In this document: positions 1 through 35,249 of the stretch, one piece after another
How positions within the stretch are numbered: the first letter of the stretch is position 1
How the letters are laid out: every line of letters starts with the position of its first letter
Assembly (NCBI GenBank): GCA_017539325.1
Contig: JAFYHD010000064.1
Span: forward strand, 1 to 35,249
Length of the DNA stretch: 35,249 nt
DNA from: a bacterium
Lineage (GTDB): Bacteria > Auribacterota > UBA3054
Reading direction: 5' to 3'
The notes under the pieces: generated by a model
Databases searched by the model: none
What the model was told of the DNA's origin: nothing
Seen by the model: only the letters and a program-made list of their open reading frames with translations
Program-made: the position numbers and the translations under genes

Positions 1-1043
1 ACGATCCGCTGATCGCTCCCCTTTACAGCGAAGAGGAAGCCGAAGCGTCTTTGCAGTACTTCGTCCCCCACCATTACCACGAGCGCGTGCAGCTCACCGA
101 AGACATCGGCGTGACTTTTTTGGAAGCCGGGCACATCCTGGGCTCCGCCTCCCATATCTTCGACATAAAAGAAGGCAGAAGAAAAATTAAGGTCGGCTAC
201 GCCCTGGATCTGGGCAGGAAGAATCTGCCGATAATAAGGGACCCCGAGCAGCTCACGGACATCGACGCGCTGGTCATGGAAGCCACCTACGGCAACCGCT
301 ACCACAAGGACATCAACCAGGCGGAAGACCTCCTCGCCGGCGTCATCAACAGGACGTACAAAAGAGGCGGCAAGATAATAATCCCCGCCTTCGCCCTGGA
401 AAGAGCCCAGGAGATCGTTTACACGCTGATGAAAATGTACGACTCGAAGCTCACCCCGATGCTTCCCATCTACATCGACAGCCCCTTAGCCTGCGAAGTT
501 TCCAAAGTCTTCGGCAAACATCCCGAGACCTACGACCAAGCGACGCTGGAACTCGCCAAGAGCAGAACCAGAATGTACATGCGGGAATTCGTCCATCTTA
601 TCAGCACCGTCGAGGAATCGAAAGCCTTAAACGACGATCCCTCCTCCATGATCATCATTTCCGCTTCCGGCATGTGCGAAAGCGGAAGGATACTGCATCA
701 CCTTAAAAACAATGTCGAGGATCCTAGGAACGCCGTGGTGATAGTGGGCTACCAGGCCGAAAACACCCTGGGCCGCCGCATCGTCGACAGGGCTAAAGAG
801 ATCAAGATCTTCGGGCAGTACTACAGAATGAACGCGGAAAGAGTCGTTTTGAACACTTTTTCAGGCCACGCGGACAAAGGCGATCTTCTAGACTTCGTCT
901 CCCACGTCGGCGACCGCTGCAAGACCTTCGTCCTTGTCCACGGTGAACGGCAATCCATCATGGACCTTGCGGAAAACATCCGCGCCCTGCGCCCCGACGC
1001 CAGAGTCCTAACACCCGAACGCTTCGACACGATCTCAATTTAA
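1..1043 (+). CDS. Beta-CASP metallo-beta-lactamase-fold RNA nuclease, 5'-truncated by the window edge
   Basis: The reading frame is open from base 3, so the start lies outside the window; 346 codons are visible. The sequence carries the signatures of the beta-CASP branch of the metallo-beta-lactamase fold (YSH1/CPSF73-like, COG1236): GHILGSAS, the acidic MEATYGN segment, PAFALERAQE, SASGMCESGRILHHL and SGHADK near the C-terminus. In this family these residues surround a two-zinc site that cleaves RNA endo- and/or exonucleolytically. The N-terminal HxHxDH metal motif should lie just upstream and cannot be seen. Mrp begins 17 bases downstream in the same direction, so the two may share a transcript. 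Family assignment is firm. Whether it acts as an RNase J-like turnover enzyme or a specialised processing nuclease cannot be told from this part. Confidence 0.9.
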   Translation, partial: DPLIAPLYSEEEAEASLQYFVPHHYHERVQLTEDIGVTFLEAGHILGSASHIFDIKEGRRKIKVGYALDLGRKNLPIIRDPEQLTDIDALVMEATYGNRYHKDINQAEDLLAGVINRTYKRGGKIIIPAFALERAQEIVYTLMKMYDSKLTPMLPIYIDSPLACEVSKVFGKHPETYDQATLELAKSRTRMYMREFVHLISTVEESKALNDDPSSMIIISASGMCESGRILHHLKNNVEDPRNAVVIVGYQAENTLGRRIVDRAKEIKIFGQYYRMNAERVVLNTFSGHADKGDLLDFVSHVGDRCKTFVLVHGERQSIMDLAENIRALRPDARVLTPERFDTISI

Positions 1044-1060
1044 GATATCAAGGATTTTTT

Positions 1061-1882
1061 ATGAGCGAAAACTGCAACCACGATTGTTCAAGCTGCGGAG
1101 AATCCTGCTCCTCGCGCAAACAGGATCCCAACGATTTCAGAGCCCCCGCCAATCCCGGCTCCAACGTTAAGAAAGTGATAGCCATCATGAGCGGCAAAGG
1201 CGGCGTGGGAAAATCCCTCGTCACAAGCATGCTGGCGGTCTTGGCCCAGCGCCGCGGCGACAAGACCGCGATCCTTGACGCCGACATAACCGGCCCCTCC
1301 ATTCCGAAGATGTTCGGCCTAAAGGAAAAGGCGGAAGCCATAGAAGGCGGCATGCTGCCTGTCGCTTCCAAATTGGGCACGCAGATAATGTCCCTGAACC
1401 TCCTGATGGAAAAAGAGGAAGACCCGGTGGTCTGGCGCGGGCCCGTCGTGGCCGGCGTCGTCAAGCAGTTCTGGTCAGACGTGATCTGGGGCGACATCGA
1501 CTATATGTTCGTTGACATGCCTCCGGGAACGGGAGACGTTCCCCTAACCGTCTTCCAGTCCCTTCCCATCGACGGCATCATCATCGTCACTTCCCCGCAG
1601 GAACTCGTTTCCATGATCGTCAGCAAGGCCGTGAACATGGCCAAGCTGATGAAGATCCCCGTCCTCGGCATCGTGGAGAACATGAGCTACGCCGTCTGCC
1701 CGGACTGCGGCAAGATCATCACCATCTTCGGCAAGAGCCAGCTTCCGGAAGTCGCCAAGCACTGGGAGCTCCCGATCCTTGGAAAGATCCCCATGAACAT
1801 CAAGCTCGCCGCCGCCTGCGACAAGGGAACCATTGAGCTCTTCGACGGCGACTGGCTTGACCAAGCCATGGAAAAATTATGA
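1061..1882 (+). CDS. mrp: Mrp/NBP35-family iron-sulfur carrier P-loop ATPase
   Basis: A 273-residue cytoplasmic ATPase predicted to carry and transfer Fe-S clusters. The deviant Walker A motif SGKGGVGKS sits near residue 45, followed by [12 protein letters not shown] and [12 protein letters not shown], all typical of Mrp/ApbC/NBP35. The C-terminal CPDCG pair is the usual bridging-cluster site of the dimer. The N-terminus has four cysteines (C5, C9, C12, C16) in a CxxxCxxCxxxC arrangement, resembling the extra N-terminal cluster of NBP35-type proteins; this is my inference from spacing. There is no N-terminal MIP18/DUF59 domain. The ATG is preceded by AAGGA at a good distance. The stop overlaps the next start by four bases (ATGA), so translation of the following mannosidase is probably coupled to it. 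Confidence 0.93.
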
Positions 1883-3261
1883 AAAGCAAAGTCTTGTCTT
1901 TAGTTTTGCTTTTGGTTCTTTCCGCCGCGGCGGAAGAAGCGAAATTTGAAGACAAGCGCCCGGCGGCCGAGAAGCGCTGCTTTCGCAGTGAGGCTGTGGA
2001 AAAGCAGATCGTTGACTTGAAAGATAAGCTCACGGCCGTCGATCCCAAGCTCTATTGGATGTTCGCCAACTGTTTCCCCAATACGCTGGACACAACAGTT
2101 AGGTACAGCAAGAAAGATGGCGACGACGACACCTTCGTCATCACCGGCGACATCGACGCCATGTGGCTCAGGGACAGCGCCGCCCAGGTCTGGCCGTACC
2201 TGCGCTATGTGGGTATGGACGAGCCTCTGCGCCGCCTTATCAGAGGCGTCATCCGCCGCCAGTTCTCATGCATTCTGATCGACCCTTACGCCAACGCCTT
2301 CAACGATGGACCAAAAGGGAGTCATTGGCAGAGCGACGAGACTGAGATGAAACCGGAGCTTCACGAACGCAAGTACGAGATAGACTCACTTTGTTATCCT
2401 GTCAGATTGGCCTACGCTTACTGGAAGAAGACAGGAGACGCTACTATCTTCGACGAGAAGTGGCTCAAGGCCGTGCGCTCCATTATTAGTGTCTTCAAAG
2501 ACCAGCAGAACTGGAACGGCTTTAAGAACGGCTACCATTTCCGCCGCGAAACGGCCGCCTATCACGACACGAGAAGCAACGGCGGCTACGGCCATCCCGG
2601 AAAAGCCTGCGGACTCATCGCCAGCGCCTTCCGTCCCTCGGACGACAGCACTATCTTCCCCTACCTCATCCCCAGCAATTTCTTCGCCGTCAGCATTCTC
2701 AAAAAAGCCGCCGAGATATTGCGCACTGTAAACAAAGAGGAAGACTTGGCGAAAGAATGCGAGCAGTTGGCCGAGCAGGTGGATTCCGCCATAAAAAAAT
2801 ACGCCGTAGCGGAGCATCCGAAATACGGCAAGATCTACGCCTTCGAAGTGGACGGCTTCGGAGGTGTGCTTCTGATGGACGATTCCAACGCGCCTTCTCT
2901 CTTGAGTCTCCCCTACCTCACCGACGTTAAATCAGACGATCCCATTTACCAGAACACCAGGAAATTCGTCTGGAGCGAGGACGATCCCTACTTCTTCAAA
3001 GGCAAAGCCGGCGAAGGCATCGGAGGGCCGCACTGCGGCCTCGACAGACCCTGGCCCATGAGCGTCATCATGAAAGGCCTCACGACAAACGACCGCGCCG
3101 AGAAGGAATGGTGCGTGAAGCAGATCCTTAATACCGACGGCGGCACGGGCTTCATCCACGAGTCATTCAACAAGAACAACGCCAAGGATTATTCCCGCTC
3201 CTGGTTCGCCTGGGCCAACACCCTCTTCGGCGAACTGATAATCGAAATGTACGTTGAATAA
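1879..3261 (+). CDS. Exported GH125 exo-alpha-mannosidase
   Basis: A 460-residue protein of glycoside hydrolase family 125 (formerly DUF1237), metal-independent exo-alpha-1,6-mannosidases acting on N-glycan or mannan fragments. Supporting segments are [19 protein letters not shown] (about residues 90-108), [52 protein letters not shown] and [11 protein letters not shown] near the C-terminus. Acidic residues in the FRPSDD and HESF segments are the likely catalytic pair by family position, which I have not verified by alignment. The N-terminus (a Lys pair, then [15 protein letters not shown]) is a signal peptide, so it acts in the periplasm or outside. It starts inside the mrp stop (ATGA), an odd partner for an Fe-S carrier. 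A palindrome followed by a T-run lies about 40 bases after the stop. Confidence 0.92.
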
Positions 3262-3301
3262 AAAGCATTATTACAAAAAGGAATATTGCTTTTCGCCATT
3301 T

Positions 3302-3336
3302 TCAGCTGTCGCAAAATTTGCGACAACTGATTTTTT
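3302..3336 (+). terminator. P1: palindrome plus T-run after the GH125 gene
   Basis: Arms 3302-3315 (TCAGCTGTCGCAAA) and 3317-3330 (TTTGCGACAACTGA) pair around a single A at 3316 with one C/A mismatch, and six T follow directly. This has the form of a Rho-independent terminator for the mannosidase transcript. The core GTCGCAAA/TTTGCGAC is also the first member of the palindrome series that continues to 3848, so terminator and repeat identity are not exclusive. Confidence 0.65.
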
Positions 3337-3381
3337 ATTTGAAGACATTTTTCTTACAAATTATTACAAAAATTAATAGAA

Positions 3382-3428
3382 ACCGCATGAATACTTGCTT
3401 TCCTTGCAATTATTAAATATCATGCGGT
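3382..3428. repeat. Inverted repeat ACCGCATGA / TCATGCGGT, 29-base loop
   Basis: Perfect nine-base arms at 3382-3390 and 3420-3428, separated by 29 AT-rich bases. It lies between palindromes P1 and P2 in the non-coding leader of the ORF6N gene and is unrelated to their TCGCAA core. TTGCAA at 3404 and TAATAA at 3428 are spaced 18 bases apart and could form a weak promoter overlapping the right arm. That promoter is a guess. Confidence 0.5.
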
Positions 3429-3439
3429 AATAATGAGTA

Positions 3440-3476
3440 TAAAACTTGAAATCACAAATTGTGATTTCAAGTTTTA
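3440..3476. repeat. P2: perfect 18-bp palindrome (LKSQIVIS-type variant)
   Basis: Arms 3440-3457 (TAAAACTTGAAATCACAA) and 3459-3476 are perfect reverse complements around a single A at 3458. Compared with P3, the inner sequence differs at three positions per arm (CTTGAGGTCGCAA versus CTTGAAATCACAA). All three changes are mirrored in the other arm, so pairing is preserved. Read from 3446 it spells LKSQIVISS. Confidence 0.9.
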
Positions 3477-3499
3477 CTTCACACTAACATAAACGAAAA

Positions 3500-3526
3500 C
3501 TTGAGGTCGCAATTTGCGACCTCAAG
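3500..3526. repeat. P3: perfect 13-bp palindrome (LRSQFATS-type)
   Basis: Arms 3500-3512 (CTTGAGGTCGCAA) and 3514-3526 (TTGCGACCTCAAG) are perfect around T3513. Read from 3501 it spells LRSQFATSR, nearly the same peptide that palindrome P5 encodes inside the ORF6N gene. The upstream in-frame bases add NEN, and a stop follows three codons after the R. Confidence 0.9.
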
Positions 3527-3567
3527 AGAGACGTAACATTTTAAATCATTGAAATAAAACCGCTTCG

Positions 3568-3592
3568 GTGAAGTCGCAATTTGCTACTTCAC
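3568..3592. repeat. P4: 12-bp palindrome, one mismatch, abutting the Shine-Dalgarno
   Basis: Arms 3568-3579 (GTGAAGTCGCAA) and 3581-3592 (TTGCTACTTCAC) flank T3580 with one mismatch. It differs from P5 inside the gene at two of 25 bases. Its right end touches the GGGAGGA ribosome-binding sequence at 3593-3599. Read from 3568 it spells VKSQFATSR, out of frame with the gene below. Confidence 0.9.
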
Positions 3593-3593
3593 G

Positions 3594-3598
3594 GGAGG
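3594..3598 (+). promoter_or_regulatory. Shine-Dalgarno fixing the ORF6N start
   Basis: GGAGG nine bases before the ATG at 3608 selects that codon as the start. The longer frame beginning with TTG at 3581 would translate the right arm of palindrome P4 and has no ribosome-binding site of its own. Confidence 0.75.
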
Positions 3599-3607
3599 AA
3601 GAAAAAC

Positions 3608-4627
3608 ATGATGAAAAATGAAGAAAAATACCCTATTGTTATTCACCAGGTTGATATAAGTCAACTTATCTATACCATTAGAGATAAGCAAGTAATGCTC
3701 GATTATGATCTAGCGTCTTTGTATGGATACAAAGCCAAGCGACTCAACGAACAAGTTAAGCGTAATATTGCGCGATTTCCTGACGATTTTATGTTCCAAC
3801 TAACGCAAAATGAAGTAGTTTCCGTGAGGTCGCAATTTGCGACTTCACCAAATCTAAATTTCGGTACAGAGAAATGGGGTGGCCGAAGAACTCCCCCATT
3901 TGCCTTTACCGAACAGGGAATCTATATGCTGGCGACGATTCTAAAAGGTGAAGTAGCGGAGCAGCAGAGCATTTTTATTATGAGAGCGTTTCGGGAGATG
4001 AGACACTATATCCAGCAGAATAAACAATTCGTAACCAAGAATGAATGGAATCTTCTAAGGGACACAATAGATGAAGATTCTCGTAAATTAAGCGTATGGA
4101 AAGGGAAGACAGATAGCAGAATAAAGGCGATAAACGACAGCATAAAGAAGATCAATGAGAATTTTATTCTGGAAACGGAAATTAAAAATTTTGTCATATA
4201 CAAAGGACAAAAATTAGAATCAGACATGGCATACATAGATATATACAAGCAAGCGGAAAAAAGCATATACGTCATAGACGACTACGTCAATATAAAAACT
4301 CTTCATCTCCTCTCACACAAGAAGACTGGGGTACAAGTTATTTTGTTTTCTGAAAACGGCTTTGGGCGCAGCAAAGATTTTTTGACATCATCAGAAGTCG
4401 ACGATTTTAACAAGGAGTACCCCACAATACTCATAAAAACAAATCCGGATTGCCATGACAGATTTATTATTTTAGACTACCGAACCGAACGCGAAAAAGT
4501 TTTTCACTGCGGGGCGTCAAGCAAGGACGCCGGAAATAAAGTCTGTGCTATAAATGCCATTGAAAGCACAGGTTTGTTACATCCTGTCATCGATAAACTG
4601 CTTTTAAATCAAGATAAAAGTTTATAA
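3608..4627 (+). CDS. ORF6N-domain protein with C-terminal PLD-like domain
   Basis: A 339-residue protein. Residues about 12-110 form an ORF6N (KilA-N-related, PF10543) DNA-binding domain: VMLDYDLASLYG, RNIARFPDDFMFQLT, RSQFATS (74-80) and PFAFTEQGIYML (97-108). A nine-residue stretch (PNLNFGTEK) separates RSQFATS from WGGRR, which are usually contiguous in the family as I recall it. Residues about 140-190 are charged and helical. The C-terminal part has HDRFIILD (283-290), matching the phospholipase-D pattern HxKx4D with Lys replaced by Arg, then HCGASSKD (300-307), so a PLD-like nuclease or nuclease-derived fold is likely. Activity is unknown. Base composition is very AT-rich (17 and 20 G/C in two sampled 60-base blocks, against about 31 in the mannosidase), so the gene looks transferred. 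Four palindromes precede it and a fifth lies inside it. Phage genes and plasmids often carry ORF6N proteins. Confidence 0.88.
   Translation: MMKNEEKYPIVIHQVDISQLIYTIRDKQVMLDYDLASLYGYKAKRLNEQVKRNIARFPDDFMFQLTQNEVVSVRSQFATSPNLNFGTEKWGGRRTPPFAFTEQGIYMLATILKGEVAEQQSIFIMRAFREMRHYIQQNKQFVTKNEWNLLRDTIDEDSRKLSVWKGKTDSRIKAINDSIKKINENFILETEIKNFVIYKGQKLESDMAYIDIYKQAEKSIYVIDDYVNIKTLHLLSHKKTGVQVILFSENGFGRSKDFLTSSEVDDFNKEYPTILIKTNPDCHDRFIILDYRTEREKVFHCGASSKDAGNKVCAINAIESTGLLHPVIDKLLLNQDKSL
3824..3848. repeat. P5: palindrome inside the ORF6N coding sequence
   Basis: Arms 3824-3835 (GTGAGGTCGCAA) and 3837-3848 (TTGCGACTTCAC) surround T3836. The single non-identity is G opposite T, which pairs as G-U in RNA. 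The segment is in frame and encodes V73-R-S-Q-F-A-T-S80, the conserved core motif of the ORF6N domain. It matches upstream copies P3 and P4 closely. Confidence 0.9.
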
Positions 4628-4632
4628 AAAAT

Positions 4633-4661
4633 AAAAAAGCCGCTCAAGGAGCGGCTTTTTT
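4633..4661. terminator. Bidirectional Rho-independent terminator
   Basis: A six-A run followed by GCCGCTC (4639-4645), loop AAG, GAGCGGC (4649-4655) and a six-T run. The 13-bp stem reads as a terminator on both strands, serving the ORF6N gene from the left and the symporter gene from the right. It closes the AT-rich island. Confidence 0.92.
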
Positions 4662-4690
4662 ATTTACAGATTGTTTTTCAAAATGATAAT

Positions 4691-6514
4691 TTAATCATTG
4701 TTGAGGTAGAGTTTCGGCCAGAGCTTGAACATTCCGAATCCGCAGGCCGCTACCAGAACGAGGAGGCAGGTGGCCGGAACGGGTTTGCCGTAGATATAGA
4801 AGCCCGTCGAGAAGAGCAGGCTGTACACAAGGATCGTGCCCATGATCATGCACAGGATGCCCTGGGGAATGGTGTTCGGGACGGCGTACTTGTCGATCTG
4901 GTCGCCTTCCTCGTTGGCTTCCCTGATGACTTTGTCCCAACCGGGGCCGCCGGGGCAGATGTGGCGGTAGAAGGATCTAAGCGTCTTGGTGTCGGTCGCG
5001 GGAGCGACGTAAGCCAGTATGACCCAGACGAAGGTCGTCACGGCCACGTTGACAAGATACGGCAGGAAAGTGTACTCCTTGAAGAGCTCGGGTTCCCAGA
5101 AGACGAAAGTCGTGGAGATGATGAAGGAGAGCGTCATGGCCGCGATCTCGCACCAGGCGTTGATACGCCACCAGAACCAACGAAGGATGAAGACCAAGCC
5201 GGTGCCGGCGCCGAAGCCCACCAAGATCTTGAAGGCGAAGGTCGCGCTCTTAAGATAGAGGGAAAGCACGCAGGCCAGAACCATCAGGATGACGGTGGCT
5301 ACGCGGCCGACCAGGACCATTTCCTTTTCGCTGGCCTCCGGTCTCGCGAAGCGTTTCCAGAAGTCGTAGGTGATATACGAGGAGCCCCAGTTCAGGTGAG
5401 TGGAAATGGTGGAAATGTAAGCGGACATCAAGGAAGCTACGACGATGCCCTTAAGGCCGTGCGGCAGCATGGTCAGCATCGCGGAGTAAGCCAGGTCGTG
5501 GCCGGGCATGGTGTGCGGGAAGGCCGCTTTCAAAGAATCCAGCGTCGGGAAAAGGACCAGGGAGGCCAGCGCGACGAGCAGCCAGGGCCAGGGACGCAGG
5601 GCGTAGTGCGCGATGTCGAAGAAGAGCGTGGAGCCCGTGGCGTGCGCTTCGTTCTTGGCCGCCAGGACGCGCTGAGTAAGATATCCGCCGCCGCCCGGTT
5701 CCGCGCCAGGATACCAGGCGCTCCACCACTGCACCAGAACGGGCATGAGAAGCAGGGTGATGAGGAGGTTCAGAGCTTCCTTGTTGAAGCCGACGCCCGG
5801 AGTGTAAATATCGAAGGAGGGCAGAATGTCCATCTTCGACTGGACCAGCGGATTGTTAAGCACGGTGTCCAAGCCGCCGGCGCGGTTGATGGAAACGACA
5901 GCCGCCGCGACGGAGCCGACCATAGCGACGATGAAGAGTAGGCAGTCTGTGATCAAAACGCTCTTAAGGCCGCCCAGCACGGAGAAGATCGTCGTGATGG
6001 CCGCGGCGTAGATGACGGTCTCCCAGGGCTTCAGTCCCAGCATGACGCCGCCGATCTTGATGGCGGCCATGGAAACGGTGGCCATGACGATGATGTTGAA
6101 GAGGAAGCCCAAGTAGACGGCGCGGAAGCCTCTCAGGAAGGCCGCGCTTTTGCCGCTGTAGCGGAGCTCATAGAAACCCAGATCGGTTACCACGCCGGAA
6201 CGACGCCAGAGCTTGGAGTAGATGAAGGTCGTGAGCATGCCTGTCATCAGGAAGGCCCACCAGCTCCAGTTCTGGGCCACGCCGCCCTGCCTGACCATGT
6301 CGGTCACGAGGTTCGGAGTGTCGGTAGAGAAGGTCGTGGCGACCATGGAGAAGCCCAGGAGCCACCAGGGCATGGAACGGCCGGAAAGGAAGAAGTCCTC
6401 AGATGATTCGCCGGCCTTTTTGGAAACGATGATGCCCACGACAAGCGTGAAGACCAGGAAGCCTATGATGATCCCCCAGTCAAGGGCGTTCACGGGAATG
6501 AATTCGTAACCCAT
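4691..6514 (-). CDS. Sodium:solute symporter (SSS family)
   Basis: A 607-residue, strongly hydrophobic inner-membrane protein of the SSS family (PF00474), which couples substrate uptake to a sodium gradient. The N-terminal helix is followed by KKAGESSEDFFLSGRSMPWWLLGFS, cut here by family landmarks: the DFFLSGR segment and the ATTFSTDTPN loop are typical of SSS helix 1-2. Roughly 13-14 membrane segments are apparent. The length is at the upper end for the family. Substrate cannot be read from sequence; sugars, sialic acid and myo-inositol are known substrates of relatives, and the nearby mannosidase makes a sugar plausible but not shown. The ATG has AAGGA six bases upstream and a consensus-like promoter further up (6552-6580). 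It stands alone as a transcription unit, between the ORF6N island terminator and the pgpA stop. Confidence 0.9.
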   Translation of the reverse strand: MGYEFIPVNALDWGIIIGFLVFTLVVGIIVSKKAGESSEDFFLSGRSMPWWLLGFSMVATTFSTDTPNLVTDMVRQGGVAQNWSWWAFLMTGMLTTFIYSKLWRRSGVVTDLGFYELRYSGKSAAFLRGFRAVYLGFLFNIIVMATVSMAAIKIGGVMLGLKPWETVIYAAAITTIFSVLGGLKSVLITDCLLFIVAMVGSVAAAVVSINRAGGLDTVLNNPLVQSKMDILPSFDIYTPGVGFNKEALNLLITLLLMPVLVQWWSAWYPGAEPGGGGYLTQRVLAAKNEAHATGSTLFFDIAHYALRPWPWLLVALASLVLFPTLDSLKAAFPHTMPGHDLAYSAMLTMLPHGLKGIVVASLMSAYISTISTHLNWGSSYITYDFWKRFARPEASEKEMVLVGRVATVILMVLACVLSLYLKSATFAFKILVGFGAGTGLVFILRWFWWRINAWCEIAAMTLSFIISTTFVFWEPELFKEYTFLPYLVNVAVTTFVWVILAYVAPATDTKTLRSFYRHICPGGPGWDKVIREANEEGDQIDKYAVPNTIPQGILCMIMGTILVYSLLFSTGFYIYGKPVPATCLLVLVAACGFGMFKLWPKLYLNND

Positions 6515-6551
6515 ATTTTCCTTAAAGTTGGTTGTTATTTATGCAGTGTCA

Positions 6552-6580
6552 ATATTAGCAAAAGCTTCTTTATCGGTCAA
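6552..6580 (-). promoter_or_regulatory. Promoter of the symporter gene
   Basis: On the minus strand TTGACC (6580-6575), a 17-base spacer and TAATAT (6557-6552), with TGC directly before the -10 element (extended -10). The -35 element overlaps the last codons and stop of pgpA, so the symporter has its own start within the operon end. Confidence 0.75.
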
Positions 6581-7050
6581 ATCTGAGGACAGAAGTAAAT
6601 TATCGCTCCAAGTATCAATCTTGAGATCATTCCGGCGGCCGTGTCGTCGAGCATTATCCCCCACGCTCCGGGGAGATTTTGGAGCTTATTGATGGGCCAG
6701 GGCTTCAAAATGTCGAAGAAACGGTTGAGAAACAATCCGATGATAGCCGTCCAAAGGCTGAAATGAACGCCCAGAAAGGTCAAAAAGGCCGCTGCCGTCT
6801 CGTCGATGATAACTGAGCCGGGGTCGTGCTTACCAAGGTCTTTTTCGGCCTTTCCGCAAAAAATCAGGCCGAGCAGGAAAAAGACCGCGGCTAGGAGAGC
6901 CTGAAGGACTAATGGATGCTTAGTCAGAGTCGTGGCGTACCAGAGAAGAAGGCCCCAAATCGTGCCCACGGTGCCCGGCATGATGGGGAAAAAACCGGTG
7001 AAGCCCATCGTAGAGACAAAGACCGCCAAAGTCTTCTTTTGCTCAGACAT
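6577..7050 (-). CDS. pgpA: Phosphatidylglycerophosphatase A
   Basis: A 157-residue membrane phosphatase that converts phosphatidylglycerophosphate to phosphatidylglycerol. Family landmarks are PIMPGTVGT near the N-terminus, DPGSVIIDETAA in the middle, NRFFDILKPWPI and the C-terminal GAWGIMLDDTAAG, all present in order. Several hydrophobic helices are visible and the length is normal. It is the last gene of the ftsK operon. Its start lies eight bases inside pgsA, the enzyme that makes its substrate, so the two successive steps of phosphatidylglycerol synthesis are translationally coupled. Annotation is firm. Confidence 0.93.
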   Translation of the reverse strand: MSEQKKTLAVFVSTMGFTGFFPIMPGTVGTIWGLLLWYATTLTKHPLVLQALLAAVFFLLGLIFCGKAEKDLGKHDPGSVIIDETAAAFLTFLGVHFSLWTAIIGLFLNRFFDILKPWPINKLQNLPGAWGIMLDDTAAGMISRLILGAIIYFCPQI

Positions 7051-7624
7051 TCTCCAGGTAGAAGTGTTTGTATTTTATGAGGTAATATATGCCGGAAATT
7101 ATCGTCAAAATGGAAACGAACCAGAAAAGGAGATGCGCGCCGAGCCTGAAATAATCCATGAAGGGGCCGGTCAGTTTGAGATCGTAATACAGGATGTAAT
7201 AGATGAGCGTCGTGACTATCGCAATCATCTGCCAGGCCGTTTTGTGCTTGCCGATGGCATGGGCGCCCAGGACCGCTCCCCTGCTCAATCCCGCCATCCT
7301 CAGCCCCGTGACGACGAGGTCCCTGCCAACGATGGCAACGACCATCCAGGGCGCCACCACATGGTTGATGTAATAGAGAGCCGCGAAACAGATGAGGACG
7401 GAGCAGACCAGGATCTTGTCCGCCAGAGGATCCATCAGTTTGCCGAAATCAGTCACAAGCCCGTATTTCCTGGCGATGTGGCCGTCCAGCCAGTCGGTGA
7501 CGGAAGCCAGGGCGAAAAGGCCGAGCGCGATGGACTTGGAATAAGGGAAAATTATGAGAAGGCAGGGCATGATGGCCAAGGGCATGGCGAGCCTTGCCAG
7601 GGTAAGCTTGTTGGGAAGATTCAT
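7043..7624 (-). CDS. pgsA: CDP-diacylglycerol--glycerol-3-phosphate 3-phosphatidyltransferase
   Basis: A 193-residue inner-membrane enzyme that joins CDP-diacylglycerol and glycerol-3-phosphate to phosphatidylglycerophosphate. The CDP-alcohol phosphatidyltransferase signature (DGxxARx8GxxxDxxxD) is complete: DGHIARKYGLVTDFG followed by KLMDPLADK. The start MNLPNKLTLARL is the usual PgsA N-terminus. It overlaps rimO by four bases (ATGA) and pgpA by eight, in the operon ftsK-rodZ-rimO-pgsA-pgpA. Confidence 0.95.
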   Translation of the reverse strand: MNLPNKLTLARLAMPLAIMPCLLIIFPYSKSIALGLFALASVTDWLDGHIARKYGLVTDFGKLMDPLADKILVCSVLICFAALYYINHVVAPWMVVAIVGRDLVVTGLRMAGLSRGAVLGAHAIGKHKTAWQMIAIVTTLIYYILYYDLKLTGPFMDYFRLGAHLLFWFVSILTIISGIYYLIKYKHFYLENV

Positions 7625-8901
7625 ACCAGCCCCTCCAGGACCGCCGTCCCGGTGACGTCGTAGCTGGCGGCGCCGGTGATCTTGACGGGAATGATGGAGC
7701 CGACGGGGATCTTTTTGGCGTTTCTTATGGTGACTTCGTTGTCAACGTCGGGGGCGTCCGCCATCCTTCTGCCGAAGCCGCGGTCCTTTTCCTTTCTGTC
7801 TATGATCACGGGAATAGTCTTGCCGATATAGCTCCTGTTCTTCTTCAGAGAGATCTCTTTCTGGGCGCGCATCAAAATGTCCGCTCTCCCCTCTTTCACT
7901 TCCTGAGGAATGTCATCGCCTAATGGAAAGGCCGGAGTCGCTTCCTCAAGGGAGTAAGCGAAAACGCCCAGATGATGGAAAAGGCCTTTCTTTACGAAAG
8001 CTTCCAGCTCCTCGAAAGCCTCTTTCGTTTCGCCCGGGAAGCCCGTAATGAAAGTCGTCCTCAGCGTCGCGTCCGGGATCTTGTTCAGGATCTTGTCGAG
8101 CAGTTTTTCCGTAAAAGCGTGTGTCGGCCGGCGCATAGCCTTAAGCACGTCCTCATTGACGTGTTGCAGAGGCAGGTCGATGTATTTGCAGATCTTCTCC
8201 TCATTCGCTATGACGTCGATGAGTTCGTCGCTCATGGTGGCGGGATAAAGGTACTGCAGCCTGATCCAGTAGAGGTCGTCGATCTCGCAGAGTTTTTCCA
8301 AAAGTTTCGGAAGCTTCTTGTAAGCGGAAGTGTCCTGGGCGATGACGTTCAGCTCGACGACGCCCTCCGCGGCCATTTCCTCAGCTTCCTCAATGAGCGC
8401 TTCCATCGGCTCCTCCGCCATAGGCCCCCTCAGTCTCGGGATCGAACAGAAAGCGCACTTGTGGTCGCAGCCGTCGGCGATCCTAAGAAAGCCGTAATGC
8501 GGCGGGGTGATCCTGATCCTCGGGCCGTAAGGAATATCGACGGTCTTCTTCGTCTTGAAAAGCTTGCCTACGACTTCGGAAATAGCGGCTTCGCTGGCGA
8601 CGGGAAGCCAGGCGTCGACTTCCATCTGCCTTCCCTTCAGTATCTGGGCGCCGTAGTAATTGACTAAGCAGCCCGTAACGATGAGCTTTTGATCGGCGCG
8701 CTTCTGGCTGACCAATTCGATGATGACGGCCGAAGCCTCGTCCCTGGCTTCCGCGATGAAAGCGCAGGTGTTGACAAGCATGAGGTCGGCTTCTTCCGGG
8801 GTGGCGCAGATCTCGCTGCCTTCCTGAAGAAGCGAGCCGAGCATTCTCTCGGTATCGACCTGGTTTTTCGCGCAGCCGAGGCTCACCACATAGATCTTCA
8901 T
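7621..8901 (-). CDS. rimO: Ribosomal protein S12 methylthiotransferase RimO
   Basis: A 426-residue radical-SAM methylthiotransferase that modifies the conserved aspartate of ribosomal protein S12. The N-terminal UPF0004 domain carries the cluster cysteines C10 (SLGCAKNQVD), C46 (NTCAF) and C78 (TGCLVN). The radical-SAM triad is C145, C149, C152 (CDHKCAFC), followed by SIPRLRGP, which separates RimO from MiaB (where STCIVP-type wording is usual). YIDLPLQHVNEDVLKAMRR and a C-terminal TRAM-like region complete the protein. The length is normal. One base separates it from the rodZ stop and it overlaps pgsA by four bases. RimO next to pgsA is a common bacterial arrangement. Confidence 0.95.
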   Translation of the reverse strand: MKIYVVSLGCAKNQVDTERMLGSLLQEGSEICATPEEADLMLVNTCAFIAEARDEASAVIIELVSQKRADQKLIVTGCLVNYYGAQILKGRQMEVDAWLPVASEAAISEVVGKLFKTKKTVDIPYGPRIRITPPHYGFLRIADGCDHKCAFCSIPRLRGPMAEEPMEALIEEAEEMAAEGVVELNVIAQDTSAYKKLPKLLEKLCEIDDLYWIRLQYLYPATMSDELIDVIANEEKICKYIDLPLQHVNEDVLKAMRRPTHAFTEKLLDKILNKIPDATLRTTFITGFPGETKEAFEELEAFVKKGLFHHLGVFAYSLEEATPAFPLGDDIPQEVKEGRADILMRAQKEISLKKNRSYIGKTIPVIIDRKEKDRGFGRRMADAPDVDNEVTIRNAKKIPVGSIIPVKITGAASYDVTGTAVLEGLV

Positions 8902-8902
8902 G

Positions 8903-9496
8903 TCAGTCGACCTCGGGGAGTTTCTCGGAGAAGTTCAGTTCCTGCTTCACGCTGCGGATGATCTGGAGCTCCCTGCTGACGGCGTCGCCCCTGGCGTCCA
9001 CAGTCTTCTGCTCTTTTATGGCAGCTTCCTTGGCTTTCTTTTCCTGGCGCGCGTGGCCGGTGATCTTGACGAGCGCCACTATGACGCCAAGGATGACCAG
9101 GGCGAAGACGAACCAGTGCCGCGGCATGATGTCGCCTTCCTCGGCTTTCTGCGCCCTCTCCTTGTTCTTCCGCATGATCTTTTCGGAAGCCGGCACGGAG
9201 CTGGAAGGGAAAGCGGAATACTGCTTCGAAACGGACTGGAAGCGCTCGGCGAGCTGTCCGCCGTCCAGTCCCAGGTAATTGCCGTATTTCTTGATGTAGT
9301 TCTTGGTGTAGATGGCGACCGGCATATGCTCGTAGTCGTCCCTTTCCAGAGCTTCAAGGTAAGAAACCTTGATATGGATATTGTCGGAGATCTCGAGAAG
9401 CGTCAGCTTCTTCTCTTCCCTGGCGGCCTTCAGCTGCTCCCCTATTCCGGGAGGCATCACGGTCTGCATTTCTTCATTAACGTTGTGATCACTCAT
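8903..9496 (-). CDS. rodZ: RodZ-like helix-turn-helix membrane protein
   Basis: A 197-residue protein with an N-terminal RodZ-type HTH (about residues 16-85: GIGEQLKAAREEKKLTLLEI, YLEALERDDY, YIKKYGNYLGLD), a charged linker, one membrane helix (about 127-144, WFVFALVILGVIVALVK) and a short charged C-terminal tail. In this family the HTH contacts MreB in the cytoplasm and the protein helps cell-shape control. The usual C-terminal DUF4115 beta domain is missing; the tail is only about 50 residues, so this is a short version. Its start overlaps the ftsK end by eight bases. The HTH domain alone could belong to a regulator, but the single TM helix and the context favour RodZ. Confidence 0.85.
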   Translation of the reverse strand: MSDHNVNEEMQTVMPPGIGEQLKAAREEKKLTLLEISDNIHIKVSYLEALERDDYEHMPVAIYTKNYIKKYGNYLGLDGGQLAERFQSVSKQYSAFPSSSVPASEKIMRKNKERAQKAEEGDIMPRHWFVFALVILGVIVALVKITGHARQEKKAKEAAIKEQKTVDARGDAVSRELQIIRSVKQELNFSEKLPEVD

Positions 9497-11807
9497 CTTC
9501 TTCCACTATCTCTTCTTCATTGTTTTCATCGAACATTTCCGTCTGCTCTCCCTCTTCGTAGCCTATTCCGTCCTCAGGCGGCCAGCTCTCCACAAGGATG
9601 TCTCTCGGCTTGGAACCGTTCCTGGGGCCGACGACTTTCAGCTTCTCCATCGTGTCGATCATGCGGGCGGCCCTCGCGTAACCTACCGACAGTACGCGCT
9701 GCAAGTAGGAGGCGCTGGCGTTGCCTGAAGAGAGGACATACTGGATCGCTTCGTCGAGCTTGGGATCGTAATCGATCTCGCCGTCCATAATGTCGTCCTC
9801 TTTGCCTTCCATGAAGTCGACGTAAGAAGGTTCCCTCTGTTCCCTGACGAAATCGGTCACGCGCTTCACTTCGTCTTCGGAGACGAAGGCGCCCTGGATG
9901 CGCAGAGTTCTGTTGTAGGTCTGGGATCTCACCAGCATGTCGCCCATGCCGAGAAGCTTCTCGCTGCCCATCTCGTCAAGGATCACGCGGGAGTCGATGC
10001 CAGAGGTCGTCTTGAAGGCGATGCGGGCGGGAATGTTGGCCTTTATCGTACCGGTGATGACGTTGGTCGAAGGACGCTGCGTAGCAAGTACCATATGTAT
10101 GCCGGCGGCTCTGGCCAGCTGGGCCAGGCGCTGGATCTTCTTTTCGATGTTGTCGCCCTGCGTCAGCATAAGGTCGGCCAATTCGTCGACCACCAGCACG
10201 ATGTAAGGCAAGAAATTGGGAACGTCGTATTCCTGGTTGCCGTGCTGGATCTTCAAAGGCTTGGGATCCTGGGCGCGCTGCTGGTTGAAAGACCCGATCT
10301 CCCTGACGCCGGCCCTGGCGAAGAACTTGTAGCGACGCTCCATTTCCACGATCAGCCAATCGAGCGCGTCCGGGACTTTCTCCAGATCCGTCAGGATCGG
10401 AACCAACAGATGGGGAATGTCGCTGTAGAGCGTCATCTCCACCGTCTTGGGATCGACCAGGATGAGCTTCAGCTCGTCCGGGCGGAAGCGGAAGAGAAGG
10501 CTCATAAGGATCGTGTTAATGCAAACGGATTTGCCGGAACCGGTGGCGCCGGCCACCAGAAGGTGCGGAGTCTTGGCCAGGTCTTCCAGGAAAGTCTCGC
10601 CGTCCAGCATCTGTCCCAGAGCCATCATGAGCTTCATCTTCTTGCTCTTTTCCTTGTACTCCGGAGTGGTGCAGAGCTGCGAGAAGAATACGTTGCGCCT
10701 CGTGGCGTTCGGTATCTCAACGCCGACCGCGTCGCGTCCGGGAATAGGAGCGACGATACGGATGGACGTGGCCTTCATCGACATGGCGATCTCGTTTTCC
10801 AAGGCCGTGATGCGGTTCACCTTCACGCCAGGGCAGGGGTGCACTTCATAGCAGGTGATGGTGGGGCCGCAGATTACTTTCCCGATATCGGCTTCCACGC
10901 CGTACTGTTTGAAAACATCGGCCAGTATCTTCGCCTTCGCCTTGGCCTCGCCTTCCAGTTCGCGCATGTCCGTGGCGTCCGGCATGTCCAAAAGCTCGAC
11001 GTCGGGCAGCTCATAGGGCGGCAGATCGCTCTCGTCCTCCGTCCTGATCACCGGCACAGGCTTATCCTCTGGTTCAGGCGGAGGAACTGGCCTTTTCGGA
11101 ACAGGCTTCGGCGTGATCTTCGGCTGAGGTATGGAAACTTCCACGTCCTCGGGTTTCGTTCTTTTGGGCGGCTCCTCCTCTTCCTCTTCGTCAAGCTCCT
11201 CCTGAAGTTTCTTGGCTGTGATCGCGCGGAAAAGCGCGACTATCCAGGAACAGATCTTGCAGACGCAGAACCACAGGAATTTCAGAATGGAGGCGAGGTT
11301 CTTGTCGAAGAGCAGCGTCAGGGCGCCTATTAGGATCGCCGTGAAAATGATGGACGTCCCCGCTTCCCCGAAGAAAGTCGTCGTGAAACCGCCGATGGCT
11401 TTGCCGATAAGGCCGCCGCCAGACGGAATATCGAGACGTTTCACGCTTTCCGGGCGGATCATATACAAAAGCACGCTCGCGGAGACAAGGCTTAAGACGA
11501 ACATCACCGCCCTTAAAACTATTATCTTAAGCGGCAGCCATTCCTTGGAACGGAAGACGACGATCGCCAGCGCCACGCAGGAAAGGATCAAAAAATAGAA
11601 GCCGTAACCGAAAGCCTGGTAAAAGAAAAACGAGACCCAGGCCCCGATGAGCCCCACGGCGTTGCTTTCCGCGTTGGTCTCGAGCCCGTGGTACGTTCCC
11701 AAGGAAACGGTCAGCAGGATCGCTATGACGAAAAGCGAAAAAGCGCAGAACTCCCGCGTCCTGTCGGAAACGAAATTTTCCAGTTTTTCTTTTGTCTCAT
11801 TACGCAT
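9489..11807 (-). CDS. ftsK: DNA translocase FtsK/SpoIIIE
   Basis: A 772-residue protein with four or five N-terminal membrane helices (about residues 21-195), an acidic, proline-rich linker (about 200-280, shorter than in E. coli), a RecA-like motor with Walker A GATGSGKS (420-427) and Walker B LVVDELADL (538-546), and a gamma winged-helix domain (about 681-740) that in relatives reads KOPS sites. It pumps chromosome ends through the division septum. I chose the ATG at 11807: the longer frame beginning with GTG at 11876 would translate through a terminator hairpin. No Shine-Dalgarno is visible, and an extended -10 element ends only seven bases upstream, so the mRNA may be leaderless. It is the first gene of a five-gene operon. 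Confidence 0.94.
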   Translation of the reverse strand: MRNETKEKLENFVSDRTREFCAFSLFVIAILLTVSLGTYHGLETNAESNAVGLIGAWVSFFFYQAFGYGFYFLILSCVALAIVVFRSKEWLPLKIIVLRAVMFVLSLVSASVLLYMIRPESVKRLDIPSGGGLIGKAIGGFTTTFFGEAGTSIIFTAILIGALTLLFDKNLASILKFLWFCVCKICSWIVALFRAITAKKLQEELDEEEEEEPPKRTKPEDVEVSIPQPKITPKPVPKRPVPPPEPEDKPVPVIRTEDESDLPPYELPDVELLDMPDATDMRELEGEAKAKAKILADVFKQYGVEADIGKVICGPTITCYEVHPCPGVKVNRITALENEIAMSMKATSIRIVAPIPGRDAVGVEIPNATRRNVFFSQLCTTPEYKEKSKKMKLMMALGQMLDGETFLEDLAKTPHLLVAGATGSGKSVCINTILMSLLFRFRPDELKLILVDPKTVEMTLYSDIPHLLVPILTDLEKVPDALDWLIVEMERRYKFFARAGVREIGSFNQQRAQDPKPLKIQHGNQEYDVPNFLPYIVLVVDELADLMLTQGDNIEKKIQRLAQLARAAGIHMVLATQRPSTNVITGTIKANIPARIAFKTTSGIDSRVILDEMGSEKLLGMGDMLVRSQTYNRTLRIQGAFVSEDEVKRVTDFVREQREPSYVDFMEGKEDDIMDGEIDYDPKLDEAIQYVLSSGNASASYLQRVLSVGYARAARMIDTMEKLKVVGPRNGSKPRDILVESWPPEDGIGYEEGEQTEMFDENNEEEIVEEDE

Positions 11808-11814
11808 ATATGAT

Positions 11815-11823
11815 ATTTTAGCA
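11815..11823 (-). promoter_or_regulatory. Extended -10 element of ftsK
   Basis: On the minus strand TGC-TAAAAT, within TTTTTTTGCTAAAAT, ends seven bases before the ftsK ATG. The -35 region would fall in the terminator stem and is weak (TTTTTA). If used, transcription would begin at or next to the A of the start codon. Confidence 0.55.
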
Positions 11824-11838
11824 AAAAAACCAACATAT

Positions 11839-11871
11839 AAAAAAGGAGCGGCGAAAAGCCGCTCCTTTTTT
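11839..11871 (-). terminator. Rho-independent terminator after the small lipoprotein gene
   Basis: Stem GGAGCGGC/GCCGCTCC extended by A-T pairs, with a five-base loop and T-runs on both strands. It begins immediately after the lipoprotein stop and separates that operon from ftsK. It could also work on the plus strand, but no plus-strand gene approaches it. Confidence 0.92.
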
Positions 11872-11872
11872 T

Positions 11873-12037
11873 TCACCAGTTGAAGGTGGGATTGAGATCC
11901 AGTTCCTTCTCCTCGCGCCTGGGTTGGTTCCAGGGGATCGCGCTGTCATCTTCCGCGTTGCGGGGATCAAGCGCTTCGCATCCTGCGATGGCAAAGGCTG
12001 TGGCCGCTAACAAGAGGACGAGGAGGAATCTTGGCAT
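11873..12037 (-). CDS. Small lipoprotein, 54 residues
   Basis: An unlisted short gene. Starting at the ATG on 12037-12035 it encodes MPRFLLVLLLAATAFAIAGC, a textbook lipoprotein signal with lipobox AIAG|C at residues 17-20. The mature part is only 34 residues: acidic, with PRNAEDDSAIPWNQPRREE and ending in TFNW. Its ATG shares one base with the stop of the upstream coiled-coil gene (TAATG), and its stop touches the terminator stem, so it is the last gene of a two-gene unit. The mature peptide would be membrane-anchored at the cell envelope. No function is recognised. The reading frame, lipobox, junction and terminator together make it a real gene. Confidence 0.85.
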   Translation of the reverse strand: MPRFLLVLLLAATAFAIAGCEALDPRNAEDDSAIPWNQPRREEKELDLNPTFNW

Positions 12038-12858
12038 TACTCGTTCTTGATGCCGACTTCGTTGTTGACCTTGTCGCCCTTCTGGGGGAGCTGGCCGGCG
12101 ACGAGATCCTTGCTTTCGGCGCCGCAGAGGTTCTCCTGGTCGTCATAGATGCGGACGACTTTCAGGGTGCCGATGTAGGTGGTGCCGCGGGTCACTTTCA
12201 GTTCCTGACCGACCGGGAGGCCGGCGCCTTTGCCGACGGAGAGAATGTAGGAGGCGGGATAGTCGGGACCAGCGGGGTTGACTTCCAGGATCTCACCGGC
12301 GAAGACCGGGGCTTCCTCGAGGGAGAGGCCGTGCTCAAGCAGGTTCATCTTGAAGCTGTTGGCCTGCTTTTCAGCGGCTTCCTGGGCTTCCTTGGCGGCC
12401 GTCACGTCTTTCTTCAAGCCGTCGATCGTTTTCTCGTTGGCTTCGATCGTGGCCTTCAGGGATTCAGCGGCGTCCTGGGCTTCCTTCAGCTCGTTCTCCT
12501 TCTGCTCGACCTGGGATTTCAGGTCGCTGATGGTCGTCTGCAGGGCGTTGAGGGCGTCTTCGCCGCCTTCTTCGGAACCGAGGTTGGCGGTCAGTTCTTC
12601 ATACTTGGCCTTCAAAGCGTCAAGCTGGGTCTCAACTTCTTTCTTGGCGGTCTCTAAAGCCGTCAGTTTAGCCTGAATGTCAGCGGTCTCCTGTTCGGCG
12701 GCTTCCTTGGCAGCCTTGGCTTCGGTAACTTCCTGCTGGCACTTGGTCAGCTTAGCCTGGGTGTTCTTCAGTTCGTCCTGAGTCTGGAACCACTTATAGC
12801 CGAATCCGGCCGCGGCCAAAATCGCGATGATCGCCACTAAAGTTGCTACTACTTTCAT
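12037..12858 (-). CDS. Membrane-anchored coiled-coil protein with C-terminal beta domain
   Basis: A 273-residue protein: an N-terminal membrane helix or uncleaved signal (about residues 4-23, VATLVAIIAILAAAGFGYKW), a long Ala/Glu/Lys-rich coiled coil (about 25-190) and a C-terminal domain of about 80 residues with FAGEILEVNPAG, SVGKGAGLPVGQELKVTRG and YIGTLKVVRIYDDQE. That last pattern resembles small beta domains with a 'G..L.V.RG..yiG.l.V' repeat that I have seen in envelope proteins of Planctomycetes and Verrucomicrobia; the match is from memory. Function is unknown, probably a structural periplasmic spacer. Its promoter (12921-12949) is consensus and GGAG precedes the ATG, so strong expression is expected. 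It is co-transcribed with a small lipoprotein. Confidence 0.85.
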   Translation of the reverse strand: MKVVATLVAIIAILAAAGFGYKWFQTQDELKNTQAKLTKCQQEVTEAKAAKEAAEQETADIQAKLTALETAKKEVETQLDALKAKYEELTANLGSEEGGEDALNALQTTISDLKSQVEQKENELKEAQDAAESLKATIEANEKTIDGLKKDVTAAKEAQEAAEKQANSFKMNLLEHGLSLEEAPVFAGEILEVNPAGPDYPASYILSVGKGAGLPVGQELKVTRGTTYIGTLKVVRIYDDQENLCGAESKDLVAGQLPQKGDKVNNEVGIKNE

Positions 12859-12920
12859 TTCTTGCTCCGATGGTTATGGATATTTATTATTTTTGATTTC
12901 AGTTTTGGATTATCGTATAG

Positions 12921-12949
12921 ATTATACTAGACGCCCCTTTTCAAGTCAA
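12921..12949 (-). promoter_or_regulatory. Consensus sigma-70-type promoter of the coiled-coil/lipoprotein operon
   Basis: On the minus strand TTGACT (12949-12944), a 17-base spacer and TATAAT (12926-12921), about 60 bases before the ATG at 12858. The five-of-six -35 and perfect -10 make this one of the two strongest promoters in the window. Confidence 0.88.
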
Positions 12950-12960
12950 GAAGCCTGTTT

Positions 12961-15255
<2,295 letters not shown>

Positions 15256-15267
15256 ATATTTTTCCTT

Positions 15268-15975
15268 TTACTTCGCGATGTTCTTTAAGAGACTGACAAT
15301 GATCTTCTGGCCGTCGGAGCTTCCGAGCCCGGGTTCGGCGGCGCGCTCCGGGTGCGGCATCATGCCGAGGATCGTGCGCTCTTTGTTGAAAATGCCGGCA
15401 ATGTTGTTGCGGGAGCCGTTGGGGTTCACTTCCGGCGTCACGAGCCCGTCGCCCGTGCAGTAGCGGAAAGCCACCAGCTCCTCGTCCTCGAGCTTTTTCA
15501 GCGTCTCGTCGTCGGCGTAATAGTTGCCTTCGCCGTGGGCGATCGGGATATTGAGGACTTCCTTGCTCTTGCAGAGGCTGGTGAAGATCGTGTCGTTGCG
15601 CTCGGTCCTCAGAAAGACGTGCTCGCAGATGAAGTTCAGGTCGCGGTTCATGTACAGGGCGCCGGGCAAGAGTCCCGACTCGCAGAGGATCTGGAAGCCG
15701 TTGCAGATGCCGATGACGGGGCGGCCTTTCTTGGCGTGGGCCGATACTTCCTCCATGATGGGAGAGAAACGGGCGATGGCGCCGCAGCGCAGATAATCGC
15801 CGTAGGAGAAGCCGCCCGGCAATACGTAGGCGTCGAAAGTTCCGGGGTTGCTCTCCTTGTGCCAGACGTAGCCGACTTCCGCGGAAAGTCCGTTCTCTTT
15901 GGCGAGGCGGGAGAAGGAAGTCAGGCAGTCATAGTCGCAGTTGGAGCCCGGGAAAACTACAATTCCGATTTTCAT
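15268..15975 (-). CDS. purQ: Phosphoribosylformylglycinamidine synthase glutaminase subunit PurQ
   Basis: A 235-residue class I glutamine amidotransferase that supplies ammonia to PurL. The catalytic triad is visible: C91 in GICNGFQ, and H208 and E210 in MMPHPERA. The N-terminus [14 protein letters not shown] and [15 protein letters not shown] are typical of PurQ. It lies five bases after purS and 12 before purL. Confidence 0.96.
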
Positions 15976-15980
15976 AAGGC

Positions 15981-16223
15981 TTATTTCTCCAGTTCGTAGC
16001 GGAACTGCTCAATATTCGGATTCACAAAGAGCTTCTTGCTCATCTCTTCTATCTGGGCGGCGGCCTTGGCCTCGTCGTCGCAGTTCAGTTCCACTTCAAG
16101 GAAGCGCCCGATGCGCACGGAGTCGACGTTCTTGTAATTCATCTGTTCCAGCGCTCTCTGCACCGTTTTTCCCTGCGGGTCGAGAACGCTCTGCTTAAGC
16201 GTTACGTAGATCTTGGCTTTCAT
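15981..16223 (-). CDS. purS: Phosphoribosylformylglycinamidine synthase subunit PurS
   Basis: An 80-residue protein that bridges PurQ and PurL in the FGAM synthase complex. The sequence has the PurS pattern: [19 protein letters not shown] followed by [20 protein letters not shown] and a C-terminal [11 protein letters not shown]. Position, length and operon (purS-purQ-purL) agree. It has no clear Shine-Dalgarno; an extended -10 element lies 31-39 bases upstream. Confidence 0.94.
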
Positions 16224-16253
16224 GGTTGTATTGTTTTGATGGTTAATGACTAA

Positions 16254-16262
16254 ATGATAGCA
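16254..16262 (-). promoter_or_regulatory. Extended -10 element of purSQL
   Basis: On the minus strand TGC-TATCAT within TTTTTGCTATCAT, about 30 bases before the purS ATG. The -35 position falls in the end of the TPR gene and is poor. The same TGCTAnnAT form recurs upstream of other genes here. Confidence 0.5.
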
Positions 16263-16272
16263 AAAATGACCC

Positions 16273-17817
16273 CTACTGGGAGAGCCGCAGCCCCTCCTGG
16301 GCTTTCAGGTGCGTTGGGTCGGATCTCAGGGCCGCTTCGAAGCTGGCCTTCGCTTCGGACTTGTTGCCCTCACTGAGAAGGACGTAGCCAAGGACCGTCA
16401 GCGACGAAGCGTCGTTGGGCGAAAGAGAGAGTTCCTTTATGGCCTGCGTTTTCGCTTCCTTCATGTTGCCCGCGGAATAGTACATGACCGCCTTGGCGGC
16501 CGCAATGCCCTTTTGGCCCGGACGGAAGGAGGCGAGTTTGTCGAACGCCTTGAGGGCGTCCTGCAGAAGCTCCTTGTCAAGCGGGTTCTTCATGAACATG
16601 GCGTACCTGACCTGGGCTATGCTCTCAGCGATCTCGGAATCGTAAATGTCGTTTATGGTCAGCTTTTCCAAATTCTCAAGCGCGGCGTCGAGAAGGTCGC
16701 AGCGCAAGGCCAGCCTGGCGGCGAAAAGCCTCGCCTCGCGGTAATCGTTGTCGGAGGTCGGGCTCTTGCTGAAACGGGCCAGCTTCGCGGCGTCCTGGCT
16801 CGAAGCGTAGGCTTCGCCGAAATTGCCGAGCGTAACGTAGCGCTTGGCCATCATCATGCAGATCCGGCTGGCGGCGCTGCCGCTCGTCATCTCGAGACAG
16901 TCCTTCAGGTATTCCAGGGCCTCTTTGGAGCCCTCCTCCGTTTCCGGCGAATAGTAGGACAAAAGATAGCGGAGGTCGAAATCCTTGGGGAAGCGCGTAA
17001 GGGCTTTTTTCCAGACTCTCAGGGCGCCGTTGGTGTCCCCTCTTCTCAGCCTCAGGTCTCCCCAGGCCTGCCAATAGGTGTAGCAAAGCGGCAGTTCCGT
17101 CAGAAGCGAGGAATAGCAGACGTCCAGGGTAGCCGCGTCAACGCCCTCGCTCCCCTTCAGGCAACTTGTGATGTACTGCACCTGAAGCTGGAGGTTGGTG
17201 TCGGAAGCGAGGAAGGAGAGAGCGCGGCAGGCCGATTCGGGATACCCGTGGGCCTCGCCCAATTCGCTCATAAGGGCGGACAAGCGCTTCGACGTTTGGC
17301 CGTAATACGGGTCTATCGCTTCGGACTCGTTGTGCTCGAGCTTCACGACCTCTCCCTGGCGCAGGACTCTTCCGTAAGCCGAGAAGCAATTGTAGAAATT
17401 CGTCTGGATGATGATCGGCGAGGAAGTCTTCAGAGCCTCTTTCAGATAGAGCAGGCGGTAGTTGTAGTCGCTCCTCAAGGTCTCATAGGCCTCGAGCTGG
17501 GCCGGGGCCTCCAGCTCCTCCAACTTGTAGCGCCAAGAGCTCAGAAGCTTGTTCAGCTTAGACAGCTTTTCCCGCTCGGAGACCGTCTTTTCCTTCTGCT
17601 TGGCCAGGGAAGCCGCCAGGGGCGTAAGGCTTGAAAGCGCTCCGGTATATCCCCTCACCGCCTCAACGTAGATCTTCGCCTCCTCGTTGACCTGCGCGTA
17701 TTCCAAACACTGGCGGACGTTGGAGTAAACGTTTTCCGAAAGCTCGGGAGGGATATCCGTCTTCGCCATGAGGGCGGACGCGGAAAAAAGCAAAGCTAAA
17801 AGAAAATAATTACGCAT
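16273..17817 (-). CDS. Exported tetratricopeptide-repeat protein
   Basis: A 514-residue protein with a signal peptide (MRNYFLLALLFSASALMAK, likely cleaved after residue 18) and repeated helical pairs. TPR units are clearest in the C-terminal part: ALRVWKKALTRFPKDFDLRY, AKTQAIKELSLSPNDASSLT and AKASFEAALRSDPTHLKAQE. The N-terminal half (about 20-210) is helical and less repetitive. Such proteins are periplasmic scaffolds; no enzymatic motif is seen and no specific partner can be named. It has its own start: TAAAAT with a preceding TGC ends six bases before the ATG, with no Shine-Dalgarno, so a leaderless mRNA is possible. The first codons ATGCGTAAT are identical to those of ftsK, the other suspected leaderless gene. 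Confidence 0.85.
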   Translation of the reverse strand: MRNYFLLALLFSASALMAKTDIPPELSENVYSNVRQCLEYAQVNEEAKIYVEAVRGYTGALSSLTPLAASLAKQKEKTVSEREKLSKLNKLLSSWRYKLEELEAPAQLEAYETLRSDYNYRLLYLKEALKTSSPIIIQTNFYNCFSAYGRVLRQGEVVKLEHNESEAIDPYYGQTSKRLSALMSELGEAHGYPESACRALSFLASDTNLQLQVQYITSCLKGSEGVDAATLDVCYSSLLTELPLCYTYWQAWGDLRLRRGDTNGALRVWKKALTRFPKDFDLRYLLSYYSPETEEGSKEALEYLKDCLEMTSGSAASRICMMMAKRYVTLGNFGEAYASSQDAAKLARFSKSPTSDNDYREARLFAARLALRCDLLDAALENLEKLTINDIYDSEIAESIAQVRYAMFMKNPLDKELLQDALKAFDKLASFRPGQKGIAAAKAVMYYSAGNMKEAKTQAIKELSLSPNDASSLTVLGYVLLSEGNKSEAKASFEAALRSDPTHLKAQEGLRLSQ

Positions 17818-17823
17818 GAGATT

Positions 17824-17832
17824 ATTTTAGCA
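17824..17832 (-). promoter_or_regulatory. Extended -10 element of the TPR gene
   Basis: On the minus strand TGC-TAAAAT, within TTTTATGCTAAAAT, ends six bases before the ATG at 17817. No good -35 hexamer is found at 16-18 bases. Confidence 0.5.
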
Positions 17833-17880
17833 TAAAAGGACCGCGGCAATCCCTTTCGGCGCCCTAAGAGGCCGTAATCG

Positions 17881-17909
17881 TTGACAATGCGAGGCTTTTT
17901 AGGTAGAAT
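17881..17909 (+). promoter_or_regulatory. Promoter of the HU gene
   Basis: TTGACA (17881-17886, perfect -35), a 17-base spacer and TAGAAT (17904-17909). Transcription would start near 17916, giving a leader of about 70 bases before the ATG at 17988. Confidence 0.85.
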
Positions 17910-17921
17910 CTCTTATTAAAT

Positions 17922-17937
17922 GAATGAAAATTCATTC
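17922..17937. promoter_or_regulatory. Operator-like inverted repeat in the HU leader
   Basis: GAATGAA (17922-17928), two A, TTCATTC (17931-17937). The perfect seven-base arms sit about ten bases downstream of the predicted transcription start, where a bound repressor would block initiation or clearance. The binding protein is unknown; HU autoregulation is one possibility. Confidence 0.5.
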
Positions 17938-17987
17938 GTGTTAACCGTTATACTATACATCGTTTTACCCGATACAAGGAGATCAAA

Positions 17988-18278
17988 ATGAAAAACACCA
18001 TCACCAAAGAAAATCTGATCACGAAAGTGTCAGAGAAGACCAACCAGCCCAAAGATGTCGTCAGAGCCGTCATCCAGCAGACCTTTGACTCCATCTGCGA
18101 ATATTTGGAAGAAGGCAACCGCCTCGAGCTGCGCCGTTTCGGCGTCTTCTCCGTCAAAGAGAGACGTCCCAGAGTCGGCCGCAACCCCAACTCTCCTCAG
18201 AAAGCCATTCAGATCCCTGCCTCTAAAGTCGCCGTCTTCAAAGCCAGCGTCATTTTGAAAAAGCAGGTCAAGAAGTAA
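17988..18278 (+). CDS. HU/IHF-family nucleoid DNA-binding protein
   Basis: A 96-residue basic protein of the HU/IHF family. The signature at about residues 50-68 is present (RRFGVFSVKERRPRVGRNP), including the Pro of the RNP tip that intercalates in bent DNA. The N-terminal helices (TKENLITKVSEKTNQPKDVV) form the dimer body. It would bend and compact DNA; HU cannot be told from IHF subunits by this sequence alone. AAGGAG lies six bases before the ATG, behind a strong promoter with an operator-like repeat. argC follows after 24 bases with no terminator visible, so it may head the long operon to 25363. Confidence 0.93.
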   Translation: MKNTITKENLITKVSEKTNQPKDVVRAVIQQTFDSICEYLEEGNRLELRRFGVFSVKERRPRVGRNPNSPQKAIQIPASKVAVFKASVILKKQVKK

Positions 18279-18302
18279 TATAAACCCACCGCTTCGGTTC
18301 AG

Positions 18303-19325
18303 ATGAAGAAGATTAGAGCCGCTATCTGCGGCGCCTCCGGCTATACCGGCCGGGAATTGTTGCTGAGGCTCTTGCGCCACAGCGGTGTCGAAGTCGTCGG
18401 ATTGGCCCACGGGCCGAGCTCCGAAGACTGCTCGATGCCGGACCTTTTCCCGGAATTCAAAACTTTATGCGAACTGCCGGTCCTGGGAGTGGAAACTCTC
18501 TATTCCCAGGACCTGGACGCGGTTTTTCTGGCTCTGCCCCACGGAGCCTCGGCGCCCATTGCCAAGGAATTCCTGGCCCGCGGCGTCAGAGTCATCGATT
18601 TCTCCGCCGATTACAGGCTGCGCGACACCGAAGTATACGAGAAATGGTACAAGGTCGCGCACTGCGACAAGGAAAACTTGAAGAAAGCGGTCTACGGTCT
18701 CTGCGAATGGTACAGGGACGAGATCAAGAACGCTCCTGTTGTGGCCGTTCCCGGCTGTTACGTGACGAGCGCCCTTATTCCGCTCATTCCCCTTCTCAAG
18801 GACGGCGTCATAGAGACCGACGACATAATAATCGATTCCAAGAGCGGCATCAGCGGCGCCGGCAAAAAGCTCACGCCCCAGGTCCACTACTGCGAATCGG
18901 CTGAATCTTTCAAAGCTTACGGCATGTTCAGCCACCGGCACACTCCCGAAATAGACCAGGAGCTCACGAAGTTCGCCGGACAGAACGTGAACGTGACCTT
19001 TACGCCTCACCTCCTTCCCATCATAAGAGGCATCCTCTCCACCATCTACGTGAAACTAAAAGACGGACGCTCCCCCTCTGACGTTCAGGCTTCCTGGGAA
19101 AAAGCCTACGGAAACGAGTTCTTCATGCGCCTCAGGAAACCCGGAACTTCCGTCGAGATTCGCCACATCGTCAACAGCAATTTCTGCGACATGTCATTCA
19201 CCGCAGGCGAAAAGAGAGTCATAATCACCAGCGCTCTCGATAACTTGGTGAAAGGCGCTTCCGGCGCCGCGCTGCAGAATTTTAACATCATGTTCGGTTT
19301 CCCCGAAACGGAAGGCCTTATCTAA
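18303..19325 (+). CDS. argC: N-acetyl-gamma-glutamyl-phosphate reductase
   Basis: A 340-residue cytosolic NADPH-dependent reductase, the third step of arginine synthesis (N-acetyl-glutamyl-phosphate to the semialdehyde). The nucleotide-binding loop is CGASGYTGREL (about 9-19), the catalytic cysteine is C152 in VPGCYVTSA, and the histidine motif SHRHTPEI is at 210-217. DSKSGISGAGKK and FTPHLLPIIRGI are also family landmarks. No other arginine gene is in the window. It lies between the HU gene and gltX, one base before the gltX start, with a weak ribosome-binding site. Confidence 0.95.
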   Translation: MKKIRAAICGASGYTGRELLLRLLRHSGVEVVGLAHGPSSEDCSMPDLFPEFKTLCELPVLGVETLYSQDLDAVFLALPHGASAPIAKEFLARGVRVIDFSADYRLRDTEVYEKWYKVAHCDKENLKKAVYGLCEWYRDEIKNAPVVAVPGCYVTSALIPLIPLLKDGVIETDDIIIDSKSGISGAGKKLTPQVHYCESAESFKAYGMFSHRHTPEIDQELTKFAGQNVNVTFTPHLLPIIRGILSTIYVKLKDGRSPSDVQASWEKAYGNEFFMRLRKPGTSVEIRHIVNSNFCDMSFTAGEKRVIITSALDNLVKGASGAALQNFNIMFGFPETEGLI

Positions 19326-19326
19326 A

Positions 19327-20790
19327 ATGAAATCCCGAGTGCGTTTCGCGCCCAGTCCCACTGGCATGTTACATCTTGGAGGCGCCCGCACGGCGCTTTT
19401 CAATTATCTGTTCGCCCGCAGAACGGGCGGCGATTTTCTCTTAAGGATCGAAGACACCGACAGGGCCCGCTTCCAGGCGGAGGCTCTTGAAGACATCACG
19501 AAGAGCCTGCAGTGGCTCGGCCTCGAATGGGACGAAGGCGTCATGAAAGGCGGAGACTGCGGCCCCTATTTCCAGTCAGAAAGACTTGACATCTACAAGA
19601 AGTACGTCGACGAGCTTTTGGCAAAAGGGCACGCCTACAAGTGCTACTGCAGCGAGGAAGAGCTCGCGGCCCAAAGAGAGGAAGCCAAGGAGAAAGGCCT
19701 TTCCGTCCAGGGCTACGACGGCCGCTGCTCAAGGCTCACACCGGAACAGATCGCGAAATACGAAGCGGAAGGCCGTGTGCCGACCGTGCGCTTCAAAATG
19801 CCTAAAGATGGCACGACCTCCTTTACCGACGCCATCCGCGGCGAAGTGACTTACCAGAACGACCAGCAGACCGACTTCATTATCCTGAAGGCGGACGGAT
19901 ACCCGACCTACCACCTCGCCAACATCGTGGACGACCACTTAATGGGCATCACGCACGTCATGCGCGGCGACGAGTGGATCTCTTCCACGCCGAAACACAT
20001 CTGCCTTTACAACGCCTTCGGCTGGACTCCCCCCACCTTCGCGCACCTTCCTGTAATCTTGAAGCCGGGCGGCGGCGGCAAGCTCTCCAAAAGGGACGGC
20101 GACGTCTCGGTCTTCCAGTACAAGGAAAAAGGCTACCTGCCAGAAGCCCTCGTGAATTTCCTGGCGCTCTTGGGCTGGGCTTATTCCGAGGATCAGGAGA
20201 TCGTCACTGTGGACGAGATGATAAAAGCCTTCAGCCTTGAGCACATCAACAAGGCCGGCGCCCAGTTCCACGTCGAGAAGCTGAACTGGATGAACGGCGA
20301 ATACATCAGGAAACTCACCGTGGAGGATCTCACCGAGCGCTGCTGGCCCTATCTCGTCGGCGCCGGACTCGTCAAGGAAGATCAGGACAAGAGCTCCCTG
20401 CACTACATCATGAGCCTCCTGCAGCCCCGCCTTGTTTTGCTGACCGATTCCGTCGACATGATCTCCTACTTTTTGAAAGACGAGATCGATTACAACGAAG
20501 CGGACGTCAGGAAGATCCTGAAAAAGGAAGGCGTCAAGGAAAACCTTGCCGCTTTGCGCCCCGTATTGGAAAGCAGCGACTTCACCGTCGAATCCCTGGA
20601 CCAGGCCATCCACGCTTTCATGGCGGAAACCGAGCTTTCTCCCAAGAAAGTTTTGCAGCCCTTGAGAGTCGCCGTGACCGGCCGCTCCTGCAGTCCCGGA
20701 ATGTTCGAGACGCTCTTCGCGCTTGGCAAAGAGAAAGTCCTGAAGAGAGTGGACTACGCCATCGAGAGCTTAACTAACATCGAAGCCTGA
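19327..20790 (+). CDS. gltX: Glutamyl-tRNA synthetase
   Basis: A 487-residue class I aminoacyl-tRNA synthetase. The HIGH-type motif is HLGG (16-19) in RFAPSPTGMLHLGGARTAL, and the KMSKS-type motif is KLSKR (252-256). A zinc-binding set is visible: C106, C108, Y130, C134. The C-terminal anticodon-binding part is complete and the length is normal. Whether it charges only tRNA-Glu or also tRNA-Gln depends on GatCAB elsewhere. tRNA-Glu itself lies at 29566. The start ATG is one base after the argC stop. Confidence 0.96.
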   Translation: MKSRVRFAPSPTGMLHLGGARTALFNYLFARRTGGDFLLRIEDTDRARFQAEALEDITKSLQWLGLEWDEGVMKGGDCGPYFQSERLDIYKKYVDELLAKGHAYKCYCSEEELAAQREEAKEKGLSVQGYDGRCSRLTPEQIAKYEAEGRVPTVRFKMPKDGTTSFTDAIRGEVTYQNDQQTDFIILKADGYPTYHLANIVDDHLMGITHVMRGDEWISSTPKHICLYNAFGWTPPTFAHLPVILKPGGGGKLSKRDGDVSVFQYKEKGYLPEALVNFLALLGWAYSEDQEIVTVDEMIKAFSLEHINKAGAQFHVEKLNWMNGEYIRKLTVEDLTERCWPYLVGAGLVKEDQDKSSLHYIMSLLQPRLVLLTDSVDMISYFLKDEIDYNEADVRKILKKEGVKENLAALRPVLESSDFTVESLDQAIHAFMAETELSPKKVLQPLRVAVTGRSCSPGMFETLFALGKEKVLKRVDYAIESLTNIEA

Positions 20791-20793
20791 TCT

Positions 20794-22125
20794 ATGCTGA
20801 CAGTCGCGCTTGTCGGTCGTCCCAACGTCGGGAAATCCATCCTCTTCAACCGCCTTTCCGGAAAAAGGCTCGCGATCGTTGAGGAGACGAGCGGCGTTAC
20901 CCGGGACCGACTCTACGCCACTGTGACCCACGACGGCGTATCGTTCCGCCTTATCGACACGGGCGGACTCGTCACCGACCCGGACGCCCTGGAAAAGCAC
21001 ATCACGAAACAAACCGACATCGCCGTAGCGGAAGCGGATCTCATTCTCTTTTTGGTCAGCGCCCAGGACGGCAGGACTCCGATGGACGACGTGGTCGCTT
21101 CTAAACTGCGCACGCTCGGCAAACCAGTCTGGCTCGTGGTCAACAAGGCCGACAATGAAAAATTCAAGGATTCCTGGGCCGACTTCTGCACCTACGAATT
21201 CTCCCCCACTGTGACGATCTCCGCCATGCACGCCATCGGGACCGACGAGCTCTTGGACCGCCTTCTTCACGAAGCCTCGCTCTTCGAGGACGAGGAAGAG
21301 AAAAAAGAAAACAAGGACGAGGCCTACTGCGCCGTCGCCTTCGTCGGCAAACCGAACGCCGGAAAATCCTCCCTTACCAACGCGCTCGCCGGTTTCGAGC
21401 GCTCCATAGTCAGCGACATCCCCGGCACGACCAGGGACAACGTTGACACGCTGATAGACTATGAAGGCAAGACCATAAGGCTCGTCGACACGGCCGGCAT
21501 CAGGCGCAAGCGCTCAATAGACAGCAAACTCGAAGTCTTCTCCGTTTCCCGCAGCGAAGCCGCCATCAAGCGCTCCAACGTCTGCGTGCTTCTCGTGGAC
21601 GCGACCGCCGGCATTTCCGTCACCGACAAAAAGATCGCGGCCATTGTGGCCGAGGCCGGCCGCCCCTGCGTCATCTGCGTGAACAAGTGGGACCTTATGC
21701 AGGGAAAAGCCGACCGCACTGCCTACATCGGCTGGATCAGGCAGGAACTCCCCTTCCTGGCCCACGCGCCCGTCATTCTCATTTCCGCCAAGGAAAACAA
21801 AAACATCCCCGCTCTCATGAAGGAGGTGCTGAAGCTCTACGCTTCCGTCTCCAAAAAGATCAGCACCGGCCTTCTGAACCGCGCAATCAGGGAGGCTATG
21901 GAAAAGCAGAGCCCGGCCGCGCTGAAGGGCAAACGTCTGAAATTCTTCTACGCCACCCAAACGGACAAGGAGCCGCCCACTTTTCTGCTTTTCGTCAACG
22001 ACCCAAGCCTGGTCATGGGCTCGTATGAAACATACCTTGTGAAGGCGCTGCGCGCTTCTCTGAAAATGGAAGGCGCTCTCATAAGGCTCGAATGGAAAGC
22101 CAGGGAATCCCAGTACCACGACTGA
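20794..22125 (+). CDS. der: Ribosome-assembly GTPase Der (EngA)
   Basis: A 443-residue tandem GTPase essential for 50S subunit assembly. The first G domain has GRPNVGKS (8-15), DTGG (55-58) and NKAD (117-120). The second has GKPNAGKS (185-192), DTAG and NKWD. The C-terminal KH-like domain ends with the basic tail. An acidic linker (about 165-176, EDEEEKKENKDE) joins the two domains. The residue after GKS in the first P-loop is Ser-Ile rather than the usual Ser-Thr, a mild deviation. It begins three bases after the gltX stop. Confidence 0.96.
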   Translation: MLTVALVGRPNVGKSILFNRLSGKRLAIVEETSGVTRDRLYATVTHDGVSFRLIDTGGLVTDPDALEKHITKQTDIAVAEADLILFLVSAQDGRTPMDDVVASKLRTLGKPVWLVVNKADNEKFKDSWADFCTYEFSPTVTISAMHAIGTDELLDRLLHEASLFEDEEEKKENKDEAYCAVAFVGKPNAGKSSLTNALAGFERSIVSDIPGTTRDNVDTLIDYEGKTIRLVDTAGIRRKRSIDSKLEVFSVSRSEAAIKRSNVCVLLVDATAGISVTDKKIAAIVAEAGRPCVICVNKWDLMQGKADRTAYIGWIRQELPFLAHAPVILISAKENKNIPALMKEVLKLYASVSKKISTGLLNRAIREAMEKQSPAALKGKRLKFFYATQTDKEPPTFLLFVNDPSLVMGSYETYLVKALRASLKMEGALIRLEWKARESQYHD

Positions 22126-22126
22126 T

Positions 22127-22666
22127 ATGCTCATCGCCGTTTTAGCTTATCTCGCGGGTTCCCTGCCGCTGGGCTTCTTCCTCCGCCGCTTCAATGTTCT
22201 CCGCCTCAACGGGAAGTTCGTCTCGATTGCCGCGGACTTTTCCTTAGGCATCCTTGTCACGGCGCTTCTGCCGAAACTGCCGCAGCTCATGTCGCGCTTC
22301 GGCCTTCCGAGCTTTGTCTATCCCTTGGGCAACAGCGCCCAGATCGGCGCCTGCGCCCTCATCTTCGCGGTCCTGGGCCATTACTTTTCCGTTTACGTCT
22401 GCGGCTGGGGGGGCCTGGGCTTGGCGCTCATCATGGGCGGATTCCTTATCCTCGCTCCGAACGCGGCCCTGCTCTCTTTCGCGGTCATCGCGCTTACTCT
22501 GCTAATCGTCCGCAGGATGAAGTACGCTTCCATCGCTGGGGCCCTTACTCTCCCCTTTTTCGTCTACTGGCAGTACCCGCTTGATAGGATCTATCTTGGG
22601 ACGGCCATAATACTCGCCGCGCTTATCGTCTTCACCCACACGCGCTTTTTCCTCGAACGCTCATGA
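22127..22666 (+). CDS. PlsY-like multi-pass membrane protein lacking acyltransferase motif 1
   Basis: A 179-residue membrane protein with about five helices. The start AYLAGSLPLGFFLRRF, the central DFSLGILVTALLPKL, and VLGHYFSVYVCGWGGLGLAL followed by LAP match the layout of PlsY, which acylates glycerol-3-phosphate with acyl-phosphate. The glycine-rich SGNxGATN motif that follows the first helix in PlsY is absent, and the GGKG loop is GGLG here. It may therefore be a non-catalytic or altered paralogue. PlsY kinship is inferred from order and spacing of the remaining motifs. It lies one base after der and overlaps ybeY by four bases. Confidence 0.65.
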   Translation: MLIAVLAYLAGSLPLGFFLRRFNVLRLNGKFVSIAADFSLGILVTALLPKLPQLMSRFGLPSFVYPLGNSAQIGACALIFAVLGHYFSVYVCGWGGLGLALIMGGFLILAPNAALLSFAVIALTLLIVRRMKYASIAGALTLPFFVYWQYPLDRIYLGTAIILAALIVFTHTRFFLERS

Positions 22667-23124
22667 AATACCTCGTCAACGTTTACAACAAGCAGCGTCT
22701 CGTCAAGATCGCCGATCTCAAGATCAAGGAGATCATCTCCTACGTTCTGGAAGATGAGTTGGCCCCAAGGACGATGGGCATGAACATCATGCTGGTCAGG
22801 GACCCCGTGATCAGGCGTTATCACAGAGATTTCATGGGTATCGACACTCCGACCGACTGCATCAGCTTTCCGCCGGAAGACCTCAAAGAGGCCAACGTTC
22901 TCGAGCCCGCCTGCGGCGACGTCGTGCTCTCCGTCGACCACGCGCTCGCTTACGCCCTTCAAAACGACGTTCTCTTCCCCGAGGAGATCGTCCGCTACGC
23001 TATTCACGGCACTTTGCACTGCCTCGGTTATGACGACCTGGACGCCAAGAGCCGCCGATCTATGTTTGCCAAGCAGGAAAAATACGTACGCGCCTGGCAT
23101 TCTAATTTCTACACCACAAAATAA
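22663..23124 (+). CDS. ybeY: Endoribonuclease YbeY, variant metal site
   Basis: A 153-residue protein of the UPF0054 family, a zinc-dependent RNase for 16S rRNA 3'-end maturation and ribosome quality control. The metal motif is normally HGxLHxxGYDH. Here it reads HGTLHCLGYDD (115-125), so the third histidine is replaced by Asp125. PTDCISFP (63-70) corresponds to the usual TDVLSFP. The rest of the length is normal. Aspartate can also bind zinc, so activity may persist. It sits in its common place before a CNNM/CorC protein, with one base shared between stop and start (TAATG). Confidence 0.9.
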   Translation: MKYLVNVYNKQRLVKIADLKIKEIISYVLEDELAPRTMGMNIMLVRDPVIRRYHRDFMGIDTPTDCISFPPEDLKEANVLEPACGDVVLSVDHALAYALQNDVLFPEEIVRYAIHGTLHCLGYDDLDAKSRRSMFAKQEKYVRAWHSNFYTTK

Positions 23125-24524
23125 TGGATCCTTCCCTGCAATACTTCCTGGACCATCTGCGTTCCGCCGGCCTCGCCAAATTCGCCGAGGCCTTGTCAAC
23201 AAACAATTTCGGCTTCATATCGCGCACTCTTGAGGAGGCTCAAAGACCTATTGAGGAGATCTTCACCTACCCGGAAGCGTACATCCTGTTCGGAATGTTT
23301 GTCATCATGTTCGTGGCCTGCGTTTACGCGACCACCGCCAACACCGCGGCCAACCACCTGACGGTCAAAGATCTCATAGAGGATGAAAACGTCGACACCG
23401 ACTTCATCAACGCCTGGCTGAAATACGCCGACAAGATCAGGATCTCGCTTTACCTCCTCCAGGCCGTCGCTCTTATCTACATGACGAGCGTCATCAACTG
23501 GATCTTCGACACCTTCGTCATAAGATCCTGGTGGCAGGAGCTCGGAATGACCCTGTTTCTCCTCTCCTTCGTCCTTGTCTTCGCCTGCTTAGTACCGTGG
23601 TTCGTGGGCGTGCATATGAAGAAGGAACTTCCCGTAAAGCACTTCGCCTTCCTGAAATTCATCTCGAACGTCATGCGCCCCGTCAACAGCTTCTGCCTCT
23701 TCCTGACCAGGAAAGTCATAAAAGGCGCGGGCTACGACATCAGCCAGGATGAAGTCTTGTCCACCGCCAGCGAAGTCGAGGAGCTTCTGAAAGACGAGAA
23801 GGAAAAGAAGATCGACGAGAACGAGCACGAGATGCTCCAGTCCGTCTTCGCTTTCGGCGACACGATAGCGAGGGAAGTAATGACTCCCCGCCCGGTGGTC
23901 TCAGCCATCGACGAGTCCGTCTCCCTAAGGGACGCCGTCAAGGTCGCGATCAAGGACGGGCACATGCGCATTCCCGTTTATTCCGGAACGATAGACAACA
24001 TCAAAGGCATCCTGCACGTCAGGGACGTCATGGACAAATGGAGCGAGGAAGCGGATATGCCGAGCCTCTCCTCCGTCATCAGGAAGCCTTACTTCATCCC
24101 GGAGACCAAGCGCGTGGCCGAGCTTCTGATCGAGATGCGCAAGACCAACACTCAGATCGCCATCGTAGTGGACGAATACGGCGGCATGGCCGGCATCGTC
24201 ACCGCCAACGACATCATCAGCGAGATCGTCGGCGAAATGCCCGAGGAAGACATCAACGCCGAAGCTCCCGAAATAGTCAAAGTCGACGACACTACTTACG
24301 AGATGTCCGGCACCGTCCTTGTGGACGACCTCAACGACATGCTGGAACTGGACCTGCCGGATGACGAGAGCTTCGACTCCATCGGCGGATACGCCCTCTA
24401 CAAGCTTGGGCACCTGCCCGTGGAAGGCGAAGAGATAAAAATAAAAGGCGGCTCGCTCAAGATCCTGAAGATCACAAGCAACCGCATTGAAAAGCTCCAG
24501 CTGAAACTTTGGGAGAAAGCATGA
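23124..24524 (+). CDS. CNNM/CorC (HlyC/CorC) family membrane protein with CBS pair
   Basis: A 466-residue protein: an N-terminal membrane part (helices near residues 49-70, 105-130, 138-160, in the position of the CNNM/DUF21 domain), a CBS pair (about 245-375, with VMTPRPVVSAID, HMRIPVYSG, GILHVRD, and IAIVVDEYGGMAGIVTANDIISEIVGE, here cut into family blocks) and a C-terminal CorC_HlyC domain (about 390-466). Relatives bind adenine nucleotides and affect Mg2+/Co2+ transport. The membrane domain looks divergent, with an extended N-terminus of about 48 residues. ybeY-corC adjacency is widespread. The next gene starts within its stop (ATGA). Confidence 0.88.
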   Translation: MDPSLQYFLDHLRSAGLAKFAEALSTNNFGFISRTLEEAQRPIEEIFTYPEAYILFGMFVIMFVACVYATTANTAANHLTVKDLIEDENVDTDFINAWLKYADKIRISLYLLQAVALIYMTSVINWIFDTFVIRSWWQELGMTLFLLSFVLVFACLVPWFVGVHMKKELPVKHFAFLKFISNVMRPVNSFCLFLTRKVIKGAGYDISQDEVLSTASEVEELLKDEKEKKIDENEHEMLQSVFAFGDTIAREVMTPRPVVSAIDESVSLRDAVKVAIKDGHMRIPVYSGTIDNIKGILHVRDVMDKWSEEADMPSLSSVIRKPYFIPETKRVAELLIEMRKTNTQIAIVVDEYGGMAGIVTANDIISEIVGEMPEEDINAEAPEIVKVDDTTYEMSGTVLVDDLNDMLELDLPDDESFDSIGGYALYKLGHLPVEGEEIKIKGGSLKILKITSNRIEKLQLKLWEKA

Positions 24525-25363
24525 GCGAAAGACCGATAGTCGCCCTCATATACGATTTCGACAAGACGCTTTGCACAAAAGACATGCAGGAGTACGCCTT
24601 CATTCCCAGTTTAGGAATGGATTCCGTCTCTTTCTGGAAAGAAGTCAACGACTTCGCCTCCAAAAACCAGATGGACCCGATCCTTGCCTACATGTTCATG
24701 ATGACAAAGCTGGCCAGGGGCAAAGTGCTGCTCACCAAAAACGTCCTGAGGGAGCAGGGCAAAACCGTCGAGCTTCTGCCCGGCATTCCCGAGTGGTTCT
24801 CCAAGATCAGGGAGTTCGGCGAGACCGAGGGCGTTGTGATCGAGCACTACATCGTCTCCTCCGGTCTCACGCAGATCATCCTCGGCACAGGCCTCGCGGA
24901 CGAATTCTCCGGCATCTACGCCAGCGAGTTCCTCTACGACGAGAACGGAGTGCCCATCTGGCCTGGGCTAGCCTTGAACTACACCTCCAAAACGCAGTTC
25001 ATCTTCAGGATCAACAAGGGCATCAGGGACATTACGGAAGCCAAAGCCCTTAACTCCTTCACGCCGCAGACTGAGCGCCGCATCCCGTACCGCAACATGA
25101 TCTACATCGGCGACGGCTTGACCGACGTTCCCTGCATGAAGCTCGTGAAACTGAACGGCGGCCACTCGATCGGCGTCTACCAGGGCGACGACGACTCCCA
25201 GGTCTGCGACCTCATCCGCCACGACCGCGTCAACTACATCACGAGAGCCGACTACCGCTTCGACCAGGAACTGGCCAGCATCGTCAAAAAGCTCATCGTC
25301 AGCATTAAGAAAGAAGAGGAATTGGGAGACATAGCCAAGCTCCATCAAAGCAAAGCCCTTTGA
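24521..25363 (+). CDS. HAD-superfamily phosphatase
   Basis: A 280-residue cytoplasmic HAD hydrolase. The nucleophile motif DFDKTL (12-17) and the acidic motif IGDGLTDVPCMK near the C-terminus are both intact; IVSSGLTQII holds the motif II serine. An insertion of about 70 residues between motif I and II is the cap domain. The substrate is unknown; small-molecule phosphates are the usual targets. I chose the ATG at 24521 because GGGAG lies five bases upstream and the ATG overlaps the previous stop (ATGA). The frame is open back to a TTG at 24509, which has no such site. Confidence 0.85.
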   Translation: MSERPIVALIYDFDKTLCTKDMQEYAFIPSLGMDSVSFWKEVNDFASKNQMDPILAYMFMMTKLARGKVLLTKNVLREQGKTVELLPGIPEWFSKIREFGETEGVVIEHYIVSSGLTQIILGTGLADEFSGIYASEFLYDENGVPIWPGLALNYTSKTQFIFRINKGIRDITEAKALNSFTPQTERRIPYRNMIYIGDGLTDVPCMKLVKLNGGHSIGVYQGDDDSQVCDLIRHDRVNYITRADYRFDQELASIVKKLIVSIKKEEELGDIAKLHQSKAL

Positions 25364-25367
25364 GATT

Positions 25368-25376
25368 TGCTATAAT
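25368..25376 (+). promoter_or_regulatory. Extended -10 element of the nrdR operon
   Basis: TGC-TATAAT (25368-25376) within TTTGCTATAAT, about 30 bases before the nrdR ATG, just after the HAD gene stop. The -35 hexamer is poor. No Shine-Dalgarno is evident before the ATG. This separates the nrdR unit from the long upstream operon. Confidence 0.65.
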
Positions 25377-25406
25377 CATTAAGATAAACCTACCAAATCT
25401 TGTATT

Positions 25407-25859
<453 letters not shown>

Positions 25860-25862
25860 GCG

Positions 25863-27686
25863 ATGCTCCCGACCCATGTCAGAAAACGCGACGGACGCCT
25901 TGTCAGCTTTGACATCGGCAAGCTGAAACGCAGCATCCAGGCGGCGCTTATAGCCGCCGACGATCCCGACGCGGCTTACGCCGAAGACGCGGCCTACGCC
26001 ATCGCCATGCACTTGGGCAAAACTTTCCCCCAGCAGCCTCCCCAGACCAGCGACGTGGCCGTAACGGTCGCGAGAGCGCTGGAAAAGGGCTACAGCGCCA
26101 GAGCCAGCGCCATCTACCTCGACTACAGGGTCGCCAGAGACGAGCAGCGCTCCAAGACCACCGTCATAAAGCCCCAGCAGATCTCGCTTCTGGACGCCGA
26201 CAGCACGGTCTCCGTCATGACCGGCAGCGAGCAGAACTCCCGCCCCTGGAACCGCGCCTTCATCGTAAGAGCCCTGGAGCAGGAAGCGCACGTCAAACAT
26301 TCCGCAGCGGAAGCTATCGCCCAGGAAGTCGAAAAGCGCGTGCTTTCTTCCGGTCTCTCGATAGTCACCACGACGCTGATCCGGGCCTTGGTCGATTCCG
26401 AGCTTTTGTCCAGAGGCTACGCCAATTCCCTTCGCCAGCGCTCCTCCGTCACGATCCCCTACGACGAGCTTCAGAAGCGCCTCTCCGAGCCCGAGACTCT
26501 CAACAGCAAGCTCGGCAGCAGGATCTCGCTCCCCTACTCGCTCTCGCACATCTATTCCGAAGACGTCGCCATGGCCCACCGCCAGGGCCTCATAGACATC
26601 GGCGGCTTAAGGCATCCCTACTCCCGCCACATAGAGCGTTTCAAAGTCAAAGCGGAAACGAGCCGCAGGGAGCTCATAAGCGAATTCAAGAAACTCGAGG
26701 ATTATCTCTGCAACAACCTGACGCTCTGCTTCGACTCGGAATTCTTGAAAAACTGCCCGAGGGAGCGCGTCATTGAAACGTTAGAGACCGCCTCCGCCTT
26801 CAAGGGAACCTTCTACTTCAGCTTCCCTGTCTCCGAAGCGGAGACCGCCGCCAACCTGATAAGGTCCCTGGAACCCAAAGAAGATCTGATCTTCCAATTC
26901 GAGGGCGAGATCGAGGAAAAGGAAAAGACCGCCGGCATCATAATTGATCTTGCCAAACTCGGCCACAACATCCTCTGGGTGAAAAACGACCTGACGCCCA
27001 TTTCGCAGCTCATCGCCGTCAATCTTCCCAGGATCGTCTACAAGAACAAGGAAGCGAACATCGAGCAGCTTCTGCTTGATCTCCAGCCTTCCCTTGAGGC
27101 GGCCGTGCACGCCTGCCGCCAATACCGCCTTTACGCCCAGGCCAACGGGCAGCTGAGAATGTCCGATATCCCGGGCTGCGAGCTCATAGGCTTAAGGGAA
27201 GCGATCTCCGCCTTCTGCGGCCAGGACAAAAGCGAGGAAAGCTTCCGCGTCGCCTCCACAATCCTCAGCGCCTCTAGGGAGATCCTCCACAGACTGGCCG
27301 GCGCCTATTATTTCGACATCCAGCTCGTCACGGGCTACGGAAGAGATTTCGGCAAACGCTTCTCCGTTCTGGACGAACGCCTCTTCCCCGAGATCTTCGG
27401 CTTCCTGCCCTTCCACGATCCGGACGCTGAGGCGCTGCGCCACAACATCCCGCCCTACGCTCTCCTCGAGACGAATCCCGGCGACAGCCCGGAGGAAATA
27501 CAGAACTGGCTCAAGACCGTGAACGCCGGATGCGACAGCGGATTCCTTCCCATATCCGTCCCCGACCAGCAGCTCCTAACGAACCTTTTCGACTATAATT
27601 TCGGCCTCATGATCAAAGGCGAAAAAGACGCGGCCTCAGAAGACGAGCGCTTCATAGAGAACCGCGGACAAACTTCCCTTTTCTAA
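25863..27686 (+). CDS. Two-ATP-cone, NrdD-like protein without a glycyl-radical motif
   Basis: A 607-residue protein. Residues 5-92 are a typical ATP-cone (VRKRDGRLVSFDIGKLKRSI). Residues about 128-190 form a second cone-like unit (WNRAFIVRALEQEA, ITTTLIRALV-like VTTTLIRALVDSELL). The remainder matches the order of segments in anaerobic ribonucleotide reductase NrdD: AHRQGLIDIGGL (238-249, compare H..G.I.IHDL), AVNLPRIVY (385-393), ELIGLREAISAFCG (440-453) and GKRFSVLDERLFPE (497-510). The C-terminal zinc cysteines and the RVCGY glycyl-radical motif are absent; the protein ends ENRGQTSLF. I infer a catalytically inactive or altered RNR relative, possibly a dNTP sensor. The nrdR neighbour supports this. 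Its stop shares a base with ispD (TAATG). Confidence 0.75.
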   Translation: MLPTHVRKRDGRLVSFDIGKLKRSIQAALIAADDPDAAYAEDAAYAIAMHLGKTFPQQPPQTSDVAVTVARALEKGYSARASAIYLDYRVARDEQRSKTTVIKPQQISLLDADSTVSVMTGSEQNSRPWNRAFIVRALEQEAHVKHSAAEAIAQEVEKRVLSSGLSIVTTTLIRALVDSELLSRGYANSLRQRSSVTIPYDELQKRLSEPETLNSKLGSRISLPYSLSHIYSEDVAMAHRQGLIDIGGLRHPYSRHIERFKVKAETSRRELISEFKKLEDYLCNNLTLCFDSEFLKNCPRERVIETLETASAFKGTFYFSFPVSEAETAANLIRSLEPKEDLIFQFEGEIEEKEKTAGIIIDLAKLGHNILWVKNDLTPISQLIAVNLPRIVYKNKEANIEQLLLDLQPSLEAAVHACRQYRLYAQANGQLRMSDIPGCELIGLREAISAFCGQDKSEESFRVASTILSASREILHRLAGAYYFDIQLVTGYGRDFGKRFSVLDERLFPEIFGFLPFHDPDAEALRHNIPPYALLETNPGDSPEEIQNWLKTVNAGCDSGFLPISVPDQQLLTNLFDYNFGLMIKGEKDAASEDERFIENRGQTSLF

Positions 27687-28363
27687 TGGATCTTCCCGTA
27701 ATCGCCATCATCCCCTCCGCAGGAACAGCCTCCCGCATGGGCTTCGACAAGCTCACGACTCCCCTTTGCGGCAAAAGCGTTTTGGCAAGGACTCTGGAAG
27801 CCTTCCAAAGCCTTCCCATAGCGAAGACGATCGTTCCGGTAACGCCCGGCAGGGAAAATGAATTCAAAAGCCTTTTGAAAGACCGGGCCGAAGTGATCTC
27901 CGGCGGAAGCTGCCGCGCCAGATCCGTCTTTAACGCCGTCGAAACATTGAAAGACTGTGAGAACGCCATCGTCGTCATCCACGACTGCGACCGTCCTTTC
28001 GTAAAGCCGGACATTATCCTGCAAACCATCGAGGAAGCGAAAAAAACGGGCGCCGCCATTGCGGCTGTCCCCTGCGCTTCGACCGTGAAAGAAGCGGACG
28101 CCGACGGATCAGTTTCCAAAACCATCCCGAGGGAAAAGCTCTACTTCGCTTCCACGCCCCAGACTTTCCAATTGAAGACCTTAAGGGAAGCCTACGCCAA
28201 ACTCAGCTCCGACGCTGATTGGGAAACGCTTACCGACGAGGCGATGATCCTTGAAAGAGCCGCCTTCCCTGTTAAGCTCTGCCGCGACTCGGAAGAGAAT
28301 TTCAAGCTGACCACCAAAAAAGACTGGGACTTCGCCGCCTACCAACTTTCGAAAAATGCTTGA
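27686..28363 (+). CDS. ispD: 2-C-methyl-D-erythritol 4-phosphate cytidylyltransferase
   Basis: A 225-residue enzyme of the non-mevalonate isoprenoid pathway (MEP plus CTP to CDP-ME). The nucleotidyltransferase loop IIPSAGTASRMGFDK, the GGSCRARSVFNAV segment, IHDCDRPFV and ASTPQTFQL are in family order, with NFKLTTKKDWDFA at the end. The usual HDAARP reads HDCDRP here. TarI-type ribitol-phosphate cytidylyltransferases are close relatives and a less likely alternative. It overlaps the glycosyltransferase gene by eight bases. Confidence 0.88.
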   Translation: MDLPVIAIIPSAGTASRMGFDKLTTPLCGKSVLARTLEAFQSLPIAKTIVPVTPGRENEFKSLLKDRAEVISGGSCRARSVFNAVETLKDCENAIVVIHDCDRPFVKPDIILQTIEEAKKTGAAIAAVPCASTVKEADADGSVSKTIPREKLYFASTPQTFQLKTLREAYAKLSSDADWETLTDEAMILERAAFPVKLCRDSEENFKLTTKKDWDFAAYQLSKNA

Positions 28364-29396
28364 TATCCGCAGCGAGAATATAAAAGTCGAAACCGCCGTT
28401 CTGGTCCTGAACTGGCAGGGCGAAAAGCTTATCAAAGACTGCCTAGACGCCCTGAGGGATCAGAGCTACAATAACTTCCTCGCGGTCGTCGCCGACAACG
28501 CTTCCACAGACGCCTCGATCGAGATCATCAAAAGAGATTACCCTGACGTTCTCTTATACGATTTTAAGGAAAACTACGGTTTCGCCCGCGGCAACAACGA
28601 AGCGATAGATCTGCTCTTCAAAAGCTATCCCGAACTCAAATACGTCGTCCTTCTGAACAACGACACGAAAGCGGAACCGCAATGGCTGAACGAGCTGGTA
28701 TCAACGGCGGAACGCGATCCGAAAATCGGTTCCGTCGCCTCGCAGCTCCTTTGCTGGGACGGCGAACACGAACCCACAGTCATCGACTCCGCCGGCGACA
28801 TGTTTTTCAAGCACGGCGTGGCCGGCAAACGCGGCTACGGAAAACCGAGGGACACCTACACCGACGACACCGGCGTCTTCGGCGCCTGCGCCGGCGCGGC
28901 CCTCTACCGCGTCGAGGCCCTTAAGGAGACCGGCCTCTTCGACCCCGATTTCTTCGCCTACAACGAGGACGTCGACTTGGCCTTCCGCTTAAGGCTGAGA
29001 GGCTGGGGCTGCCGTTTCGCCCACAAGGCGGCGGTCTGGCACCGCGTGGGCTTCTCCACGACGAAATACAGCGACCGCGCCCTCTACTGGGCCAAACGCA
29101 ACAGTCTCTGGGTAGTTTGGAAAGACTTCCCCACTCCGCTGCTTTGGCGCTACGGCATAGGCATCTTCCTCTACGCTTTCCTATCCGACCTGCTGTGGAC
29201 CTTCAGGGGCCGCCTTAAACCCATCTGGAAGGGCCGCAGAGACGCCTTCAGGGCCAAGGATAGGCTAGATGCCCAACGCAAAGAGATACAGGCTAATTGC
29301 GCCGTAAGCGCGAAAGAGCTTACCAAACTCATGATCCTGAAGACGCCCTGGATGGAGTCTATCCTGCGCAATTTGAAGGACCCCAGGGCCAAATGA
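28356..29396 (+). CDS. Family 2 glycosyltransferase, rhamnosyltransferase-like
   Basis: A 346-residue GT2 enzyme. The GT-A fold signature is complete: AVLVLNWQGEKLIKDCLDAL, VVADNASTDAS, NYGFARGNNEAI, LLNNDTKAEPQWL (nucleotide-sugar and metal site) and DPDFFAYNEDVDLAFRLRLR, which carries the acceptor-side ED residues. Relatives such as WbbL add rhamnose or other sugars in cell-wall or O-antigen glycans. A hydrophobic stretch near residues 265-285 suggests membrane association. The substrate cannot be read. It ends four bases before the tRNA promoter. Confidence 0.88.
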   Translation: MLDIRSENIKVETAVLVLNWQGEKLIKDCLDALRDQSYNNFLAVVADNASTDASIEIIKRDYPDVLLYDFKENYGFARGNNEAIDLLFKSYPELKYVVLLNNDTKAEPQWLNELVSTAERDPKIGSVASQLLCWDGEHEPTVIDSAGDMFFKHGVAGKRGYGKPRDTYTDDTGVFGACAGAALYRVEALKETGLFDPDFFAYNEDVDLAFRLRLRGWGCRFAHKAAVWHRVGFSTTKYSDRALYWAKRNSLWVVWKDFPTPLLWRYGIGIFLYAFLSDLLWTFRGRLKPIWKGRRDAFRAKDRLDAQRKEIQANCAVSAKELTKLMILKTPWMESILRNLKDPRAK

Positions 29397-29399
29397 GCC

Positions 29400-29428
29400 T
29401 TGACTTACAGAAGCCCTTTTAATATAAT
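29400..29428 (+). promoter_or_regulatory. Consensus promoter of the tRNA-Lys/tRNA-Glu unit
   Basis: TTGACT (29400-29405), a 17-base spacer and TATAAT (29423-29428). It starts directly after the glycosyltransferase stop. Predicted transcription begins near 29435, about 34 bases before mature tRNA-Lys. Confidence 0.9.
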
Positions 29429-29434
29429 CTACTC

Positions 29435-29453
29435 TACCATTCTGAAAATGGTA
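29435..29453 (+). other. Hairpin in the tRNA precursor leader
   Basis: TACCATT (29435-29441), loop CTGAA, AATGGTA (29447-29453): a perfect seven-base stem at the very 5' end of the predicted transcript. It could protect the precursor or guide 5' processing. Confidence 0.55.
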
Positions 29454-29468
29454 ATAAGAAAAAAGCAC

Positions 29469-29542
29469 GGGCCGTTAGCTCAGTTTGGTAGAGCATCTGA
29501 CTTTTAATTAGAGGGTCGCAGGTTCGAGTCCCGCACGGCTCA
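29469..29542 (+). tRNA. tRNA-Lys (anticodon TTT)
   Basis: A complete cloverleaf of 74 bases. Acceptor arms GGGCCGT and ACGGCTC pair with one G-T, the anticodon stem TCTGA/TTAGA closes loop CTTTTAA (anticodon TTT), and the T-loop is TTCGAGT. The T-stem GCAGG/CCCGC has one A-C mismatch. The discriminator is A and CCA is not encoded. Confidence 0.95.
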
Positions 29543-29565
29543 CTTTTTTCCTAACATAGAATTTT

Positions 29566-29643
29566 GTCTCCATCGTCTAGTCCGGCCTAGGACACCGGGT
29601 TTTCATCCCGACAACAGGAGTTCGAATCTCCTTGGAGACGCCA
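29566..29643 (+). tRNA. tRNA-Glu (anticodon TTC), CCA encoded
   Basis: Acceptor arms GTCTCCA/TGGAGAC pair perfectly. The anticodon stem CCGGG/CCCGA has a C27-A43 mismatch at its outer end, with loop TTTTCAT (anticodon TTC). T-stem AGGAG/CTCCT surrounds TTCGAAT. Discriminator G at 29640 is followed by an encoded CCA (29641-29643). It shares a transcript with tRNA-Lys. Confidence 0.95.
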
Positions 29644-29650
29644 AAATTAA

Positions 29651-29678
29651 AAGCGCGCTGATTCAGCGCGCTTTTTTC
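29651..29678. terminator. Bidirectional terminator between tRNA-Glu and rluD
   Basis: AAGCGCGCTGA paired with TCAGCGCGCTT around a central T-rich turn, followed by a T-run on the plus strand and by TTTTAATTTT on the minus strand. It ends the tRNA transcript and overlaps the last base pairs of the rluD stop, so it also ends the leftward operon. Confidence 0.92.
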
Positions 29679-30672
29679 ATATCTTCAGCGAAGGAAAAAG
29701 GGCGTCGACCGCCCGCTGGAAATCGTCCGGCAAGGGCGCCGTGAATTCCATTTCTTTTTCGGTTATCGGATGGCGGCAGACGAAGGACATGGCGTGAAGA
29801 AGATGCGTCTCGATTCGCGCGCCGCAAATGTTCGCTTCCTTTTCCCTGCCATAGAGTTTGTCGGCGATGACGGGATGGCCGATGGCCGACATGTGCACTC
29901 TAATTTGGTGCGTGCGGCCGGTCTTGATGTGGACGTCGACCAGAGAGAGCCCGTCCTGGAAACCTTCGACGTAGGGCGCGCTGGCCTTGACTTCGTAAAG
30001 GGAAAGCGAGGGCAGTCCGTCGAATCTGACCATCTGTTTTAATCTAATGTGGGAATATTTGTTGTCGCCGAGGGGAAGCGCGATTTCGCCCGACCTTTGT
30101 GAGAAGACGCCGTGGGTTAAGGTGCGGTAAGTCTTGGCCACTTCCCTTTTCTCGATCTGGCAGGCCAAGTGCGTTCTGAATTTTTCGCTCTTAGCGAGGA
30201 TAAGTACGCCCGAGGTGTCCTTGTCAAGGCGGTGGATGAGCGTCGGCCTGTAAGCGCAGTCCTTGTACTGGGCGTGCACGGCGTTAAGGATGGTATCGTA
30301 AAGGTGGACGCCCGTGGGATGGACGATGGTGCCCGGCTTCTTGTTAAGGACAAGGATGGCCTCGTCCTCGTAGATCTTGTCAAGCTCGATCTTGGCCTCT
30401 GAATGCTCCTGCTGATACTGGGAGATGTCGATGTGGATCCTCTCCCCCGCCAGAAGGTAGCGGCCGGCCCTGGTCCTCTGCCCGTTCAGGGTAACTAGCC
30501 CGTCGTCGATCATCCTCTGGAAAAAGGCGCGGGAACGCCAGGGAAGTTTCTTTTTGATGAAGCTGTCGACCCTGCAGGGCAGGTCGTCTTCCGAGATAAC
30601 GTAATCGAAACTTTCGATCGGCGCGGCCAGGTCCTTCAGTGGGCCTTTCTGTCTCAGTCGCTGCGGGTACAC
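29677..30672 (-). CDS. RluD-family 23S rRNA pseudouridine synthase
   Basis: A 331-residue protein: an S4 RNA-binding domain (about 33-85, CRVDSFIKKKLPWRSRAFFQ and LVTLNGQRTRAG) and a RluA/RluD catalytic domain with HRLDKDTSG (147-155; Asp150 catalytic) and KTGRTHQIRVH. It isomerises specific uridines in 23S rRNA. RluD itself cannot be told from paralogues, so no gene symbol is given. The frame starts at GTG 30672, inside the end of the upstream flippase gene (19-base overlap). No strong Shine-Dalgarno is visible, so the exact start is less sure. Confidence 0.92.
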   Translation of the reverse strand: MYPQRLRQKGPLKDLAAPIESFDYVISEDDLPCRVDSFIKKKLPWRSRAFFQRMIDDGLVTLNGQRTRAGRYLLAGERIHIDISQYQQEHSEAKIELDKIYEDEAILVLNKKPGTIVHPTGVHLYDTILNAVHAQYKDCAYRPTLIHRLDKDTSGVLILAKSEKFRTHLACQIEKREVAKTYRTLTHGVFSQRSGEIALPLGDNKYSHIRLKQMVRFDGLPSLSLYEVKASAPYVEGFQDGLSLVDVHIKTGRTHQIRVHMSAIGHPVIADKLYGREKEANICGARIETHLLHAMSFVCRHPITEKEMEFTAPLPDDFQRAVDALFPSLKI

Positions 30673-31643
30673 TTTCTGAAAAGGCCGTCGGTTATGAAGA
30701 ACAAGGCGCCGGGAAGTGTCATTATTACGGAAGCGGCCCTGGCGATGATGAGGCAGGCCAAGAGCGTGGAGACCTCGATCGGCAGGAAAAGACAGAAGAC
30801 GAATTCTCTCGTGCCTATGGTCTCGATGCTTATCGGAATGACGCCCAGAAGAGAGGTGGTTTGGACCAGGGCGAAGATCAGCGTAAAAGAGAACTTCTGA
30901 TCAAGCACGGCCCAGAAACAGAGGTAGAACGCAATGGCGAAAGAAAACTGCAGGAGCGTCGAGACAAGGATCAGTTTTATGATGGTCTTGGCTCCGCGAA
31001 CATTCAGGTTCAGTTTTTCCAAAAATTCGACCAAAAAATTAGAAACGGTCTTGTAAGGGATCTTGGAAAACCATTCGCTGAATTTGAGAACGGCTTTCTT
31101 GCTCGCGATGAGGATGATCAGGAAGATCATCGCAAGCAGAAGAACGAAGAGCGCCGCGCCGATGAAAACGAGCGCGGTCCTTGCCGTCTTGTCACCTTCC
31201 GACCAGGCCCGCAAAACGTCTTTTGAAACGAAAGGCAGGGTTATGACGATCAGAAGCCCGATAACAAGGAAGCCTATGAGTCTTTCGAGGAAAAGCAGAC
31301 CAGTTCCCTCCGCGGCGGAGACGCCGTGAGGAAGCATATTGATCACCCTGGTTATGTCGCCGCCGAAACCGGTGGGCAGAAAGTTGTTGCAGAAGCTGGC
31401 AGTGAAACTGTACCTTATCAGCTTCGCGAAAGGAATGTGTTTCTCAGCGCCTTTTAATACGACTTGCCAGCGCCAGACTGTGATGACGTAGGAGAGAAGA
31501 AAAACGAAGAGCGCCGCTATAATAAGCTTTGGATCGGTGTTTTTCAAATTGGCCAGCACCGCCTCGGGATCGCACATGAAATACAGCGCGGCGACGAGAG
31601 CGGCGGCAATAAGGAGGCGTATGATGAAAAAGACTTTTTTCAT
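30654..31643 (-). CDS. Lysylphosphatidylglycerol synthase-type TM protein, putative flippase
   Basis: A 329-residue inner-membrane protein of the UPF0104/LPG_synthase_TM family (AglD/YbhN type), with about eight helices. Landmarks are YVITVWRWQVVLKGAE, CNNFLPTGFGGDITRV (the conserved NxxLPxxxGGD segment), LFLERLIGF and the C-terminal ISIETIGTREFVF. Relatives flip lipid-linked sugars or phospholipids. The longer frame from 31682 is rejected: the ATG at 31643 overlaps the upstream stop (ATGA), the junction type used throughout this region. It lies between the SGNH-like gene and rluD in the MBOAT cluster. Confidence 0.86.
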   Translation of the reverse strand: MKKVFFIIRLLIAAALVAALYFMCDPEAVLANLKNTDPKLIIAALFVFLLSYVITVWRWQVVLKGAEKHIPFAKLIRYSFTASFCNNFLPTGFGGDITRVINMLPHGVSAAEGTGLLFLERLIGFLVIGLLIVITLPFVSKDVLRAWSEGDKTARTALVFIGAALFVLLLAMIFLIILIASKKAVLKFSEWFSKIPYKTVSNFLVEFLEKLNLNVRGAKTIIKLILVSTLLQFSFAIAFYLCFWAVLDQKFSFTLIFALVQTTSLLGVIPISIETIGTREFVFCLFLPIEVSTLLACLIIARAASVIMTLPGALFFITDGLFRKCTRSD

Positions 31644-32575
31644 TGCTTCTTCAGGAAAGGCTCCTCGGGATCTTCCAAGCACTTGATAAGATAATCCCCC
31701 ACTTCGAAACGGTAGTGGGAGGTCTCTATGTAATCGTTCCTGTTGGTGGTCTGCGGTATCGTGCTGAAGTCGTAGTAAGGCGTGACTTTTCCAAGCTCGG
31801 TCAAGAAATCGCCGTAGCCTTCCTCAAGGCACTTTTTGTAGGTGTCAACGTAAAGAGGATTGACGAAGACTTTCAGTTTTATGCCGTTCTCTTTGCAGAG
31901 GTCGACTATCGCTTTGATCTCGTCTATGGACTTCTCAAAGCGCGGAGCGAAGCGCTTGTCCCAGGCCGGACGGTTGGCTTTTTCTTCAAGATTCGTCTCC
32001 TGGCTGAGCCAGGAATTGCCGGTGGCGTAGAAATCTTTTTCCTTTTCCCCGTCGCTTTTCTTCGCTCCCAATATGGTGTCCAGGGCATGGAATGCCTTGG
32101 AGCAGTTTATGTACGGCAGATAGAATTTCCAGAGTTTGCCGTCCGCGGGATAGGGTTTGCGCATCAGGGACTTTTTATGGCGCTCGGGATCCGAGAAGCA
32201 GCTGATGTTGTCGAGGCCGAGCCAGACGTTGCTGATCTTGACGCCGTTAGCGACGAAGCATTTCAAATTCCCCAAATGCTCCTGGGGGAGGCCCTCGGAA
32301 TAGCTCATGTTGTAAAAGCGGCCTTCTTTAATTTTCGAGACGTCGATCATACCGACTCTGGAGGAACCGAAAAGGAAAGAGTCGAAGCGCGTCGGATTGT
32401 CGAGGATGTAGCGCGTCTTGATGAAATTCTGGTTGGGCTCCACGCCGTTGAAGCGGATCGCGTCGTAATGGAAAACGTTATAGGGGTCGAGCCAGATCGG
32501 GAAAGCGACCGTAACGAGAAGGATCAAAATTAACGCAAGCGCGGCTTGCCAGATCATGTGAATGCTGAATTTCAT
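31640..32575 (-). CDS. SGNH/DltD-like membrane-anchored partner of the MBOAT acyltransferase
   Basis: A 311-residue protein with one N-terminal membrane helix (about 9-28) and a periplasmic domain. FLFGSSRVGMIDVSKI (67-82) has the GSSR element and SHYRFEVGDYLI (286-297) the late histidine of the SGNH-hydrolase-like AlgJ/DltD group that takes the acyl group from an MBOAT protein to a polysaccharide. The order of a serine (71 or 72) and H287 fits a Ser-His pair; a third catalytic residue is not assigned. The MBOAT gene ends four bases before it. I infer the function from both sequence and position; no exact family name is certain. Confidence 0.75.
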   Translation of the reverse strand: MKFSIHMIWQAALALILILLVTVAFPIWLDPYNVFHYDAIRFNGVEPNQNFIKTRYILDNPTRFDSFLFGSSRVGMIDVSKIKEGRFYNMSYSEGLPQEHLGNLKCFVANGVKISNVWLGLDNISCFSDPERHKKSLMRKPYPADGKLWKFYLPYINCSKAFHALDTILGAKKSDGEKEKDFYATGNSWLSQETNLEEKANRPAWDKRFAPRFEKSIDEIKAIVDLCKENGIKLKVFVNPLYVDTYKKCLEEGYGDFLTELGKVTPYYDFSTIPQTTNRNDYIETSHYRFEVGDYLIKCLEDPEEPFLKKQ

Positions 32576-32578
32576 AAA

Positions 32579-33967
32579 TCAAAATTTTCCGTAGATCAGT
32601 TCCTGCGATTCCCCGGCTTTGCAAAGGAAGATCAGGATAAGCGTCACGATATAGAAAACAACGGGGGCCTTTTTTGCTGAAGACGTCCAGGGATCCCTGT
32701 CGCGGTAAAAATATTCCGAGATGAAGACGATCAGGGCGGGAACGCATATTCTCAGGACGTTCACTATGCCGGCCTCCCCCAACATAATGGAAACGAAGCC
32801 TTCCCTGAAGTAAGCGAGAGGAGAGCTCGCGCCGACGAAAGCGTTCCGCATGATGTAGGCCGCCTGCTGGATGGATTCGGCCCTGAAGAAGAGCCAGCCG
32901 AACAATACGAGGAAAGCGGTGCAAAGCGCCCAGATGAATTTCGCGGCTTTCGACTTCGGGCCTTCCTTGGCGGGGAAAAGCAGTTTTTCCGCGACGAGTC
33001 CGAGGCCGTGCAATCCGCCCCAAACGATGAAGGTCCAGTTGGCGCCGTGCCAGAGCCCGGAAAGCAAAAAGGTCACCATGATGTTGAAAGACCTTCTCAA
33101 CTTCCCGCAGCGGCCGCCGCCCAGGGGGAAGTAGACGTAATCCCTGAACCAGGTGGAAAGGGAGATGTGCCAGCGGCTCCAGAATTCCTTTATGGTCGCG
33201 GAGACGTAAGGAACGCGGAAGTTCTCCTCGAGGTCTATGCCGAAGAGCCTCGCTACGCCGATCGCCATGTCGGAGTATCCGGAAAAGTCGCAGTAGATCT
33301 GCAGGCTGTAAAGCAAGACGGCCAGGATGAAAACGAAGCCGCTCTTCGTTTCACAGTCCGCAAAGGCGTTGTTGACGAGGACGGCAAGGTTGTCGGCTAC
33401 GACCGCTTTTTTGACCAAACCCCAGAGTATCTGCCTGACTCCCCTGTCGAAACGGTCAAGAGTGAGCTCATTTGGCTCTCTGAGGGCCGGAAGGAAGCTT
33501 CCCGCCCTCTGGATAGGGCCGCAGATGACAAGCGGGAAAAACGCCGCGTAGGTGAAGAAATAGAAGGGGTCCTTCTCCGCTTCAACGCTTCCTCTGCTCA
33601 CATCCGCTAGGTAGGAGATGAGGCGGAAGGTGTAAAAAGAAATGCCCAAGGGAACGAGCAGTTTCAAGCTCCAATCAGCATCGACAAACGATCCGCAGAT
33701 GAAGGGAGTGTATTTGAAGAACAGAAGCGAAAGGAGCGAGACCAAAACGCCGGCAAGGAAAGAGGCTTTAGTGTTCTTCAGGGCGCAAAGGTAAACTATG
33801 CCTGTCGTTATGACAAGGTAAACGACGCACCACTTCGACAGGAAGACGTAAAAGAGCAAACTGGCCGCGAAGAGCAGCCATTTTCTCAGTCCCCTCGTCG
33901 GCTTCAGATGGAAAAGAAGAAGCGTCAGAGAAAGGAAAGCCAGGAATTTTAAAGAGAAAAAATCCAT
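32579..33967 (-). CDS. MBOAT-family O-acyltransferase (AlgI/DltB-like)
   Basis: A 462-residue polytopic membrane protein that moves acyl groups across the membrane to an extracytoplasmic acceptor. The MBOAT core is clear: YCDFSGYSDMAIGVARLFG (225-243), NFRVPYVSATIKEFWSRWH (249-267), STWFRDYVYFPLGG (271-284) and the catalytic histidine H307 in LLSGLWHGANWTF, with a second conserved H320. About ten helices are visible. AlgI, DltB and PatA are relatives. With the SGNH partner and flippase downstream it probably O-acylates an envelope glycan. It starts just before the unknown 33969-34496 gene ends. Confidence 0.92.
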   Translation of the reverse strand: MDFFSLKFLAFLSLTLLLFHLKPTRGLRKWLLFAASLLFYVFLSKWCVVYLVITTGIVYLCALKNTKASFLAGVLVSLLSLLFFKYTPFICGSFVDADWSLKLLVPLGISFYTFRLISYLADVSRGSVEAEKDPFYFFTYAAFFPLVICGPIQRAGSFLPALREPNELTLDRFDRGVRQILWGLVKKAVVADNLAVLVNNAFADCETKSGFVFILAVLLYSLQIYCDFSGYSDMAIGVARLFGIDLEENFRVPYVSATIKEFWSRWHISLSTWFRDYVYFPLGGGRCGKLRRSFNIMVTFLLSGLWHGANWTFIVWGGLHGLGLVAEKLLFPAKEGPKSKAAKFIWALCTAFLVLFGWLFFRAESIQQAAYIMRNAFVGASSPLAYFREGFVSIMLGEAGIVNVLRICVPALIVFISEYFYRDRDPWTSSAKKAPVVFYIVTLILIFLCKAGESQELIYGKF

Positions 33968-33968
33968 C

Positions 33969-34496
33969 CTAAGCCTTCAGTTTTCCTTCCGGTATCTTAA
34001 GTTCCTTCATTACGCCGACCATCAGGTCTTTAGTTTCCTGATCGGGCAGCGCCGCCAGGCACTGGCCCTCCCCCGTCTTCATTATGATGACCGTGGAGGC
34101 GTAGGCGCCTTCTTTCAACTCTTCCACGACGTAAGCCTTGAGTTCCGAGAGCGGCTGGCTCACGTAATCCCCTTTGCGGCTCAAATAATAGGCGCCCTCT
34201 CTTTTTTCAAGGGTGACTCTTATGGCCCTTCTCCTTTCCAACGAGCGCCAGATAAAGGAAATGCCGAAAGCGGCCGCGAGCGCGGAAAAGAGCCTGACCG
34301 GCTCGAAGACTTTTTCGATGTCGCTGCGGCATTGGAAGGCGAAGAAGATCAAAATAAGCGAGAAGATGAGAGCCGTGTTGATAAAGAGCGGCCTCGCGTT
34401 ACGCCAGAAACTGCGCCTCCTTAGGCGGCGCAGTCTCAATAGTTCCTGGAAAGAGCCGGGCTCCTCCCAAACGATCTCTTCGCCTTTTTTGATCAT
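33969..34496 (-). CDS. Unknown protein with two membrane helices
   Basis: A 175-residue protein not recognised by family. The N-terminal part is charged (about 1-33), followed by two membrane helices (about 36-52 and 66-82). The C-terminal cytoplasmic domain (about 93-175) contains KREGAYYLSRKGDYVSQPLSE, a short strand-rich pattern, and ends EGKLKA. The strand pattern could be a small PH-like or YcxB-like domain, but I cannot confirm this. It overlaps the upstream gene by four bases (ATGA) and the MBOAT gene follows after one base, so it is part of the envelope operon. Confidence 0.75.
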   Translation of the reverse strand: MIKKGEEIVWEEPGSFQELLRLRRLRRRSFWRNARPLFINTALIFSLILIFFAFQCRSDIEKVFEPVRLFSALAAAFGISFIWRSLERRRAIRVTLEKREGAYYLSRKGDYVSQPLSELKAYVVEELKEGAYASTVIIMKTGEGQCLAALPDQETKDLMVGVMKELKIPEGKLKA

Positions 34497-35098
34497 TTGA
34501 TGTTGACGGGAACGAAGTCGCCCGCTACAAGGTCGGCGGGAATGTCGCCGATCTTAACGGTGTAGAAACCCGTTCCGACCGCGAAGCGCGGGAGTCTCAG
34601 GACGGAGACGATGTCGGCGTGGCGGTCCGTGGCCGTGCAGTAGTTCTCATCCGGATACGAGGGACGGCGGGTAATGGGGCCGAGATCGGTCAGCTGGATG
34701 TTCTTGAAGACCTTCGCCATCTTGTCGGGATTGGCGCCGATCGGCTGATGGTTCTCCTCCAGTTTGGAGTTGAGGTACCCGGGCTGGGAGTTGTAGGCGT
34801 CGATCAGTTCGCCGCTGCGGTAAAGCCAGGTAAGCAGCGTCTCGTCGTTGTAGTTGATGACGGCGAAGGCTACGCAGCGGAGCTGCTTGGAGATGCGCTG
34901 GGCCATTTCGGAGACGACCTTGGCGTCGAGTTCGTCAAGCTCCTCGTCATAGATGACGGCGTCTCTTTCCATCATTTCGGAGGTGCCGTCCGACACGACG
35001 TAAGCGTGGCGGCCTTCCTCAGCCAAAAGTTTCAAGACCTGCTTCTGCTCAACTTTCAGAAGCGTGATGTTGGCGTAGTTTTTGGTAGTGATCTTCAT
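34493..35098 (-). CDS. Unknown cytoplasmic protein, 201 residues
   Basis: No family recognised. The protein is soluble and moderately acidic, with no signal peptide or membrane helix. Segments that could help a search are DGTSEMMERDAVIYDEELDE (about 37-56), FAVINYNDETLLTWLYRSGE and the C-terminal GTGFYTVKIGDIPADLVAGD. It begins 20 bases after the serpin stop and overlaps the next gene by four bases, so it is co-transcribed from serpin to rluD. No Shine-Dalgarno stands out before the ATG. Confidence 0.72.
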   Translation of the reverse strand: MKITTKNYANITLLKVEQKQVLKLLAEEGRHAYVVSDGTSEMMERDAVIYDEELDELDAKVVSEMAQRISKQLRCVAFAVINYNDETLLTWLYRSGELIDAYNSQPGYLNSKLEENHQPIGANPDKMAKVFKNIQLTDLGPITRRPSYPDENYCTATDRHADIVSVLRLPRFAVGTGFYTVKIGDIPADLVAGDFVPVNIK

Positions 35099-35118
35099 AT
35101 TTCGTATTTTTGTGTTGT

Positions 35119-35249
35119 TTATTTTTCAGCTTTTACGGTGTAGTGGCCCAGGAAAAGAATCGCGCCCGTCTCCTTCTCCCTGATCAGATAGACGAAAGGC
35201 TTGTTGAAGCGGATCTCTTTGGGCGGCTTCATCGCCATTCCGGTGCACT
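35119..35249 (-). CDS. Serpin, C-terminal end only (gene continues past the window)
   Basis: The minus-strand frame from the window end reads to a TAA at 35121-35119; about 43 codons are visible. KEIRFNKPFVYLIREK and TGAILFLGHY match the serpin C-terminus closely; the FNKPF element is the PROSITE-type serpin signature (aromatic, N, K, P, F). The end of the reactive-centre loop (around TGMAMKPP) lies at the edge. Serpins trap serine or cysteine proteases by loop insertion; some gut bacteria export them. The inhibitory residue cannot be assigned because the loop is cut off. It heads the operon that continues to rluD, at least in this window. Confidence 0.85.
   Translation of the reverse strand, partial: CTGMAMKPPKEIRFNKPFVYLIREKETGAILFLGHYTVKAEK

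Follow-up and report, generated by a model that had tools for sequence, protein, structure and literature searches.

The palindromes of an ORF6N gene in the 35,249-nucleotide stretch analysed here (the window) are very probably double-stranded DNA operators for the gene's own product. If the protein does bind its own sites, negative autoregulation would be the probable use. A preliminary description of the window had offered three readings of the palindromes: an operator family belonging to the gene itself, a REP-like mobile hairpin, or a record of local copying. The first is now strongly supported, as residues of the recognition helix were found to determine bases of the palindrome, including bases at synonymous codon positions. 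The emphasis has shifted in one respect: the conserved element is the copy within the coding sequence, not the copies in the leader.

The ORF6N Gene and the Palindromes of the Window

The positions of the gene, its domains and its palindromes are collected in Table 1. The protein matches the PF10543 profile with E = 7.3e-36 (122.8 bits against a gathering cut-off of 27.8), and the flanking genes, a GH125 gene and a sodium-solute symporter (SSF) gene, are unrelated to it according to a Pfam scan. In the AlphaFold model, the recognition helix, which is the second helix of the helix-turn-helix, comprises residues 42–51, and the segment encoded by P5 forms a helix end and a disordered loop. Foldseek matches of the C-terminal domain were led by TrmBL2 (5box, E = 1.6e-5), followed by FAM83, NucT and Zucchini. 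The HxK(x)4D motif of the HKD phospholipase-D nucleases is absent from this domain, where HDR (H282, D283, R284) is invariant in all 43 aligned relatives. Since the fold is nearest to TrmBL2 and the catalytic lysine is replaced, the domain would suit dimerisation rather than cutting, and a role in dimerisation or as an effector is likely. A search by sequence found no relative of the window protein in the PDB. The idea that this is a phage gene was rejected, as only 5 of 50,697 phage records matched the query.

Table 1. Features of the ORF6N locus, in window coordinates.
Feature	Position	Strand	Description
P1	3302-3330	.	RhuM-type palindrome TGTCGCAAA-A-TTTGCGACA, 5' end of leader
P2	3440-3476	.	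leader, TCA class, perfect 18+1+18 (18/18 pairs)
P3	3500-3526	.	leader, perfect 13+1+13 (13/13 pairs)
P4	3568-3592	.	leader, directly 5' of Shine-Dalgarno sequence; one C-T mismatch
P5	3824-3848	.	coding, GTGAGGTCGCAA-T-TTGCGACTTCAC; one G-T mismatch; encodes VRSQFATS
ORF6N-domain gene	3608..4627	+	winged-HTH ORF6N domain and C-terminal PLD-like domain; ATG at 3608 or 3611
Recognition-helix codons (KAKRLNEQVKRN region)	3734..3763	+	K43, R44, E47 = alignment columns 28, 29, 32
Codon of Arg93 (column 76)	3887..3889	+	wing loop; coupled to palindrome pair 10
C-terminal PLD-like domain	4190..4606	+	Foldseek; HDR in place of HxK
Intrinsic terminator of ORF6N gene	4629..4665	+	stem plus T run

All five palindromes are present where the preliminary description had placed them, each with a 1-nt centre, and they are real: the region 3262–3940 holds five, against a mean of 0.05 and a maximum of 1 in 300 dinucleotide shuffles. 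They make up five of the nine strong gap-free palindromes (score ≥ 9) in the window. The others include 11839–11871, 29649–29675 and 34410–34434, the first two of which resemble intrinsic terminators. A common core of the TCGCAA-n-TTGCGA type had been described for all five. This holds for P2–P5, which form one family, but P1 is of a different type, TCGCAAA-A-TTTGCGA, which is common to RhuM genes, and its inner sequence recurs within a RhuM gene (L254/L287).

A count of the palindrome in the rest of the genome had also been proposed. The family pattern, with up to three mismatches, gave nine sites in the 2-Mb genome: P2–P5, another four at the paralogous ORF6N gene L006, and a single chance site with three mismatches; the reversed control pattern gave no match. 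The third ORF6N gene of the genome, L007, has a coding palindrome of its own with the core TCGAAAATTTCGA. Between the window species and a congener, the leader palindromes have changed at 4/118 and the remaining leader at 34/242 (p = 0.0016). P2 and P3 are identical in the congener, and the mismatched pair of P4 is restored there to full symmetry (L022).

A Coding Palindrome in Three Families

The sampling of ORF6N genes relied on the protein profile and at no point on the palindrome. It covered relatives of the window, two other phyla, viral contigs and 80 loci of named genomes (among them Lachnospiraceae, Bacteroidales and Campylobacterota), and gave 263 non-redundant domains. A coding palindrome of 25–27 bp with a score of at least 9 was found at the P5 site in 228 of them (87%), and none was detectable in 13%. 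Synonymous-codon shuffles of the same domains reached this score in only 81 of 5260 cases (1.5%), and the first 150 nt of the domains, taken as a control, contained a palindrome in 1 of 263. The coding palindromes have 63 distinct 13-bp cores, yet 2546 of 2673 positions (95%) are Watson–Crick paired. In 23 of them, the reading frame is shifted, and unrelated peptides such as VVTNCDHL and ELVENFDQF result. Some domains contain two or three in-frame copies; the disordered loop would allow the protein to tolerate both the palindrome-coded segment and such repetition. A protein with two ORF6N domains (L032/L039) carries a coding palindrome in each.

The feature extends to two related families. A palindrome was found at the corresponding place in 23 of 30 RhuM genes (77%; null 4.8%) and in 10 of 14 Bro-N genes (71%; null 1.7%), mostly in reading frames other than that of ORF6N. 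An intact RhuM gene of E. coli likewise carries one. The single usable KilA-N gene had no palindrome in its domain, and neither had the single DinD-like gene examined. A scan of viral contigs for RhuM revealed no relatives, and Rha (PF09669) was dropped as an additional family because its matches were the ORF6N and RhuM genes themselves. On these data, the feature is established for ORF6N, RhuM and Bro-N and for no family beyond them.

The Residue–Base Code

Mutual information between domain columns and palindrome pairs was computed on 192 ORF6N genes. Column 32 carries 1.40 bits on pair 4 (z = 88), and columns 29, 28 and 76 come next, for pairs 5, 7 and 10. The AlphaFold model places columns 28–32 in the recognition helix and column 76 within the loop of the wing. 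The pairing of residue with base is almost deterministic. At column 32, Gln goes with A at pair 4 (81/86), Glu with G (59/59) and Arg or Lys with C; columns 29 and 32 together specify pairs 5–4 (RE with TCG, AQ or VQ with TCA, QR with TGC, NK with TTC, IR with TCC); and Lys at column 28 goes with G at pair 7 in all 101 paired genes. In textbook contacts, Gln reads A, Arg and Lys read G on the other strand (C here) and Glu reads C on the other strand (G here). The same chemistry is found in RhuM, where the residue before the conserved His relates to pair 4 as R/K with C, E with G, and L/M/Q with A.

The coupling was also examined in sister pairs of nearest neighbours. Residue 32 and pair 4 changed together in 26 pairs, one without the other in 5 and not at all in 57 (p = 5e-17), and no other column did as well. 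A code derived from one reading frame predicted 38 of 40 half-sites in a second, held-out frame; at pair 7, it was right for 40 of 46 bases.

The code is also seen in bases that do not affect the protein. The codon of Ser59 is TCA with Gln32 (80/82) and TCG with Glu32 (59/59), and no such link was seen for the remaining Ser codons in these genes (p = 0.31). Codon 58 has G at its wobble position in 100 of 101 genes with K28 versus 6 of 57 otherwise, and Leu57 is encoded by TTG with R76 (95/95) and by TTA with K76 (14/14). The palindromes, their conservation and the code, synonymous bases included, are established from the sequences themselves. Because base identity follows the DNA-reading residues even at synonymous positions, the reading of the palindrome as a site specific for the gene's own product is strongly supported.

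There are misfits. The multi-palindrome genes L058, L127 and L120 each have one copy that departs from their own code, and in L065, the internal copy departs from it and the leader copy fits. In four genes (L007, L208, L215 and L217), VKRN is replaced by VKNN or VRNN and the base at pair 3 is A, not C (TCGAAA); this suggests an additional residue involved in specificity.

Leader Copies

The preliminary description had tied the leader palindromes to ORF6N genes. The link holds for the coding copy, which is nearly universal, but leader copies are a minority: 38 were found upstream of 27 of the 263 genes, versus nine downstream. Most ORF6N genes have the coding site alone, and sites that would fall in the promoter or ribosome-binding region are seen for the window gene and these 27. 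The leader copies lie mostly at −16 to −182 from the start codon. Leader copies resemble the coding palindrome of their own gene more than those of other genes (0.710 versus 0.609 ± 0.028; reached in 0 of 3000 shuffles), and 40 of 80 leader half-sites match the code of their own protein at pairs 5–4 (random 31.5 ± 6.5%). The leader sites are thus mixed, and may serve paralogues or be decaying. A strict matching of leader to internal copies was rejected, the matching being real but partial.

In the window, K28, R29 and E32 predict GTCGC. P3 (GTCGC) and P4 (TCG) agree with the code of the window protein, and the bases of P5 agree with its residues K28, R29, E32 and R76 (alignment columns). P2, with TCA at pairs 4–5, agrees with the paralogue L006 (A29, Q32) and not with the window protein. 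Since P3–P5 fit the window protein, P2 fits L006 and P1 is of the RhuM type, cross-regulation between paralogues is likely. No sigma-70 promoter stands out among those predicted in the window leader.

Proposed Mechanism and Alternatives

Physical binding and dimerisation are inferred from these patterns. The winged helix-turn-helix of ORF6N would act as a dimer, with one half-site per monomer; K43 (column 28) would read pair 7, R44 (column 29) pair 5 and E47 (column 32) pair 4, and the wing, through column 76, would read pair 10. P5 would be an operator inside the gene, placed in codons for a disordered loop that is tolerant of the encoded peptide. Of the further sites, in the interval from the neighbouring gene to the start codon, P3 and P4 would serve the gene's own product, P2 the paralogue and P1 a RhuM-type relative. 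Autorepression would be brought about by occupation of the promoter and ribosome-binding region and by a roadblock to elongation at the coding site. With the operator inside the reading frame, the gene would remain self-contained when it moves, for instance into restriction or CRISPR operons.

Self-binding could be real and yet serve another end, namely the marking or copying of the gene (a spread akin to homing), silencing, or locus protection. This we regard as unlikely, but the occurrence of ORF6N-group genes inside defence operons keeps it in play. Several features make the genes of ORF6N, RhuM and Bro-N look mobile: tandem copies, relics, 18 matches in one genome, and positions inside hsdM-rhuM-hsdS and cas4-BroN-cas1b operons. 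A coding copy far commoner than leader copies also fits. On the other hand, a nuclease-like domain is missing from most ORF6N proteins, the PLD-like domain of the window protein lacks the HxK lysine, and the leader copies cluster close upstream of the start codon as repressor sites do.

That the palindromes are mRNA hairpins, kept for translation control, as an RNase site or as an attenuator, is very improbable. They do fold as stem-loops, and P1–P3 are terminator-like on one strand or the other. However, G-U pairs are not enriched over A-C mismatches (19 versus 15 outside the coding-biased pair 7), and RNA pairing needs no link between base identity and the recognition helix at synonymous positions.

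We give equally little credence to a mobile palindrome of the REP or RPE kind that inserts into permissive loops and leaders. The site in a disordered loop, the repeated in-frame copies and solitary copies at L249 and L253 would suit it. Such an element should be dispersed through genomes away from these genes, but whole-genome pattern searches found copies to be almost absent outside ORF6N genes and their relics, which counts against the REP-like option of the preliminary description. The homologous site is moreover the same in three families, with a sequence dictated by the helix of the host protein. The outlier palindrome loci L250, L252 and L254, considered as dispersed elements, turned out to be ORF6N relics. 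The ORF6N gene and its two neighbours gave Pfam matches to ORF6N, GH125 and SSF only, with no Y1-HUH transposase next to the palindromes. Local copying, the third option, could account for some of the copies in leaders or arrays, but it does not account for the code. A functionless by-product of peptide conservation or hairpin-templated mutation has practically no chance of being right: the LRSQxxTS motif is moderately conserved, but the rarity of the palindrome in synonymous shuffles and the unrelated peptides of other frames oppose it, and the residue–base code at synonymous positions refutes it.

Relation to Known Systems

Intragenic operators are known, such as lac O2 in lacZ, the internal operator of gal and the second site of purR. 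The self-operator proposed here resembles them in being a palindromic site for a dimeric helix-turn-helix protein in a transcribed coding region, where it may act as a roadblock or auxiliary operator. Sites of the lac O2 type are particular to one gene and usually auxiliary, whereas the site of the ORF6N group is near-universal, homologous, kept across reading frames and co-evolving with the recognition helix. The window gene is an ORF6N member of the KilA-N/Bro-N/ORF6N/RhuM group of phage-type regulators (PF10543, PF02498, PF13310), in which two further families have coding palindromes of this kind. The association of a gene with short palindromes is also known from RAYT/REP, and Rickettsia palindromic elements (RPEs) occur in frame in coding regions. 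Unlike these, the ORF6N palindromes are not dispersed, and their sequence is set by the DNA-reading residues of the protein. The archaeal regulators TrmB and TrmBL2, the closest fold in the PDB, also combine a helix-turn-helix with a PLD-like C-terminal fold, but they have another DNA-binding domain and the global TM-score is low (0.29–0.37). A literature search that covered few subscription journals found no paper that deals with palindromes in ORF6N, RhuM or Bro-N genes or with the DNA sequences that their products recognise. Autogenous operators are known as a kind, but a form that is nearly universal, independent of reading frame and co-evolving with the protein has, to our knowledge, not been described.

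Implications and Genomic Settings

ORF6N, RhuM and Bro-N may together be a class of self-recognising genes whose coding sequence necessarily includes an operator that co-evolves with the protein, making protein and site a portable unit; on the present comparison of sequences, this generalisation could equally well prove right or wrong. If it is right, a gene that lands in a defence operon would control its own expression and that of the downstream genes, and each copy in a genome would reveal one protein–DNA specificity pair. Of all that one would want to know about a regulator, the DNA target is usually the most difficult to find out; for these large, widespread families of unassigned function, it would be readable from the coding palindrome of each member. 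The natural covariation would amount to a recognition code of Gln-A, Glu-C and Arg/Lys-G contacts, with two residues for two bases. The role of such genes in restriction and CRISPR operons becomes testable, as does the persistence of an operator in coding sequence across reading frames.

Several loci illustrate these settings. On three alphaproteobacterial plasmids (L326, L328 and L331), RhuM genes stand beside hsdM or between hsdM and hsdS, with reading frames that overlap the type I restriction genes; their coding palindromes could control hsdS. In Arcobacter cloacae, cas4 and cas1b of a plasmid type I-B CRISPR locus flank a Bro-N gene whose coding palindrome is strong (L320). A rumen-type genome, G135 (L058, L335 and L362–L371), has 18 ORF6N profile matches, and some of its genes carry two or three coding palindromes, of which the copy that departs from the code may serve a paralogue. 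A perfect ORF6N-type palindrome, AACTTGAAATCACAATTTGTGATTTCAAGTT, is found at 1062–1092 of L249 with no ORF6N domain within the 1.8 kb examined, and may stand alone as a site or be all that remains of a gene. In many E. coli, rhuM is present only as a short remnant, flanked by a CbtA/DUF4942 gene cluster and setC (L422, L424), and another E. coli strain has an intact copy beside tRNA-Sec (L423).
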